DNA of 64,000 nt from Syntrophomonas sp. DTU019 (GTDB taxonomy: Bacteria; Bacillota; Syntrophomonadia; Syntrophomonadales; Syntrophomonadaceae), in contig CAJYDM010000001.1 of NCBI GenBank assembly GCA_913757435.1, forward strand, positions 186,001 to 250,000. The letters run 5' to 3'. Positions 1-64,000 of the stretch are shown here, piece after piece; position 1 is the stretch's first letter; each line of letters begins with the position of its first letter. Made by a program: the position numbers and the translations under genes. The notes under the pieces are model-generated. The model had not been told where the DNA came from. It made no database searches and saw only the letters and a program-made list of their open reading frames with translations.

Positions 1-405
1 CACCAGGTGAGCGACCACTTCGGTATCGGTTTCCGATACGAAATCATGGCCCTCCAGTATCAGTTGTTTCCTTAAGGAAGCATAGTTCTCGATAATGCCG
101 TTATGCACCACCGCAACACGCCCGCTGCAGTCGTTGTGAGGGTGTGCATTGCGGTCGCTGGGAACCCCATGGGTAGCCCAGCGGGTGTGCCCGATACCCA
201 AAACGCTGGCGGGAAAATCCTGTAGACAGTCGACCAACTCTGCCAGGCGCCCTTTACGTTTAAGCACCTCCAGGTGGTCGACTGCTCCGTTGCGGTAAAC
301 CACGATCCCAGCCGAATCATAACCTCGGTATTCCAGTCGGCTCAATCCCTCTATAATTACCGGCACAGCATCAGACTGGCCGATATAACCCATAATTCCA
401 CACAT
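1..405 (-). CDS. glmS: Glutamine--fructose-6-phosphate aminotransferase, N-terminal part (cut by window edge)
   Basis: Makes glucosamine-6-phosphate from fructose-6-phosphate and glutamine, the first step of UDP-GlcNAc and cell-wall synthesis in the cytosol. Only the first 135 codons are present; the gene runs off the left edge. The start is ATG at 405-403, so that the catalytic Cys is residue 2 (MCGIMGYIG) as the Ntn glutaminase domain requires. Further glutaminase motifs are [19 protein letters not shown] and HNGIIENY. The ribozyme just upstream confirms the identity. The reading frame is clean here, unlike the neighbouring glmM. Confidence 0.97.
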
Positions 406-454
406 ATATAATTTCGAACCTCCGTCAGATATAAATTCAATTTAGAGAACGCCA

Positions 455-639
455 TAAAACAGGCCGGGAACGTGGTTCCCGACTCTTCCAATATGGGCTT
501 CCACATGAAGGCCCTTTGTCGCAGGCATTGCTGCCTGTTTTACTGGCCTCCTGACGGTGGTGGGCACCGGGGCATCCGCCGAACGATTCGATAAACCTCC
601 TCGTCAACCCGCAGTATAAAACAAAGCGGGTCCAGGCGC
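455..639 (-). ncRNA. glmS ribozyme (glucosamine-6-phosphate-activated self-cleaving riboswitch)
   Basis: On the minus strand the region reads CAGCGCC at the expected cleavage site (A at 640, G1 at 639). It is followed by the conserved core GACGAGGAGGTTTATCGAA and CGGCGGATGCC at about 606-570, nearly identical to the Bacillus subtilis glmS ribozyme core. It sits directly upstream of glmS. The family binds GlcN6P as coenzyme, cleaves its own 5' end and exposes the downstream mRNA to RNase J decay. The 3' boundary is approximate and taken from the last visible paired elements before the glmS ribosome-binding site. Confidence 0.95.
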
Positions 640-644
640 TGACT

Positions 645-1994
645 TTATTGTTTGGCTACCTCTTCCACTGCTTTCTTGATATCATTGATCACTTCCTTTA
701 ACAGATAATGGTCCGGCCTGAGCCATAAGCCTGACCAGCGGTTCAGTTCCTGAAGGTCTCAACACCAGTTTGCCCCATTCCCCAACCTGGTTTCAGCATC
801 GGCCAGAGCGGCTTGCACCAGATCATGGCTTAGCACCGCTTCCTTATTCTCGATGCGCATTGACCAGTAATTGAGGATATTTCTCCATTTCCGGCCCAGT
901 TCAGACAGACTCAAACCAGTCCGTTGCATCACCTCCACCAGTTTGATTGAAGTCAACAGACCGTCTCCGGTGTTGGCATACTGTTTGAAAATAATGTGCC
1001 CCGACTGCTCGCCACCTAGCAGAGCTCCGGTTTCCACCATTTTTTCCAACACATAGCGATCCCCCACCTTGCAGCTGTCGACCCTCACATTCTCCCTCCG
1101 CAGAGCGATCTCAAAGCCGATATTGCTCATTACCGTAGCCACCACTGAGGCAGGCTTAAGAAGCTTCTGGCGGCGCATATCCAGAGCGCAGATCAGCATA
1201 ATATGATCGCCGTCAAGTTCATTGCCCTTTTCATCTATGGCAATGCAGCGGTCAGCATCACCATCATATGCGATGCCTAAATCGGCGTGGTAATGCAGCA
1301 CCGCCTTTTTCAACGGCTCGGTATGGGTGGAACCGCAACGGTCATTGATATTGATGCCATTCGGCTTGTCGCCAATGCTTATGACCCGTGCGCCCAGGCG
1401 CTGCCACAACTCTGGAGCTACATGGTAAGCCGCCCCGTTGGCACAGTCTAGAACCACTGTCATGCCCTGTAGATCCATGTTCCCGACGCAGCAGGAGCAA
1501 AGATGCTGCAAATAACTCTGGTTGGCGGCTTCCACACTGTAAACCCGGCCTACATCAGGTCCCTGCGGCCTGCTCAAGCCTTCGGTACCGTGTTGCACCA
1601 ACTCCTCAATCTTATGTTCTATCTCATCGGGTAGTTTATATCCTGCCGGGCCGAAGAATTTGATGCCATTATCTTCAACCGGGTTGTGTGATGCAGAAAT
1701 CACTATACCGCAATTGGCCTGATATTTTTCTGTCAAATAGGCCACCGCCGGAGTAGGGACTATTCCTGCGGTCAAGACGTCCGCACCGGTGGAACATATT
1801 CCCGCTAAAAGGGCGGATTCAAGCATATCCCCGGATATGCGGGTATCTTTACCTACTAAAATTCGCGGCCTTCCCGCAGGATTCTGCTGCGCCAGTATAT
1901 AGCTGCCCGCCCGCCCCAGTTTAAAGGCCAGCTCGGCTGTTAAATCCAAATTGGCGATGCCTCTGACTCCATCTGTACCGAATAAACTCCCCAC
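645..1994 (-). CDS. glmM: Phosphoglucosamine mutase, C-terminus frameshifted
   Basis: Converts glucosamine-6-phosphate to glucosamine-1-phosphate. The N-terminal part reads intact from ATG 1994 (MGSLFGTDGVRG), with the active-site serine loop ISASHNP, the metal loop DGDADR and the sugar loop GEQSGH. The frame then breaks near 772, where a run of four G should be five, and stops at 759. The lost C-terminal phosphate-binding motif RPSGTEPLVR continues in the next frame. A second break near 715 (GGCC where GGGCCC is expected) returns the tail to the frame that ends at TAA 647-645. Repairing these gives about 450 residues, the normal length. The gene is essential in relatives, so sequence error is likelier than decay. 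It lies between the FAD protein and the ribozyme. Confidence 0.93.
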
Positions 1995-2078
1995 GGTTGT
2001 AATCCTCCTGCATGAACGTCGTGTTGATTGCTAGAGCATAACCTTATTATACTTTTTTGTCAATACGCTTTAGCAGCT

Positions 2079-3718
2079 CTAGTCTTGCAGATTGCGGGCC
2101 GGGCATAGCGATTGATGCTGCAAGAGATGCGCCTGCTCAGGAGGACTGTACCTGGCAATGATGGTTTCCGCAGCCTTAAGTCCATCCACTGCCGAGCTGA
2201 TAATACCTCCAGCATAACCAGCGCCCTCCCCGACAGGGTACAAATTGTCAATATCCACCGAATGCATGGCACCATTCCGAAGTATACGCAGTGGCGCTGA
2301 GGTGCGGGTCTCCACTGCCGTCAATACCGCCCGGGGGTGTATAAAACCGGGCATTTTCTTATTCCAGGACAACATAGCCTTGGTCAGGCTGCTGCACCAG
2401 GAAGGAGGCAAAAGCTGCCACAGATCGCTGGGAGTTACCCCAGGCCGATAGGTGGCTATGGAACCCTGCAGGGTATTACTGGGCTGCCTGGAAATGAAGT
2501 CAGTCATCATTTGCGCCGGTGCCTTATAGCTCCCCTGACCCATACGATAAGCCCGATTCTCCAGTTGCTCTTGAAGATACATCCCCCCCAGGGCAGTGTG
2601 ATCCCAGTCTCCCGGGTTGACTGTCACTACCAGGGCAGCATTAGCTATGCCCGAGTCACGACCGCTATAACTCATGCCGTTGGTAACCACCTGCTCTGCT
2701 GCTGAGGCCGAAGCCACTACCAAACCTCCCGGACACATGCAGAAGGTATACACCCCACGTTGATTTTGCTCATCCTGAAAGGTCAGCTGATAATCAGCCG
2801 AGCCCAGACGGGGATGCCCCGCATATTTTCCATACTGGGTAGAATCCACCCAGGCCTGGGGGTGCTCGGTACGCAGCCCTATGGCAAAAGACTTGGGGGT
2901 GATTGATACCCCGCGTTGATGGAGCAGCCGGTAAGTATCCCTGGCGCTGTTGCCTACCGCCAACACCAGCAGAGAACAGTCCACCTCCAGGCAGTTATTT
3001 ATTATTATGCTTTCAATACATGCATTGTTAATTAAAATGTCTGTGAGCTTGGCATCGAAGTATATCTCTCCGCCAAGATTTAGTATCTCCCGGCGGATGC
3101 CTTTGACTACATTCCTGATGCCATCAGTGCCGACATGGGGCTTTTTCTCATAGCGAATGGCAGGTGACGCTCCATGGGCAACAAAGACATCCAGGACCTG
3201 ACCTACCCTCCGGTCCCAGCGCGGGTAGTCAGTTTACCGTCTGAGAACGTACCCGCCCACCCTCGCCGAACTGAGTATTGCTGCGTTGATCCAGAATCCC
3301 TTCGCCAGAATCTTTTAACCCGATCAACCCGGCGATCAACATCTCCTCCCTGTTCAATCAATATAGGCCGATAGCCATGGTAAGCCAGGAGCCGGGCAGC
3401 AAACAAGCCTGCCGGACCGCCGCCCACGATAATTGGGGGAGTGCGCAGAGAGGCTTCACCCGGGACAGGAACCCATGGCACCAATTCCTCCAGTGGAGCA
3501 ACCTGAGGATTATTTTCAATCACCACATCTTCAGGCAGTTCCACCCCCAGGGTGACATTGAAGTGCACCTCCTGGCGGCGGGCGTCCACAGCCTCGCGGA
3601 GCACCCAGACCCGACCCAGGTGATGGGCCAATAATTTCAAAACCCTGGCTGCGGCAACCCTAAGATCGCTTTCCTGATAATCCAGGGGCACTTTGACATT
3701 TTTTATTCTGATCCTCAT
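2079..3718 (-). CDS. FAD-dependent oxidoreductase of the COG2509 type, frameshifted
   Basis: Uncharacterised flavoprotein often found between cdaR and glmM in Clostridia. The start at ATG 3718 overlaps the cdaR stop by four bases. An N-terminal alpha/beta region is followed by the FAD-binding GGGPAGLFAARLL and a GTFSDGKLTTR segment. The frame breaks near 3310 (TGGCGAA where TGGGCCGAA fits the family), near 3258 (GGG for GGGG) and near 3220 (GGG for GGGG). The rest continues without further breaks to 2079 and includes YPVGEGAGYAGGI near the C-terminus. Each break is explained by lost bases in a short G or C run and the sense is preserved on both sides, so this looks like an intact gene with sequence errors. 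The substrate is unknown. Confidence 0.82.
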
Positions 3719-4636
3719 GACTGTTCCTCAGTGCTGCTTCTTACGGTGACATTCACTATAACCCGGGCAGGAAACACAGTGATCCCCTGCGGAACCGTAA
3801 GCTCTATTTCCTGTTGGAAAGATTGGCTCTTTTCAGTCAGATCTACCATCTCCGTTGGGATAAAAGCCAGGTTATCGACTACGCTGCTTTTTCCCATAAC
3901 CTTTACTGCAGCCGGTTGAGCTGACAGCTCGATCACCTCAAAACCGGGTGCTATGATACCCCCGGTGACCACCGTAACCGGCAGCTCTTTGGCGGTCTGT
4001 CGGGGGGCCACCACCGCGTGTATGCTGGCCTGGCGCGGCATAAGCTCGAAACTGCCACCTACCGACTTGCCATTAACATCCCGGGCTGACAGATTCACCA
4101 TTTGGGAGGTTATATCCGCAGTCTGGCTTAAATCTATCTCTGCTACCACATGATCGATATTTCTGATAACGGCTTCCTCCCCCCTGACCAGGCATTTGTC
4201 AGGATTGACCATGATATCTAACAATTCATAGTCTGAAGGAGGGTTGCGGGTAACACGATGAGTTATGTTGAAAACACGTTCCTGCTGGCCGGCCAGAAGA
4301 ACCTGCACCGTTCGTGGCTGAGGTCTGGTCAGAATGGCTCCGGTCCCCGGTTCCACCTGCACCGCAACATCATAGACCCCGGCTTCATAGCCATTGAGAT
4401 CGACATAGGCCTTCACTGCGGCATTCTTTCATTATCCCCCACAGCTTGATGGTAACCTGCTCCGGCCCTTTAGCGTTCAAACCGGCAGGTACATTGCCGA
4501 TACTCCAGGGCACCACGGCCCTGGTTCTGGCCGGTAGCGGCCCTGCCCTGATTTACCACGTAAGCCCACAGCAGTATGGACATAATTACGGAGATTATTT
4601 TAAGTCCTGTCTTTTTCGGTTTATTTCCTGGTTCAT
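3715..4636 (-). CDS. cdaR: YbbR-domain protein, CdaA regulator, frameshifted
   Basis: Membrane-anchored partner of the diadenylate cyclase CdaA, with repeated extracellular YbbR domains. The proposed start is ATG 4636 behind AGGAGGTGG. One transmembrane helix (KIISVIMSILLWAYVVNQG) is followed by YbbR repeats, e.g. VTIKLWG, and by a later intact stretch from 4416 to the stop at 3715. Four breaks (A run near 4620, G run near 4550, G run near 4432, GG near 4417) are all single-base contractions whose repair gives one continuous protein. It overlaps the downstream FAD protein and follows cdaA directly, the usual cdaA-cdaR-glmM order. Confidence 0.85.
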
Positions 4637-4696
4637 ATTGCCCGAACCACCTCCTGCGGAAACTTTCACTAACTGGGCTTCTGTATGAACTCAGGT

Positions 4697-5460
4697 TCAA
4701 TGCCTGCCTGGGTGATTCTCATCTGGGAAAGTAGTCAGCTGTCCTTCCGGGCCAACGATATCTGGCCGGTTTCTTCCGAGACTATCACCGCCAGAGCATC
4801 GGAAATTTCGCTGATCCCCAAGCCGGCGCGATGCCGGGTGCCCAATCTCAGGCTGAGGTTGGGATTATCGCTTAAAGGCAGGAAACACGCAGCCCGCTGC
4901 AGTCGTCCTCCGGCTATCACCGCAGCTCCGTCGTGGAGTGGGGAATTAGGCCAGAATACATTTACTAACAGGCTGCTGCTGACCACCGCATCCAACAACA
5001 CCCCGCTGGCGGCATGTTCCCCAATGCCAGTCTCCCGGGTGAGTATCATCAGCGCACCCATACGGTTACGTGACAACAGGCCGGCGGCACTGCTGACTTC
5101 AGCCAGCACGTTGTGCATGGCTTCTGGGTCCCACTGCAGATGGTGCCCAGAAAAGAAACTGCCCCGCCCGATTTGTTCCAGCAAACGGCGCAGTTCGGGC
5201 TGGAAAACAATCGGCAGGGTAATGGCAAATACTATCCACAACTTTTCCACTAACCAGGTTATCATAGCCAAGTTCAAGTAGCTGGCCAATACGGAAAACA
5301 CCAGGAGCAGCAATAGTCCCCGCAGGAGCTGTTCTGCCCTGGTTCCGCTGATCAGGCCCAAAATGCGGTATATCAGATAAGCCACGATGGAGATATCCAC
5401 CAGGCTTAAAAGCAGGTTCCACGGGCTGGCAAGCAGGCCAGACAGGAAGTTGAAATCCAA
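4697..5460 (-). CDS. cdaA: Diadenylate cyclase CdaA (C-terminal codons frameshifted)
   Basis: Makes c-di-AMP from two ATP at the membrane; in relatives it controls potassium and osmolyte transport and cell-wall balance. Three N-terminal membrane helices (about residues 8-75) precede the DAC domain, which keeps the active-site motifs LHDGAAVI and GTRHRA. The frame as read stops at 4735. Adding one G in the CCCGG run near 4750 instead gives an extended tail ending at 4697, closer to the family length of about 255-275. The neighbours thiN upstream and cdaR downstream fit the conserved cluster. Confidence 0.94.
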
Positions 5461-5525
5461 ATCCCTATCCTCCGATTTGTGATTAAACCACTTCTATTAT
5501 AAGTATTCCCCTGCTCCTTGCCAAA

Positions 5526-6179
5526 TCAAGCCAGCCGCTCTGCTGACTTTAAAAAATGAAAAACCGCCAGGACTCCGTCTTCAACACTGATTTCGCCACA
5601 TTCATCGGCTAGAGTATTAGATACCGTATAGGGATTCTTCTTTTCTAAGACTACATTTTCCAAAGGGTACTCGAAGCCTTTTTCGCACACCCCCAGAGCT
5701 TTTTCACTGAGTGGCAGCACAGATACCACATCGCCTTTTTGGCCGGTTATTATGATGCGACGCGCCGTCAGATAGACGATGCAATCCGGAGAGAAATGGG
5801 TCACCTGTTTGCCCATGATGGCCATTTCAATGCCGCTGTACAGATTGCTCAAGGTATGGTCCAGTCTCTTGCCCAGGGTACCCAGGAATAAAACCTCATC
5901 GGCCTCCAGTTCTTCAGCCAGGGATAAGGCCAATTGTGTATCGGTGAAGTCTTTGCGCCGTGGGTATTTCTTCACCACTGCCCGCTGGGCTTCAAAGTAT
6001 TCCTTTACCTCCGGCCTGATGGAATCCATATCACCGACGATATATGCTGGCATAAGGCCTAATTCATAAGCATAATTGGCCCCCCCGTCGGCACATATGA
6101 TAATATCGCCTGCTGATATAACGCGGCGGTATTCCCTTAAAGGACCGTACTCGCCATTGGCGAGAACCACGCATTTCAT
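5526..6179 (-). CDS. thiN: Thiamine pyrophosphokinase
   Basis: Transfers pyrophosphate from ATP to thiamine to make the cofactor thiamine pyrophosphate. The start is ATG 6179, spaced six bases from AGGTGA; a GTG one codon earlier is less well placed. Family motifs are CADGGANYA near residue 30, VGDMDSI near 50, the metal-binding DFTDTQLAL near 78 and LGKRLDHTLSN near 105. About 217 residues, the normal size. It is the first gene of the leftward cluster leading into cdaA, 65 bp away. The role is salvage of thiamine rather than de novo synthesis. Confidence 0.93.
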   Translation of the reverse strand: MKCVVLANGEYGPLREYRRVISAGDIIICADGGANYAYELGLMPAYIVGDMDSIRPEVKEYFEAQRAVVKKYPRRKDFTDTQLALSLAEELEADEVLFLGTLGKRLDHTLSNLYSGIEMAIMGKQVTHFSPDCIVYLTARRIIITGQKGDVVSVLPLSEKALGVCEKGFEYPLENVVLEKKNPYTVSNTLADECGEISVEDGVLAVFHFLKSAERLA

Positions 6180-6333
6180 CACTAATCACCTATTCTTCTA
6201 ATATTTGTGCCTAAATTATCCATATTGTCTTATATTATATTATATCGACAGGTTTTGTGAGGACTTAAAGCTAAATACGCCATATTAATAATAATTTAGC
6301 GACGACTCGGCAGCTTTATTCTATTTAAGCAAA

Positions 6334-6362
6334 TTGACAAGGAAAAACAGTATCATTATAAT
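6334..6362 (+). promoter_or_regulatory. Sigma-A promoter of the ferredoxin gene
   Basis: TTGACA at 6334-6339 and TATAAT at 6357-6362 are separated by exactly 17 bases and lie about 40 bases upstream of the ferredoxin start. Both hexamers match the sigma-A consensus perfectly, so strong constitutive expression is expected. Confidence 0.88.
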
Positions 6363-6399
6363 TCATATTAGTGCAAATGGAGCAAAGGAGGCGAATCCA

Positions 6400-6576
6400 G
6401 TGGCCTACGTCATTAATGATGATTGTATTTCATGCGGGGTATGTGTAGATGAATGCCCGGTAGAGGCAATAAGTGAAGGGGACGACAAATACGTGATTGA
6501 CCCTGATCTGTGCACCGATTGCGGATCTTGTGCCGATATATGCCCAGTTGATGCACCACAGCCGGAAGAAGGCTAA
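6400..6576 (+). CDS. 2[4Fe-4S] ferredoxin
   Basis: Small low-potential electron carrier of 58 residues. The start is GTG 6400, seven bases behind AGGAGG; a longer reading from 6334 would begin inside the promoter and is rejected. Two clusters are bound by CISCGVCVDECP (Cys 9, 12, 15, 19) and CTDCGSCADICP (Cys 38, 41, 44, 48), with the usual pseudo-twofold symmetry and an acidic surface. It is monocistronic, between its own promoter and a terminator. In anaerobes such proteins serve pyruvate:ferredoxin oxidoreductase, hydrogenases and electron bifurcation; the specific partner is not evident here. Confidence 0.96.
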   Translation: MAYVINDDCISCGVCVDECPVEAISEGDDKYVIDPDLCTDCGSCADICPVDAPQPEEG

Positions 6577-6589
6577 TAAAGGCATCATT

Positions 6590-6613
6590 AAAAAACCCGT
6601 TCGCGGGTTTTTT
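6590..6613. terminator. Bidirectional intrinsic terminator
   Basis: AAAAAACCCG-TTCG-CGGGTTTTTT, a perfect stem with a TTCG loop and T tracts on both strands. It serves the ferredoxin gene (plus strand) and trmL (minus strand). Confidence 0.93.
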
Positions 6614-6632
6614 CGCTTTTTCTGTCAAGATA

Positions 6633-7091
6633 TTACTTTATTCCGGGGAAACCCTGTTGACGTAAGGCCTCAAATAGCAGTATTGCGGCGCTGTTGGCCA
6701 GATTTAAAGATCTTCCCAGATCGCGCATAGGTATGCGAATGGTGTATTCACGGTATTCTTCCAACAAATCCTGGGGCAGTCCCTGAGTTTCACGACCCAA
6801 AACGAAAAAATCGTCATGACGATACAATATCTCGGTATACCTTTGCCCCGCCTTGGTAGTAGCCAAATAGAAATTACATTCCTTATAGGCCGCCCTTACC
6901 TCTGCGAAGTTATTCCATACCTTGACCTCCACCTGGTCCCAGTAATCCAGCCCCGCCCTTTTTAAATAACGGTCCTCAAGAGAGAATCCCAGCGGTTTAA
7001 CCAGATGCAGAACTGTACCAGTCAAAGCACAGGTTCGGGCAATGTTGCCGGTATTCTGCGGTATTTCCGGTTCTATCAATAATATGTGCAT
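6633..7091 (-). CDS. trmL: tRNA (cytidine/uridine(34)-2'-O)-methyltransferase
   Basis: SPOUT-class methyltransferase that 2'-O-methylates the wobble base of tRNA-Leu isoacceptors using SAM. 152 residues, the normal length. Signature segments are IPQNTGNIARTC near residue 10, VLGRETQGLP near 98 and the knot motif RIPMRDLGRSLNLANSAAI near 120. It is convergent with the ferredoxin gene across a shared terminator and stands alone on its strand. Confidence 0.95.
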   Translation of the reverse strand: MHILLIEPEIPQNTGNIARTCALTGTVLHLVKPLGFSLEDRYLKRAGLDYWDQVEVKVWNNFAEVRAAYKECNFYLATTKAGQRYTEILYRHDDFFVLGRETQGLPQDLLEEYREYTIRIPMRDLGRSLNLANSAAILLFEALRQQGFPGIK

Positions 7092-7198
7092 AAGCCCTCC
7101 AAAAAACTAAAATGCAAACTGAAAATATTATAACCCTTTGTTTCCCAGTAATAGCAACCCAGCAGTCGGAAAAACTAACGAAAAAAGGTGGGATTTCA

Positions 7199-8161
7199 TT
7201 GCCCAGATCGAAATCGTATAAAACTCTGGCTGTAATAATGGTCTTTGGCCTCTTAATGGCTCTGGGAGGCTGTCAGCAAGCTGCCAAAAAGCCGGAACAA
7301 CCGGGGCAGTTGGCCCCAGAAGTGCAGAAATACAATGCTGAACCAACCATAAGCCTGTATCGTAGTGATTCCGGCAAGGTTGACAACCTGAAGCTGGAAC
7401 AATACGTTAAAGGTGTGGTAGCCGGTGAGATAGGGCCCAAGTTTCCCATGGAAACCTTAAAGGCGCAGGCTATCATCGCCCGCACCATGACTTTGACTCT
7501 CTTAGAGTATGAGAATGGAACCCGCGGCAAACACAACACCGATGCCAGCGATGATCATACCGAGTTCCAGGCGTATAACGAAAAAGCTATCAATGATAAT
7601 ATCTCCAAGGCCGTCGAGGAAACCCGGGGCCAGGTTATGACCATCAATGGCAAGTTCGTTTATGCGCTGTTCCACTCGGCTTCTAACGGTAAGACCGCCA
7701 GTATTGAAGAAGGCTTTCCCAAACTGGCCGACGCCGCCCCTTATCTGGTTCCAGTTGCTACAGACGGGATAAGCAAAGCACCTGAAAAATACAAAGCCTG
7801 GACAGTGCGTGTGCCGCGCAGCACGGTTAAAAAGATTATGGGTCCAGCAGCCGGCAACCTGAACGATATCAGCATTGCCCAAACCGGCCCTTCCGGGCGG
7901 GTAACCACGATTAAAGCCGGTGAAGCCACTATCAGCGCCGTTGAGTTAAGAGAAAAAATCGGTTTTGACAAGTTGTACTCTACCCAAATCAGCAGTATCA
8001 AACCCCAGGGTAATTATATAGTCTTCACCGGTTCCGGCTGGGGCCACGGGGTGGGCATGGATCAATGGGGAGCCAATCTTATGGCTGAGCAGGGCAAGAC
8101 CGCCCGCGAAATCGTGGAGCATTATTATCCACAGGCGCAGATTACACAGCTCTATCAGTAA
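7199..8161 (+). CDS. SpoIID/LytB-domain lipoprotein
   Basis: Likely exported peptidoglycan-modifying protein. SpoIID proteins are lytic transglycosylases acting on denuded glycan during engulfment; this one may be a vegetative or sporulation paralogue. The start is TTG 7199 behind AAGGTGGG, giving 320 residues. The N-terminus is a lipoprotein signal ending LMALGGC. The SpoIID domain begins at LEQYVKGVVAGE (about residue 70), continues through ALKAQ-like and SNGKTAS segments, and ends with GSGWGHGVGMDQWGA. It lacks the SpoIID transmembrane anchor, and the lipid anchor replaces it. No spo gene neighbours are present. Confidence 0.88.
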   Translation: MPRSKSYKTLAVIMVFGLLMALGGCQQAAKKPEQPGQLAPEVQKYNAEPTISLYRSDSGKVDNLKLEQYVKGVVAGEIGPKFPMETLKAQAIIARTMTLTLLEYENGTRGKHNTDASDDHTEFQAYNEKAINDNISKAVEETRGQVMTINGKFVYALFHSASNGKTASIEEGFPKLADAAPYLVPVATDGISKAPEKYKAWTVRVPRSTVKKIMGPAAGNLNDISIAQTGPSGRVTTIKAGEATISAVELREKIGFDKLYSTQISSIKPQGNYIVFTGSGWGHGVGMDQWGANLMAEQGKTAREIVEHYYPQAQITQLYQ

Positions 8162-8346
8162 ATAGCGCCAGCCCAGTGTTATCGGTTGGACTGTATTTTT
8201 AGACTAACGCTCCTGCAGCTTCTGACTTTATGGTCAAATAAGCGGCGATATACATTTACAGCCGGTGGCAACCTTTGTTTTGTGGTTCCCAAATAGGCAT
8301 AAATGCAGATTTCCAGCCCTGGGTATGGCCTATATCCAGGGTGTCA

Positions 8347-8388
8347 GGGGGAAGAGGGTTATTGACAACACCATAACCCTCTCCCCCC
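8347..8388. repeat. Strong inverted repeat (possible terminator)
   Basis: GGGGGAAGAGGGTTAT at 8347-8362 pairs with the complementary ATAACCCTCTCCCCCC at 8373-8388, with one mismatch and a ten-base loop. It lies between the convergent SpoIID gene and the toxin remnant. No long T tract follows on either strand, so a terminator role is plausible but not certain. Confidence 0.6.
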
Positions 8389-8421
8389 GACATATTTTAC
8401 CGATTGTTAACAATCCCGTGT

Positions 8422-8532
8422 TTAATCCACCCCGCTCAGCACAATCGACCATTTGGTAGTAACCGTATCAATTTCATCCCAATCCTCATAGGCCAGCGGC
8501 GTATACCGCATACGATTGTCCTCACTCTCCAT
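8422..8532 (-). pseudogene. Truncated RelE/ParE-family toxin remnant
   Basis: A 36-codon reading frame starting at ATG 8532, nine bases behind the antitoxin stop. The segment MRYTPLAYEDWDEID resembles the start of RelE/ParE toxins (typically RLTPLAYEDLDEI). It then diverges and stops after about a third of the normal 90-100 residues. No continuation was seen downstream in another frame. The toxin is therefore probably dead. Confidence 0.6.
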
Positions 8533-8541
8533 GCTTATTCC

Positions 8542-8784
8542 TCAGCCGCTTAAATACATCATCTCCATCCAGAAGGGGTAGGCCTCCTCAACCTGGCGTT
8601 CAGCGGCACCGAGCTTCCGATAGATTTCCAAAAGCCCCATTTGCTTGTCGCGGGTATCCATGCTCATCACAACAAGGTGGCCGGTATGGTTTTTGGTGAT
8701 AAAAACCGGTTCATTTTTTTGGCAGCACAGTTCGGAAATATTTACGGTGTCACACAAGTCAGCCATTGGTCGAATCGTTGGCAT
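8542..8784 (-). CDS. Phd/YefM-family antitoxin
   Basis: Eighty-residue protein beginning MPTIRPMADL and containing NEPVFITKNHTGHLVVMS, the typical YefM/Phd DNA-binding fold core. Such antitoxins bind their own promoter and neutralise a RelE-type toxin. The C-terminal part, which normally wraps the toxin, looks diverged, and the adjacent toxin is truncated. This is probably the remnant of a type II toxin-antitoxin locus that may still repress its own promoter. Position between a housekeeping gene and an efflux gene fits an insertion spot for accessory DNA. Confidence 0.8.
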   Translation of the reverse strand: MPTIRPMADLCDTVNISELCCQKNEPVFITKNHTGHLVVMSMDTRDKQMGLLEIYRKLGAAERQVEEAYPFWMEMMYLSG

Positions 8785-8991
8785 AACAACCAGCTCTTTC
8801 CCACCTGTAGAAAAGCAGAATTATAGGTAACAGTTCAAGCATAGTTATGACTGATCTTGACACAATTTAGTGTCGTTACGCGGCTTGTTGCCCCAGCTGA
8901 TCCATTTATTTTGAAGAGCGGGTAAACCTGGCAAGCTTAAGTGGTCAGTATGGTTTGATTACACAGCCAAATTCTAAGATATTGATAGATT

Positions 8992-9020
8992 TTGACAACT
9001 CGCTGCGCATACCCTAGGAT
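8992..9020 (+). promoter_or_regulatory. Probable sigma-A promoter of the MFS gene
   Basis: TTGACA at 8992-8997 and TAGGAT at 9015-9020 with a 17-base spacer, 27 bases upstream of the MFS start codon. The -10 differs from consensus at one important position. Confidence 0.65.
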
Positions 9021-9047
9021 ATTTACTGGAATGGCTTCTCAAATGAA

Positions 9048-10559
9048 ATGGATGTGAATGATGTGACAAACCGTTCTGCCAAGCCGCCGGTGGATGCAAG
9101 GAAAAAACCTTTTGGAAAGGATTCTGAAAATGGTTTAAGCAAGACCCCTCTCATCGTGGCTCTCATGCTGGCTATGTTTTTAGCGGCGATTGAGGGGACC
9201 ATTGTAACGCTGGCTATTCCCACCATGGTGAAGGATTTGCAGGGTTTTGAGCTTATCAGCCTGGTTTTTTCAGCATATTTGTTAACGTCCGCCATAGCTA
9301 CCCCCATTTACGGAAAACTGTCAGACCTATATGGAAGGAAAAATATGCTTTCCATCGGCATCATGATATTTCTGCTGGGAAGCTTTTTATGCGGGTTGGC
9401 CCAGAGTATGTATGCCCTGATTGCATTCCGGGCCCTGCAGGGGCTGGGAGCCGGCGCCATATTTACCGTGACATATACCATTATCGGAGATGTATTTACC
9501 CTGGAGGAACGGGCCAGAGTCCAGGGAAGCCTGAGTATGGTTTGGGGGATCGCCAGCCTGGCCGGTCCATTCCTGGGAGGAATCATCATCGATTTACTCT
9601 CCTGGCACTGGATCTTCTTTATTAATCTTCCCTTTGGCTTCTTATCGGTTATATTGCTGCAAAGTGCTTTACGAGAAACCTTTGAGAAGAAAAAACATGT
9701 TATCGACTTTGCCGGCGCCATTATTCTGTCGGCAGCCATGATAGTATTCTTAAATATCTTTTTATCAACGGAAAACACGCCTGCCGATCGGTCTCTTTTG
9801 AATGTCACATCCGCAGTGATTACGATTATACTATTAGGCCTTTTTTTAAAAATTGAAAGCCAAGCGCCGGAGCCCATCATGCCTTTGGACATATTTACCA
9901 AAACCAACATCCTGGTCAATTTATCGTCTTTTTTAATTGCCGCAGTGTTGATCGGCTTAAATGTTTATATGCCTATATATTTACAGAATATACTGGGTTT
10001 TACAGCGACTATATCCGGATTGGCCATGCTTCCTATGTCGCTTTCCTGGCTTATTGCCTCGATTCTGGCAGGAAAAATGATGGTGAAATACGGAGGGAAA
10101 GCAGTGGTATTAGTATCCAACGCCATTTTGCTCGTTAGCACATTGTTACTACCTGCGTTGGGCATTGATTCTTCATTATCACTGGTGCTAATAATCGTTT
10201 TTATAAGCGGTATTGCCTTTGGCGGAGCGCTTACTACTCTTACCATCATTATTCAGGATTCGGTAGATTATAGTAAAAGGGGGGCTGCCATTGCGGTGAC
10301 TTCATTGGTCCGGACGATGGGGCAAACTATAGGGATCAGCGTATTCGGCAGCATTTTAAATCTATGTATAACGAAATACTTTGTTCAGTCTGGTATCAAA
10401 GGAGTAGACCCGAGTAATTTATATAACGCCCCGATCGCTATTGAGCAAATCAGGCTTTCTCTAAATATTTCGATGCATGTCCTATTCCTTATATTCATCT
10501 TACTATCCGGCCTCTCTTTAGCTTTATCAATAGTAATGCCAAAAATAAAAGGGAGTTGA
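9048..10559 (+). CDS. MFS drug:H+ antiporter, DHA2 (14-helix) family
   Basis: Membrane efflux pump of 503 residues, the usual length for 14-helix EmrB/QacA-type transporters that expel hydrophobic drugs or dyes. Helix 1 carries AMFLAAIEGTIVTLAIPTM. The loop 2-3 signature GKLSDLYGRKNM and motif C in helix 5 (WGIASLAGPFLGGIIID) are clear. The start ATG 9048 has only a weak ribosome-binding site. It is monocistronic, with its own promoter and no TetR/MarR regulator beside it. The sequence is visibly more AT-rich than the neighbours and lies next to a decayed toxin-antitoxin pair, which is consistent with horizontal acquisition. Confidence 0.92.
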   Translation: MDVNDVTNRSAKPPVDARKKPFGKDSENGLSKTPLIVALMLAMFLAAIEGTIVTLAIPTMVKDLQGFELISLVFSAYLLTSAIATPIYGKLSDLYGRKNMLSIGIMIFLLGSFLCGLAQSMYALIAFRALQGLGAGAIFTVTYTIIGDVFTLEERARVQGSLSMVWGIASLAGPFLGGIIIDLLSWHWIFFINLPFGFLSVILLQSALRETFEKKKHVIDFAGAIILSAAMIVFLNIFLSTENTPADRSLLNVTSAVITIILLGLFLKIESQAPEPIMPLDIFTKTNILVNLSSFLIAAVLIGLNVYMPIYLQNILGFTATISGLAMLPMSLSWLIASILAGKMMVKYGGKAVVLVSNAILLVSTLLLPALGIDSSLSLVLIIVFISGIAFGGALTTLTIIIQDSVDYSKRGAAIAVTSLVRTMGQTIGISVFGSILNLCITKYFVQSGIKGVDPSNLYNAPIAIEQIRLSLNISMHVLFLIFILLSGLSLALSIVMPKIKGS

Positions 10560-10688
10560 TAGTCCAGAGCTGGACTGCTGTGTCCCCTCTGAAGGTATAG
10601 TCGGAGCGGTGGTTGTTGGACGAAACGTTGGTATATTTGAATTACTCTACGAACGAATTGAAAGCTTTGCCCTGGACGGTCAGCTCAA

Positions 10689-10722
10689 AGCGCTCCCTGC
10701 AGCTCTATCCGCGGGGAGCGCT
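10689..10722. terminator. Hairpin between convergent MFS and YkgJ genes
   Basis: AGCGCTCCC at 10689-10697 pairs perfectly with GGGAGCGCT at 10714-10722 around a 16-base loop. The right arm touches the stop codon of the minus-strand YkgJ gene. T tracts are short on both sides, so efficiency is uncertain. Confidence 0.6.
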
Positions 10723-11380
10723 ATTTATTAATAAAACCCGATGAATCCATGAAAGGCTTTAAGGGGATGTCGCAGTAATCCTGGGCCTTAAGAAAATGTT
10801 CCAAGAGCGGGTCAGCGCAATATTGATCAAAAAGTTCCAGAAAAAGTCGGTCCATACTGCTTATTGCTCCGCCTGGGGGCTCCAAAATTCCGTTCTGCCG
10901 GGCGTATACATGGGTTGCCGCCATGCCCGTACTGCTTAAAAGATAGATCAATTGTTCTGTGCTGCCCTGCATAGGGGCGCACAGATAAAAACGGCAGATC
11001 AGCGACCGTACCGGGTAAATTGAACATAGCTTTTCCTTAAGGAACACACAGGGATTGGGAAGCATGCGCAGGAGACCAATGTTTCTCTTTTCAGGCTGAA
11101 AATAGGTATCAACAAGCTCTGCAGGACTGAAGTTCAGATGAGCCGCCATCTTCTTAAAGGCGATTATATCAGGTATCACATAGGCGGTATCACAACAGTT
11201 GTGAGTACAAGCCCGGCAAGACTGATCACTATTGGAAGCATACTGCTTGGTAAATGCAGTTTGGTCACAGAGCGGCTGCCAGGCATCCAGGAGTTCCTGC
11301 AGATCGGCTTGAGGATCGATATGCAGCCCTATGCCCTGATCTTTTGCGGTATCACCATAATAAGCCTTTACCTTGGGCAC
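10721..11380 (-). CDS. YkgJ-family cysteine cluster protein
   Basis: Cytosolic protein of 219 residues with the zinc- or Fe-S-binding cysteine pattern of the YkgJ family: CRACTHNCC (about residues 55-63), CVFL, CSIYPVRSLICR and a further Cys close by. The molecular function of the family is unknown. The start is GTG 11380 behind AAGGGAGAT. It is the last gene of a leftward group with rnhA, 34 bp downstream of that gene's stop. Confidence 0.83.
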   Translation of the reverse strand: MPKVKAYYGDTAKDQGIGLHIDPQADLQELLDAWQPLCDQTAFTKQYASNSDQSCRACTHNCCDTAYVIPDIIAFKKMAAHLNFSPAELVDTYFQPEKRNIGLLRMLPNPCVFLKEKLCSIYPVRSLICRFYLCAPMQGSTEQLIYLLSSTGMAATHVYARQNGILEPPGGAISSMDRLFLELFDQYCADPLLEHFLKAQDYCDIPLKPFMDSSGFINK

Positions 11381-11414
11381 ATCGATCTCCCTTTACTCAA
11401 GTATTGCTGGGATG

Positions 11415-11867
11415 TTAATGCTGTTCGGCCAGTTCTTTGATGGCCTGGCGGGCCAATTGATCGCAGCGCTCATTCCAAACGTCTCCGCTATGTCCTGCCA
11501 CTTTGGCAAAAGACACCCGGTTGAGCTTCATTAACTGCACCAACCTCAGCCACAAATCCTGATTGGCTACCGCTTCTTTCTTGCTATTTTTCCAGCCATT
11601 AGTCTGCCATTTTTCCAGCCAACCCTGGTTTACAGCATTTACCACATAGGCACTGTCTGAATGGATGACCACTTCCCAACCTGTCACTTTAAGCGCCATC
11701 AAAGCCTGCAGAACAGCGGTGAGTTCCATGCGCTGATTGGTGGTTTCCAGTTCCCCGCCTGACAATTCCTTGATCCGGTCCGCATGCATCAAAACCGCTC
11801 CCCAGCCTCCCGGGCCGGGATTGCCGGAACAGGCCCCATCGGTATAGATAGTGATCATTTTCTTCAT
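11415..11867 (-). CDS. rnhA: Ribonuclease HI
   Basis: Cleaves RNA in RNA:DNA hybrids, removing primers and R-loops. 150 residues with the four catalytic acids in order: Asp in YTDGACSGNPGPGG, Glu in NQRMELTAV, Asp in HSDSAYVV, and Asp in NERCDQLAR near the C-terminus. The basic handle (WKNSKKE) is present. The start overlaps the stop of the preceding comFB gene by four bases, so the two are translationally coupled. Confidence 0.97.
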   Translation of the reverse strand: MKKMITIYTDGACSGNPGPGGWGAVLMHADRIKELSGGELETTNQRMELTAVLQALMALKVTGWEVVIHSDSAYVVNAVNQGWLEKWQTNGWKNSKKEAVANQDLWLRLVQLMKLNRVSFAKVAGHSGDVWNERCDQLARQAIKELAEQH

Positions 11868-12151
11868 GGTTTTAGGCCTGCTTCGTGGCGAGGATTGGGA
11901 GCAACTTGTTCAATGGCTTTGGCTAGGGCTACCAGCACTGCGATATAGGTATTCTGATCCAGGCTATCGGCCCGGGCCAGGACTTCCCCTTTGGTGCTGG
12001 TGACATAGCGCGGCTTAAGGCTGTTGAGGGCTACCGCCGCTATGTCAGCACGGCATTTGAAACAGGTGCAGATGCCATGATTCTCCTCCAGGACTTTGGC
12101 CATCAAGTCCCACACCGTTTTTTCTATTACATTGATCACCCGGTAATCCAT
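11864..12151 (-). CDS. ComFB-family late competence protein
   Basis: Small protein of 95 residues starting MDYRVINVIEKTVWDLM, chosen because AAGGGGTGA lies seven bases ahead of ATG 12151. The family signature is the N-terminal NVIE...V and the CTCFKCRADIAAVALN segment with paired cysteines, followed by LKPRYVTS. ComFB is encoded in comF operons and in signalling operons and its biochemical role is not settled; some homologues bind c-di-nucleotides. It is coupled to rnhA by overlap, not to competence genes. Confidence 0.85.
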   Translation of the reverse strand: MDYRVINVIEKTVWDLMAKVLEENHGICTCFKCRADIAAVALNSLKPRYVTSTKGEVLARADSLDQNTYIAVLVALAKAIEQVAPNPRHEAGLKP

Positions 12152-12211
12152 TAGTTGCTCACCCCTTTTGCGGATAGTCACACCCTATGTTGGGCGGTTC
12201 ACAACACCGGC

Positions 12212-12514
12212 TTAAGCCTCCTGGATCTTTCTGCTGGTCTCTTCCGACTGCTTGACATATGATTTCACATCTTTATCCAGAATAGCTTCATTATCTTTCT
12301 GTCTTTCTTTGTTGATGCTGCGGGCCCGATCTTTCAAAGCCTTGTTATCCGTTGTATAAAAACCGGGGCCTTTAAAGGCTATCCCGATATCACGGCTTAC
12401 CAGCCTCTCCACCTCTCCGTTGCAAGTGGGACAGACTGTCAAAGTCTGCTCCGAAACCTTTTGCAGCTTTTCAAATACCCCACACCGCTGGCAGCGGTAT
12501 TCATATAACGGCAT
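12212..12514 (-). CDS. FmdB-family zinc-ribbon protein
   Basis: One hundred residues. The N-terminal zinc ribbon has CQRCG (Cys 8, 11) and CPTCNGEV (Cys 28, 31), typical of the FmdB putative regulatory family. The C-terminal half is charged and helical (KDRARSINKERQKDNEAIL), probably a coiled coil. FmdB was named from formamidase operons, but its function is not established. It sits 61 bp before comFB on the same strand. Confidence 0.87.
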   Translation of the reverse strand: MPLYEYRCQRCGVFEKLQKVSEQTLTVCPTCNGEVERLVSRDIGIAFKGPGFYTTDNKALKDRARSINKERQKDNEAILDKDVKSYVKQSEETSRKIQEA

Positions 12515-12540
12515 AGCTTCAACCCTCTCTCTTAACTAGT

Positions 12541-13248
12541 CTAAATCTGTATTTTAAGCATCACCAACAATGCCATGATGCCGTTCCAAACCCCATGGGC
12601 GGTTATCGGTACCAGTATGCTTCCGGTCTTTTCATAGAGATAGCACAGGATGGCCCCGCCAATAGCCAGGGGTAATGCCCGCCACAAGTCCCAATGAGCC
12701 AGCCCAAAAACCAGCCCGGCCAGGATGAATCCCCAGCTTTTTCCCACCATCCCACGCAGGAAGGGGTAAATCATAGCTCGATAAAATATTTCTTCCGAAA
12801 CCGGGGCCAGAACCACACCCATTAAAAATAATAACATAAAATCAGGGCCGTGACCTGCATTGCGCAACATGGTCTCAAATAGCTGTGGAGCAATGTCCGG
12901 ATGCAGCCTGTTCAGAGGCCAGCTCAAAGCCAGCATCAATATCAGCAATCCCACCCCGGCCCCACAGCCGTAAACCAGCATCACTGGGGCTGAAACCTTT
13001 CGCAGTCCCAATTCTCCCCAGGAGGCCTGTTTGGTTACTACTGTAAACACAATAACCAGAGCTATTGTCATCAAAAACTGTACTACAGCCACCAGCGCGA
13101 ACTGCAGCAACGGCCTGCCTTGCACCCACCCGGAATGCATGCTGTACAAGCCTACCAGATTGGTGATCACAAAGACCCCCAAATAAACCAGGACGATTTC
13201 TGTTAGACCCCACCGAGTACGGTTATTGCCCGACTCCAGAACCATCAC
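12541..13248 (-). CDS. CPBP-family intramembrane metalloprotease
   Basis: Integral membrane protein of 235 residues with about seven helices. The conserved CPBP (CAAX protease/bacteriocin-processing) motifs are SEEIFYRAMIYPF (Glu-Glu and Arg), FGLAHWDLW (His) and ITAHGVWNG (His-Asn), so the metal ligands are complete. Members cleave prenylated or other peptides, or act as self-immunity proteins. The substrate here is unknown, and no bacteriocin gene is nearby. It is followed at 26 bp by the FmdB-like gene. Confidence 0.9.
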   Translation of the reverse strand: MMVLESGNNRTRWGLTEIVLVYLGVFVITNLVGLYSMHSGWVQGRPLLQFALVAVVQFLMTIALVIVFTVVTKQASWGELGLRKVSAPVMLVYGCGAGVGLLILMLALSWPLNRLHPDIAPQLFETMLRNAGHGPDFMLLFLMGVVLAPVSEEIFYRAMIYPFLRGMVGKSWGFILAGLVFGLAHWDLWRALPLAIGGAILCYLYEKTGSILVPITAHGVWNGIMALLVMLKIQI

Positions 13249-13286
13249 TCCTTATTTCCCACAACTATGGCTTCTCAGATCGCCTT

Positions 13287-14507
13287 TTAACTGCCACTGA
13301 TGTAATTTATAAACTGCTGCGCGGTTCTTCCTGAAGGACCGTGTTTGATGCGTTCCCACTCCAGTGCTTGCCTTCTCAATACTTCGGGTTCGATTTCCAA
13401 TTCCTGTCGCTGCGCCAGGCCTTTCACAATAGCCAGATATTCCTCCCGGTTGGGGGTGGAAAAAGTCAAAGTAATTCCGAATCGGTCTGCCAGTGAGATT
13501 TTCTCCTGCTGTGTATCATAGACATGGATTTCCTCGTCAAGATAGGAACGGTCCTGAAAATGTTCTTTGATCAGGTGGCGGCGGTTGGAAGTGGCATATA
13601 CCAGTATATTACTGCTTTGACTGTTGAAGCTCCCTTCCAGAATAGCCTTTAGGCCTTTATACTCAGTCTCGTAATCTTCAAATGACAGGTCATCGATAAA
13701 GAGGATAAAGCGAAGCCGGTAATTACAAAGCATCTCCGCCAGCAAATGCAGGCTCTTGAGACTGTCACGTTGCACTTCTACCAAGCGTAGCGGCTTATCA
13801 TGATATTGATGCAATAGTGCTTTGATCATGGTCGATTTTCCAGTTCCGCTGCTGCCATAGAGCAGGACATGGTTGGCAGGAAGACCTTTCAGAAATTTTT
13901 CCGTATTGCGGCACAGCTCGCTTTTTTGATAATCGTAACCCACCAGATCCTGAAGCCGGGGTTGATGCGGATGGCTGATGCCTTGTAGCCCGGAGTGGGC
14001 ATCCCACCTCAAAGCCCTGAAGCGGGTCATGATCCCGCGCGAGTTAGCCTGATAATGAGCTATTAACCGATCTATCTCGCCGGGCCAATCCACTGCTTCT
14101 TGAAGAGGGTTGTCAACCCCGGTCAGCCCGTGGCATCCCAGTTGTTTCAACTTAAGATGATGTTCTGCTGGCGGGGCCAATTCGGTGAAATCGGCACAAG
14201 CAACCTTCTGAAGCAGTTCTAAATCACGGGCAGCCAAATTTCTGAGACCATTTTCCACTGTTCCATGGGTTTCGGCAGTCCGACTGAAAACATTGTCATC
14301 CTCCAGTATCAGTCTCTGCAGATGACAAGACAGGCATTTTCCGGTTTGGAGCAATGCATAGCAGAAATGATGGTACCTGGAGGTGCTCTCCACATAGTCG
14401 CAATCCTGGCTCTGCAGCCAGGCATCCATTGCGGTCAGTACAGGATCTTTTAATAAATTGCGATATATAGCCAGGCTGGCTAAATACAATCGATATTGAG
14501 TATACAC
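13287..14507 (-). CDS. DUF815 family ATP-binding protein
   Basis: AAA+-type ATPase of 406 residues. Residues 1-180 form a poorly conserved helical region. The ATPase module then has the Walker A LLYGSSGTGKSTMIKAL, the Walker B RFILFIDDLSFED and a sensor stretch ILVYATSNRRHLI. DUF815 proteins are widespread in Firmicutes and their client is unknown. The gene follows a small membrane-protein gene by about 20 bp and precedes the CPBP protease gene by 38 bp, so an operon of three is likely. Confidence 0.88.
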   Translation of the reverse strand: MYTQYRLYLASLAIYRNLLKDPVLTAMDAWLQSQDCDYVESTSRYHHFCYALLQTGKCLSCHLQRLILEDDNVFSRTAETHGTVENGLRNLAARDLELLQKVACADFTELAPPAEHHLKLKQLGCHGLTGVDNPLQEAVDWPGEIDRLIAHYQANSRGIMTRFRALRWDAHSGLQGISHPHQPRLQDLVGYDYQKSELCRNTEKFLKGLPANHVLLYGSSGTGKSTMIKALLHQYHDKPLRLVEVQRDSLKSLHLLAEMLCNYRLRFILFIDDLSFEDYETEYKGLKAILEGSFNSQSSNILVYATSNRRHLIKEHFQDRSYLDEEIHVYDTQQEKISLADRFGITLTFSTPNREEYLAIVKGLAQRQELEIEPEVLRRQALEWERIKHGPSGRTAQQFINYISGS

Positions 14508-14526
14508 CTGTTTCCTCCAGTTTGGG

Positions 14527-14955
14527 TCAGGTCAACCAGAGCAGTGTCAACAGCACAATCAACGAATGCGTAAAGAATCCCAGGGCACTGATGCGCTCCA
14601 ACTTCCAATTAAAAATATTCGTAGAACTGATGCGGCCCGCCAAAAAGTGGCGTATATTAATCGAGATCACTAGCAGGTGCCAAGTCTCGATAATTATTAT
14701 CATAACTGTCAGGGCCAAGGTAACCGGGTTGGTAAGGGTGATAAACACTAGCCCGAAATATATTACCTCGATCAACACCGAAGCCCATAACAACTTCCAC
14801 AGGGTAGTCGGCCTGCTTTCCTGTAACCAGTTCTGCAGGGCGTTCAATAGGTTAAGTTCAAATTCCTGAGGGCTGCCCTGGATGATCTTAACAAAATAAA
14901 TGCTGTAGGTAGTCAGCAGTACCGCAGCCATCAAGCCTAATAGAATTGTCACCAC
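14527..14955 (-). CDS. Hypothetical membrane protein
   Basis: About 143 residues with four predicted membrane helices: an N-terminal helix with ILLGLMAAVLL, a second with LLWASVLIEVIYFGLVFITL, a third with LALTVMIIIIETWHLLV and a C-terminal one with SLIVLLTLLWL. The start is uncertain. GTG 14955 is preferred because GAAAGG lies six bases ahead. No family was recognised. It overlaps nothing and leads into the DUF815 ATPase gene, so it may be that ATPase's membrane partner, which is speculation from position only. Confidence 0.6.
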   Translation of the reverse strand: MVTILLGLMAAVLLTTYSIYFVKIIQGSPQEFELNLLNALQNWLQESRPTTLWKLLWASVLIEVIYFGLVFITLTNPVTLALTVMIIIIETWHLLVISINIRHFLAGRISSTNIFNWKLERISALGFFTHSLIVLLTLLWLT

Positions 14956-15272
14956 GCCACACCTTTCAACGATATGTCTCAATATATCATAACCGGGCTG
15001 TCAATCAAGAGGATTTATACTAATGTTGCGGTTGGCAGAAAAACTTTGGACATCATTAATCGGGAACAGGCTCCGACATGCACGGAGCCTGCTGCTACAA
15101 ATGATATATGAGCGACCATGCATCTCGCTTTTTGAACCGGAATAATACACTGCCACTTCACAGCTCCGACAAAATCACTCGGCTCCCCAGGCAAGCCAAA
15201 GCCATCGCAGTATGCCCAAAAAGCCCTTCCGTAGGGAAAGGGCTTAAAGCATCATCTAATCGTTCGGTATTT
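14956..15272. other. Intergenic region, no gene seen
   Basis: Contains a perfect nine-base-pair hairpin (CAGGCTCCG at 15067-15075 with CGGAGCCTG at 15083-15091) without a T tract, and the VWA-gene terminator at 15221-15245. No convincing reading frame, tRNA or riboswitch was recognised. Confidence 0.6.
15221..15245 (-). terminator. Terminator after the VWA gene
   Basis: On the minus strand AAGCCCTTTCC and GGAAGGGCTT form a stem with a short loop, followed by a run of T. It starts 28 bp beyond the VWA-protein stop codon. Confidence 0.85.
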
Positions 15273-16487
15273 TTATGTTGCCCGTGCCACGCGCTGGCGG
15301 CTGCGCAGTGCAGAGACCGCCTGCTCCAGACCATCCAACGTCAATTCCTGCATCGGGAAAACCTCGTTGATCTTCTTGATGGTGTATGATCCCTCCACCC
15401 ACTCCCAGTATTTACGGGGAATCGGGTTAAGCCAGACCGAATACTCGTACTGATGGCGCAGATCTCGCAGCCATTCTATACCCGCACGATCGTTGTAAAG
15501 ATCCCAATCGATAATGCCTCCCTGGCGCAGCAGCTCAGACGGCGCCATGCTGGCATCACCGACAATTATTACCCGGTAGTCCCCGCTCAGGTTGTTGAGA
15601 ATATGCGAGGTGCTGGTATAATCATTAACGCGGCATTCCGGGGTATGATACAACCAATCATATATGCAGTTGTGAAAGTAATATACTTTCAAATCCTTAA
15701 AATGGCTGGAACGATGCACCGCGCTAAAAAGCTGATTGCACAACCTGCTGTAAGAGATCATGGAACCTCCCGCATCCATCAGCAGCAGCACCTTGATGCT
15801 GTTTTCACGGGGTCGCTCCCAGACCAGCTCCAAACGGCCTGCATTCTGGCAGGTCTTGTCGATAGTGGCGTCCACATCCAATTCGGTTTTGGCCCCCTCC
15901 AGCCGGGAGGTAAACTGGCGCAATTTGCGCAGAGCTACCTGGAACTGTCTTACCCCCAGAGTCTCATCCGAACGGAACTCCTGAAAGCGCCGCATTCCCG
16001 CCACCTTGACTGCAGAGAAGTTATTGCTCTGCCCGCCAATCCTGATACCTCCGGGATGATAGCCCGAATGTCCAAAAGGAGACGTGCCTCCGGTTCCAAT
16101 CCAGTAGTTTCCGCCGTGATGCTGTTCCTGTTGTTCCTTGAGACGTTCTTCCAACATGCGTTTAAGTTCATCCAAATCCAGCTGCTGGTGGTTGCGCCGC
16201 ATCTCTTCGCTGATCTCCCGAGCCGGCAAGGCTTTATTGAGCCATTCCCAGATCTTATCAGGAAGGCCTTCAGGCGTTTCCACCCCCTCAAAGAAGCGGG
16301 CAAACGCCAGATCAAAACGGTCATAATGCGCTTCACTCTTCACCAGCACCGCCCGGCACAGGAAGTAGAATCCGGTCAGGCTAGACCCGCTTAAGCCCGC
16401 CTCAAGAGCTTCCAGCAAGGCATCCCATTCATTCATTGACACCGGCAAGCCCTGGTTTTTTAATTCATAATAAAAACGGGTAAACAT
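15273..16487 (-). CDS. VWA-domain protein, CoxE/YehP-like
   Basis: Cytosolic protein of 404 residues starting at ATG 16487 behind AAGAGGGG. The N-terminal half is helical and charged, with a Gly/His-rich linker (about residues 125-165). The C-terminal half is a von Willebrand A domain with an altered metal site, LLLMDAGGSM in place of DxSxS, a variant normal for this subfamily. Proteins of this type act with a MoxR AAA+ ATPase as chaperones inserting metals or maturing enzyme complexes. The moxR-like gene lies 36 bp upstream on the same strand, which supports the pairing. The client enzyme is not evident. Confidence 0.88.
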   Translation of the reverse strand: MFTRFYYELKNQGLPVSMNEWDALLEALEAGLSGSSLTGFYFLCRAVLVKSEAHYDRFDLAFARFFEGVETPEGLPDKIWEWLNKALPAREISEEMRRNHQQLDLDELKRMLEERLKEQQEQHHGGNYWIGTGGTSPFGHSGYHPGGIRIGGQSNNFSAVKVAGMRRFQEFRSDETLGVRQFQVALRKLRQFTSRLEGAKTELDVDATIDKTCQNAGRLELVWERPRENSIKVLLLMDAGGSMISYSRLCNQLFSAVHRSSHFKDLKVYYFHNCIYDWLYHTPECRVNDYTSTSHILNNLSGDYRVIIVGDASMAPSELLRQGGIIDWDLYNDRAGIEWLRDLRHQYEYSVWLNPIPRKYWEWVEGSYTIKKINEVFPMQELTLDGLEQAVSALRSRQRVARAT

Positions 16488-16523
16488 TATTTGACCCCTC
16501 TTATCCAAATTAGCGGTATGCTC

Positions 16524-17384
16524 TTAACGGTAACGGCTCATGGCATTGCGGGATTGTGATTTTCCGGCCAGTTGCTGCAAGATCAAATCCAGATCCTCAT
16601 TTTTCTTTAGCAGCACCCCCAAAAAGGGAAGTTCCTTTTTGATACGGTTGGGAGAGATGCCTCCTATTACCAAAGCCTGCAGCCAATCGATCAATTCGCT
16701 GGTACTCGGTCTTTTTTGTATATTGTGCAGACTGCGCAGCATGTAGAATGAGTCCATTGCCTGTTCTAAGAGCTTCCTCTCCAGGTTGGGATGGTGCACT
16801 GCGAGGATTTTCTCCATGGCTTCCGCATTGGGAAATTCAATATAATGAAAAATGCAACGGCGCAGAAAAGCGTCAGGGAGTTCCTTTTCGGCGTTGCTGG
16901 TTATTATTACGATGGGACGGTGCTTGGTTCTGATGGTCTCTTTAGTTTCAGGAATATAGAAACTCATCTGATCGAGTTCCCACAACAGGTCATTGGGAAA
17001 TTCCAAATCGGCCTTGTCGATCTCATCAATCAAGAGCACTACCGGTGATGGAGCCAGAAAGGCTTCACCCAGTTTCCCCATCTTTATGTAGCGCTTAATA
17101 TCAGAGACGTCTTGATCGCCGAATTGGCTGTCATAGAGGCGCTGTACGGTATCGTACACATAAAGGCCTTCCTGGGCTTTGGTTGTCGATTTGATGTTCC
17201 AGATTATGAGTTCCATACCCAGGGATTCGGCAATGCTCTGCGCCAGCATGGTTTTGCCAGTGCCTGGTTCACCTTTTATCAGTAGCGGTTTCTGTAAAGC
17301 TATAGCGATATTTACACTGTTTCTTAATTCATCAGATACTATGTAGCCGGATGAACCGTTATAAGTGCCGTTCGGCCTCTTCAT
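16524..17384 (-). CDS. MoxR-family AAA+ ATPase
   Basis: About 286 residues from ATG 17384 (MKRPNGTYNGS); a longer reading has no good ribosome-binding site. Walker A is KGEPGTGKTMLAQ, Walker B is VVLLIDEIDKAD, sensor 1 is VIITSNAEKELPDAFLRRC. This subgroup works with the VWA protein encoded immediately downstream, as in CoxD/CoxE-like maturation pairs. The two genes form a compact leftward unit closed by the terminator at 15221-15245. The substrate is unknown. Confidence 0.9.
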   Translation of the reverse strand: MKRPNGTYNGSSGYIVSDELRNSVNIAIALQKPLLIKGEPGTGKTMLAQSIAESLGMELIIWNIKSTTKAQEGLYVYDTVQRLYDSQFGDQDVSDIKRYIKMGKLGEAFLAPSPVVLLIDEIDKADLEFPNDLLWELDQMSFYIPETKETIRTKHRPIVIITSNAEKELPDAFLRRCIFHYIEFPNAEAMEKILAVHHPNLERKLLEQAMDSFYMLRSLHNIQKRPSTSELIDWLQALVIGGISPNRIKKELPFLGVLLKKNEDLDLILQQLAGKSQSRNAMSRYR

Positions 17385-17466
17385 GAAATAATGCCCCCAT
17401 TTTGTAAAATATTTCACTAAGTAATGATAGCAGACTGCAGCAGTGTAGTCAATGAGCCTGACCACC

Positions 17467-18705
17467 TCATAACCGGGCTGCAGCCTTTCCTGCGACAAAG
17501 CCGGTGGAGAAGGCGGCCTGCAGGTTGAAACCCCCGGTATACCCATCAATATCCAGGATTTCCCCGCAAAAATAGAGGTTCTCTACCAGTCTGGATTGCA
17601 TCGTACGTGGATCAACCTGTAAGACATCCACCCCTCCCCGGGTGATGATGGCCTCTTTGATAGGCCGGGTAGAGGTAATGGTCAGAGGAAGGTTTTTGAG
17701 CAGCTGCAGAAGACTTAAACGCTCTGTTCTGGTAAGCTGATGGACTGGCTTATGGGGGTCTATCTCTGATAAGTCAATTATAACTGGAATTAACAGCCGG
17801 GGCAGTAAATCATCCAGGGCATTCTTGAACTGCTTGCGCGAATACAGGTTGAAATCCCGCTGCAGGCGTTCATCCAGTTTATCCGGGGATAAGGCCGGCT
17901 TTAGATCAATTATGAGTCTGACCAGCTGTCCCTTTTCCAACCGTCGGGCGATATCACTGCTCATAGTGAGAATTATGGGGCCGGAAACCCCAAAATGGGT
18001 AAAAAGCATCTCTCCACATTCCTGATTAATGATGTCGCCATTTGCTTCATAAGCCGTGGCCTGTACATTTTTTAAGCTCAAGCCCTGACATTGCCTCACC
18101 CAAGTCTCGGCAGTCTGCAGAGGCACCAGGCCAGGGCGAGGCGATATGATGTTATGACCGGCCTGGGCGGCCCATCGGTAACCATCCCCGGTCGATCCGG
18201 TTCCCGGATAGGAGAGGCCGCCGGTGGCCACGATGAAAGCATCTGCTGCCATCATGCCATGGTCGGTATTTACCGCAGTGATCCTAGCATCCCTCATCAA
18301 CAGGTCTTTGACCTGACAAGGCTTGATCACCTCCACCCTGTAGTGGTGCATAGCTTCTTGCAGGACTTGTACCACATCCCCAGCCCGGTCAGAAGCCGGG
18401 AACACCCGCTGTCCTCGCTCTACCTTGGTCTTTACACCCCGCTCCTCCAAGAAGTCGATCAGATCGAGGTTGTTGAATTGATGCAAGGCGCTGAAGAGAA
18501 AACGCCCATTAACCGGATATTGAGCTATAAAATCCCGGATGGGACGAGCATTGGTAATATTACAGCGTCCCTTTCCAGTGATGCTCAATTTCTTGCCCAG
18601 CGTAGGTTTCTTCTCTAACAGTTTGGGCTTGGCGCCCTCCGCAGCGGCGCTGATTGCCGCCATCATACCAGCCGGTCCCCCGCCGATCACCACTACCGTT
18701 TTCAT
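17467..18705 (-). CDS. HI0933/YhiN-family FAD-dependent oxidoreductase
   Basis: Flavoprotein of about 412 residues. The start at ATG 18705 follows GGGAGG by six bases. An N-terminal dinucleotide fold has VIGGGPAGMMAAISAA, then the family motifs GKKLSITGKGRCNITN and VATGGLSYPGTGSTGDGY. It ends with YFCGEILDIDGYTGGFNLQAA, the second FAD-contacting signature. Homologues include BaiN, which reduces unsaturated bile-acid intermediates, but most members have unknown substrates. It is 82 bp upstream of the moxR gene on the same strand. Confidence 0.92.
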   Translation of the reverse strand: MKTVVVIGGGPAGMMAAISAAAEGAKPKLLEKKPTLGKKLSITGKGRCNITNARPIRDFIAQYPVNGRFLFSALHQFNNLDLIDFLEERGVKTKVERGQRVFPASDRAGDVVQVLQEAMHHYRVEVIKPCQVKDLLMRDARITAVNTDHGMMAADAFIVATGGLSYPGTGSTGDGYRWAAQAGHNIISPRPGLVPLQTAETWVRQCQGLSLKNVQATAYEANGDIINQECGEMLFTHFGVSGPIILTMSSDIARRLEKGQLVRLIIDLKPALSPDKLDERLQRDFNLYSRKQFKNALDDLLPRLLIPVIIDLSEIDPHKPVHQLTRTERLSLLQLLKNLPLTITSTRPIKEAIITRGGVDVLQVDPRTMQSRLVENLYFCGEILDIDGYTGGFNLQAAFSTGFVAGKAAARL

Positions 18706-18839
18706 TGCCAACCTCCCGTCGCAAGCTTAAAGACAACATCAATAAATCTAGCTAAGCTGCTGTTCCGGTGCAAATAAAATTTTTCAATCAGGTCCAATAG
18801 TGTTACAATCAACTAAATGATTTTCAGGAGGTGCCCATT

Positions 18840-19403
18840 TTGAACCATCCCCAAGCGCACAAGCCAGGTGTGCCGAAATTATTGCCTGTACTTATTGTAG
18901 CAATTTTGGCGGGAATGTATTATTTCGCAGGTTATGTAGATATATCCACCCCGGAAAGAACTGTGCAGAGTTTTTATAAGGCCTATTTCGATAAGGATTA
19001 TGAGACTGTGGCAGACCATCTCAGTGTCTTCTGGGCAGCCAATATACTGCCTCAATACCAGAATCTGAGTCCTGCTGAACTGCTGGAGAAACGGGATGCA
19101 ATCGTCACAGAGACCGGGACAGCACTAAGGAATATGGAAGAGAATCAGCCGCCCCAACCAGGCCTGTCGATAGAAGTATTGAAGGAATACTCCAAAACAG
19201 GAGAATACAGCGCCTTGATTATATACCAGGTCATGGAGCAGGAACAGCCGATACAAAAGGAAGTGGCTTTCCTCATTAAAGAGGCTGCAGGATATAAGAT
19301 AATCAGTTTTTCACCTATCGAAGACTCTGACCTGGAGTCGATCAATGAATACAACCTGGATCAATTGGATGCCAGTTTTAAAATACTGCTGGGTGTGCAC
19401 TAG
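18840..19403 (+). CDS. Hypothetical membrane-anchored protein
   Basis: About 187 residues from TTG 18840, six bases behind AGGAGGTG. A single N-terminal membrane helix (LLPVLIVAILAGMYYFAGYV) is followed by an extracytoplasmic domain. The segment TPERTVQSFYKAYFDKDYETVADHL resembles the opening helix of NTF2-like/DUF4878-type accessory domains. The C-terminal strands (YKIISFSPIED) fit that fold. No closer family was recognised. It is a lone plus-strand gene divergent from the flavoprotein gene. Confidence 0.65.
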   Translation: MNHPQAHKPGVPKLLPVLIVAILAGMYYFAGYVDISTPERTVQSFYKAYFDKDYETVADHLSVFWAANILPQYQNLSPAELLEKRDAIVTETGTALRNMEENQPPQPGLSIEVLKEYSKTGEYSALIIYQVMEQEQPIQKEVAFLIKEAAGYKIISFSPIEDSDLESINEYNLDQLDASFKILLGVH

Positions 19404-19492
19404 CAGTATCCCTGATTTGAGGGGACGGCGATCCCAAGAACCGTCCTGATTCATCCCGGCACGTCGCTTGGCTCCAGCCAGCGCCGTGCCGA

Positions 19493-20563
19493 TTATCCCT
19501 GTTCTAGCTGAAGGTCAGACCCGGAAGAATGAAATACCTTGGCATGGGGCGGGACCTGTATGCCTGTAGCGAATACACATCCACTGTTTACAACCGCGCC
19601 GGAGGAGATCCACACCCGCTCTCCCAATACGCAGTCGCTTCCCAAAAGGGCATCCTCAATACGGCTATCCCGGCCGACAACGACACCGCCCCACAGAACC
19701 GAGTTGGATATTACAGCCCCTTCCTTTATCACACAACTGTCTCCCACCACATTGGTGCCGTGCCAGTGCACCCCGTCCGCTATAGACACGTTGTCACCCA
19801 GCAAGACCCTGGCTCCATTGGGCATAATCTTGAGTTCACCGGGAGTGGCAACATCCACCCTGCCGGTGAGCGCATCCACCTGAGCTTCCCGGTAGCTATT
19901 GATGCTTCCAATATCACACCAGTATTTGGTAACCGGCATGCCAAAGAAGGGAGCCTTGATTTTAACCAGGTGCGGGAATAGTTGTTTGCCGAAATCATAA
20001 AAATGGCTAGCTGGTATATATTTGAAAATCTCCGGTTCAAATATATAGATGCCCGTGTTGGCCAGGTTAGAGCATGCCTCCTCGGGACGTGGCTTTTCCT
20101 GAAAACGTTGGATGCGCTGTGCATCATCAATTACTACTATGCCGAACTGTTCCACTTCTGCCACCGGCTTCAGGGCAATGGTAGCCAGGGCTCCGTTTTT
20201 CTTATGGAATTCCATCATCTGCTGCAATTCGATGTCGGTCAAGGCATCACCGCTTACTACTGCAAAGGGCTCATCCAGGAACCATTCGCAATTCTTTACC
20301 CCGCCGGCCGTACCCAGTAATTCGCTTTCCGGTGAATACTGCAGGTTTACTCCCCATTCCCGGCCGTCTTCAAAATAATCACGGATCACTTTAGGATGAT
20401 AGTGAAGATTACAGATCAGCGAGTCAAAGTCCTGGCCTTTTAGCCAGCGCAGAATATTATCCATTAAAGGCCGATTGGCTACCGGTATCATTGGCTTGGG
20501 AACATGCATGGTGAGGGGCATTAATCTGGACCCAACACCTGCTGCCATTATCATCGCCTTCAC
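19493..20563 (-). CDS. Sugar-1-phosphate nucleotidyltransferase (GMPP/GCD1 type)
   Basis: Activates a sugar-1-phosphate with an NTP for polysaccharide or glycan synthesis. 356 residues. The N-terminal Rossmann-like domain has MAAGVGSRLMPLTMHVPKPM, LLGTAGGVKN, the catalytic VVSGDALTD and FQEKPRPEEA. The C-terminal part is a left-handed beta-helix of hexapeptide repeats (about residues 245-335, such as VVGDSCVIKEGAVISNSVLW). This is the architecture of mannose-1-phosphate guanylyltransferase-like enzymes. The nucleotide and sugar cannot be told from sequence. It lies 133 bp downstream of cimA on the same strand, probably a separate unit. Confidence 0.88.
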   Translation of the reverse strand: MKAMIMAAGVGSRLMPLTMHVPKPMIPVANRPLMDNILRWLKGQDFDSLICNLHYHPKVIRDYFEDGREWGVNLQYSPESELLGTAGGVKNCEWFLDEPFAVVSGDALTDIELQQMMEFHKKNGALATIALKPVAEVEQFGIVVIDDAQRIQRFQEKPRPEEACSNLANTGIYIFEPEIFKYIPASHFYDFGKQLFPHLVKIKAPFFGMPVTKYWCDIGSINSYREAQVDALTGRVDVATPGELKIMPNGARVLLGDNVSIADGVHWHGTNVVGDSCVIKEGAVISNSVLWGGVVVGRDSRIEDALLGSDCVLGERVWISSGAVVNSGCVFATGIQVPPHAKVFHSSGSDLQLEQG

Positions 20564-20696
20564 ACCAACACCCCCTGATGGTTGTAGATTTACAATGTTA
20601 ACTATACCACTAGGCCTAAAACCTGCAATTCATGGGAGGGTGGGACGGGTCAACAGGAAGACCGTCTTTTGGCTTAGAACCTTTTCCCCCTTTTAA

Positions 20697-22262
20697 TCAC
20701 AAGCTGTGTTGTTTCAGGAGCATGTAGTTGATACTGTCTGCCAAAGCCTGGAATGACGCCTCGATTATGTTTTCCGATACCCCTACGGTGCTCCATTTGT
20801 CAGTTCCATCCGTGGTTTCGATAAGCACTCGGACTCTGGCTGCGGTAGCCTCACTGCCGTCTAAAACCCGTACCTTGTAATCGGTCAGGCGCATATTATT
20901 TATGGCTGGGTATACCTCGTTCAAGGCCTTGCGCATGGCATTATCCAGTGCATTTACCGGTCCATCCCCATCTGCTGCGGTATGATAGACCTGCTGGCCC
21001 ACCTCGATTTTGACCATGGCCTCAGAGGTGGTGGGTTCTATCTCGCTCTTTTCCAGGATGATTTTAAGGTTTTTCAGCTGGAAATATTCCTCAAACTGGC
21101 TGAAGGCCTTGCGCAATATAAGTTCCAGGGAAGCTTCCGCCCCCTCATACTGAAAGCCCTGATTTTCCAGTTCTTTGATCTGCTTTATCACCTTGCGGGT
21201 CTCACTGTCATAGGCATTCACATCTATGTTAAATTCTCTGGCTTTATATAACAGATTGGACAGCCCGGATAGTTCCGAAACCAGCACTCGGCGGTGGTTG
21301 CCCACATCCTCCGGGTTGACGTGTTCATAGGTCAGAGTGTCTTTCAGCATGGCGCTTACGTGTATGCCCCCTTTGTGGGCGAAAGCCCCATGGCCAACAT
21401 AAGGCTGATGGTTGTGATGGGGCATATTGGCAATCTCGCTGATATAGCGGGAGACCTCGGTCAGCCTTTTCAACCTTCCTGCTGGCAGTGTACATAGTCC
21501 CATTTTTAATTCCAGATTTGGTATTGCCGTACAAAGGTCTACATTTCCGCAGCGTTCCCCGTACCCGTTGACCGTCCCCTGCACATGAGTGGCTCCCATC
21601 CTGACTGCCATCAAAGTATTGGCCACGGCCAATCCGGAGTCATTATGCACATGAATCCCCAGGGGGGTGTGGAAGTTTCTTCTGACGTCTTCAACGATGG
21701 CAGCCGTTTCCCAGGGCATAGTGCCTCCATTGGTATCACACAGCACCAGGCATATCGCCCCTGCCTGAGCGGCCTTTTCCAGAACCTGCAGGGCATAATC
21801 GCGATTGTTTTTATAACCGTCGAAAAAGTGCTCAGCATCGAATATTACTTCCAGTCCCTGACTGGTGAGGTAGCTGACGCTGTCTTTAACCATATTGAGG
21901 TTCTCGGCCAGACTGGTTTCAAGGGCTTTGACGACGTGGAAATCCCAGGTCTTGCCGAATATGGTGGCGGTCTTGACCCCGGATTCCAGTACTGCGTTGA
22001 TATTGTTGTCCATGCTGACCGTCACGCCCGGTTTGCGGGTGGCACTGAAAGCGGTTACCTTTGAGGTGCTGAGATCAATCTCCCCAAGCCGGTGGAAGAA
22101 TTCCATATCTTTGGGATTGCTTCCCGGCCAGCCGCCTTCGATATAGGCAATACCCAGATAATCCAATTTGGCAGCGATCTTCAGCTTGTCATCTACGGTC
22201 AGGGACATCCCTTCCCCCTGGGCGCCATCCCTTAAGGTGGTATCATAAACGGCTATCTGCAT
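20697..22262 (-). CDS. cimA: (R)-citramalate synthase
   Basis: Condenses pyruvate with acetyl-CoA to citramalate, which LeuCD and LeuB convert to 2-oxobutyrate for isoleucine. 521 residues. The DRE-TIM barrel starts with YDTTLRDGAQGEGMSL. Metal-binding HVHNDSG and the conserved GTVNGYGERCGN follow, and a C-terminal LeuA-type allosteric domain begins near residue 390. The first motif (GAQGEG, rather than GEQSPG of LeuA) separates it from 2-isopropylmalate synthase, which is also present upstream. It is the last gene of the branched-chain operon, 41 bp after leuB. Confidence 0.94.
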   Translation of the reverse strand: MQIAVYDTTLRDGAQGEGMSLTVDDKLKIAAKLDYLGIAYIEGGWPGSNPKDMEFFHRLGEIDLSTSKVTAFSATRKPGVTVSMDNNINAVLESGVKTATIFGKTWDFHVVKALETSLAENLNMVKDSVSYLTSQGLEVIFDAEHFFDGYKNNRDYALQVLEKAAQAGAICLVLCDTNGGTMPWETAAIVEDVRRNFHTPLGIHVHNDSGLAVANTLMAVRMGATHVQGTVNGYGERCGNVDLCTAIPNLELKMGLCTLPAGRLKRLTEVSRYISEIANMPHHNHQPYVGHGAFAHKGGIHVSAMLKDTLTYEHVNPEDVGNHRRVLVSELSGLSNLLYKAREFNIDVNAYDSETRKVIKQIKELENQGFQYEGAEASLELILRKAFSQFEEYFQLKNLKIILEKSEIEPTTSEAMVKIEVGQQVYHTAADGDGPVNALDNAMRKALNEVYPAINNMRLTDYKVRVLDGSEATAARVRVLIETTDGTDKWSTVGVSENIIEASFQALADSINYMLLKQHSL

Positions 22263-22303
22263 TCTATCCCCAATTTCAAAATCCTCCTGTTTTTATGACA
22301 TAC

Positions 22304-23398
22304 TCAATCGACGGTCTGGATGCGTTCAGCGACCAGGTCTCCCATGGTAATAGTATCCACTGGCTTAATTCCGGCATCCCCCACACTAGCCTGCACCAGG
22401 TCAGGAGTGCGGTATCCGTCTTCCAGAACACTGCGCACTGCAGTTTCTACCAACTGGGCTTCCTGGTTCAGCCCGAAAGAGTGCCGCAGCATCATCGCGG
22501 CCGAAAGTATGGTGGCCAGCGGGTTAGCCTTATTCTGTCCGGCTATATCCGGTGCGCTGCCGTGGGAAGGCTCATAGAGGCCGACCTGGCCGCCTATGGA
22601 GGCACTGGGGAGCATCCCGATGGAACCGGTCAACATGGATGCCTCATCAGTAAGTATGTCGCCGAACATATTCTCGGTGACGATCACATCAAACTGTCGG
22701 GGGTAGCGGATCAACTGCATGGAACAGTTATCCACATACATATGGGTAGTTTCAACATCAGGATACTCAAGGGCTAAATCACTTACCACCTCTCGCCACA
22801 GGCGAGATGATTCCAGGACATTGGCTTTATCCACCGAGCACAATCGTCTGCGGCGCTGGCGGGCGGCCTGGTAGGCAAACCTGACAATGCGTTCTATCTC
22901 GTAAGTCGAATAGGTGAGTATGTCAGTAGCTTGCTGTCCACCATCTGGGGTTTTTTCGCGTTTTTTTTCTCCGAAATACAGCCCTCCAGTCAACTCCCGG
23001 ATTACCAGAATATCCACTCCACTGATGACTTCTTCCTTCAAAGTAGATGCCTGCAATAAACCGGGGAAGAGAATGCAAGGCCTCAGATTGGCGAACAGGG
23101 CCAGTTCTTTACGCAAAGGCAACAAAGCCCCGATCTCGGGGCGCAGTTCCACCGGCAGTTGATCCCATTTTGGTCCTCCGATGGCACCTAAAAGCACTGC
23201 ATCGGAACGCTTGCACAAGGCCAGGGTTTCAGCTGGCAGGGGATGACCGAACGAATCATATGCAACCCCTCCTACCAAAGCTTCCGTATACTCAAATTGG
23301 TGTCCACAGCGGGCGGCAACGGCCTGCAGAGACTTGACCGCCTGGGGCACGATTTCAACTCCGATACCATCCCCGGGCAAAACGGCTATTTTATACAT
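22304..23398 (-). CDS. leuB: 3-isopropylmalate dehydrogenase
   Basis: NAD-dependent oxidative decarboxylation of 3-isopropylmalate in leucine synthesis; it probably also acts on 3-methylmalate in the citramalate route to isoleucine. 364 residues. It starts [13 protein letters not shown]. Substrate-binding LFANLRP and [10 protein letters not shown], the catalytic Tyr/Lys context ([23 protein letters not shown]) and the NAD-site [14 protein letters not shown] are intact. It lies between leuD and cimA in the leftward operon. Confidence 0.97.
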
Positions 23399-23448
23399 GA
23401 CAGATCCTTTCCTTTCCGAGTGACCATGATCGATCTACATCCACTAGC

Positions 23449-23937
23449 TCAACACTTGTCTCTTACGTAGTTTATCAGGCCGCCTTTAGCCATGATCTCC
23501 TGCATAAAGGCCGGAAAAGGCTGGGCTAGATAGGAAATGCCGGTTCTCAGATTGGTAATTCTGCCACGTTCCAGATCAACTTCGATCTGGTCGCCTTCCT
23601 CCATGCCGTCGATAGCCTCCTCGCACTCCAGAATAGGAAGCCCTATATTGATACTGTTGCGATAAAAGATGCGGGCAAAAGAACGTGCCACCACACATGA
23701 TACCCCGGCCCCCTTTATGGCGATCGGGGCATGTTCGCGTGAACTGCCGCATCCGAAATTCTTGTCCGCTACGATGATATCACCAGGCTTCACCCGGGAC
23801 GGGAAGGTGGGATCAGCATCTTCCATGCAGTGTTTGGCTAGTTCTTCAGGATCGAAGGTATTAAGGTATCTGGCCGGGATTATGGCATCGGTGTCTACAT
23901 CAGCACCGAATTTATATATCTTGCCTGTGTATTTCAT
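23449..23937 (-). CDS. leuD: 3-isopropylmalate dehydratase, small subunit
   Basis: Swivel subunit of isopropylmalate isomerase. 162 residues from ATG 23937, preceded by AGAGGTG. Motifs: [15 protein letters not shown] near the N-terminus, [21 protein letters not shown] and [17 protein letters not shown]. This short form is the archaeal/clostridial LeuD type, which often accepts citraconate as well as isopropylmalate, in agreement with the citramalate pathway encoded in the same operon. It lies 41 bp after leuC and 50 bp before leuB. Confidence 0.96.
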
Positions 23938-23978
23938 TGCTAACACCTCTTTATGCTAATTTCTGCGGGGAGATACGG

Positions 23979-25238
23979 TTACACCTGCCAGGGCGGGGTG
24001 ATCTCCCCGGTAATAGCGCTAGCGGCTGCAACTGCAGGGCTGGCCAGGTAAACCTCGCTCTGCGGGTGTCCCATTCGGCCTACGAAATTGCGATTAGTTG
24101 TAGCCAGAGCGCGTTCCCCTTTGGCCAGAATGCCCATGTGCCCTCCCAGGCAGGGTCCGCAGGTGGGTGTGCTGACAATTGCTCCAGCTTCAATGAAGGT
24201 TTCAATATAACCCCGGCGCATTGCCTCCAGCAGGATCTGCTGAGTACCCGGGAATACGATTACCCGCATCTCCGGGTGTACCTTTTTGCCTTTTAAAACA
24301 CTCGCCGCAATCTGCAGGTCTTCTAAGCGCCCGTTAGTGCATGACCCGATTACCACCTGGTCCAATTTAACTCCCTGAGCTTCACTCACCCGCCTGGTGT
24401 TTTCGGGTAAGTGGGGGAAAGCCACTACCGGTTCCAGCGTGGATACATCATATTCTCTCACTTCATGGTAGGCCGCGTCTGGGTCCGACTGATAGAAGCG
24501 GTACGGCCGTCGGGCGCGTTTTTTGACATAGGCCTCGGTAATGTCATCAGGAGCAATGATGCCGTTCTTGCCGCCTGCTTCGATGGCCATGTTGGCCATG
24601 GTGAAGCGGTTGTCCATAGACAATGCGGTGATGGCCTCACCGGTGAATTCCATGGCCATATAACGTGCCCCATCCACCCCGATGTCCCCGATGGTGTGCA
24701 ATATCAAGTCCTTGCCTCCCACCCAGGCGGGCAGCTTACCGTAATAAACCATTTTTATAGTTTCGGGGACTTTGAACCAGGCCTCCCCGGTAGCCATGGC
24801 AGCAGCCATATCGGTCGATCCTACTCCGGTAGCAAATGCTCCTAATGCACCATAGGTACAGGTGTGGGAATCCGCTCCGATTATTACATCACCGGGCAAG
24901 ACCAGACCTTGCTCAGGCAGAAGGCAGTGTTCGATGCCCATCTGCCCGATTTCAAAATAATTCTTGATACCCTTGGAGCGGGCAAACTCACGCATCAGTC
25001 TGCATTGTTCAGCTGACTTGATATCTTTGTTGGGAGCGAAGTGGTCTGGCACCAAAACGACCTTGTCACGGTCATACACCTCTTCTTGCCCCAGTTTTTC
25101 GAATTCAGAAATGGCGACCGGTGCAGTCACATCATTGCCCAGTACTATATCCACCTTGCAGTTGATCAATTCACCAGGCTCTACCGACTTTTTCCCGGCA
25201 TGGTCAGCCAGTATCTTCTGGGTTATGGTCATTCCCAT
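23979..25238 (-). CDS. leuC: 3-isopropylmalate dehydratase, large subunit
   Basis: Aconitase-family [4Fe-4S] subunit that isomerises 2- to 3-isopropylmalate. 419 residues from ATG 25238, behind AAAGGAG. Cluster cysteines are in VIGSCTNGR and in the CGPC of [14 protein letters not shown]; further conserved segments are [20 protein letters not shown] and [15 protein letters not shown]. The length matches the HacA-like LeuC form that pairs with a short LeuD. It lies between leuA and leuD. Confidence 0.97.
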
Positions 25239-25273
25239 GTACACCTTACTCCTTTCGTGGGAGGTCATATAAT

Positions 25274-26800
25274 TTATTCTCTTTGCTGTAGTTCATAATA
25301 ATGCTTGTTAATGGCGTTTACATATGATTTGACACTGGCCTCGATGATATCGGTGCTCAAGCCTCGCCCGGCATATACCTTACCGCCGATTTGAATGCGG
25401 CTTACCACTTCTCCCAGGGCATCTTTGCCTCCGCCTACCGCACTGAGCTTGTAATCCAGCATCTTGCCGTACAGATCGGTGATCCTATCCACTGCCCGGC
25501 AGGCGGCCTCAACCGGACCGTCCCCGGTGGCTGCGGCATCGAAAACCTTACCTTCGATTTTCAAACGCACTGTGGCGGTAGGCAGCACCGTACTGCCGCT
25601 GACGACATGCAAGTAATCCAGGCTGAAGCGTTCTGGAATAGCATAAATTTTATCCTTGACCAGGGCTTCCAAATCATCGTTGGTGACCTGTTTCTTTTTA
25701 TCGGCAATCGTCTTGAATCCGGCAAAAGCCTTTTCCAGTTCATCATCATTGAGTATGTAGCCCAGCGATTCCATGTGCTCCTTGAAAGCGTGGCGGCCCG
25801 AATGTTTTCCCAGAACCAGCTGGCTCTGGCTGACCCCGATAAGTTCCGGGCTCATAATTTCATAAGTGGTTCTCTCCTTGAGCATGCCATCCTGGTGGAT
25901 GCCGGATTCATGGGCAAAGGCATTTTTACCTACGATAGCCTTATTGGGCTGCACCTGCATGCCGGTAAGGCTGCTCACCAGACGGCTGGTGCGATAGATT
26001 TCAGCATGATTTATGGCAGTGGTCTTTTTCAGCAGGTCATAACGGGTGTACAAAGCCATGATGATCTCTTCCAGAGCAGCATTCCCAGCCCGCTCTCCGA
26101 TCCCGTTCACAGCACACTCCACCTGCCGGGCGCCGTTCATTATCCCCGCCATAGAGTTGGCTACTGCCAATCCCAGGTCATCGTGGCAGTGAACACTTAT
26201 AATGGCCTGGTCCACATTTTTTACCCTGCTCATGAGCGTTTTGATGAAAAGGCCAAATTCATCAGGGATACCGTAACCCACCGTATCGGGCAGGTTAACT
26301 ACCGTAGCACCCGCGGCGATCACACTTTCAGTAACCCGGGCCAAGAACTCCAAGTCCGAGCGGGAAGCATCTTCAGCCGAGAATTCTACGTCATGGCAGA
26401 AGCGTTTGGCATACTTGACGGCCTCTACGGCCTGAACCAGAACCTCTTCGCGGGATTTCTTCAGTTTATATTTCAAATGGATCGGTGACGTAGCTAAAAA
26501 CGTATGTATGCGGGGGGTTTCGGCGTCTTTAATGGCTTCCCAGGTTCTATCGATATCTTCCCGATTGGCACGGCATAATCCGGCGATTACCGGACCTTTG
26601 ACCGCTCGGGCGATAGCTTGAACAGCGGCGAAATCACCCTGTGATGCTATCGGAAACCCCGCTTCGATAATATCGACCCCCAGGCGGGCCAATTGATGTG
26701 CGATATCAAGTTTTTCCTCTACATTCAAACTTACTCCCGGGGACTGTTCCCCATCCCTGAGGGTAGTGTCAAACAGATAGATTCGGTCAGTGGCAGACAT
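25274..26800 (-). CDS. leuA: 2-isopropylmalate synthase
   Basis: First committed step of leucine synthesis, joining acetyl-CoA and 2-oxoisovalerate; leucine feedback is expected through the C-terminal domain. 508 residues. It begins with [17 protein letters not shown]. Catalytic and metal motifs [13 protein letters not shown] and [15 protein letters not shown] follow, then [12 protein letters not shown] and the regulatory domain from about residue 390 ([14 protein letters not shown]). It lies 36 bp after ilvC in the leftward operon. Confidence 0.97.
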
Positions 26801-26836
26801 CCTGCACCCCCTATAAAATCATTGTCTTCAGAGTGC

Positions 26837-27850
26837 TTATTTAGTTTCTTTGAGCCAGGGCATCATAGCCCGCAATTTCTCCCCGACCTGTTCAATGAGG
26901 TGTTCGCGGTTACGACTTTTTAGGGCATTGAATTGTGGTCTCCCTACCTGATTCTCCAACAGCCAGTTTTTGGCGAAACGCCCTTCTTGAATATCGGTCA
27001 AAGCCTCTTGCATTGCCTGGCGTACTTCCGGTCCGATCACATCCGGCCCTTTAGTATAATCGCCCCATTCTGCGGTGTCGCTTATGGAGTAGCGCATATA
27101 ACTCATACCGCCCTCATACATCAGGTCAACGATCAGTTTCAGCTCATGCATGCACTCGAAGTAGGCTATTTCAGGCTGGTAACCGGCTTCGACCAGGGTC
27201 TCAAAACCGGTCTTCACCAGTTGGGTCACCCCGCCGCAAAGCACGCATTGTTCACCGAACAAGTCAGTCTCGGTCTCTTCTTTGAAGCTGGTCTCGATAA
27301 CCCCTGCCCGGGTGCATCCTATACCACAGGCATAAGCCAGGGCCAGATCTCTGGCCTTTCCGCTATAATCCTGTTGAACCGCTATTAAACCTGGTACTCC
27401 GGCTCCTTTGGTGTACATCCTTCTAACCAGATGGCCCGGGCTTTTGGGAGCCACCATGAAAACATCTATAAATGCGGGAGGGACGATCTGGCCAAAATGA
27501 ATATTAAAACCATGGGAAAACCCCAGGGCATTGCCTTCTGTCAGATAAGGCTGGATCTCTTCGCGGTACACTCTGGCCTGAGTTTCATCGGGCAGCAAAA
27601 TCTGAATTATATCGGCTGCCTTGGCCGCTTCGGATACGGTCAAGGGTTGAATACCGGCGGCAATTACCTTGTTCCATTCCTCTTCAGTAAAAACATCGAA
27701 GGGCTTCCGTAAACCTACCACCACATTGACTCCACTCTCGTGCAGGTTCTGTGCCTGGGCATGGCCCTGAGAACCGAAACCCATAACAGCTACGGTTTTC
27801 CCTTTGAGCAGATCCAGGTTGGCATCAGCATCATAAAACATTCTGGCCAT
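26837..27850 (-). CDS. ilvC: Ketol-acid reductoisomerase (class I), extended cofactor loop
   Basis: Isomerises and reduces acetolactate or acetohydroxybutyrate in valine and isoleucine synthesis, needing Mg2+ and NAD(P)H. 337 residues. The Rossmann motif [15 protein letters not shown] starts near residue 22. The two-metal site is in the knotted domain ([25 protein letters not shown]). The loop after the second beta strand, [16 protein letters not shown] (residues 46-61), appears about five residues longer than the common form. It carries Asp/Glu where NADPH enzymes have Ser/Lys/Arg, so NADH use is possible (inference). It sits between ilvN and leuA. Confidence 0.96.
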
Positions 27851-27935
27851 TTAACTTCCTCCTTATTATTGTTGTTTTCGCGGCCGCTGTCGCGGCGGTC
27901 TATGTCTGCTAGCAGCATAACCCAAATACCTTTTT

Positions 27936-28418
27936 TTATCCCCGGCAACCACGCAGCATGGCGATTTTGCCGGTTCGCACCAACTCGGCGATGCCGAATG
28001 GCCTTAGGGCTTCTTCAATGGCATCAATCTTGCCGGAATCCCCCGTCACTTCGATAATTAAATTGTTTTTACCGATATCCACGATACGGGCGCGGAATAT
28101 CTCTACGATTTGCATGACCTCAGTGCGCACGCTGGTATCGGCCTTGACCTTGATAAGCACCAGTTCACGTTCCACGGTTCGCTCATGGGTGACGTCAACG
28201 ATTTTAATCACATTGACCAGTTTATAGAGTTGCTTGGTAACCTGCTCAATGATCTGGTCATCGCCTTGCACCACAATAGTCATCCGCGAGATGCTCGGAT
28301 TTTCCGTAGCCCCAACGGTAAGACTGTCTATATTGAACCCCCTTCTGCGGAACATAGTAGCCACACGGGTCAGGACTCCAGGCTGGTTGTCAACTGTTAC
28401 CGCCAGAGTGTGTTTCAT
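27936..28418 (-). CDS. ilvN: Acetolactate synthase, small regulatory subunit
   Basis: ACT-domain subunit giving valine feedback to acetolactate synthase. 160 residues. It begins KHTLAVTVDNQPGVLTRVATMFRRRGFNI (listed to show the ACT beta-alpha-beta start at residues 2-30; key residues are the N-P-G-V turn and the G-F-N). It continues with VDVTHERTVERELVLIKV and a C-terminal ALRPFG segment. The start codon overlaps the ilvB stop (TAATG), so the subunits are translationally coupled. Confidence 0.97.
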   Translation of the reverse strand: MKHTLAVTVDNQPGVLTRVATMFRRRGFNIDSLTVGATENPSISRMTIVVQGDDQIIEQVTKQLYKLVNVIKIVDVTHERTVERELVLIKVKADTSVRTEVMQIVEIFRARIVDIGKNNLIIEVTGDSGKIDAIEEALRPFGIAELVRTGKIAMLRGCRG

Positions 28419-30103
28419 TACTCGTCACCCCCCATCATATTTAGCAGCGGTTCTCCTGGGGCCACCATCGGAAATACATCGGCCTCCCGCTCCACTACGA
28501 AATCGATGAATACCGGGCGGTCATCCACTTTCATAGCTTCACGCAAAGCATCTTTGACCTGGTCAGTCTCAGTCACTCGCAAGCCGACCGCTCCATAAGC
28601 CTCAGCCACTTTCACAAAGTCCGGCTGCAGACTGATGTCGGTATTGGAATAGCGGCCTTTATAGAACAGCCCTTGCCATTGCCGTACCATACCCAGATAC
28701 TGATTATTGAGAATGCATACAATTACCGGGACTTTATACTGCATGGCAGTACCTAACTCCTGAATGTTCATCTGAATACTACCGTCTCCGGCGATGTCGA
28801 TAACAGTCTTGTCGGGGCAGGCTATTTTGGCGCCAATGGCTGCCGGGAAACCGTAACCCATGGTCCCCAGTCCCCCAGAAGTAATAAATGACCTGGGGTT
28901 TTTAAATTTGTAGTATTGCGCCGTCCACATCTGATGCTGGCCCACTTCGGTAGTGATGATAGCATCGCCCTGGGTCAGGTCATAAATGCTTTCAATAACA
29001 TGCTGGGGCATTATGCGCCCCTCTATAGAGGCTGGATAGCGCAGGGGGTACTCCAGTTTCCAGCGGTCTATAGCCTGGTGCCATTCAGACATTTCTTCCA
29101 CCACTTCCAGACGCTGGTTGATGGCATGCAAGACCTCTTTCACCTGGCCTACAATAGGTATGTCCACTGCCACATTTTTGCCTATCTCGGCAGCATCGAT
29201 ATCGATATGAATGATCTTGGCATGGGGAGCAAAAGCTTCGATCTTACCGGTCACCCGATCGTCAAAGCGCACCCCCACGGCGATCAACAGGTCAGATTCA
29301 GACACCGCATAGTTGGCGTATCTAGTGCCGTGCATACCCAGCATGCCCAGGGACAGGTAATTGTTGCCGGGAAAGGCTCCCATACCCATCAGAGTGGTAG
29401 TCACTGGAATTTTGCGCTTTTCCGCCAATTCTCGTAGTTCCTCCGCAGCATCCGAGATAATGACCCCGCCACCTGCATAGATTACCGGGCGCTGGGCTTG
29501 TTTGATCAATTCCGCCGCGTTTATCACCTGTCCGGCATTAAACCCTTTCATGACCCGGTAGCTTTGAATATAGGCCTCGGAATCGTCAGGGGTGTAGTCT
29601 ATAAATTTGTCCATGATGTCTTTAGGCAGGTCGACCACAACTGGACCCGGTCGATTGGTCCTGGCGATGTAAAAGGCTTCTTTTACTACCCTTTCCACAT
29701 CTTCGGTGCGCTCCACCAAATAGTTATGTTTAGTTATAGGCAGGGTTATGCCAGTTATGTCAGCCTCTTGAAAAGCATCCCGGCCTATCAGGTGTGAGGC
29801 TACCTGCCCGGTAAAGAAGACTACCGGTATCGAGTCCATATTCGCAGTGGCGATCCCGGTCACTAGATTGGTGGCACCAGGGCCAGAGGTGGCGATACAG
29901 ACCCCGGTTTTTCCGGTAGCTCGTGCATACCCGTCGGCAGCATGAGCCGCGCCCTGTTCATGACGGGTCAGTATGTGCCTCACATCAGAATCGTACAGAA
30001 CATCATAAATAGGCAGAACCACCCCTCCGGGATAACCGAAGATAGTGTCAACGCCCTGTTTTTTCAAACTGTTGATAAGGATTTCTGCGCCTTTACAGTT
30101 CAT
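28418..30103 (-). CDS. ilvB: Acetolactate synthase, large catalytic subunit
   Basis: TPP-, FAD- and Mg-dependent condensation of pyruvate (or pyruvate with 2-oxobutyrate). 561 residues. The catalytic Glu lies in [31 protein letters not shown]. The FAD region has [10 protein letters not shown], and the TPP motif is [12 protein letters not shown] followed by [12 protein letters not shown]. The start ATG 30103 follows TTGGAGGTGAG. A hairpin separates it from ilvD, so it may also have its own promoter (TAGAAT about 50 bp upstream). Confidence 0.98.
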
Positions 30104-30183
30104 AAACTCACCTCCAATAATTCTCCCACATCCCTGTTAACCTGAGGGTACATAAATTCTAATAAGTTCCGCATTTATACAAC

Positions 30184-30208
30184 AAAGGCGGGCTCGTGGC
30201 CCGCCTTT
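30184..30208 (-). terminator. Intraoperon hairpin between ilvD and ilvB
   Basis: AAAGGCGGGC at 30184-30193 pairs perfectly with GCCCGCCTTT at 30199-30208 around a five-base loop. It lies 23 bp past the ilvD stop. The following minus-strand bases (TTTGTTGT) make a weak T tract, so it could be a partial terminator or an mRNA-stabilising 3' end. Confidence 0.65.
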
Positions 30209-30230
30209 ATAATACGCTTGCCATATGGGG

Positions 30231-31892
30231 TCATTCCCTGAATATGGCTCCTGTACTGGCTGATTGCACCAACTGAGCATACCGTTTCATATATCCTTTT
30301 TTTATTCGGGGTTCCGGCTCTATCCATAGAGCTCTCCTCTGTTCGATAATATCATCATCTACCAAGAGTTGTAGTCGGCACCCAGGTATATCGATTTCTA
30401 TTAGATCACCTTCTTCAACCAGGCCAATCAAGCCCCCTGAAGCCGCTTCGGGGGATACGTGCCCAATGGATGCTCCCCGGGTAGCCCCCGAAAATCGCCC
30501 ATCGGTAATTAATGCCACCTCCTTATCCAAACCCATACCGGCAATGGCTGAGGTTGGAGTCAGCATTTCCCTCATACCCGGTCCGCCTTTGGGACCTTCA
30601 TACCTGATAACGATCACGTCTCCAGGTAAAATAGCCTGATTGAGAATAGCCTGCACCGCTTCTTCCTCACAGTTAAATACCCTGGCTGGTCCTTTATGCT
30701 GCATCATTTCCTCGGCTACAGCACTCTTTTTGACAACCGCTCCTTCAGGCGCCAGGTTGCCAAATAACATAGCCAGCCCGCCACTTATGCTGTAAGGTTG
30801 ATCTATAGGCCGGATCACATCATAGTCGCGAACTACGGTGCTTTTGATGTTTTCTCCAACCACTTTTCCAGTTACGGTTAAAGCTTCTTTGTTGATCAAA
30901 CCCTTTTTATCCAGCTCCTTGAACAAAGCCTGAATACCCCCCGCATGGTAGAGGTCTTCCATGTGATGATGTCCAGCCGGGCTAAGTCGGCAGAGATTAG
31001 GGGTTGACGCACTGATTTCATTGAAAAGACTTAAGTCTATCGTTACTCCCGCTTCATGGGCAATGGCCATCAAATGCAATACTGAATTGGTGGAACAACC
31101 GATTGCCATATCCAGACGCATGGCATTCAAAAAGGCAGCTTCATTCATAACATCGCTGGGCTTGATATCTTTCTCTACCAGGGTCATTATTTGCATGCCG
31201 GCAGTTTTGGCCAGGCGGATACGTTCGGAATAAACCGCGGGGATAGAGCCATTTCCAGGCAAGCCCATACCCAGGGCTTCAGTCAGACAGTTCATAGAAT
31301 TGGCGGTAAACATACCAGCGCAGGAACCACATGTCGGGCAGGCGTTTTCTTCCAGCAGGGTCAGCTCCTCAGCAGTCATGTTTCCGGCCGCCGCAGCTCC
31401 CACACCTTCGAACACCTGTGTGAGGGTGAGCCCTCTTTGTCCTGACTTACCTGCCAGCATGGGACCACCGCTTACAAAGATGGACGGCAGGTTGAGACGC
31501 GCAGCTGCCATCAGCATACCCGGCACTACCTTGTCGCAGTTGGGTATAAATACCAATCCATCGAAGGCATGAGCTGTAGCCATTATCTCTACCGCATCGG
31601 CGATAAGTTCACGGCTGCCCAAAGAATATTTCATGCCCAGGTGATTCATGGCGATGCCATCGCATACTGCGATGGTTTGAAATTCCAACGGTGTTCCTCC
31701 GGCAATCCGCACCCCTGCCTTGACTGCTTCCCCGATTTTATCGAGGTTTATATGACCGGGTACGATTTCATTGTGCGAGTTGACTACACCGATCAAAGGG
31801 CGTCTAGTCTCTTCATCGGTCAGGCCGATGGCCCTGAATAAAGATCGATGGGGAGCCTTTTCCAGCCCCAATTTGGTTGTGTCGCTTTTCAA
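30231..31892 (-). CDS. ilvD: Dihydroxy-acid dehydratase
   Basis: Fe-S enzyme that dehydrates dihydroxy acids to the 2-oxo acids of valine and isoleucine. 553 residues. The start is TTG 31892 (MKSDTTKLG), six bases behind AAGGAAGGTGA; longer readings run into the T-box terminator. Cluster cysteines are in [10 protein letters not shown] and [16 protein letters not shown]. Other motifs are [30 protein letters not shown] and [12 protein letters not shown]. First gene of the branched-chain operon, directly under T-box control. Confidence 0.97.
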
Positions 31893-31952
31893 CCGCTTCA
31901 CCTTCCTTAGTTCAAGAAACCGTTCGCTCTGCCTCTTAAGGCTATAAAAGAA

Positions 31953-32240
31953 TACAAAAATCCTCTCGCCCCGGTCAGGGACGAGAGGATTTTCCCGCGG
32001 TACCACCCTGTTTGTCGCCTATGCGACCACTTACAGCGCGTGCCATCAAGCACGCTGTCTTGTTAACGGACTTTTGCGTCCGGCTGCACCTACTCGGCCA
32101 GGCCTTTCAGAGAGCTACTCCGGGAAGATCACCACCAAAAATATTGATACTGGCTTTCAGCTTATATCCAGTTTCTCTGTCATCAAGTGATTTCAGGTGT
32201 CAAGCCCCATCATCGTGCTGAATATTTCAATATCTAGTAT
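31953..32240 (-). ncRNA. T-box leader of the ilv-leu-cimA operon
   Basis: On the minus strand the conserved T-box sequence AGGGTGGTACCGCG lies at 32009-31996. It is followed by a terminator hairpin (CCTCTCGTCCC with GGGGCGAGAGG, 31990-31960) and a T tract. Upstream, a stem I base pairs CAGAGA (near 32178) with TCTCTG (near 32113) and encloses a GCTGAAAGCC hairpin typical of these leaders. Aligned by distance to GGAGTAGC, the specifier triplet is ATC (32129-32127), i.e. isoleucine; this call is an inference. Uncharged tRNA would favour the antiterminator and turn on ilvD and the genes behind it. Confidence 0.93.
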
Positions 32241-32246
32241 TTATCA

Positions 32247-32276
32247 AGTATATTGAATCATAGCGGCGTTTGTCAA
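32247..32276 (-). promoter_or_regulatory. Sigma-A promoter of the ilv-leu-cimA operon
   Basis: Minus-strand TTGACA (32276-32271) and TATACT (32252-32247) with an 18-base spacer, immediately upstream of the T-box leader. The predicted start of transcription is near 32240. Confidence 0.85.
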
Positions 32277-32299
32277 TAGTTTGCAGGGCACATTAAGGT

Positions 32300-34276
32300 T
32301 CATTTCTGCTCTATTTTACGAATATATTCTTTCAATATGATGTTATTAGGCTTGCCGTTCAGAAAGCGGCGGCTTTCCTTGCGCTTGATCTTCTTATACA
32401 AGGCCCACAGGAGACGGTTGCCTTCCTCTGTCTGACAGGCTTCAAAAGGGCTCATGCCCTGCAAGGGACTGAGCCGGGAATGGACCCATTTGTTCAGATA
32501 AAGCTCTTTGAGAATAGCCGGCAATTCCGGGCAGTTCTTTTTGAGGTCGGCAGTTAACACATCAAAGATTCCATCTTCCCGGATTTCCATGCCATCGAAC
32601 TCCAGGCATCCGAGCATATTGGCCTCAAATTGGTGTCTCACCCGGGTCATGTCGCTGTCCCCGAAAGTGGATAGCGCTACCCAATTTGCTCCCAAGATGA
32701 ACTCAGCCTCAAACGCCGGCCCGTGACTGGAAGGCTCAACCTGGTAATACACCTGGTAGTCATTACCTTGAAAACAATACTCTCGGGCTAAAGACTGCAG
32801 ACGTTCCACTACCCGCAGCCGGTTCTTTATGAAATAACGGGCACTAATCAGGCGCATGCCATCTTCGCAAATGGCCTCGTTGCCCTGTTCCAACAAAACA
32901 TCTTCAAAGCTTATGTATTGACCACTCAAATAGCGGAATGCGGTCAGGACGTTGACCTGGTAGTCTTTTATCAGCAGCACACAGTTGCCCTGCTCTTCTT
33001 CCAGGACATCATGCAAGTCATAGATATTATTTTCATCCCGGCAAATAACCACGAATTCATCCCCATTCACCACCAGATCCGCCATTACTCCGGTCATAAA
33101 AGATACCCCGCTGTTGAAGTCCTCCTCCTGATAGGTAAGACGCATGTGCATGCCATAAGGTATCTCTTTTACTTCTCTGACCCCCTCCAGGTCATCGAGC
33201 CTACCAAAGAGTAGTTCCAGGTCGACAATCTCGTACACCCGACAATAGGCCGGGTCGCAAAAAGGATTGTATTCCGTGCTGCAGCAGCTGCGGTGATTCT
33301 CCTGGAATGATTCCACCAACCAGGTATCGCGATTCTTTACCAGCCGGACCAGGTATTCACGATAATAGAACTCGCCCTCTTCTATGACGATAGAATAAGC
33401 ATAGACCTGTGCCCGCTCTGTGGTGGACTGCACCTTGCGGGCTCCTCCCTCGATAAATATGGCTGTGGAATTCAGAACCTCAACCAGGTCAAAATCATTT
33501 CTCACCTTGAATGTAGCCGGGTTGAGCAAAGACTGAATATAGCTAAAATCCTGGTATTTGTAGGCATGAAATATGCTGTTGACCAACTGCCGGGGGGTCA
33601 GTTTTACTGAAAGCTGGCGGATCAGGGCTCTCTCCTGATCAAAAGACAACCGATTTGGCCTTTCCAGGTATTTCCTATACAGGAAACGGCCTAGTGCAGG
33701 GCGGCTCATATTACGCAGGTTATGCTGGTAGGCCTGCGCAATTAAAAAACAAGCCTCGTCAAAGCGGATTTCAACCATATCCTGCAGGACCCTGCGGTCC
33801 CTTTCATATTGCGTCTTAAGCATATTCTCCATCAAGAAAAAACTGTGGATGCCATCGCTGTTAAAGGTGAGATAGAAGCATTCAACATGCAGGCTTTTGC
33901 GGTCGGTATTCCAGGCCACGTCCAAAGTTACCCGGCCGGTGTGCCTGCTGCAGGAAGCATAAGCCCGGTAGAATGTACCCTGGAAGGGCTCTATTACTGA
34001 TTTGGCCATGCCCGCCAGCTGCAACTTCTCCAGGACGCGGTTGCAGTGCTGTTCATACTCCCCGCCATACTCGAGCTTGATCAATTCCGCGAATTCTATT
34101 ACCGCCTCTTCACGGAAAGAAGATAACCCGTCTATTATCAAGGGTCGGGCCTCATGAGGGACCTCCTCAAACAGGTCCAGCATGAAAAGCCGGCCTTCAT
34201 TGCTTCCGGCCAGGTGGCGAAGATCAGATACTATGTCCTTTAGGTAACTGAGTGGCAATCCTTTGCGAGTCTTCAT
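32300..34276 (-). CDS. Large uncharacterised protein with a C-terminal Xre/SEC-C-type motif
   Basis: 658 residues from ATG 34276 (MKTRKGLPLSYLKDIV), behind AAAGGAAG. There is no signal peptide or membrane helix, so it is probably cytosolic. The N-terminal third is helical. A middle segment (about residues 230-330, NSIFHAYKYQDFSYIQSLLN to YREYLVRLVKNRDTWLVESF) looks like an NTF2-like fold. The cysteine cluster CCSTEYNPFCDPAYC follows. Near the end, SPLQGMSPFEACQTEEGNRLLWAL matches the P-L-G-x-(S/T)-P-x-E-A..T..G motif (residues not continuous in all homologues) seen in SEC-C and MbcA/Xre-tail proteins. The function is unknown. Its stop codon lies just upstream of the ilv promoter. Confidence 0.75.
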   Translation of the reverse strand: MKTRKGLPLSYLKDIVSDLRHLAGSNEGRLFMLDLFEEVPHEARPLIIDGLSSFREEAVIEFAELIKLEYGGEYEQHCNRVLEKLQLAGMAKSVIEPFQGTFYRAYASCSRHTGRVTLDVAWNTDRKSLHVECFYLTFNSDGIHSFFLMENMLKTQYERDRRVLQDMVEIRFDEACFLIAQAYQHNLRNMSRPALGRFLYRKYLERPNRLSFDQERALIRQLSVKLTPRQLVNSIFHAYKYQDFSYIQSLLNPATFKVRNDFDLVEVLNSTAIFIEGGARKVQSTTERAQVYAYSIVIEEGEFYYREYLVRLVKNRDTWLVESFQENHRSCCSTEYNPFCDPAYCRVYEIVDLELLFGRLDDLEGVREVKEIPYGMHMRLTYQEEDFNSGVSFMTGVMADLVVNGDEFVVICRDENNIYDLHDVLEEEQGNCVLLIKDYQVNVLTAFRYLSGQYISFEDVLLEQGNEAICEDGMRLISARYFIKNRLRVVERLQSLAREYCFQGNDYQVYYQVEPSSHGPAFEAEFILGANWVALSTFGDSDMTRVRHQFEANMLGCLEFDGMEIREDGIFDVLTADLKKNCPELPAILKELYLNKWVHSRLSPLQGMSPFEACQTEEGNRLLWALYKKIKRKESRRFLNGKPNNIILKEYIRKIEQK

Positions 34277-34499
34277 ACAGCTTCCTTTGCTACTGATAAT
34301 GTAATTGTAATTTACCATGTCACGCTTAGTAAGGCAAACCGTCAAAAGTAGGCAGTAAGGCGGCAGATTTCCACATATCTCTGCTCAATCGGCCTTATTC
34401 TGGTACATTATGTTAATTATTTCTGAATGCAAGCAGGAACAATGACATATATAAAGAAATAATGGGAATAATGACATTCTTTGCTGATCGGGTGGTATT

Positions 34500-35609
34500 T
34501 TGAGAAGGGTAAGAATAAAACATCTCAAACCAAATATGGTAGTGGCCCGTTCGGTCTACTACGGTGACGCCCATGTTCTGGCTCAGGCAGGTATGGTGTT
34601 GACTCATGATGCCATCAAGCGCCTGGACGAATTGGGAGTCGCTTCGGTATATATCCGCGAGCAATATATCCCCGAAATGGTTGAGCCAGAGGATGTGATA
34701 CCCGAAAAGGTCCGGGCTGAGACTATAAAGATGGTCAAGGCTAGTTTTGGCAATCTTCAGAATCATCTCAAACTGGATATCAAACGGGTTTTTAACAAAG
34801 TCAACAGCATAATCGATGAGCTTCTGACCAATGACGATATCCTGGTACAACTAACTGACATCAGGACCTTCGATGACTATCTTTTCGCTCACTCGGTCAA
34901 TGTTTGCGTATTGTCGATAATGACTGGCATTACTGTCCATTTCGACCGGATTAAGCTTAATGAACTGGGAGTAGGAGCCTTGTTGCATGACATTGGCAAG
35001 ACCAAAGTGAATCCTGACATCCTAAACAAACCCGATGATCTAAACCGGCAAGAGTTCGACGAGGTTAAGCGTCATACCAACTATGGTTTTGAAATTCTCC
35101 GGAATTACCCCGATATTTCACTTTTGTCAGCCCATATAGCTTTTCAACATCATGAACGCTGGGATGGTCAGGGTTATCCCCGGGGCTTGAGGGGAGAAGA
35201 TATACATGAATACGCTCGCATAGTGGCTGTCGCTGATGTCTACGACGCACTCCTGGCCGACCGCCCTTACCGACCGTCCTACACAGTAAACCAAGCCCTG
35301 ACTATTTTGGAACGCATGTCCGGCGTTTACCTGGATCCTAATCTGGTGACCGCACTGGTTTCTAACATAGCTATTTATCCGGTGGGAAGCCTGGTGGAGA
35401 TAAGCACCGGCTATATAGGAATGGTCATGGAAGTCAACAAAGCTGTACCAACCCGTCCGGTGATCCGGGTGATAGTGGATAACCTGGGCCGACGTCTCAC
35501 CCGAACTCACATGATCGATTTGTCGCAGTTTGACACCATCTTGATCATTAAGGCCTTAAACGGTGAGGATATCGACAAATTGAACCTGCGCGAATACGTA
35601 TTAGTTTAA
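34500..35609 (+). CDS. HD-GYP domain protein, probable cyclic-di-GMP phosphodiesterase
   Basis: 369 residues from TTG 34500 behind GGTGG. The N-terminal 110 residues are a DUF3391-like/unknown module. The HD-GYP domain then has HSVNVCVLS, the metal-binding LLHDIGK, HHERWDGQGYPRGLRG and ARIVAVADVYDALLADRPYRP. All metal ligands and the GYP loop are intact, so hydrolysis of c-di-GMP to GMP is expected. After the domain, a C-terminal stretch of about 80 residues is typical of clostridial forms. No GGDEF gene lies nearby. Two membrane microprotein genes follow downstream. Confidence 0.92.
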   Translation: MRRVRIKHLKPNMVVARSVYYGDAHVLAQAGMVLTHDAIKRLDELGVASVYIREQYIPEMVEPEDVIPEKVRAETIKMVKASFGNLQNHLKLDIKRVFNKVNSIIDELLTNDDILVQLTDIRTFDDYLFAHSVNVCVLSIMTGITVHFDRIKLNELGVGALLHDIGKTKVNPDILNKPDDLNRQEFDEVKRHTNYGFEILRNYPDISLLSAHIAFQHHERWDGQGYPRGLRGEDIHEYARIVAVADVYDALLADRPYRPSYTVNQALTILERMSGVYLDPNLVTALVSNIAIYPVGSLVEISTGYIGMVMEVNKAVPTRPVIRVIVDNLGRRLTRTHMIDLSQFDTILIIKALNGEDIDKLNLREYVLV

Positions 35610-35687
35610 CCCCCTCTTTTTCCAACTGCTAAACCGCATATTTGTATATCTTTCCCGGCAAGCTAACAAAAAGCCGGAGGTGGTTTG

Positions 35688-35789
35688 ATGCTGGAAAAAA
35701 TTATTGCCCTGATTCTAATTTTATTTTTCGGCGGCACCCTGTTATTCTTGCTGGTAAAAAAAGTTATACCCACCTTGATTAACAAATGA
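35688..35789 (+). CDS. 33-residue membrane microprotein
   Basis: ATG 35688 lies six bases behind GGAGGTGG, a near-ideal ribosome-binding site. The product MLEKIIALILILFF... has one transmembrane helix (residues 5-23) and a basic C-terminal tail (VKKVIPTLINK), predicting the tail in the cytosol. No homologue was recognised. The spacing, site strength and amphipathic composition argue for a real gene. It follows the HD-GYP gene by 78 bp and precedes a second microprotein by 65 bp. Confidence 0.7.
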   Translation: MLEKIIALILILFFGGTLLFLLVKKVIPTLINK

Positions 35790-35854
35790 GGCCATACATA
35801 TCCTGATATAAACCACTTGCATATGCTTAAACTACTCTAAAGGAGGGAAAGCAT

Positions 35855-36016
35855 ATGACCAGATACCGTACTACAGACGGAAAAGAAGACCTGAAACAAA
35901 AGTTCCACTGGTTCGGGGCTATGGCCATCCCCTTGGCTTTTGTCAATGGCTTGTTTTTTGGCGGTTATGCCTTGCGCAAGATCAGACAATACTGGGAAGG
36001 CGGTCCTATGGACTAA
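35855..36016 (+). CDS. 53-residue membrane microprotein
   Basis: ATG 35855 follows AAAGGAGGG by seven bases. A charged N-terminus (MTRYRTTDGKEDLKQKF) leads to one hydrophobic helix (AMAIPLAFVNGLFFGGYAL) and a cytosolic basic/acidic tail (RKIRQYWEGGPMD). No family was recognised. It is followed after 30 bp by a strong terminator, so the HD-GYP gene and both microproteins may form one transcript. Confidence 0.72.
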   Translation: MTRYRTTDGKEDLKQKFHWFGAMAIPLAFVNGLFFGGYALRKIRQYWEGGPMD

Positions 36017-36046
36017 TTGCTGGTTTTATTTTAACTCCGTAACATC

Positions 36047-36080
36047 TGGTTCATCTTTTTGCGGGATGAACCATTTTTTT
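36047..36080 (+). terminator. Terminator after the microprotein genes
   Basis: TGGTTCATC at 36047-36055 pairs with GATGAACCA at 36065-36073, followed by seven T on the plus strand. Confidence 0.9.
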
Positions 36081-36093
36081 ATCTATTAGCTTA

Positions 36094-36855
36094 TTATCGT
36101 TTGCGCTTCAGCAGACGCAGGATTGCTTGCAGTGCATCCCCGGTATGATCAGCCTCTATTTTAACCAATGCAGCATGATCCAGGTGAGTCGGCCCCTGGT
36201 TTATTATGATCAGATCTTGACTCAGCGTACTAAATGCCTTCACGAAACCGGCTAAAGGGTATACCGTCAATGAAGACCCAATGACCACTAAAGTGCGAGC
36301 ACCCATGATCAGATCCTGGGCATCGGCAAAATCCTTAATAGGTTCGCCAAAGAGAATAACATCAGGCTTTAAGACAGCCTGACACAAATCGCAGGTAGGC
36401 ACAACCGCGCCCTGTTGTTTTACCTGGGCCGAACTGTATCCCTCTCCACAGTCGCGGTTGGTGCAAACATATCGCTCACTGTTGCCGTGAATTGCTACCA
36501 CCCGTCGGTTTCCAGCCCTTTCATGCAGACCGTCGATATTCTGGGTAACAATCCCCCGAATAAAGCCCTCCCGTTCCATGTCCGCGAGAACGTAGTGTGC
36601 AAGGCTCGGCTCAACTGGAGGAAAGACAAAATACTGATTATAAAAGTCATAGAACAGTCTGGGGTTATCACGAAAAGTGTCAATGTTGATGATATCCATC
36701 ACTCGGTCTTCACCCAGCTGACGATAAATCCCATTTTTGCCCCGGAAATCCGGTATACCCGCCTCGGTGCTGATGCCTGCCCCGGTAACCACTACGGTGT
36801 TGGGTGAATTGGCCAGGCAGCGCACTACCTGATCGATCTTTTTATCATATTTCAC
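36094..36855 (-). CDS. Sir2-family NAD-dependent protein deacylase
   Basis: Removes acetyl or longer acyl groups from protein lysines with consumption of NAD. In bacteria it often reactivates acyl-CoA synthetases. 253 residues. NAD-binding VVTGAGISTEAGIPDFRG, QNIDGLHERAG, catalytic His in VAIHGNSE, zinc Cys4 (CTNRDC and CDLCQ), GSSLTVYPLAGF. The class III marker Ala/Tyr/Arg residues are not seen, so deacetylation is the default expectation. It is monocistronic and convergent with the microprotein transcript. Confidence 0.94.
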   Translation of the reverse strand: MKYDKKIDQVVRCLANSPNTVVVTGAGISTEAGIPDFRGKNGIYRQLGEDRVMDIINIDTFRDNPRLFYDFYNQYFVFPPVEPSLAHYVLADMEREGFIRGIVTQNIDGLHERAGNRRVVAIHGNSERYVCTNRDCGEGYSSAQVKQQGAVVPTCDLCQAVLKPDVILFGEPIKDFADAQDLIMGARTLVVIGSSLTVYPLAGFVKAFSTLSQDLIIINQGPTHLDHAALVKIEADHTGDALQAILRLLKRKR

Positions 36856-37123
36856 AAATTCCAGACCCCTTATTTATAAACAGATTAGCCTTTTATTTCT
36901 ACAATACGCTCAGCAATTCCTTGTCACCTGGTGAAATGGTGATTTTCCGCAATCAGCTGCAAATACCGCGAACCAGTAAGCAATCTGGGCAAGCCGGCCA
37001 ACTCCTTTCCCAAAACCCAACAATGATGATAGCAGCAGGCTCCATCCGTCCTTGGACTCAAAACCTGGGTAGTTATAGCATTGACTCAGGGCCTCAGCCC
37101 ATACTTGGAAGGAGGTGATTTCT

Positions 37124-37351
37124 ATGGCCTTAGTGGTAACGCCCATTGCCAGTGATCTGCTTCTGATACTGGACGCCGGGCTGGATGAATACGGTCAGCA
37201 GATGACCAGGCGGCGGCAATACGGCGATCTAAAGACCTCGGCCACCGACCAGGATGTGTTCGATGTGGCGGAAGGCCTCATCAGTCTGCAAGAGGCCGCC
37301 TGTCTGGCGGTACAACGTGTAAACACTGTGGAATTGACAGAGGAAGTTTAA
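37124..37351 (+). CDS. DUF1659 family protein
   Basis: 75 residues from ATG 37124 behind AAGGAGGTG. The pattern LVVTPIASDLLLILDAGLDE, then QYGDLKTSATDQDVFDVAEGLISLQ and a C-terminal VNTVELTEEV, matches the DUF1659 family. These small proteins occur in Firmicutes next to DUF2922, as here (35 bp downstream). The function is unknown. Confidence 0.8.
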   Translation: MALVVTPIASDLLLILDAGLDEYGQQMTRRRQYGDLKTSATDQDVFDVAEGLISLQEAACLAVQRVNTVELTEEV

Positions 37352-37386
37352 CCTGATAACGAGTCTGATGGAGAGGAGGGATGGAC

Positions 37387-37611
37387 ATGGGTGTAGAACG
37401 CACCATAGAGCTGGGGTTTAATACCAGCCTGAATAAAACCCATACCGTACGGGTAACCGGAGCCAGGTCAGACGCAACCGCACAAGAGATCTCAGCAGTT
37501 ATGGATACTTTGGTGGCCAGGGATGTCTTCGCCGGTAATAATGGCTCACTAAGCAGTAAAAAAAGCGCTCGCCTGGTGACCAGACAGATCGATGACTTTG
37601 ATATAACCTAA
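37387..37611 (+). CDS. DUF2922 family protein
   Basis: 74 residues. ATG 37387 is seven bases from GGAGG and is preferred over ATG 37381, which is too close. TIELGFNTSLNKTHTVRVTGAR and the C-terminal SARLVTRQIDDFDI match DUF2922, a small beta-rich family of unknown role. It is coupled to the DUF1659 gene and followed by a terminator. Confidence 0.82.
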   Translation: MGVERTIELGFNTSLNKTHTVRVTGARSDATAQEISAVMDTLVARDVFAGNNGSLSSKKSARLVTRQIDDFDIT

Positions 37612-37616
37612 GCGCA

Positions 37617-37640
37617 GGGGCTGATTTTCAGCCCCTTTTT
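37617..37640 (+). terminator. Terminator after the DUF2922 gene
   Basis: GGGGCTGA at 37617-37624 pairs with TCAGCCCC at 37628-37635, followed by five T. It overlaps the last codons of the convergent minus-strand transporter gene. Confidence 0.9.
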
Positions 37641-38341
37641 CTATTTCCACCTGTCCTGATATCCAGAGCAAATGGATTATAACTGATGCCTAAGTCAAAG
37701 GCCTCTGACCCCTCAATCCTCTTCAGCCAACCCACCAGGGCATAGGTAAAAGGAGTGGCCAGGACTTCATAAGCCACCTTCCAGGAATACTGAACAGCCA
37801 CCATTCCCAAAAATATCGGTGTGGAGTATATGCCATAAAAGGCTGCCATCATAAATATAGTGGTATCCAAGGCCTGGCCTACCAGGGTAGAGCCAATGGT
37901 CCGGGTCCACAGCCAACGCCCCCTGGTATACACCTTCAACCGCGAAAGTATGACCGAGTTAGAAAATTCACCGACCAGATAGGCCAACAATGAAGCCGCC
38001 ACCAACCGCGGGGTAAAACCGAGAACAGTCAAATAGGCTTGCTCTTGGTCCCAGAAGCCGGGCCCGGGCAGCTTTACGACCGCTATGAAAAATATGGCCA
38101 TAAAGAGGTTAGCGCCAAACCCCAGCCAAATGGTGAGACGTGCTCGTTTAAAACCGTATACTTCGGTTAGCACATCCCCAAAAATATAGGTTATGGGGAA
38201 TAGGAAGAGATCCGCAGTTAAGACCATATCTCCCAGCTGAACCAGTCGCCCGGCAACAATATTGGTAATCAAGAGGCAGGTTATAAACAAACAGGTGATT
38301 AATAGGAACATAACTGAAACTGGTGCGTATCGCGAATGCAC
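37628..38341 (-). CDS. Queuosine precursor transporter, YhhQ/VUT family
   Basis: Integral membrane protein of 237 residues with six or seven helices that imports preQ0, preQ1 or queuine. Family motifs: LLITNIVAGRLV near residue 25, LFLFPITYIFGDVLTEVYGFKRAR near 45, AYLVGEFSNSVILSRLK near 120 and RTIGSTLVGQALDTTIFM near 148. GTG 38341 is used, 11 bases behind AAGGAGG. A preQ1 riboswitch directly upstream supports the substrate assignment. The gene stands alone, and no queuosine biosynthesis genes are in the window. Confidence 0.94.
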   Translation of the reverse strand: MHSRYAPVSVMFLLITCLFITCLLITNIVAGRLVQLGDMVLTADLFLFPITYIFGDVLTEVYGFKRARLTIWLGFGANLFMAIFFIAVVKLPGPGFWDQEQAYLTVLGFTPRLVAASLLAYLVGEFSNSVILSRLKVYTRGRWLWTRTIGSTLVGQALDTTIFMMAAFYGIYSTPIFLGMVAVQYSWKVAYEVLATPFTYALVGWLKRIEGSEAFDLGISYNPFALDIRTGGNRKRG

Positions 38342-38355
38342 TTGAGAATTGTCCT

Positions 38356-38390
38356 CCTTGTTTTTTTAGGCGGGTAGGCTGCGACCGCCG
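38356..38390 (-). ncRNA. preQ1-I riboswitch controlling the YhhQ gene
   Basis: The minus strand reads GGCGGTCGCAGCCTACCCGCC followed by an A-rich tail (TAAAAAAACAAGG; key positions 38389-38356). This matches the compact preQ1 class I aptamer of the Thermoanaerobacter type: P1 stem, TCGCAG loop, CCC for the pseudoknot and A-rich 3' strand. The tail runs into the AAGGAGG ribosome-binding site, so preQ1 binding should block translation. An upstream TAGAAT near 38403 is a possible -10. Confidence 0.9.
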
Positions 38391-38621
38391 TGTCCATTCT
38401 AGCATATTTTCGTATCCCTGTTTAATTAATCAGTGCAGGTGCTGCGCGATACTGCCGCATCCTGAAAAGAGTGTATAAAGCTATATTTGGCGAGCGGGAT
38501 ATTTTGGTTTATTGCCAATAGTAGTAAAATAAGATTAGTATTGCCTGTCTAAAACTATTGAAAGGAGGGTAGGAGAACAACTTTGATGTTTGTGGGGACT
38601 TAAGAAAAGGGTGAAAGTTGA

Positions 38622-39080
38622 GTGAGAGATTCATATGTAGAATGTGCCAGTTGTGAGGTATTTGGATTCTGCACTCAGACTGAGTACGAATGCCAAGCCT
38701 ACTACGCAGGTTTCGGCTGGGAACAGATAAAAGAACCCCCCAGCTGCACAACCTGCTCCGTCAGTATGTGTAGCCAGACTGCCCAGGAGTGCCATGCCTA
38801 TAAAGATATGAACGGCGTTGGCCAGGTGGTTTTTGGCGATGCTGACGATCAGCAAAACCAGTTCCACAAACTACCTGCCAACCTGGGTTTGATGAACTGG
38901 TTCACAGGCGTTATAGAAAGGATCAGTATCGGCGATGTTATGGCCTTAGTAACCATTCGCTGCGGTGATCAGCGTTTGACATCCATGCTTTCATTGCAAA
39001 AGTTTAACGAGATGCAGTGCAAGATCGGAGACACCATCTCGGTTGCTATCAAGGCGGTTAATGTTGTCCTGATGCGCTAA
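38622..39080 (+). CDS. Cysteine-rich protein with C-terminal Mop/TOBE (molbindin-like) domain
   Basis: 152 residues from GTG 38622; AAGGGTGA lies upstream. The N-terminal half carries two similar Cys sets (CASCEVFGFC..C at residues 8-24 and CTTCSVSMC..C at 42-57). This is a likely Fe-S or zinc-binding duplication. The C-terminal part (NWFTGVIERISIGDVMALVTI to IKAVNVVLM; about residues 92-151) matches a Mop domain, which binds molybdate or tungstate oxyanions. The combination is unusual. There is no modABC or molybdoenzyme gene nearby. A strong hairpin follows. The function is unknown; metal storage or sensing is an inference. Confidence 0.75.
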   Translation: MRDSYVECASCEVFGFCTQTEYECQAYYAGFGWEQIKEPPSCTTCSVSMCSQTAQECHAYKDMNGVGQVVFGDADDQQNQFHKLPANLGLMNWFTGVIERISIGDVMALVTIRCGDQRLTSMLSLQKFNEMQCKIGDTISVAIKAVNVVLMR

Positions 39081-39085
39081 TTATA

Positions 39086-39119
39086 TATGCCCCCTAGAAC
39101 ATGTCTAGGGGGCATATTT
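39086..39119. terminator. Hairpin terminator between the Mop protein and stress protein genes
   Basis: TATGCCCCCTAGA at 39086-39098 pairs perfectly with TCTAGGGGGCATA at 39104-39116. The T tract on the plus strand is short (ATTTC). The position between convergent genes suggests use in both directions. Confidence 0.78.
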
Positions 39120-39183
39120 CCAGTCTACCAAACCGATTTTTACACCTTGTTTTTTATGTACCTGTTCCAACGTAAAATTGCTA

Positions 39184-39624
39184 TTAAATAATCAAAACCG
39201 GTATTTTTGAAAGGCGAATAACTTTATCTGTCACACAAGATGCAATCAAAGGTAGCGTTTCCTGGATTCTGTTTAAGCGTCGGCGTTCCATGATTATTAA
39301 ATCATAACCACCTTTTTGGGCTTCTTTTAATATGGAATCGGCGGGATCTCCGGCTAAGAGCAATGTCTTAACCTCGATACCCTTACTTTTTAATTTTTCT
39401 TCATAACATTTTAATAACATCTGGGCTTTCTGTTTTAAAATCCTTTCTTTGTCATTTGCATTTCGTTTTGAGTAATCAACCTTATAGTAATTCCAGATAG
39501 CAATGACGCATATATCACCTAGAATGTTTCTTGCAACCATCTGCTCTATCTTGTGAATCACGCGTTCAGTCGCATCGGAATTATTAACAGCCACTAAAGC
39601 CCTATTAAAGCACCTCTCCTCCAT
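39184..39624 (-). CDS. Universal stress protein (UspA family), diverged ATP site
   Basis: 146 residues with the Usp alpha/beta fold: RALVAVNNSDATERVI at the start, KTLLLAGDPADSILKEA in the middle, and a final KIPVLII strand. The usual ATP-binding signature G-x2-G-x9-G-(S/T) is degraded to MERRRLNRIQETLPLIASCV, so nucleotide binding is doubtful. It is a paralogue of the protein encoded at 39906-40340 (about two thirds identical by eye), indicating tandem duplication. A terminator-like hairpin separates them. Confidence 0.88.
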   Translation of the reverse strand: MEERCFNRALVAVNNSDATERVIHKIEQMVARNILGDICVIAIWNYYKVDYSKRNANDKERILKQKAQMLLKCYEEKLKSKGIEVKTLLLAGDPADSILKEAQKGGYDLIIMERRRLNRIQETLPLIASCVTDKVIRLSKIPVLII

Positions 39625-39800
39625 GGCCTATACCCTCTTTCACTCCCTCTATATTGTTATTCTATGCAAGTAAAGCTAGAACAGGAACATATAATAGATA
39701 TCATGTTATTACGCGCTTAGGCAACCCTATAAACAAAATTTCACTGCAAAATTATCCCCGAATTTAGTATTTGCCGCTGAAATATGCTCAATAAAAGAAA

Positions 39801-39829
39801 GGACAATTGACTACAAATCTCAACCGTCC
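39801..39829 (-). terminator. Probable terminator between the two stress-protein genes
   Basis: On the minus strand GGACGGTTGA pairs, with two G-T wobbles, with TCAATTGTCC, followed by TTTCTTTT. It would end the transporter/Usp transcript before the second Usp gene. Confidence 0.6.
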
Positions 39830-39905
39830 CTTATTAACACGAGCTATATAGATAGTATTATTTAGTTAGAAGTAACAGTTAGAAGTAACTCATTCGCCGC
39901 AAAGG

Positions 39906-40340
39906 TTATTTAACTACCAAGACCGGTATCCGGGAGAGGCGGACGACCTTATCTGATACGCTGGAGGATACTATTTCTTGAAATTTGCTTAAGTGCCTGC
40001 TTCCCATAATTATCAGGTCGTAGTCATCTTTTTGGCTTTCCTCTAAAATAGTATCGGCAGGTTCTCCAGCTAACAGCAATGTTTTTACATCAATACCCTT
40101 ACTCTTCAGTTGCTCTTGATAAAAGTTTAACAAAGCCAGAGCTTTTTCTTTTAGCATTTTTTCTTTGTCGGAAGCATGTAATTTCGAGTAATCAATATTA
40201 TAGTAGTTCCACATCGATATGATGCATATTTCGCCCAAAGCGTCTTTGTCGGCCATTCTCTTTACCTGCTCAATCACCCGTTCAGATAAATCAGAATTGT
40301 TGACCGCCACTAAAACCTTGTTAAAACATTTATCATCCAA
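39906..40340 (-). CDS. Universal stress protein (UspA family)
   Basis: 144 residues. It has KVLVAVNNSDLSERVIEQV, TLLLAGEPADTILEES and MGSRHLSKFQEIVSSSVSDKV, which keeps more of the ATP-binding loop than its paralogue. The final strand is RIPVLVVK. It starts 25 bp after the DUF1646 transporter gene, so both are likely cotranscribed; Usp proteins encoded with transporters often modulate them. Which signal it senses is not visible. Confidence 0.9.
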   Translation of the reverse strand: MDDKCFNKVLVAVNNSDLSERVIEQVKRMADKDALGEICIISMWNYYNIDYSKLHASDKEKMLKEKALALLNFYQEQLKSKGIDVKTLLLAGEPADTILEESQKDDYDLIIMGSRHLSKFQEIVSSSVSDKVVRLSRIPVLVVK

Positions 40341-40365
40341 GTTTTACACCCGCTTTCATATCTAA

Positions 40366-41412
40366 TTATACTGTCCAGAACAGGATTATATAATACATTC
40401 CCATTGTTATCAGACCTAAAGGCACGCCCCACAGTGCCCATTCCTTACTGCTAATCTTTAATTTAGAAGCAGATATGATATTGGGAATGTTGCCCGGAAT
40501 AAGCATTCCGCCACTGAATAATAAACCCATGATTATTGCCTTTACCTGTTCATCAGACATCTGTCTGCTGATTTCCGCTGCAGTTAGAGTGGCGTTGTCC
40601 AGGACGGCTGAAACCATATTAACCCAATACAGTAATTGTGGAGTTAGTCCGAGTACATATTTATCGATGAGAGGATAAAAACCCTCGCCCAAGAAAACCA
40701 GAGCCATCACAAATAGATAAACTTTTAAAGCCCGAATAATAATGGTTCTGATATTATCCGGTTCAAGTATCACGTCATCATCATCAATGTCCATCCCGTT
40801 GTTATTGCCGTTTTTGTGTCCACAGTATAGTAAATAAACCGATCCTAGTATACCGAAACCAATGATAGCCGGAATCACGTAAATGCTCAATAGATGGAAT
40901 AAATAAAAAAATCCTTCATCTAACTTTGAAATCGCGATTGTCGCTAGCGGCTCACCGATAGGGGTTAAAGCAGCACCTGTCCCAATCGAAAAACAGGATA
41001 GGATGCACACTACAATTTTTTGCTTTCTCTTGATAGGCAACAGGTAAATTATCTCTACAAGAATAATTGAAGCTACAATGGCGGTAATTATGCTGGACAA
41101 AAGTCCTAGAACAATAATGATTACCGCTACCAATACGGAAATATTTACTTTTGTCAGGATTTTGTTAATGAAGTTTTGAAAGGGCTTATTCAGCACAAAA
41201 AAACCGGCCCCCGCTACTAACACCGCCAAAGTGATCATAAGCGGTTCTTCCAGTGCCTTAAGCACCAATTCATAACTCATAATTCCAGAAATAATACTGG
41301 CTGCCACACCCATGACAAACAGAAAAGGTTCTAAATTTTCTTCCACCCTCTTACTGATGAAGGGAATAACCAAAACCATAAGCAATACGATAAATAATCC
41401 TGTTATGACCAT
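40366..41412 (-). CDS. DUF1646 family membrane transporter (ion transporter superfamily)
   Basis: 348 residues from ATG 41412, behind GAGGGGAG; ten or more hydrophobic helices. Internal duplicated hairpin motifs LTPIGEPLATIAISKL (about residue 148) and GGMLIPGNIPNIISASKL (about 305) resemble the substrate-binding hairpins of NhaD/ArsB-type transporters. DUF1646 members are predicted cation or anion exporters with no established substrate. The poly-Asp loop (GMDIDDDD) lies in the central cytosolic region. The gene leads the unit with the Usp gene. Confidence 0.83.
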   Translation of the reverse strand: MVITGLFIVLLMVLVIPFISKRVEENLEPFLFVMGVAASIISGIMSYELVLKALEEPLMITLAVLVAGAGFFVLNKPFQNFINKILTKVNISVLVAVIIIVLGLLSSIITAIVASIILVEIIYLLPIKRKQKIVVCILSCFSIGTGAALTPIGEPLATIAISKLDEGFFYLFHLLSIYVIPAIIGFGILGSVYLLYCGHKNGNNNGMDIDDDDVILEPDNIRTIIIRALKVYLFVMALVFLGEGFYPLIDKYVLGLTPQLLYWVNMVSAVLDNATLTAAEISRQMSDEQVKAIIMGLLFSGGMLIPGNIPNIISASKLKISSKEWALWGVPLGLITMGMYYIILFWTV

Positions 41413-41550
41413 TGCAAAATCTCCCCTCAAGCATACCCCCAATAATTACCCTATACACTGCTTATCTTAAGTTTTCAGATCGATACTTGGTATTGTAAAA
41501 GCCTGTCCCTCCCTTCATAACCATAAATCCTAACCGTCCCTACTTGACAT

Positions 41551-42123
41551 TTACAACTTGGTAGCCTTATAAACGCCAGACCGGTTCAAACCCTTGAGTT
41601 CTACCGCCAGTCCGGATATCATCAAGTAAACTTCGTCGGCCCATGATGCCATTATCTGATTGGCACGCCCCATAATATCACGATAATCCCGGGACAATAC
41701 ATCGGCGGGTACAATACCCCAACCGACCTCATTGGTAACCACAAGTACCTGAGCCTCTGAGCGGCGCGCGATTTCGGCTAAACTCTCCACCCGCCGCAGG
41801 ATTTCCTGATGAGACCACCCGGCTGAGCTTAACAGCCAATTAGTCACTAGCAAGGTGAGGCAGTCCAACAAGAATATTCGCCCCGGTCCATCGTATCGTT
41901 GTATAGCCCTTCCCGGATCCTCGGCTTCTTCAAGGGTGATCCAGTCATCAGGACGCCGCAAGCGATGGTGTTCCACTCTCTCCAGCATTTCCTGGTCCTG
42001 AGGGACCAGGGTGGCAATAAAAACGACTGTCTTAGTTGAATTTCTAGCCCATTGTTCGGCAAAGTAGCTCTTGCCACTGCGCGCTGCTCCGGTAATCATA
42101 ATCAGGCCTTTATGACTGGACAA
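41551..42123 (-). CDS. cobU: Adenosylcobinamide kinase / GTP:adenosylcobinamide-phosphate guanylyltransferase
   Basis: Salvages cobinamide by phosphorylating and then guanylylating it for cobalamin assembly. The P-loop is GAARSGKSYFAEQWA. The GTP/cobinamide site motifs include LLDCLTLLVTNWL and VVTNEVGWGIVP, and GRANQIMASWADEVYLMISGL is near the end. About 190 residues from TTG 42123, nine bases behind AAGGAG. ATG 42099 is an alternative. It overlaps the ABC ATPase gene by 14 bp. Linking it to import genes means that imported cobinamide or corrinoid is the likely substrate. Confidence 0.93.
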   Translation of the reverse strand: MSSHKGLIMITGAARSGKSYFAEQWARNSTKTVVFIATLVPQDQEMLERVEHHRLRRPDDWITLEEAEDPGRAIQRYDGPGRIFLLDCLTLLVTNWLLSSAGWSHQEILRRVESLAEIARRSEAQVLVVTNEVGWGIVPADVLSRDYRDIMGRANQIMASWADEVYLMISGLAVELKGLNRSGVYKATKL

Positions 42124-43384
42124 ATGGCAAATCTCCTTCCAAAACAGCCACAGCTTGTAATGGATCCTCAACCACATGTACCCCGCTTTGAAGCAGCTTA
42201 TTGTATATGATGGAAGCCTCACCGCCGGTGTAATCCCGCTCCTCTATTTCGCCTGAGTCGATCACGATCACCGGGGCACCCTGTTCAGCCATTTCCAGTA
42301 CAGCTCTCAGATTCAGCAAATTGCCGCTGCCAAAAGGTATCGGGGCTAGAATAATAAAATCAGCTTTCTGCATGGCTAAACGGTTAAGCTGGTCCTCCTC
42401 CAGGCCGATCTCACTAAATGGGGCTGCTTCAACAACCTTGAAGCCATGGCTTTTGGCTTCCTGCCAATCAGAATCACCGATATTGATGACCCCAGCCGTG
42501 ACCTCCCAGCGGCGCTCTTTCAAGCAATGGAACAGCAGCCCGCAACAACCGCCTCCCCCTACTACATGAACCCGGTAATGGGTATTTTGAGGCCGATGGT
42601 TAAAAGGCTGAATGAGCAGCATGGGCCGACTGCCGGGATGCCGCTGCTCGACCTTGACTTCACAACCATAGACCTCCCTTATGAGATCTTCGTTCAATAC
42701 CTGAGCCGGGCTGCCTGCGGTAAATATACGGCCGTCTTTTAAAACCAGTAGATTGTCGCAGTATTGAGAGGCTAGATTAAGGTCATGCACAACCATCACC
42801 GCAGTCAATCCTTGCTGGTAACGCAGCCGGTTTAGCAGTTCCATGATCTCGATTTGGTAATTTAAATCTAAAAAAGAGGTAGGCTCATCCAGAAACATCA
42901 CCTCTGGTTCCTGTGCTAAAGCTCGAGCGATCAGCACCCGCTGCTTTTCCCCGCCGCTCAATTCAGTCACCAAACGTTCTGCCAGTTGAAGGGTGTTGGT
43001 CTGTCGCAAGGCCTCCCGGACTATTTCCCGATCGCGCTGGCCTTCTCTCTGGAAGCGTTTTAAGTGTGGAATGCGGCCCATCATCACCACCGCTTCTACT
43101 GTAAAGGGGAAGTCCAATCCAGCCTCCTGGGGAACCACGGCCAGGTGCTGGGCCGCCTGCGATGGGCGCATCTCATAAATATCATCTTCTTGGAGCAGTA
43201 TACGGCCACACCTCGGGGGGAGAACCCGGCTCATGGCTTTTAATAAGGTGGATTTGCCAGAACCATTAGGCCCTACAATGCCTAGCAGCTCCCCCTTGTT
43301 AACCTTTAGAGTGGCATCAGCCAGCACCGGGGTCGACCCGTACCCACAGGTTACTCCCATAACATCCAGGATCAATTGTCTCAC
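42110..43384 (-). CDS. Corrinoid/iron ABC transporter ATPase with an extra C-terminal domain
   Basis: 424 residues, about 160 more than a BtuD/FecE ATPase. Residues 1-260 hold Walker [17 protein letters not shown], the signature [15 protein letters not shown] and Walker [16 protein letters not shown]. Residues 275-424 form a separate alpha/beta domain starting [19 protein letters not shown]. It has a glycine-rich loop with two Cys and ends [17 protein letters not shown]. The extra domain looks Rossmann-like; its ligand is unknown. It energises import with the permease and binding protein upstream. It overlaps cobU. Confidence 0.9.
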
Positions 43385-43427
43385 TCCTCAGTTGTCACAC
43401 TAAAATGTCTCTATCTGTCTAATCTGT

Positions 43428-43475
43428 CTATATCTATATCTATATCTATATATTGACTTCTATCTATATATTGAC
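43428..43475. repeat. Short tandem repeat between permease and ATPase genes
   Basis: Four copies of CTATAT at 43428-43451, then a direct repeat of TCTATATATTGAC at 43445-43457 and 43463-43475. The permease stop codon (43460-43462) lies within the repeated tract. Confidence 0.9.
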
Positions 43476-44503
43476 GTCTTGTGTCTGCGCAGCAGATAAA
43501 TGAAGAATGGCCCGCCTATCAATGCGGTAACTACACCAACCGGCAGTTCTTCAGGTGCTATGATGGTGCGGGCAACTATATCAGCTCCCACCATAAAGAT
43601 CGCGCCAGTCAATGCTACCATAGGCAGCAGCACCCTATGGTCTGGCCCGACGACCAGACGCACCACGTGTGGGATAATCAACCCCACAAACCCTATCAAA
43701 CCAGAGACCGAAACCGAGGCCCCGATCAACAGGGCGGAAGCTATCAGCAACATTATTTTGACTCGCTCTACATCGATGCCCAAGTGTTGAGCCTGTTCCT
43801 CTCCGATCAACATGCCGTTTAATTCGCGGGTATATACAAAAGCGATTACTATTCCAATCAAAGCATAAGGCATGAACATCCCTATATACTCCCATCCCCG
43901 GCTGGAGAATCCCCCCAACAGCCAGAAGACCACCTGATGCATCTGATCTCCACTGTAGAACATAGCCAGCGACTGCAAGGCGGAGAGAAAGGAATTGACC
44001 GCTATGCCGGCCAGCAGCAAAGTCATCACCGGCACCCTACCCCCGGTGCGGGCTAGACTGTACACCAAAAAAATGGTCAATATCGCGCACACAAAAGCGA
44101 AGGCCGGAATGCTGTAACTATACTTCAATCCTGTGCTGCCTAAAAGCAGTATGGCGGCTACAGCACCCAAGGCAGAACCGGAAGAAACTCCGATCACATA
44201 CGGGTCGGCCATGGGATTGCGAAATAACCCCTGGAAAATGGCCCCGGCCACCGATAAAGATATACCCACCATCGCTCCCAGTAATACCCGCGGGAAGCGT
44301 ATGCTCCATATGATGATATCGTGAGACAGTGTCTGTCCCTGGTAGTTGATGCTGCTGCCGTTGAGATGTCCATTTATCAGGCTCAGCACTTCACCGGGCG
44401 GGATCCAGACCGCACCGATGCCGATGCCCAGAATGATCAACACGATCAACACCAGAGTTAGCAAACCCATTATTATGGAGACTGGCTTGTTGTTACGCTG
44501 CAT
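43460..44503 (-). CDS. FecCD/BtuC-type ABC permease
   Basis: 347 residues with about ten helices. Family motifs: SIRFPRVLLGAMVGISLSVAGAIFQGLFRNPMADP near residue 70 (key residues R-x-P-R-x-L and N-P-L/M-A-D-P), GIAVNSFLSALQSLAM near 165, and GLIGFVGLIIPHVVRLVVGPDH near 275. It transports cobalamin, cobinamide or a siderophore. The binding protein lies 11 bp upstream and the ATPase is downstream beyond a tandem repeat. The association with cobU favours a corrinoid. Confidence 0.93.
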   Translation of the reverse strand: MQRNNKPVSIIMGLLTLVLIVLIILGIGIGAVWIPPGEVLSLINGHLNGSSINYQGQTLSHDIIIWSIRFPRVLLGAMVGISLSVAGAIFQGLFRNPMADPYVIGVSSGSALGAVAAILLLGSTGLKYSYSIPAFAFVCAILTIFLVYSLARTGGRVPVMTLLLAGIAVNSFLSALQSLAMFYSGDQMHQVVFWLLGGFSSRGWEYIGMFMPYALIGIVIAFVYTRELNGMLIGEEQAQHLGIDVERVKIMLLIASALLIGASVSVSGLIGFVGLIIPHVVRLVVGPDHRVLLPMVALTGAIFMVGADIVARTIIAPEELPVGVVTALIGGPFFIYLLRRHKTSIYR

Positions 44504-44514
44504 CGCTACGTTTC

Positions 44515-45471
44515 CTATTTGAACAGTTCTGGATGGATCGCCCGGGCTACTTGTTCCAGGGCATCAACTGATCTGGGGGTGTAGCGATTGACCAGATTGG
44601 CTTCCAGGCCGACCACGTTCTTATTCTTGACAAAAGTCAGGTGCTGCCAGCCGGGCCGGTTCAATACCTGCTCGGTAGAGGGAGACTTATTGTCACCGTG
44701 TCCGTAGGAATGCATCATAATGTCCGGGTTTTTCTCCAATATGATCTCTTCATTTATCATCGGATACAGATCCTTTGAGGCGCCGATTATATTCTCACCG
44801 CCGGATAATGATATCAGTTCGCCGATTAAGGTATGCTGGGAGGCGCTCATCAGGGGCTCATGCCATATTTCATAGAATACCTGGGGTTTTTTACCCTGGG
44901 CTTGAGCCACCTTTTGAGTGACCGCCTCGACCCGCTGGCGCAGGCCTCCTACCAGGCTCTGGGTGGCCTCTTGCTTACCGGCCGCCGTACCAATAGTGGT
45001 CATGGTCGAAAAAATATCTTCTATAGTCCTGGGAGTAAATACCAGTACTTTGACTCTGGCCGCTTCCAGGGCAGTTATGGTCTGTTGGTGCATATCCCCC
45101 GCCAACACCAAGTCGGGGCTGACCTCGATAATCTTCTCTACACTGGGGGTGGAGAAACCGCCGATTTTAGGCTTGGTTTGAGCTTCTTGAGGATAGTCAC
45201 AGTAAGTCGTGACCCCTACCACACGTTCTCCCAAGCCCAGGGCAAAAAGTATTTCAGTATGGCTTGGCGACAGCGACACTATCCTCTGAGGCTGCTTGTC
45301 CAGTACTACTGTACGCCCGACATCATCGGTAATAGTCATAGGATAGCCTGCACCCGTATCTGGGCTGGTCTGAGGCTGGGTTTGACTTTTTTCACACCCT
45401 GTCGAGTGAGCTAATAGCAATACCATTAAACATAGAGCAGCGATCCTCTTCACTCTGCTATACAATACCAC
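44515..45471 (-). CDS. ABC transporter substrate-binding lipoprotein, BtuF/FecB type
   Basis: About 318 residues. The lipoprotein signal has LCLMVLLLAHSTGC. The mature domain opens with MTITDDVGRTVVLDKQPQRIVSLSPSHTEILFALG (residues from about 50; the key features are D-x-x-G-R and the S-L-S-P turn). It continues with PDLVLAGDMHQ and ends near ARAIHPELF. The start is GTG 45471 or TTG 45465; AAAAGGAGACG precedes both. It is the first gene of the leftward uptake operon. Corrinoid specificity is inferred from cobU in the same operon. Confidence 0.92.
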   Translation of the reverse strand: MVLYSRVKRIAALCLMVLLLAHSTGCEKSQTQPQTSPDTGAGYPMTITDDVGRTVVLDKQPQRIVSLSPSHTEILFALGLGERVVGVTTYCDYPQEAQTKPKIGGFSTPSVEKIIEVSPDLVLAGDMHQQTITALEAARVKVLVFTPRTIEDIFSTMTTIGTAAGKQEATQSLVGGLRQRVEAVTQKVAQAQGKKPQVFYEIWHEPLMSASQHTLIGELISLSGGENIIGASKDLYPMINEEIILEKNPDIMMHSYGHGDNKSPSTEQVLNRPGWQHLTFVKNKNVVGLEANLVNRYTPRSVDALEQVARAIHPELFK

Positions 45472-45737
45472 CGTCTCCTTTTCCCCCCGAATAAAGCATT
45501 CCCCTATGTACAAGAACCTTTCTTTTCATTTTATTGCAAGTGTTGCAGTTTGACAACTTGAAGCAGGTGGGTGGTAAAAGCTTTAGCAGACCAATTATAC
45601 AGGCAATCCTGGGGAAAGCCTGCGGCGACCTGGTTCAGTCTCAGTCAGCTTGACCAGCATTGCCTGGCTTGCCAAAACCGTCTGAATAAGACACAATAAA
45701 TCTAAGTTTACCTGCCGATTCAGGAGGGATGTGTACA

Positions 45738-46601
45738 ATGCAATCAGAATCTCCTAAGACCGCACCACCCCAACCCTCTGATGAACTGCGTGCACAGGTT
45801 ATCGGCTTCTGCCGTGAAAACGGGGCTGATCTTATCGGTTTTGCCCCAGTTGAGCGCTGGGATGAGTATGATGAAGTGCCGGTGCCATTTCGGCCGCAGA
45901 GCCTGTTTCCACCAACCCAAACGGTGATTGTCATCGGTATGGCTATGCCTCTGCCGATCGTTGAAACGACGCCATCATTTTTGCATAAAGAACTATACAC
46001 TGCGGCCAATCAAGAACTGGACAAAATCGCCTACAATTTGACCCGTTTTCTGAATCGCCGCGGGCAGGCCTCATATTTCTTTACCAGAGATGGTTATGCC
46101 AGCCTGAGTGCATTGAAGCAGAAGCCCCAGGCTGCCTTCGGCCACGTAGCTGCAGCCCGCTATGCGGGGCTGGGCAGCATAGGATTGAGCCACAATCTGC
46201 TCACCCCGGAATATGGCCCCAGGGTCCGCTTTGTATCGGTATTTACCGCGGCTAAGCTTGATGGTCAGCCAGTTATGACCAAAGACCTGTGCATTAAATG
46301 CGAGGCTTGTGCCAAATGTTGTCCCAAAGATGCTCTAAAAGGGCGCGAAGACCAGATACTGGGGGATTACGACCTTAATGCCTGTATAGATCAGCACATT
46401 GATCTGGTAAGGAAGAAATGTTATCCTTGCGGGATCTGTATCAAGGTATGCCCCATCGGATCTGACCGCAAACTCTACAAACAGAAGGGCATAGTAAAAA
46501 AATACCTGAACGAAGCCGATAAGCTGGCGTCTGATCCCGACCATCCAGACTACCGGTCCTGGACCCATGTACGCCGCCACGGCTGTCGCTTGGTGGAATG
46601 A
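45738..46601 (+). CDS. QueG-like 4Fe-4S double-cluster protein (corrinoid-dependent reductase family)
   Basis: 287 residues from ATG 45738, ten bases behind GGAGG; ATG 45729 is too close. It resembles epoxyqueuosine reductase and reductive dehalogenase cores. There is an N-terminal GADLIGFAPVERWDE segment. The cobalamin-region GHVAAARYAGLGSIGLSHNLLTPEYGPRVR (positions about 137-166) is present. Two [4Fe-4S] motifs follow: CIKCEACAKCCP and CYPCGICIKVCP. The QueG C-terminal HEAT region is lacking, so it is probably not QueG itself. It diverges from the corrinoid uptake operon and is followed 12 bp on by a cupin gene. Confidence 0.82.
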   Translation: MQSESPKTAPPQPSDELRAQVIGFCRENGADLIGFAPVERWDEYDEVPVPFRPQSLFPPTQTVIVIGMAMPLPIVETTPSFLHKELYTAANQELDKIAYNLTRFLNRRGQASYFFTRDGYASLSALKQKPQAAFGHVAAARYAGLGSIGLSHNLLTPEYGPRVRFVSVFTAAKLDGQPVMTKDLCIKCEACAKCCPKDALKGREDQILGDYDLNACIDQHIDLVRKKCYPCGICIKVCPIGSDRKLYKQKGIVKKYLNEADKLASDPDHPDYRSWTHVRRHGCRLVE

Positions 46602-46613
46602 GGAGGATGGATT

Positions 46614-47339
46614 ATGGATTCCTATCGGTTAGAGCATTTTATCGAAGATATGGAGGATTTTTTAGCTAAGCAGCCTGATCTGTCACAAATAATGGCTGAG
46701 GGTAAGCAATATGTTCAGAGCTTGCTTACCAATTCGGCTATACTGGATGATATTTTGACCAGCCTGGTCCTTGATGATGCTTTTTTACAGGCCCAATACC
46801 AGGCCATCGATCCTAATGATATCATAATTTACCGTAGTCCCCAGCGTACTTTCTCGCTGCGGGCTTACATATGGGAACCGGGAGTGCGTTACCCCATCCA
46901 CGATCACGGTTCCTGGGGAATCGTGGGAGCATATCTCAACCCGGTGCGGGAACGCAAATACACTCGCCTGGATCACGGACAGGATGCCAATAGCGTAAGG
47001 TTAGAGGTCAAATCCGATGAAATACTGCCCCCCGGGCAGATAACTACCGTATTGCCTATTGATGATGGCATCCATCAGATGGAGAATCCCGGAGACCGCG
47101 TAGCGGTATCTTTGCATGTCTACGGTAAGGCGATACGCAAAGGCTACATTCAATATTACGATCCGCATTTCAACACCGTAAGACGGGTTTATCCGCCTAA
47201 CAACTATACCCGCGCACTGGCCATCCGCACTCTCGGCGCCATAGCGCAGCCCTGGGCCAAAAAGGTTCTACAGCAGGGAACCCAGAGTAATCTGCCCGAG
47301 TACATGAAAGCTGAATGCCATGATGCTCTGCTGAGGTGA
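46614..47339 (+). CDS. Cysteine dioxygenase-like cupin protein
   Basis: 241 residues, start ATG 46614 behind GAGGAGG. The metal-binding cupin motif 1 is YPIHDHGSWGIVGAYLNP (His 86, 88 region). Motif 2 includes DGIHQMENPGDRVAVSLHVYG, both as in thiol dioxygenases. A C-terminal RALAIRTLGAIAQPWAKKVL may be a small HEAT-like tail. Thiol dioxygenases use O2 on cysteine or 3-mercaptopropionate, so a member in a probably anaerobic genome is odd. It is cotranscribed with the QueG-like gene, 12 bp apart. Confidence 0.8.
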   Translation: MDSYRLEHFIEDMEDFLAKQPDLSQIMAEGKQYVQSLLTNSAILDDILTSLVLDDAFLQAQYQAIDPNDIIIYRSPQRTFSLRAYIWEPGVRYPIHDHGSWGIVGAYLNPVRERKYTRLDHGQDANSVRLEVKSDEILPPGQITTVLPIDDGIHQMENPGDRVAVSLHVYGKAIRKGYIQYYDPHFNTVRRVYPPNNYTRALAIRTLGAIAQPWAKKVLQQGTQSNLPEYMKAECHDALLR

Positions 47340-47540
47340 TTTAATTTACAGCAACAAAAATACTGCCCACAAACTGCAAACACAGGCTGGATCGCTTCCC
47401 ATCAGGGATGACCATCCGGCCTTTGACTTTCTTGAGCCATACCTGCCAGGGCCTGCCAATACTGCCAGAATATAAGCTGATATATCCAATCCAGCCAGGT
47501 CAAACTACATAGTGATACTAATTATGCAAAGGAGCCCATC

Positions 47541-48395
47541 ATGAAACGAATCCTGGTGATAATGTGCCTTATATTGATTTTATTATCTGTATCAGCCTGC
47601 AACCAAGCGCCGCAGAGAAAACCTACTCTGGTAAATGATGATGTCCATCCCCGCGGGGGGCAGATGACCACAGAAGTATCTCCGGTGGCTTCTTCCCCAG
47701 GCACCCTGAGCTGGTACGTAATGCGCAACAAAGACCATCAACCTCCCAGCATAGACCGCAATATCGGCTTTAAGTTGAACGACTACCAGGCATATTACAT
47801 CGGCAGCCGCAATAAAACTATCTTTCTCACCTTTGATGAAGGTTATGAAAACGGTTATACCGCCTCAATTCTGGATACTCTAAAATCCCATCAGGTCCCG
47901 GCGGCCTTTTTCGTTACCGAGCCCTACATCAAATCCAATCCCGATCTTATCAAACGTATGGTCAATGAAGGTCATCTGGTAGTCAACCACAGTAAAACTC
48001 ACCCCTCCATGCCTTCAATGACCGGAAGTAAGGAAAAATTCAGCCGCGAACTCCTGGATACAGCTCAGGCTTTTAAGGATTTGACCGGGCAGGAGATGCC
48101 CCTATTTTTTAGGCCGCCCAAAGGTGAATATAGTGAAACCAGTCTTAAAATGACCAACGACCTTGGTTACAAGACGGTTTTCTGGAGTTTTGCCTATCAG
48201 GACTGGATGACTGATCAACAGCCCGACCCTGAAAAATCACTGCGCTTGATACTGGATAATCTCCATCCCGGTGAAATAATGCTCCTGCATGCGGTATCCA
48301 AAACCAACAATGACATCCTAAGCCGGGTTGTCAGCGGAGCACAAGCTGAAGGCTATCGTTTCGCGCCTCTGCATGAACTGGAAATGGTGGATTAG
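47541..48395 (+). CDS. PdaA-type polysaccharide deacetylase lipoprotein
   Basis: Delta-lactam-biosynthetic de-N-acetylase, which removes acetyl groups from muramic acid so spore cortex delta-lactam can form. 284 residues. Lipobox LLSVSAC. NodB motifs: KTIFLTFDEGYENGYT (the DEGYENG form is diagnostic for PdaA), the metal-site NHSKTHPSMP, the FFRPPKGEYSE motif and a final LLHAVS. The start ATG 47541 follows AAAGGAGCC. It supports the inference that this organism makes endospores. The permease gene downstream is probably separate. Confidence 0.93.
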   Translation: MKRILVIMCLILILLSVSACNQAPQRKPTLVNDDVHPRGGQMTTEVSPVASSPGTLSWYVMRNKDHQPPSIDRNIGFKLNDYQAYYIGSRNKTIFLTFDEGYENGYTASILDTLKSHQVPAAFFVTEPYIKSNPDLIKRMVNEGHLVVNHSKTHPSMPSMTGSKEKFSRELLDTAQAFKDLTGQEMPLFFRPPKGEYSETSLKMTNDLGYKTVFWSFAYQDWMTDQQPDPEKSLRLILDNLHPGEIMLLHAVSKTNNDILSRVVSGAQAEGYRFAPLHELEMVD

Positions 48396-48461
48396 GAATA
48401 GGCATATATGATCACAAGGAATCGCATTTCAGTGTAGCCCCAACTGAAAAAGGAGTATCCT

Positions 48462-49898
48462 ATGTTATTTCGCCGCCAGGTAGAACAAGTAATCGAACAA
48501 CGCCGCAGCCAGAAATCTCAACCAGGCGAATCACACAGCGCTCTGGATTGGTGGGATCTGTCTCTGATCGGGGTGGGCGCAGTAATAGGTGCCGGTTTTT
48601 TCTTGGGCACTGCGCTTTCCATACAGCGAGCCGGGATTTCAATTTTAATAGCGTATATTATAGGAGGATTGGTTGCCTTTAAGGTCTTCAGTTCACTGGC
48701 GGAAATGTCGGCTCGCGATCCCCAGCGGGGTTCTTTCCGAGTCTATGCCCGCAAAGCATTCGGTCCTCAGATGGGCTTCACCAGCGGTTGGATGTACTGG
48801 TTGGCCGGCGTCTTGATCATGTCTACCGAGGTCGCCGCTCTGGCCATCTTCAGTCAGTTCTGGTTGCCGACTGTCCCTCTGTGGGTGTTTGCTGCTATTT
48901 ATTCCGTCCTGGCTCTGGCCATAAATCTGCTCGGGGTAAGGGATTTTGGTAAAATCGAATCACTGTTCGGAATTGTCAAGATCTCGGCCCTGTTGATATT
49001 TATTGTTTTTGGGCTGCTTATGGCTCTGGGAGTAGTCAACCTGGTGCGCCCCCCAGCCTCGGACCTCACCAGTTTAGCGCAGTGGTTCCCGGATGGTTTG
49101 AGCGGGTTTTTGAGCGCCTTGATCTTTGTGCTTTTCTCCTACGGAGGTATTGAGGTTATGGGAATATTGGCCTACGAACTGAAGCAATACAAGGACATTG
49201 GCAAATCGGGGCGGATTATGCTCAGTTCTTTAACTGCGGTTTATGCTCTGGCCCTACTGCTGATTTTTGTAATGATTCCCGGATATGCAGTCAGTACGGC
49301 TGAAAGCCCTTTTGTTACAGCTCTGTCGACATTCGGATTCGGATTTGCAGATTCACTCCTCAACCTTATAATCATCAGTGCGGCTTTTTCCACCATGGTA
49401 GGGGCTTTATTTGCGGTTACAAATGTCCTGGTCTCACTGGCGGATGATTTGGATGCGCCTATTTTGATGGCCTGGAGGAATAAACGCGGGGTGCCGGTCC
49501 CAGCCCTCTCCCTCACCGGTTTGGGACTGCTTTTCGCCATCATCATGTCCTTCCTGCTGCCCAATACAGTATATGAATACCTGGCTACTGCAGCCGGAGT
49601 TATGCTGATCTTGAACTGGATTACCATCTTGCTCTCAAATCTTAAACTGGCTCCGGGTTATAGATACAAAAATGCGGACATGACCATGCACCGTCTTCAG
49701 CTGGGCTGGTTGTCCTATTTGGCTATTGGTATGATCATTGTCACTATCGCCGGGGCTACTATACATCTGAGCGAGCGAATCGGCGTGATGTTCAGCTTGA
49801 GTATGGCCGCCCTCATCTTCATAAGCGGGAAAATTAAAGCCCTGGGCGAACAACCCGGGTCACTGGCACCAGCCCGCAAACCTAACCCGGATTCTTAA
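48462..49898 (+). CDS. APC-family amino acid permease
   Basis: Proton-coupled amino-acid transporter of 478 residues with 12 predicted helices. LSLIGVGAVIGAGFFLGTALSI in helix 1 holds the substrate-contacting G-A-G-F turn. The consensus amphipathic segment GSFRVYARKAFGPQMGFTSGWMYWL follows helix 2 (listed positions about 88-112). The late region DLDAPILMAWRNKRGVPVPAL is typical of AAT/LysP-type permeases. The substrate is unknown. ATG 48462 is preceded by AAAGGAG. A bidirectional terminator follows. Confidence 0.93.
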   Translation: MLFRRQVEQVIEQRRSQKSQPGESHSALDWWDLSLIGVGAVIGAGFFLGTALSIQRAGISILIAYIIGGLVAFKVFSSLAEMSARDPQRGSFRVYARKAFGPQMGFTSGWMYWLAGVLIMSTEVAALAIFSQFWLPTVPLWVFAAIYSVLALAINLLGVRDFGKIESLFGIVKISALLIFIVFGLLMALGVVNLVRPPASDLTSLAQWFPDGLSGFLSALIFVLFSYGGIEVMGILAYELKQYKDIGKSGRIMLSSLTAVYALALLLIFVMIPGYAVSTAESPFVTALSTFGFGFADSLLNLIIISAAFSTMVGALFAVTNVLVSLADDLDAPILMAWRNKRGVPVPALSLTGLGLLFAIIMSFLLPNTVYEYLATAAGVMLILNWITILLSNLKLAPGYRYKNADMTMHRLQLGWLSYLAIGMIIVTIAGATIHLSERIGVMFSLSMAALIFISGKIKALGEQPGSLAPARKPNPDS

Positions 49899-49918
49899 AG
49901 ATTTTTATAAGCCGTATC

Positions 49919-49948
49919 AAAAAAGGAGGCCTGACGGCCTCCTTTTTT
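49919..49948. terminator. Bidirectional terminator
   Basis: AAAAGGAGGCC-TGAC-GGCCTCCTTTT with further A and T on the flanks. It serves the permease gene (plus) and the DUF1540 gene (minus). Confidence 0.95.
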
Positions 49949-49958
49949 CCAGGAATCG

Positions 49959-50132
49959 CTACTTGGGGGCGAAGGTGCTGCAATCGGTTTGATTTGAATT
50001 GCTGGCATTACGAGGTTGGATCTCAATCTGGGATGCCATGCAACAGTCTCCCTCTCCATAGTAATAACAGGAGTTGACAACACACTTGACCCCGTTCAGC
50101 ATGGAGTCTTGTTTTTTTACTTTGCCCTTCAA
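49959..50132 (-). CDS. DUF1540 domain small cysteine-rich protein
   Basis: 57 residues from TTG 50132, six bases behind AAAGGAGG. VKCVVNSCYYYGEGDCCMASQIEI and the terminal TDCSTFAPK give the C..C..CC..C pattern of DUF1540, a small metal-binding family common in spore-formers. Its role is unknown. It is monocistronic, ending at a bidirectional terminator. Confidence 0.85.
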   Translation of the reverse strand: MKGKVKKQDSMLNGVKCVVNSCYYYGEGDCCMASQIEIQPRNASNSNQTDCSTFAPK

Positions 50133-50326
50133 AATAACGCCTCCTTTGTATAGGACTAAGGTTAGTATCTTTGAAGAACAAGGACAGTATACCTGAATCA
50201 TGATTGTAAATATTTCATCCCAGCTATCATCTAAACGACAATTTACAGTTTCATTATTTGTAGGTCCGCAGAGTTTGGAGGTATTTATCCCTAATGGTTC
50301 AGGTCCCAACATAGCTCATCAAGTGT

Positions 50327-52108
50327 TTACCCTCCGCTGGCCTGCTGGTCTAAGCCTGCCAATACCTTATTGAGCATCTCTCCCAGGGTGGCTTCCTCGC
50401 TCTTATCGGCGTATTTTGCCTTGGGAACGTCCGGGAAGAAGCGAAAGATACCGTCGATAAGCACCTCGGAATGAGGAGGGCAACCGGGCAGGTGTAGTCC
50501 CAGTCCGGCATGGTGCTGCTGGCACAAACCCACAAAAACATTGTTCTGCTGTGGATCGATATCCGCATCCAGGGTGGGACCCAAAAAAATGTTGACCTTC
50601 TGCGGTAAGGGGCGATCAATGATCATGCGCTTCGGATCCTGGGGATCAGGTTTGCGCAGTTTGCTAAGGGTGAAGTGAAGATAACCCTTGCAACCCGGGC
50701 AAGCCTGGCCAGCGTGGACCACCACATCCTGACCGCTGCTGATATCAAGCTGGGGTCGTTTAAAGGCATCACACAGGGTCTCTGGATCGGGACCGAGAAC
50801 ATTAATGAGCTCGCTTTCGATCGGTCCGAAGCCCTGGAGGTAGGCCAGCAAAACCGGCGGTGATTCGGTGGGAGCGATGCCCATAACACGCATAGTGACA
50901 GCATCTACCGCCACCGGGTTGGTGCCCCCGATGAGCAGGTTCATGGCTTTGGGGGTGCCGGAGATAGGGCCGAAATCCTCCTGTGCGGTGGTTCCATCGA
51001 TTATGATCAGGTCTGGTTTGACCAGATGGCTGATATTAACCAAGTTTTGCCAAAGCCCGAAGAAATGCGACATATATTTCTCCAGGGGTGGAACTGCTCC
51101 TTGCAGATTCTTGATGCTCAAAGACACGGTGGCCGCGAAGTGAATTTTCATCACCGGCATGCTTATTATTACATCAGCCTTTTCCAGGGTGACCGGAATC
51201 TGCCGGGACAACATGCGCTTGCCGCCCGGCACAGTTTTTTCAACCAGTTGATCGGTATTCAGGTCCACCAGACTGACTCTGGCTGGATCTAAGGCCACCA
51301 CCTCGTCGTAGCCATAATGGACAAACATCTTGGTGGTGGCGCTGCGGTTGATGGAAGAGCCTTCAGCAATGATGACCCGTGCTGCAGTGGGCAGGAGTAG
51401 TTCCACCATGGCCTTAACCACCTTTTTGTCGGTCACTACCCCGCCTACTACCGTACCGTCCTTCTTTAAACCGTGGTCACTAACAATGTTAGGCTTGATC
51501 AGCACCGTTTGTCCAGGCTTCACGTAACGCTCCAACCCGCCCAGTTTATCTATAAGACTGCTCAAGGCTCTCTTGATCTCAACATACTCTAACGACTCGG
51601 CAACGGATTCAATAGCCACCGTTTCTTTGCTCTGATATGGCTTAAAGGCCGGTCGATCCTTGATCTTGTCAAGTAGTACGGCGGTGCTCAAATCCAGCTT
51701 GATGGCCTGCCACTTACCCCGCAGACACCTGTGAGTGGGGCGAAAGCCATAGTCCACCAGCATGTCATAGCGCTGCTTGTCCTGTGCCCAGACCTGGCAG
51801 GCTATCAGATTTTCCCTCTCTATCAGAGCATCTAGTATGGCCGTTTCCAATCCCTGACCCTGTTGCCGCCACACCCATAGTTCCGTAACCAGGCTGTTGT
51901 CCCGATCAAAAACCACCAGCCCAGTTTTTTCATTCTGATGGTAGGCCCAGTAAAACTCTATATGAGCCTGTTGCTGCCAACTCTCCCAGCTTTGTTGGAG
52001 GGAGTCCGCTTCTAACCCGAGCAGTTCATAGGCTTCCTGCAAAGATCGAAGCATCTGCGGGTATTCTTGGATCTCGGCCAACCTCAAATCGATACGCAAT
52101 ACTATCAT
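50327..52108 (-). CDS. GNAT-like domain fused to DUF362
   Basis: 593 residues. Residues 1-150 resemble a GNAT acetyltransferase fold (TGLVVFDRDNSLVTELWVW, QGLETAILDALIE, YGFRPTHRCLRGKW). Residues 165-430 are DUF362: GQTVLIKPNIVSDHG, GGVVTDKKVVKAMVELL, SINRSATTKMFVHYGY, VIISMPVMKIH and LSIKNLQGAVPP. The C-terminal part includes a CPGC motif, followed by CQQHH and CPP. DUF362 proteins are thought to handle Fe-S or radical chemistry but are undefined. No neighbour is obviously linked. Confidence 0.82.
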   Translation of the reverse strand: MIVLRIDLRLAEIQEYPQMLRSLQEAYELLGLEADSLQQSWESWQQQAHIEFYWAYHQNEKTGLVVFDRDNSLVTELWVWRQQGQGLETAILDALIERENLIACQVWAQDKQRYDMLVDYGFRPTHRCLRGKWQAIKLDLSTAVLLDKIKDRPAFKPYQSKETVAIESVAESLEYVEIKRALSSLIDKLGGLERYVKPGQTVLIKPNIVSDHGLKKDGTVVGGVVTDKKVVKAMVELLLPTAARVIIAEGSSINRSATTKMFVHYGYDEVVALDPARVSLVDLNTDQLVEKTVPGGKRMLSRQIPVTLEKADVIISMPVMKIHFAATVSLSIKNLQGAVPPLEKYMSHFFGLWQNLVNISHLVKPDLIIIDGTTAQEDFGPISGTPKAMNLLIGGTNPVAVDAVTMRVMGIAPTESPPVLLAYLQGFGPIESELINVLGPDPETLCDAFKRPQLDISSGQDVVVHAGQACPGCKGYLHFTLSKLRKPDPQDPKRMIIDRPLPQKVNIFLGPTLDADIDPQQNNVFVGLCQQHHAGLGLHLPGCPPHSEVLIDGIFRFFPDVPKAKYADKSEEATLGEMLNKVLAGLDQQASGG

Positions 52109-52539
52109 CCTCCCCAGACCTTACTCCTCTGTTCTCTGTCTGTTACGGTTGCAACCGTATAGCGGTAATTTGGTTCTGTTGCCTCCCCTCCATATCGTCA
52201 ATAAGACTCCATTTTCGACCTAGTTCTTAATTCTAGCATACTTGAATACTTGATTAGAATAAAGATGCTTAAGCCTTTTCAGTCAGTTGGTTATTTATAA
52301 AGGTTGGGGATATAAGGAATGAAAGTGAGAAGTGGGGTTTAGCTAAACCTCCAGATAACCACAAGGAATTGAGCGTATTGAGTACACTCCCCAGCCATCG
52401 GGTTATCCTAGAGTTGAAGGCGGGTGACGGTGCAGCCGGGCAGAGGTTCTTGCCAACCTGCTTGCACAATCCAGCGCGGCATCCCTGCGGTTGACCCGGA
52501 CTCCCTTAATAATATATTATATGCTCTAATGCAAGCCGA
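52109..52539. other. Intergenic region, no gene seen
   Basis: A 66-codon minus-strand frame at 52269-52469 has low-complexity composition, no ribosome-binding site and no recognised homologue. A palindrome GGTTTAGCTAAACC is present near 52334-52347. AT-rich DNA near 52505 may hold a promoter. Nothing else is supportable. Confidence 0.5.
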
Positions 52540-53199
52540 TCAGTTTAGCATATTAATAAACCAGTAGCCGTCTTCTTCAAACGGTTCCCCGAAGCGTATG
52601 GATAGCGGGGCTGAGAATATCGGACCATTAGTGACGACGGTATGGTATTCACCATTTTCACCTGCCGCATCAGCTCCCTGCGCCTCGATTTCCTCCAGCA
52701 GGTCTGCATCCAATTCACGCCCCAAGAAACTCTTATCCAGCTTGCTAGCCTGAACCACAACAATAGTGGCTTTGAAACCGGCTTCCAAAAAATCCTTCAA
52801 CAGCTGTTTCCGAGGCCGCTGCCATAATGGATGGTGAGGCGTGATGCCAATCGGTTTACAGACGTCTTCGACCCATTGCAGATGATCGTCAATATCTATG
52901 TCACCAAAGACCCCATTGTCGATTTGTCTGGATTTGAATTCCCTTAATACTTCGGTGAACACAGAGGTGTAATCTTCCCAGGAGGCAGAACGTACCACCA
53001 GCGGAATTCCCAATGCCCGGGCTTGATTCTGCAAGACTGACAAAGGCAAACCATGGGAGCGCGATTTTTCTCCCCCTTCAGTCAACATGGTAAGCAGGCA
53101 AGCGGGCCGACCGCCTTTTAAGACCGCTCTGTATAAGGCCAGACAGGAGTCTTTCCCCCCGCTCCAGGAACAAAAAAACGCTTTATCCTTAATTGGCAT
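52540..53199 (-). CDS. Dph6/MJ0570-type ATP pyrophosphatase
   Basis: 219 residues from ATG 53199, behind GGGAGGG. The N-type PP-loop SWSGGKDSCLALYRA is near the start. Further family segments are SRSHGLPLSVLQNQA, GVFGDIDIDDHLQWVE, PLWQRPRKQLLKDFLEAGF and GENGEYHTVV. Eukaryotic and archaeal Dph6 amidates diphthine on EF2, which bacteria lack, so the bacterial role is different and unknown, perhaps an amide ligase in cofactor metabolism. It stands alone on the minus strand. Confidence 0.88.
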   Translation of the reverse strand: MPIKDKAFFCSWSGGKDSCLALYRAVLKGGRPACLLTMLTEGGEKSRSHGLPLSVLQNQARALGIPLVVRSASWEDYTSVFTEVLREFKSRQIDNGVFGDIDIDDHLQWVEDVCKPIGITPHHPLWQRPRKQLLKDFLEAGFKATIVVVQASKLDKSFLGRELDADLLEEIEAQGADAAGENGEYHTVVTNGPIFSAPLSIRFGEPFEEDGYWFINMLN

Positions 53200-53517
53200 A
53201 ACATTATCCCTCCCAACTATATTTCCGGGGACCAACGGCTGGGTTCAGCTAGCAGCTGTATATGCCTGCAACAGCAAGCTTGCACTTTATATCACATATT
53301 CTAACAACAGGCCTTAAAACCCTTTTTTTCAGGAGACCTTTGTCAAAATTGATTCTATTTTCGAAAATTTCTGTTAATTCAAAGAAAGATTCTCCCACCA
53401 TATTAAAATGAGTATCGAGCTGCCACCGATAACAGGAAAATCAAGCATTGACTGACTGTCTGAGATAGTGGCCATTCTCAATCAGGTCCGTACCGAACCA
53501 ACCTGCCTTTGCCTTGC

Positions 53518-53805
53518 TTACATTATAATATAATAATAGCTAGCTAGAACCAACTGCAGGATCAGTATCATCGGAAGCCCATATTTAAAACTGAGATGGC
53601 GGGTTTTATGGCTGAACTGATACATAGCCAGGAGGCTGCCGAGACTGCCACCCAGAATGGACACCGCGAACAGGGTTTTCTCCGCTATTCTCTTTTCCCC
53701 GCGTTGTGAGTAGCCTTTGTCCAGTGCAAACAAAACATAGCTAAGGGTATTGATCGCCAATAAGTAATAGAGCAGAACTTGATACGCTAAACCGGTGTTG
53801 CTCAT
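53518..53805 (-). CDS. DUF1294 family membrane protein
   Basis: 95 residues, three membrane helices, ATG 53805 behind GGGGGAGG. The signature is FALDKGYSQRGEKRIAEKTLF, then SILGGSLGSLLAMYQFSHKTRHLSF. The family is widespread, sometimes fused to cold-shock domains, with unknown function. It is monocistronic. Confidence 0.88.
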   Translation of the reverse strand: MSNTGLAYQVLLYYLLAINTLSYVLFALDKGYSQRGEKRIAEKTLFAVSILGGSLGSLLAMYQFSHKTRHLSFKYGLPMILILQLVLASYYYIIM

Positions 53806-54113
53806 GCGTATTCCTCCCCCGGAAAACTCTCCCTTTTACTTGGCAATCCGCTGCCACCCCAGGCTTGCTGTGAATAAAAGCTTATAAAGGTGTGACTTTG
53901 GAGTTTTCGACCGGGTTCCCCTGGATAACCATATTATACCCAACAACGTTGCTAGCTGTGAATATTTTCGGCCATCAAAGCAGCAGATCTCCCGCTGCCG
54001 CAGAAGCTGAAATAACCATATGTTTTTACAGCCCGGTCCTAGTAGTTTAACATATAAGTAGCATAGGTGAATTCTGGACTTAGGTAGGTGAAATCTGCTT
54101 GCGTGAGGATATA
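53806..54113. other. Intergenic region between divergent genes
   Basis: Holds the divergent promoters of the DUF1294 and LpdD-like genes, but neither shows a clean consensus. The short frames across it lack ribosome-binding sites. A GTGAGGAT just ahead of ATG 54114 is the LpdD-like ribosome-binding site. Confidence 0.5.
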
Positions 54114-54497
54114 ATGGTAACATACGGTGAAGGCCGCCTGAGTATTCAGCTTCAGGCTATTCTGACCGCAGACGGGGTAGCAGTCACCCTTACCGGAGGC
54201 GAGAAACCTCATGTGGGCGGAATGGCGCTGAGTGTGCCCCGTCACCCCCCAATCATTCCGGCTCAACGTCCCCACACCTGGATCATTCCCCGCTGCGGGC
54301 ATCGTGATTCTGATGTGGCTGCCCTGGTGGCCGAACAATTGTGCAAAGATACAGGTTGTTGCGTTGCTGTTATTGCGGGGATTCATATCGATTCGGCCAC
54401 TCCGTCGGAGATTGGTATGCTGGTTCAGAACAGTCAGCAAGCAACCCGCCTGCTGGCAGATAGGATTAAAGAGATAATGGAGATTAGAGATGCATAA
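54114..54497 (+). CDS. LpdD-like prenylated-flavin chaperone domain protein
   Basis: 127 residues. ATG 54114 is placed behind GTGAGGAT, and an in-frame GTG 15 bases earlier is less likely. LTGGEKPHVGGMALSVPR, PRCGHRDSDVAALVAEQL and VAVIAGIHIDSATPSEIGML match the LpdD family. In the gallate decarboxylase system this small subunit assists UbiD-type enzymes, probably by helping with prenylated FMN. The UbiD gene overlaps its end by 8 bp, which strongly supports the assignment. UbiX, which makes the cofactor, is not in the window. Confidence 0.85.
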   Translation: MVTYGEGRLSIQLQAILTADGVAVTLTGGEKPHVGGMALSVPRHPPIIPAQRPHTWIIPRCGHRDSDVAALVAEQLCKDTGCCVAVIAGIHIDSATPSEIGMLVQNSQQATRLLADRIKEIMEIRDA

Positions 54498-56253
54498 CAA
54501 TCTGCGTTCCTTCATGGAGCAATTACGGCGTGAAAAGGAAATCGTGGAGGTCAACGCCGAAGTTGACCCATACCTGGAACTAGCTGAAATCCATCGCCGG
54601 GTGGTCGAGGACAATGGCCCTGCCCTGCTTTTTACCCGAGTCAAGGAGAGCCGCTTTGCAGTTGTCACCAACCTGTTCGGATCCCCACGGCGCATGGAAA
54701 TGGCCATGGGACCCAAACCGCAGGCCATTGTAAACCAGGCTGTCGATGCTCTGCACCGCCTCGTGCCGCCCCGCCTCCAAACCTTATGGCAGGAAAGGGG
54801 CTGGCTGCTGGATGTGGCCCGCATCGGCTTGAATTTCATTCCCTCTCATCGGGCCCCGGTGACCAGACAGCTGATGCAGCCCGTAAATATAAAATCCCTG
54901 CCCGCCATCACCAGCTGGCAGGAGGATGGCGGGGCTTTTTTCACCCTTCCTCTAGTATATACTGAAAACCCACACAACCGGGAACACAACCTGGGTATGT
55001 ACCGTATGCAGGTATTTTCTGAAACTCAGACTGGAATGCACTGGCAGATCCACAAAGGCGGCGGATTTCATTTTCATGAAGCCGAGCGGTTGCAACAGGC
55101 CCTGCCGGTTACGGTGTTTCTAGGCGGACCTCCGGCTTTGACAGTGGCTGCGATAACCGCTTTACCTGAGCCTTTGCCGGAATTGCTGTACGCTTCATTT
55201 CTTTTGGGAGATAGAATAGCCATGACCAGAGTGGCGGGCCATCCTCATCCCCTCGTGGCTGAAGCTGAATTTGCCTTGTGCGGGGAGGTGCCTCCAGGAG
55301 TGCGTCGGCCTGAAGGCCCTTTTGGAGACCATTATGGTTACTATTCACTGGTCCATGATTTCCCGGTTTTCAATATCAAGCAGATTTATCATCGCCCGGA
55401 TGCTATCTATCCTGCCACCGTGGTAGGTAAACCCAGACAGGAGGACTATTACATCGGGGAATGGATGCAGGATTTACTCAGTCCGATCTTCCCCTTGCTG
55501 ATGCCAGGGGTCAAATCCCTGCGCAGCTATGCTGAAGCCGGTTTTCACACCTTAAGCGCGGCAGTGGTGAGGGAGAGCTACTTCCGCGAAGCGCTGGCTC
55601 ACAGCTTCCGCATCCTGGGTGAAGGCCAGCTCAGCCTCACCAAAGTATTGTTGATAACCGATGTTGACCTTGATCTCCGGAATTTTCCACTGCTCTTGGA
55701 AAACATCCTGATGCGCCTGGAACCAAGCCGCGATCTTATCATCCTGCACCATACCTCAATGGATACCCTGGATTACACCGGGCGCCAATACAATCAGGGC
55801 AGCAAGGCTATCATTATGGGTATTGGCCACCCCATAAGAGACCTCCTCAGGGAGTATCGAGGCAAGCAGCTCCCCGGCGTCACCAAGGTAAAGGCCTATT
55901 GCGGCGGCTGCTTGCTGATCTCCGGTGCAAGTTACAGGGACAACCCGCAACTGGCTGCCGAATTGGCCCAGGCATCGCTGCCCGACCTGAAGAACTGGCC
56001 ACTGGTGGTGCTTGTGGACGATGTAGCGGCGATTGCCGATCAAACCTCTTTTCTGTGGTCGGTATTTACTCGTTTTGATCCCATGCTCGACATATATGCG
56101 TGTCAACAGATGCGCCAGAATGCCATTGAGTACCGACTGCCCTTTATCGTCGATGCCCGCATGAAACCGGAATATCCTGCAGAGTTGATACCCAGGCCTG
56201 ATATCGTCCGGCAGGTCGACCGACGTTGGAGTAGTTTATTCAACCATCCCTGA
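54490..56253 (+). CDS. UbiD-family (prenyl-FMN-dependent) decarboxylase
   Basis: 587 residues. Reversibly decarboxylates aromatic or unsaturated acids. MHNNLRSFMEQL starts the protein. The prFMN/metal region includes GMHWQIHKGGGFHFHEAERL. The active-site part contains AEAEFALCGEVPPGVRRPEGPFGDHYGYYS, with the Glu-Arg-Glu/Asp type residues expected of UbiD (positions about 257-286). The length is larger than UbiD of E. coli (497) and closer to MqnL/phenylphosphate carboxylase-like forms. The substrate is unknown. The start overlaps the LpdD-like gene, so they form one unit ending at the terminator near 56383. Confidence 0.9.
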   Translation: MHNNLRSFMEQLRREKEIVEVNAEVDPYLELAEIHRRVVEDNGPALLFTRVKESRFAVVTNLFGSPRRMEMAMGPKPQAIVNQAVDALHRLVPPRLQTLWQERGWLLDVARIGLNFIPSHRAPVTRQLMQPVNIKSLPAITSWQEDGGAFFTLPLVYTENPHNREHNLGMYRMQVFSETQTGMHWQIHKGGGFHFHEAERLQQALPVTVFLGGPPALTVAAITALPEPLPELLYASFLLGDRIAMTRVAGHPHPLVAEAEFALCGEVPPGVRRPEGPFGDHYGYYSLVHDFPVFNIKQIYHRPDAIYPATVVGKPRQEDYYIGEWMQDLLSPIFPLLMPGVKSLRSYAEAGFHTLSAAVVRESYFREALAHSFRILGEGQLSLTKVLLITDVDLDLRNFPLLLENILMRLEPSRDLIILHHTSMDTLDYTGRQYNQGSKAIIMGIGHPIRDLLREYRGKQLPGVTKVKAYCGGCLLISGASYRDNPQLAAELAQASLPDLKNWPLVVLVDDVAAIADQTSFLWSVFTRFDPMLDIYACQQMRQNAIEYRLPFIVDARMKPEYPAELIPRPDIVRQVDRRWSSLFNHP

Positions 56254-56588
56254 GCTATCGCACCAAGATTATGAAAAGCGGAAGCCGTCTCATCTATCAG
56301 ATCGGTATTGAGTAAGCTGTAGGAGATGGGTAAAGTGGGCATGCAAGGCAAGAACCGTATCCAACTGGCCGCCATTTATGGTAAATAGCAGAGGCCTCAG
56401 CCGCTGCTATTTTCTGTCTTATAAGGACCTATATCTTAAGTCCTGTAAATATTATTACAAAGAACATCAATCTTCTGCATTTTTTATCGAATATATAAAT
56501 AGAGGCAACATGGAAGTTTCTGATGCTGTAAAACTAGATATATTGATTATTACATATGGCCGCACTACCGGCCAGAAAGGATACTGCG
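56254..56588. other. Intergenic region with the UbiD terminator
   Basis: Contains the hairpin at 56383-56413. After it lies an AT-rich stretch (56440-56560) likely to hold the CAP-gene promoter. TGGCCG at 56559-56564 pairs with CGGCCA at 56571-56576, a small hairpin just before the CAP ribosome-binding site. A short frame from ATG 56510 overlaps the CAP gene and is not supported. Confidence 0.5.
56383..56413 (+). terminator. Terminator after the UbiD gene
   Basis: AAATAGCAG at 56383-56391 pairs with CTGCTATTT at 56404-56412 around a 12-base loop; the T tract is short (TTTTCTGTCTT). Confidence 0.7.
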
Positions 56589-57389
56589 ATGAAAAAAACC
56601 ACCTTTTGGCTTGCGTTTTCATTTACCCTTCTGCTTGCTTATATAGCAGTGGCTGATACATCACTGCACAGCTATCTGACCGGCATTACCCCCGCCAAGG
56701 CTTTATCCGGCAGCGAAGCCATACCAGCAACAGGTACCAATCAGCCCGAACAGGTTTTGCCTGAGGCAGAAAAGACTACTCCTCCGGCTATTGCCGATCC
56801 TCACCAAAGTCAATCCCCTGATCGTGCCTCTATGACCGAAACATCGCCTGACAGAATCGGGTCAGTGACACCTGTTCCGGCGCTTCCTGCTGGGGATCAG
56901 GCAGTTGGTGCCCAACCCCAGCCAGCACCTCCGGCACCCGCATCCCAACCTAAACCCCAGCCTAAACCTAAATCGGCCACCTCCCCGGCTGCACACGATA
57001 AATCGACGCAGCCGGCAGGTTATGCTCAGGAAATGCTGGGCTATATAAACACCGTCCGTGCACAGAACGGGCTTTCCCCGCTCACTCTCAGCAGTACGCT
57101 CTGCAATGGTGCTTATTTAAAATCTAAAGATATGGCGGTGAACAATTACTTCAGCCACAACTCTCCCACCTACGGGGACCCCTTCACCATGATGAAAGGC
57201 CAGGGCATAACCTACCGCCGGGCAGCAGAAAACATCGCTAAGAATTTCAGCGTTCTGGCCAGCCATAATGCTTTTATGGATTCCAGCGGGCACCGTGCCA
57301 ATATCTTGAATGCCTCGTTTAAAAGGGTCGGGTTGGGATTCTATCAACAGGGCAGCTACTTATATGTAACCCAGTGGTTCACCGATTGA
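56589..57389 (+). CDS. Secreted CAP/SCP-domain protein
   Basis: 266 residues from ATG 56589 behind GAAAGGA. An N-terminal signal or anchor helix (WLAFSFTLLLAYIAVA) is followed by about 115 residues of low complexity, rich in Pro, Gln, Ala and Ser. This includes an APPAPASQPKPQPKPK stretch likely to span the wall. The CAP domain begins at MLGYINTVRAQNGLSPL. It keeps the His and Glu of NNYFSHNSP and AAENIAKN, and also SSGHRANILN with GLGFYQQG near the end. This is the YkwD/SafA-type family of Firmicutes; function unknown. Confidence 0.92.
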   Translation: MKKTTFWLAFSFTLLLAYIAVADTSLHSYLTGITPAKALSGSEAIPATGTNQPEQVLPEAEKTTPPAIADPHQSQSPDRASMTETSPDRIGSVTPVPALPAGDQAVGAQPQPAPPAPASQPKPQPKPKSATSPAAHDKSTQPAGYAQEMLGYINTVRAQNGLSPLTLSSTLCNGAYLKSKDMAVNNYFSHNSPTYGDPFTMMKGQGITYRRAAENIAKNFSVLASHNAFMDSSGHRANILNASFKRVGLGFYQQGSYLYVTQWFTD

Positions 57390-57399
57390 ACCAGGCCAT

Positions 57400-58176
57400 T
57401 TAATCAAAAAGCTCCCTTTTTGTGACAGCCGAGGTGGCGAAACGCCACATCATTCTGGAGCGGGAAAGCCATACCAGGCGTACATTGTTGCGTTGATTAC
57501 TAAGCATCCGCTCTACCAGGTATTGAGCCACTGTTTCCGGTTTATCCCCCAAAATATTAAAAATCCTGCGGGTCTGTTTATCTACAGGCTGGTTATCGCG
57601 GGGTCTTTTGATGAAGTCAGTAACCATCATACCAGGGCTGAGGGCTCCCACCAGTATCCCGGTGCCTTCGGCCTCTCTGGCTAAAGCCCGTGTATAATAG
57701 GTCACCGCCCGCTTGCTAGTGCCGTAAAGGCTCATTCCCGGGCGCAGCATATCGTTGCTGCCAAAGCCTTCCATATTGAATATCTGACCACTGCCCTGCT
57801 TTAGCATGCCCCGCATGGCTACTGCGCAGCCGTACATTGTTCCCAAGAGATTGATACCAATTACGTTCTCGATCTCTTCATTTCCCAGCTTCCACAACGG
57901 CTGATGCAGTTGAGCGATGCCGGCATTATTGATCCAGTAATCGACCCGCCCCCATCGCATTTGAGCACTCTGCCACAGGTTTTGCAGTTGTTCGCTTTGC
58001 TGCACATCACACAATACCGCATCCACATTGCTGTAACCCTGAAGGACTTGTTGGGCCGCATTCAAATTGGCAGGATTCCTTCCTGATATGGTAACACTAC
58101 ACCGCAATTCTAAAAAACAGCGGGCCATCGAGAGTCCCAATCCCCGAGTGCTGCCAGTGATAACCACTTTTTTCAT
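57400..58176 (-). CDS. Short-chain dehydrogenase/reductase
   Basis: 258 residues, classical SDR. The NADP-favouring glycine motif is TGSTRGLGLSMA. Other elements are NNAGIA near residue 90, catalytic Ser in the MEGFGSND region, and the YGTSKRAV (Tyr-x3-Lys) motif near 150. The Arg after the second beta strand (SGRNPAN) suggests NADPH. The C-terminal region is basic (SRSRMMWRF). The substrate is unknown. The gene is convergent with the CAP gene and downstream of the CoA-binding gene, separated from it by a terminator. Confidence 0.92.
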   Translation of the reverse strand: MKKVVITGSTRGLGLSMARCFLELRCSVTISGRNPANLNAAQQVLQGYSNVDAVLCDVQQSEQLQNLWQSAQMRWGRVDYWINNAGIAQLHQPLWKLGNEEIENVIGINLLGTMYGCAVAMRGMLKQGSGQIFNMEGFGSNDMLRPGMSLYGTSKRAVTYYTRALAREAEGTGILVGALSPGMMVTDFIKRPRDNQPVDKQTRRIFNILGDKPETVAQYLVERMLSNQRNNVRLVWLSRSRMMWRFATSAVTKRELFD

Positions 58177-58254
58177 GCTACTCCTCCTCTGTTCATAGGC
58201 TTATTGTGTTGAAAAAGCAGCAATTTTATTATAACTCCTAATCGAGGGCGCAAG

Positions 58255-58272
58255 AAAAAAGGCCCGAAGGCC
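58255..58272 (-). terminator. Terminator after the CoA-binding gene
   Basis: Minus-strand GGCC-TTCG-GGCC followed by six T; short but with a stable tetraloop. Confidence 0.8.
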
Positions 58273-58293
58273 CCAATGGTATGGCGTGTATGG

Positions 58294-58773
58294 CTATGAT
58301 TTCAGTGTATCATCAAGTTTGAAAATGGCGGCAATGGTCCGGTGTACATTATGCGGAAACCCTGCTTTAGGGTGATGCAGAAATACGCAAGAGTTGGTAT
58401 AGTATAAGCCCATCTGCTGAGCCAGGCGCAGGACGGTATCATCTGCCGTCCCCTGCTGAAACCATACCCGCCTGATGCCCTTATCCAGGCACTGCGGCAA
58501 CAGGGTTGCCGTTACCTGAGGATTGGTAAAGAATATCACCCCATCCACCTCAGGAACCTCTGTTAGCGATGGCAAACTTTTGATTCCTCCGATGTTTGTC
58601 TCTCGAGGGTTTACCGCCACCAGCTTGCAGCCCTGTTCAATCAAGAATTTGCAGGCCCCCCGACTGAATGACTTAGGGTTGCGCGACAGCCCCACCACCG
58701 CAAAGCGTTTATACTTGGTAAAGAAGTCTTTCACGGTAGTGCTCCTTTCCTGCTTATTGACTGGGTTCATCAT
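58294..58773 (-). CDS. CoA-binding (YccU-like) protein
   Basis: 159 residues with a Rossmann-type CoA_binding_2 fold. RFAVVGLSRNPKSFSRGACKFLIEQG near residue 24 and VNPRETNIGGIKSLPSL near 55 are the core. DGVIFFTNPQ and VWFQQGTADD follow. The cysteine at VMAENLCVF-type positions is seen in TNSCVFLHH. It is similar to the N-terminal domain of acetyl-CoA synthetase (ADP-forming). The role is unknown; it may bind CoA or NAD. It is monocistronic between two terminators. Confidence 0.88.
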   Translation of the reverse strand: MMNPVNKQERSTTVKDFFTKYKRFAVVGLSRNPKSFSRGACKFLIEQGCKLVAVNPRETNIGGIKSLPSLTEVPEVDGVIFFTNPQVTATLLPQCLDKGIRRVWFQQGTADDTVLRLAQQMGLYYTNSCVFLHHPKAGFPHNVHRTIAAIFKLDDTLKS

Positions 58774-58949
58774 AACATTTCCTTTTTATGTCATCAAGCT
58801 ATGGCCCCTGCCGTATAAAACGGGGTTCTCCCCAATGCCAAAAATTTACTTCGAAGGCATTCCCTTTTATTTGGGCAAGTGGGAGCCAATGGAAATAGTG
58901 TTGAGACTGCACCCACTTTCCTCTTACACACAAATGGAATAAAAGAGAA

Positions 58950-58971
58950 GGCTGCCACTTTTGAGACAGCC
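58950..58971 (-). terminator. Probable terminator after the CoA-transferase gene
   Basis: Minus-strand GGCTG pairs with CAGCC around a 12-base loop, followed by TTCTCTTTTATT. It lies about 60 bp after the stop codon. Confidence 0.6.
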
Positions 58972-59028
58972 CTAGCAATTACAGTTTTGTGGTCAGGCTG
59001 AGGCGGCCTGTATGTTGAGTCACTTTTC

Positions 59029-60213
59029 TTAGATGACCCCCGCAGAACGCAGATCCTTGACTTCTTGCTGTGAATAACCACCTACTGCCATCAAGACTTC
59101 ATCATTATGTTCGCCCAGGATGGGGAATTTCAAGCTCAGTTGCCCCGGAGTCTCAGACAATTTGATGGGGATTCCGGTCATGCGTACGGTTTTCCCGGTA
59201 TTGTTCACATTCTCAAGTTCTACGATCATTTCGCGCGCTTTGACCTGCGGGTGCTGGCATACTTCATCCAATCCCAGCACCGGAGTGAAGCAAATGTCAC
59301 TGTCGGCAAAGAAATCCACCCACTCATCCCTGGTCCGCTGTGCGATTATCTCAGATATTTCGGCGATAATCTGTCGCTGGGGTTCTTTTTCAAACTGTTT
59401 TTCAATGAGATCGGGACGGCCGATTTTTCTGCAGAACTCGGCATAGAATTTTTCCTCAACAGCTCCCAGACTTACATATTTGCCGTCCTTGGTGGCATAG
59501 ACCTGGTAAAAACCATAACCACCCGACAATAAACCATCTCCGGAAACCGGCAGGGTGTCCAGACCGGACCACTCACCCAGGGCATAAGCCATCAGACTTA
59601 CCGAGGCATCCAGCATGGACACATCGCAGAGCTGTCCCTGACCGCTCTTCTGGCGGGCAGCCAGGGCTAACAGAATGCCGATGACCGAATGCAAGGTTCC
59701 TCCTGCAATATCGGCAATTTGAGTTCCGCATATGGCCGGCTGGCTATTATACACCCCGTTTACACCGGTGATACCTGCCAAACTCAGGTAATTGAGATCG
59801 TGCCCGGCAACATCGCGCAGGGGACCGTCCAGTCCATAGCCGGTGATGGTGCAATAAATAATTCCCGGGTTTATGGTTTTGAGCTGCTCATATCCCAAAC
59901 CCATCCTGTCCATTACACCGGGTCTAAACTGGTCCACCACCACATCGCTATTGAGCGCCAGGCGTTTGAAAACCTCCTGCCCCTGCGGCTTTTTGAGGTC
60001 TAGGGTGATACTCTTCTTATTGCGGTTCACGGTAAAGAAACGCGCGCTTTCACCACCTATCAACGGCGGGAGCATACGGCCCAAATCCCCTCCTTTGGGA
60101 TCCTCCACCTTGATAACTTCGGCCCCGAAATCGGCCAGCATCTGAGTAGCAAAAGGGCCGGGCAAATATCTTGATAAGTCCAATACACGGATGCCTTCCA
60201 AGGGTAAACTCAT
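59029..60213 (-). CDS. CaiB/BaiF (family III) CoA-transferase
   Basis: 394 residues. Transfers CoA between carboxylic acids, or racemises 2-methylacyl-CoA in the AMACR branch. GIRVLDLSRYLPGPFATQMLADFGAEVIKVE opens the protein (residues 7-37). The nucleophilic Asp lies in AGHDLNYLSLAG near residue 150, in a slot where AMACR-like members also have their catalytic His (GHDLNY). The similarity is nearest to alpha-methylacyl-CoA racemase-like forms. ATG 60213 is behind GGAGGAG. No partner genes are near, so the acid substrate is open. Confidence 0.9.
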   Translation of the reverse strand: MSLPLEGIRVLDLSRYLPGPFATQMLADFGAEVIKVEDPKGGDLGRMLPPLIGGESARFFTVNRNKKSITLDLKKPQGQEVFKRLALNSDVVVDQFRPGVMDRMGLGYEQLKTINPGIIYCTITGYGLDGPLRDVAGHDLNYLSLAGITGVNGVYNSQPAICGTQIADIAGGTLHSVIGILLALAARQKSGQGQLCDVSMLDASVSLMAYALGEWSGLDTLPVSGDGLLSGGYGFYQVYATKDGKYVSLGAVEEKFYAEFCRKIGRPDLIEKQFEKEPQRQIIAEISEIIAQRTRDEWVDFFADSDICFTPVLGLDEVCQHPQVKAREMIVELENVNNTGKTVRMTGIPIKLSETPGQLSLKFPILGEHNDEVLMAVGGYSQQEVKDLRSAGVI

Positions 60214-60808
60214 TCTCTCTCCTCCTCTTCATACGTTTCACTTCTGCTTGGCATGTAAGTCTAAAGACATCACCTCTCTTGCGGCGCCATTGCGCCTAAA
60301 TTGGTATAGTCAGGCGGACCATTTTATCTGCCAGAAACATGGACAGGGCGTATCGCATTAACCCGTAGGAGAGCTTCCCCGGGTATGGCCTAAGTGTAAG
60401 TGCTGATCAAGTGACATAGACTATTATTACGATCCATAATATTCATAACATGGCAATATAAGCACAAAAAGCATACCCTTCGGTATGCTTGGTAGGATTA
60501 GGTAAATTCTAATACTTGAATACATTGTATAACAATCAATTTTTCAGTACAACACGCTCTATCTTGCCACTGCAGTCATTTGCAGCCGAATGCAGGGGTT
60601 TATACGAAATCCCTCGGGATAAAGTGTACCCTGTAGTTTCCGTAACCGATATTTATCGTTTTGACACCGATTTAATAATCCCCACAAAAAACCGGCCGAC
60701 CAACGTTTGCTTCGGGCACCGACCGGCTGATGACCAATAATATTCGTCCAGACTGCCTTGCTTACATTGACACCTATAGCGCTGCAGCCGGATCTAAGAG
60801 CCTCCTTT
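60214..60808. other. 595-bp region with two minus-strand terminators and no gene
   Basis: AAGCATACC at 60469-60477 pairs with GGTATGCTT at 60482-60490, with a T tract on the minus strand. A longer imperfect hairpin at 60691-60729 with six T on the minus strand probably ends the MBL gene. The 200 bp between them contains no reading frame with a ribosome-binding site, but minus-strand -10-like boxes (TATACA near 60530, TAGAAT near 60510). It could encode a small RNA. Confidence 0.55.
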
Positions 60809-61693
60809 TTATAGGCATTCCTGCACTCGTTTGATCAATAGATTCACACACAGGGTTATGTTTTCCGGGGTATATATCTGCAGGTCGCCACGATAATAAT
60901 GCCTGAATAAGATGTCCACCATTTGCTGATGATCAATTCCGTTATCGCTCATGACTCGTATCCTTTCAAAGGCATCGCGGGCTGCACCCAGGGCGCGCTC
61001 ATAGAACGCTGGAATCTGCTCCCCGGTCCACAGGGTGCCGTGGGCTATCCCAACAACCCGGGCGGGGTAGCCTTGTATGCGCTTTATAGAATCCATATAC
61101 ATCTCATAGCTCTGAAAGAATATCGGGAAAATGGCTTCATCAGAGATTTGAAATCCTGCCACATCAGATGCGAACAGCACTTTATCTTCGGGCATATATG
61201 CTGCCAGACTGCAAGGACTGTGCCCCGGGGCAGCGATTATCTTCAAGCGGCAACCGTCTCCGCTTTCCAGCATATCACCATCTGCTAGTATGATCTGTAC
61301 CGGCAAAGGCTGGGGTTCCGGCACCTCAACCGCTGCCTCCAGCATTCCCTGCGCCATTAGTACCTTTACCATCTCCCCATCCTGAGTAAAAAATCCCTCC
61401 ATGACCTGCTGCTTCTGCATCACCTTGCTGGCATAAGGGCTGGATGCCACCAGGGCTTGTGGAAACATCTCCCGCAGATAGGGTATACCACAAATATGGT
61501 CAAAATGGGCATGCATTGCCAAAAGGGTTGAAACTTCAGGCTGAGCACTGAGGCTATGCCATTGCTTCCGCAGATTGGCCACTGCGCCGCTGACTCCGCA
61601 TTCTACAATGATAGCTTCCCGTTTGCCAACTACAAAAAAGTGAAAGAGGCGGTTGCCCAAACAACTGATGTTTTCTGTAAGTTTTTGGTTCAT
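60809..61693 (-). CDS. MBL-fold metallo-hydrolase
   Basis: 294 residues from ATG 61693, behind GAGGAGGGG. The dinuclear metal site HAHFDHICG has a leading Ala-His in place of the common THxHxDH. Other ligands are in AAPGHSPCSLAAY and LFASDVAG, with a final His in GIAHGTLWTG. A helical C-terminal part (residues 210-290) resembles the winged-helix-like tail of glyoxalase II/LACTB2-type enzymes. The substrate is unknown. It is a lone gene divergent from the acyltransferase. Confidence 0.9.
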   Translation of the reverse strand: MNQKLTENISCLGNRLFHFFVVGKREAIIVECGVSGAVANLRKQWHSLSAQPEVSTLLAMHAHFDHICGIPYLREMFPQALVASSPYASKVMQKQQVMEGFFTQDGEMVKVLMAQGMLEAAVEVPEPQPLPVQIILADGDMLESGDGCRLKIIAAPGHSPCSLAAYMPEDKVLFASDVAGFQISDEAIFPIFFQSYEMYMDSIKRIQGYPARVVGIAHGTLWTGEQIPAFYERALGAARDAFERIRVMSDNGIDHQQMVDILFRHYYRGDLQIYTPENITLCVNLLIKRVQECL

Positions 61694-61870
61694 CAGGTTC
61701 CCCTCCTCAATTGCCCCAAGAAATAGTAAACTAATTCTATTATATTCCATTCAGCCGAGAAAATGAAAAGCAGCGCCATGGCACCCAGGGGAGTTCTCCT
61801 CATTTAACCTGCTGGCTCTAGGGGCTGCGGATTATAAGAATAGGCCGCTGAATTAGCGGGAAGGGCGATC

Positions 61871-63067
61871 ATGTTAAAAAGAAAAATAAGTGAGATTGAT
61901 CTTTTACGGGGTGTTTCTTTTTTAGCCATAGCATTGCAGCATGCTCTGGCCAGCTTTATCTACCTGCCGGCAACATCACAATCGAATGCGCTGATTTCGG
62001 CTTTTCTGTTATTGTTGAGCCGCTTTGCAGTCCCTATGTTCGTTTTCATCACTGGTTTGGTGTTGTTCTATAACCATGGCGATGACGCTCTCAATTACCC
62101 GGAGATGGTCAAACGCCGCTTTTCACAGGTTTTCATCCCCTATTGGGTGTGGACCATGTTCTTTTTTGTATGGACCGGTCTGTTATCGGGGCTAGATCCT
62201 AGCAGTGAAACCGATATACTGGCCCGGATCGCACAGCTGACCATCTCCGGGGATGGGTATTACCATCTATGGTTCATCGTGATGATACTGCAATTCTACC
62301 TGCTCTTCCCCTTATTCAGATATGTAATACGCCGTGGGAGCGTATGGGCGATATGCACTCTGCTGGTAAGTTTCTTGCTTTATCTGGCCTATCTGTGGGG
62401 GTATCACCACTTGGCCCCGCTCCTTTATGCCAACAGCAACTCGCCGCTTATTAAAGATATTCTGGATTATCGGGACCGCCTGTTTGTGAGCTGGTTTTTC
62501 TATTTCATGCTGGGCGGGTTTGCGGGCTTATACATTAAAAAACTGCGCAGTATGGTGCGGCGCATCCAGCGGTTGAATTGGGTGGTGAATATCACTGCTT
62601 TCGCCGTGATCTTCTATCAGATGTCCCAGACCCTGACGCTTACACCCGCAGGATTCTACACTATCAATTACCAACTCACCCTGCCTTTAAGCTATACTAT
62701 GACGGTTTACCTGGTGTCATCTCTGATTACCGTTTACTACCTTGCCATTACCTGGCTGTATCGGGTCAGAAGGTTGCGGCAGCTGTTGCGCAGCTTCGGG
62801 CAATGCTCATTTGGCTGCTACTTTGCCCATCCCTTTATTCTCCATTACACCGATTCTTTTACCAGGTTTGCTTTTTCAGGTTTTAATACCATAATACAAA
62901 TCATTATCACCTTTACAGCCTGTTCTGCGTTAACCCTGCTATTTAGTTTTGGCTTAAGCAGGATGCGGACTCCGGTAGGCGACCTGTTTGTAGGCAAGGT
63001 TCCGGGGGCGCGCCGCAAGGCAAGTCAAAGCCCAAGCCATTCGGCCTCTTTAACTCTGGAGAGGTAG
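61871..63067 (+). CDS. Acyltransferase 3 family membrane protein
   Basis: 398 residues, about ten membrane helices. The start is DLLRGVSFLAIALQHALA, with the conserved Arg and His; RFAVPMFVFITGLVLFY, then FSQVFIPYWVWTMF and YYHLWFIVMILQFYLLFPL follow. These are the hallmarks of the OafA/acyltransferase 3 fold that O-acylates exopolysaccharides, peptidoglycan or lipids. The C-terminus is a basic, soluble tail. ATG 61871 is preceded by GGGAAGGGCG. It is monocistronic and convergent with tex. Confidence 0.9.
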   Translation: MLKRKISEIDLLRGVSFLAIALQHALASFIYLPATSQSNALISAFLLLLSRFAVPMFVFITGLVLFYNHGDDALNYPEMVKRRFSQVFIPYWVWTMFFFVWTGLLSGLDPSSETDILARIAQLTISGDGYYHLWFIVMILQFYLLFPLFRYVIRRGSVWAICTLLVSFLLYLAYLWGYHHLAPLLYANSNSPLIKDILDYRDRLFVSWFFYFMLGGFAGLYIKKLRSMVRRIQRLNWVVNITAFAVIFYQMSQTLTLTPAGFYTINYQLTLPLSYTMTVYLVSSLITVYYLAITWLYRVRRLRQLLRSFGQCSFGCYFAHPFILHYTDSFTRFAFSGFNTIIQIIITFTACSALTLLFSFGLSRMRTPVGDLFVGKVPGARRKASQSPSHSASLTLER

Positions 63068-63070
63068 TCA

Positions 63071-64000
63071 TTACCCAGCCGGTTTACCGGCTTGTTTCAT
63101 CGACAGGGCTACTTTGTGGCGCTCCTTATCCACCGTAAGCACCATCACTTGTATTACCTCCCCAACTGCTATTACGTCAAGGGGGTGCCGGACAAAGTGC
63201 TCTGCTATTTCTGATATATGAACCAGGCCGTCCTGTTTGATGCCGATGTCGACAAAAGCGCCGAAGTCGACCACATTGCGCACGGTGCCTGGCAATATCA
63301 TCCCCGGGTGCAGTGCTTCTATATCCAGGACATCACTGCGAAACAGCGGTGGCGGCAGATCCTCGCGAGGGTCGCGATGCGGTTTTAAAAGGCAGGCAAT
63401 AACATCACGGATAGTCGGTTCCCCTGCTCCCAACTGCTGGGCCAGTGCTCTCACATCCAACCGGGTGGCTTTCTCCTGCAAAGAACCGCCCCCGATCTCC
63501 ACTACAGAAGAACCCATCCGGTGAAGTACCTCCTCAGCCAGCTGGTAAGACTCGGGGTGGATAGCAGTGCTGTCCAGGAGATTGTCCTGCCCATAAATGC
63601 GCAGAAATCCGGCCGCCTGTTGGAAGGCTTTGGGCCCCAGGCGCGACACTTGCAGGAGTTCATGGCGTCGGGCAAAAGGGCCATTACTGTCACGGTGGCG
63701 GACGATGTTGCGGGCGGTGGTTTTCGACAGGCCGCTCACATAAGAGAGCAAAGCTGCCGAAGCAGTATTCAAGTCTACTCCGACCTGGTTCACTGCTGTT
63801 TCCACCACTGTACTCAGACTTTCGTCCAACTCCCGTTCGGGCAGGTCGTGCTGGTACTGGCCTACCCCTATGGAACGTGGTTCGATTTTTACCAGCTCAG
63901 CCAGCGGGTCCTGCACTCGGCGGGCGATAGAAATTGCGCTGCGCTGTGCTGCATCCAGATCAGGGAACTCCTCCGCACCCAGAGGTGAAGCGGAATAGAC
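63071..64000 (-). CDS. tex: Tex family RNA-binding protein, C-terminal part (cut by window edge)
   Basis: The last 309 codons of tex. VYSASPLGAEEFPDLDAAQRSA lies at the edge (first residues shown only to place the frame, within the YqgF-like nuclease domain region). GVGQYQHDL, a helix-hairpin-helix region (LSYVSGLSKTTARNIVRHR), and a C-terminal S1 RNA-binding domain (GMILPGTVRNVVDFGAFVDIGIKQDGLVH, about residues 220-250 of the piece) follow. Tex influences transcription of stress and toxin genes in several bacteria. The N-terminus lies beyond base 64000. Confidence 0.96.
   Translation of the reverse strand, partial: VYSASPLGAEEFPDLDAAQRSAISIARRVQDPLAELVKIEPRSIGVGQYQHDLPERELDESLSTVVETAVNQVGVDLNTASAALLSYVSGLSKTTARNIVRHRDSNGPFARRHELLQVSRLGPKAFQQAAGFLRIYGQDNLLDSTAIHPESYQLAEEVLHRMGSSVVEIGGGSLQEKATRLDVRALAQQLGAGEPTIRDVIACLLKPHRDPREDLPPPLFRSDVLDIEALHPGMILPGTVRNVVDFGAFVDIGIKQDGLVHISEIAEHFVRHPLDVIAVGEVIQVMVLTVDKERHKVALSMKQAGKPAG
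63077..63098 (+). terminator. Small terminator of the acyltransferase gene inside the tex 3' end
   Basis: AGCCGG at 63077-63082 pairs with CCGGCT at 63087-63092 around TTTA, followed by TGTTTC on the plus strand. It overlaps the last codons of the convergent tex gene. Confidence 0.5.

Follow-up and report, generated by a model that had tools for sequence, protein, structure and literature searches.

Gene, barrel and cysteine knuckles

Within the window, a stretch of 64,000 nucleotides from Syntrophomonas sp. DTU019, we analyzed a gene at 38622-39080 on the forward strand that encodes a Cys4-Cys4-Mop protein of 152 amino acids from a GTG start codon. The open reading frame confirmed the coordinates, strand and length given in an earlier note on this DNA, and three congeners (G001, G002 and G003) carry a gene of equal length that also begins with GTG. 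The gene stands alone and is flanked by neighbours on the opposite strand; a VUT transporter lies upstream, and universal stress proteins, DUF1646, CobU and an ABC/FecCD (BtuCD-like) transporter lie downstream. Directly 3' of the stop codon, a GC-rich inverted repeat (gccccctaga / tctagggggc, 39089-39113) was read from the sequence as a possible terminator without a long T tail; a terminator scan did not include it among its predictions. On the upstream side, an alignment of the window with the three congeners (A8) revealed a conserved stretch at 38519-38569 (+), made up of a TAGTAGTA-n-AATA box and GAAAGGAGG. The latter is common to all four sequences, lies at 38560-38568, about 53 nt 5' of the start codon, and is followed in the window by a five-codon ORF beginning with ATG; it could be a leader or regulatory element. 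A Moco/Tuco riboswitch was searched for 5' of the gene with Rfam and was not found. The sole Rfam match in the window at gathering score was a glmS ribozyme at 497-651 (-), with 84.9 bits.

The C-terminal part, residues 88-151 (38883-39074, +), forms a Mop/TOBE barrel. In the Pfam scan, PF03459 (TOBE) matched residues 92-148 with 33.7 bits, over its cut-off of 22.3, and in the NCBIfam scan TIGR00638 (Mop) reached 31.9 bits, below its 55-bit cut-off. The AF2 model of the barrel had a pLDDT of about 78-86 over residues 91-140, and the top PDB matches found with it by Foldseek were MopII of C. pasteurianum (1gug; E 2.9e-4, TMt 0.78), Tub of E. limosum (9beb) and Mop of S. ovata (1fr3). The Mop domain that the earlier note had seen at the C-terminus was thus recovered by both profile and structure. 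Scores varied in Cys-fused relatives: PF03459 gave 27.7 bits in G038 (over the cut-off), 17.8 in G024 (under it) and no match at E 0.1 in G026, while TIGR00638 gave 23.5, 39.3 and 26.2 bits in three of four relatives and no match in the other. Mop/Tub molbindins resemble residues 88-151 in both fold and sequence, but the window protein differs from them by its extra cysteine-rich N-terminal half of 87 residues and by falling below the TIGR00638 cut-off. Among solved structures, the best sequence match of the Mop half was ModG (1h9j, E 9.7e-9). Unlike ModG/ModE-type proteins, with which it shares the TOBE domain, the window protein has a single TOBE, and neither a second one nor a helix-turn-helix was found with Pfam or NCBIfam.

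The N-terminal half contains two four-cysteine knuckles, C8-x2-C11-x5-C17-x6-C24 (38643-38693, +) and C42-x2-C45-x4-C50-x6-C57 (38745-38792, +). Two similar four-cysteine sets, both with an x4 spacing, had been described before; both sets exist and are homologous, but x4 is right for the second only, the first having x5. Profile A6, which comprises 16 first or single knuckles without any second repeat, matched the first knuckle at E 1.5e-17, with the window copy itself being one of its 16 rows, and the second at E 1.2e-3. The same profile found the second repeat in all eight two-repeat proteins identified (E 2.6e-7 to 3.2e-3, per genome). Since A6 detects the second repeats and all eight cysteines are kept in the three congeners (78-82% identity), the cysteine sets are more than chance. 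Ligands one to three are invariant in 16/16 rows of A6, the fourth being Cys in 13 rows and His in 3, while all four cysteines are kept in 8/8 second knuckles, which gives a family consensus of C-x2-C-x(4-6)-C-x6-(C or H). The exchange of Cys for His at the fourth position suits a metal ligand, and from it we infer one Zn2+ per knuckle. Each knuckle would hold one metal ion, most likely Zn2+, with an Fe-S center being possible. AF2 modelled the N-terminal half of the window protein with low confidence (pLDDT about 39-56) and residues 1-30 of a one-repeat relative at 58-68; the fourth ligand was carried on a helix, also with low confidence.

No Pfam or NCBIfam model covers the N-terminal half. 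The best Pfam match was an ANCHR-like B-box at E 0.089, and no Pfam model reached its cut-off in any of the 16 single knuckles in A6, the best being DUF5651 at E 0.015 in one row. DUF5651 also matched the whole of a relative consisting of the Cys half alone (G068) at E 0.0064. Both models were rejected as homes of the Cys half, because the matches were weak, single and not common to the family. A PDB search with the knuckle profile returned one match, at E 0.092. With the C-terminus inside the TOBE/Mop superfamily and no known family recovered for the whole protein, the combination put forward in the earlier note stood; the Long-Tub/Mop class described below, which is loosely defined by length, would nevertheless take the protein in.

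Distribution and origin of the fusion

We searched for the architecture at increasing taxonomic range. In a search of 61 genomes (its own and 60 relatives), 29 genomes matched at E 0.001, most in the Mop half only; matches over the whole length came from the three congeners at 77-81% identity and, at 41% identity, from G024. We then ran a profile built from one-repeat members (A3) against 63 genomes of the order, a set that also comprised all genomes of the class under study, and read the resulting ORFs. This uncovered the Cys-Mop fusion in 17 of the 63 genomes, with two knuckles in eight (its own, G001, G002, G003, G024, G064, G065 and G066) and one knuckle in nine (G007, G021, G023, G027, G033, G036, G038, G040 and G026, the last with divergent Cys spacing). 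Profile A6 matched 18 of the 63 at E below 1e-12, missing G026 and adding G067 and G068, which encode a knuckle protein without Mop. By eye, no Mop remnant was found 3' of these two Cys-only genes in the three forward frames of about 0.5-0.6 kb. Weaker A6 matches, one each in G041, G042, G045, G071 and G073 and a second one in G064 (E 9.9e-4 to 0.039), were 15-21 positions long and were taken as chance.

Among 398 genomes of the phylum, nine gave a match to the knuckle profile A2 at E below 1e-16, and every one of these belongs to the order. There was no convincing match outside the order in this sample; a match in G213 (E 0.005) contained stops and was taken as chance. A scan of a contig collection with a degenerate motif found six loci, all titled Syntrophomonadaceae, Syntrophomonas or HGW-Firmicutes-15 and including Syntrophomonas wolfei subsp. 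methylbutyratica; this motif would miss some members, so absence elsewhere is not proved by it. With the window protein as query, the contig collection, from which near genomes may be left out, gave 22 pattern matches and no relative, and tblastn against a plasmid collection gave no match. The Cys-Mop architecture is real and conserved in fatty-acid-degrading syntrophic bacteria, in which Mo/W- and Se-dependent electron disposal is central.

We constructed a maximum-likelihood tree of 42 Mop domains, comprising the 17 Cys-fused domains, 13 from UGA-bearing genes described below and 12 others. All 17 Cys-fused barrels were grouped on one side of a single branch (support 99/98) with a length of 1.25 changes per site, in a tree that is based on few columns and carries a long-branch warning. 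As they form one clade on a long stem, a single origin of the fusion appears likely, and the long stem is consistent with a shifted constraint on the barrel.

The earlier note knew of no described family with this combination. We did not find a Cys-rich module joined to TOBE in the literature searched, outside which subscription papers largely fall, and it is absent from the accessible portions of PMC11980592, PMC4324140, PMC1794560, PMC13188914, PMC9312934 and PMC5029168. The fusion therefore adds to the molbindins a conserved domain architecture that is apparently undescribed.

Oxyanion site, gene neighbourhoods and function

We compared the barrels with the oxyanion sites of Tub, in which Ser4, Ser40 and Lys60 are the side-chain ligands of the type-2 site, Arg6 makes a backbone contact and the type-1 site is built from backbone, according to the available part of PMC11980592. 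The equivalent of Lys60, Lys144 in the window protein (codon 39051-39053, +), is Lys in 17/17 family members, and the Asn of the SARN motif is also kept as in Mop/Tub molbindins. At the position of Ser40, represented here by Ser124 (codon 38991-38993, +), the family has Pro in 12, Ser in 4 (window copy included) and Thr in 1. In contrast to Mop/Tub molbindins, the Ser4 position is Gly and the position of the SARN Arg (Arg6) is hydrophobic (Met/Val/Ile) in every one of the 17 Cys-fused barrels. Five other Mops of the order, aligned alongside, have Gly in four and Ser in one at the Ser4 position, Arg in four and Ala in one at Arg6, Thr in all five at Ser40, and Lys in four and Asp in one at Lys60. 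The Gly at Ser4 is thus not diagnostic, as it is shared by four of these five. The alignment suggests that the barrels of most relatives have lost part of the usual oxyanion site and that the window copy, which has Gly at Ser4 but retains the other two side-chain ligands compared, Ser124 and Lys144, is among the less eroded members. Because the type-1 site is built from backbone, the family may still bind oxyanions. The other TOBE protein of the same genome, of 70 amino acids on contig 6 (L001 1480-1692, -), has Asp at the position of the site Lys and may likewise be no ordinary molbindin.

The site residues bear on whether the protein is a tungstate or molybdate store of the Long-Tub/Mop kind, in which the knuckles would do no more than stabilise the protein or store a second metal (Zn or Fe-S) and which would feed tungsto- and molybdo-enzymes such as formate dehydrogenases and aldehyde oxidoreductases. 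The Long-Tub/Mop class was defined by length from gut genomes (>75 aa, a single TOBE and no other recognised domain) and predicted by its authors to serve in storage (Shao et al. 2025, PMC11980592). This definition would take in the window protein, with its 152 amino acids and TOBE alone over the Pfam cut-off; the class as described in the accessible text of that paper comes without mention of a Cys module, unlike the window protein. Storage would also fit the universal Lys60 equivalent, the Ser retained in the window copy and three others, and the presence of clients, with molybdopterin oxidoreductases in 61/63 genomes of the order, AOR-family enzymes in 52/63, and both in the window's own genome. 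However, the Pro at the Ser40 position removes both the side chain and the backbone NH, the Arg6 position is hydrophobic throughout, Cys-only proteins exist, and 16 of the 17 fusion genomes have at least one further Mop-like match that might serve as the store (the exception, G021, is 67% complete). Almost every genome of the order has such clients, including those that lack the Cys-Mop protein, so Mo/W enzymes were useless as a predictor of the protein and do not separate the readings. Given the altered site residues, we regard Long-Tub/Mop storage as doubtful for this family, though it ranks only slightly behind the reading that we favour. The joint storage of a metal cluster and molybdate or tungstate was not supported in the form proposed in the earlier note, in view of the Pro substitutions, the hydrophobic residues at the SARN Arg and the two genomes with a Cys half free of Mop; the sensing role that the note gave as an alternative may still apply. 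When a longer protein contains a TOBE domain, its site residues should be checked before it is taken for a store.

We favour, over a bulk molybdate/tungstate store and at low confidence, with a probability of about 0.35, an adaptor or sensor that binds metal and is built on a molbindin scaffold, which becomes more likely than a store as the barrels of most relatives are without part of the oxyanion site. Here, a diverged Mop/TOBE barrel in the C-terminal half would assemble like other molbindins and display the one or two copies of the four-ligand knuckle in the N-terminal half, each binding one metal ion, most likely Zn2+. In syntrophic bacteria that oxidise fatty acids, the protein would then serve as an adaptor or sensor responsive to metal or redox state, reusing the Mop barrel where its usual oxyanion site is eroded.

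We then analyzed the genomic neighbourhoods. In five genomes (G007, G021, G023, G027 and G036), the Cys-Mop gene has a PGA_cap gene before it and, immediately after it on the same strand, the gene of a CBS-PAS-sigma54-HTH activator; one PGA_cap protein and two of these five activators were scanned with Pfam, and the rest were assigned by sequence likeness. Genes assigned by likeness to a thiolase and a 3-hydroxyacyl-CoA dehydrogenase come next after the activator in all five. A promoter-like -24/-12 site was found by motif scan between activator and thiolase, on the operon strand, in 5/5 genomes (L037 4300 +, L040 6400 -, L042 9180 +, L043 5455 - and L045 11355 +). The scan covered 19 loci and gave 25 sites in all, compared to a rate of 0.48 per 10 kb in base-shuffled sequence, both strands counted. 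No sigma-54 site was found within 2 kb 5' of the Cys-Mop gene on its strand in the loci scanned, and the single -24/-12 match in the window is inside the Cys-Mop gene on the opposite strand. With the sites placed between activator and thiolase, the probable target of the activator is the beta-oxidation operon rather than the Cys-Mop gene. The knuckle gene of G033, G067 and G068 closes a run of beta-oxidation genes, the copies in G067 and G068 being the Cys-only proteins from the genus of G033 (L091 5510-5722, -; L092 6055-6204, +), and in G026 it lies about 800 bases after such a run. The link to beta-oxidation was not seen in 10 of the 19 knuckle genomes (four of the window genus, G024, G064-G066, G038 and G040) and may therefore be local to some genera. 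Orthology of the neighbouring activator was also sought in the window's own genome, where three paralogs at 57-64% identity allowed no inference.

An adaptor or sensor would, in some lineages, probably inform or partner the adjoining CBS-PAS-sigma-54 activator. A more elaborate version, which we consider quite unlikely, is a sensor with two inputs, in which the knuckles would respond to Zn or to the redox state and a second signal would be sensed by a molbindin oligomer whose specificity has shifted to a different oxyanion or small ligand. If true, such a sensor beside these activators would make the choice of beta-oxidation operon depend on metal or redox supply.

The neighbourhoods also bear on two other explanations. 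The protein could be a scaffold or assembly factor with a barrel that has lost its ligand, and its Cys modules would serve to dock beta-oxidation enzymes or a partner in electron transfer. The degenerate oxyanion site and the several copies, Cys-only versions among them, at the ends of beta-oxidation runs would be expected of such a protein; the retention of Ser and Lys in the window copy and three others would not, and no neighbour is common to all genera in the neighbourhoods read, which leaves this explanation unlikely. Least probable of all, in our view, is a thiol-based carrier, in which the Cys set would take up Mo or W as a thiometalate or cluster and hand it to the barrel or to cofactor insertion. 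This idea draws on the joining of a Cys-rich module to a Mo/W-type barrel, the anaerobic, sulfide-rich life style of these bacteria and a putative Se/S-carrier gene that lies, in G021, about 2.7 kb upstream of the Cys-Mop gene (PF11823, 51.2 bits; L042 2884-3477, +). Against it, the C/H knuckle resembles a single-ion site, and inspection of the neighbourhoods by eye turned up no moa, moe, mod or tup genes.

Molbindins with in-frame UGA codons

Some Mop genes contained in-frame UGA codons. Two UGA codons 14 codons apart occur in 16 Mops, of which 14 come from 13 genomes of the order and the other two from G137 and G205, one from each (pattern a: 13 loci, L112-L124; L039 at about 9978-10184, -; L145; L146). 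In the phylum sample, four Mops have two UGA codons four codons apart (L136, L137, L139 and L147) and three have one UGA (L138, L143 and L144). A hairpin 3' of the last UGA, CGUC[CGUGAU]GACG, has the same loop and a four-pair stem in 22 of the 23 UGA-bearing Mops, with one pair of the stem broken in the remaining one (L123). It was found in 0 of 11 UGA-free rows representing 10 genes (L019 and L148 are one gene), while a further UGA-free row, L025, could not be placed in the comparison. Most UGA-bearing and most UGA-free Mops alike encode a TSVMT stretch at this place, and the hairpin region of pattern a shows hardly any variation at third codon positions (12 of 13 rows used). The hairpin fits the bacterial SECIS model, as given in the accessible part of PMC13188914, in loop size, G at loop position two, a stem of at least four pairs and a distance of 23-26 nt.

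Local folding 3' of the UGA codons was not significant, with z-scores near zero, and the lowest-energy folds did not show the common hairpin in every row; the case for the hairpin is made by base conservation and by the comparison with UGA-free genes. The first UGA of pattern a (L112-L124) precedes the second by 42 nt, which puts it beyond the reach of the common hairpin under the usual model, and inspection showed no clear hairpin belonging to it. None of the UGA-free Mops read has Cys at the UGA positions. The selenoprotein table of PMC13188914, with 119 families, is without a TOBE or Mop entry, and a 2006 survey gave ten selenoproteins for S. wolfei, with no molbindin among them in the accessible text (PMC1794560). 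The UGA-bearing molbindins are probably an unlisted selenoprotein family, which, if true, would link Se with Mo/W handling.
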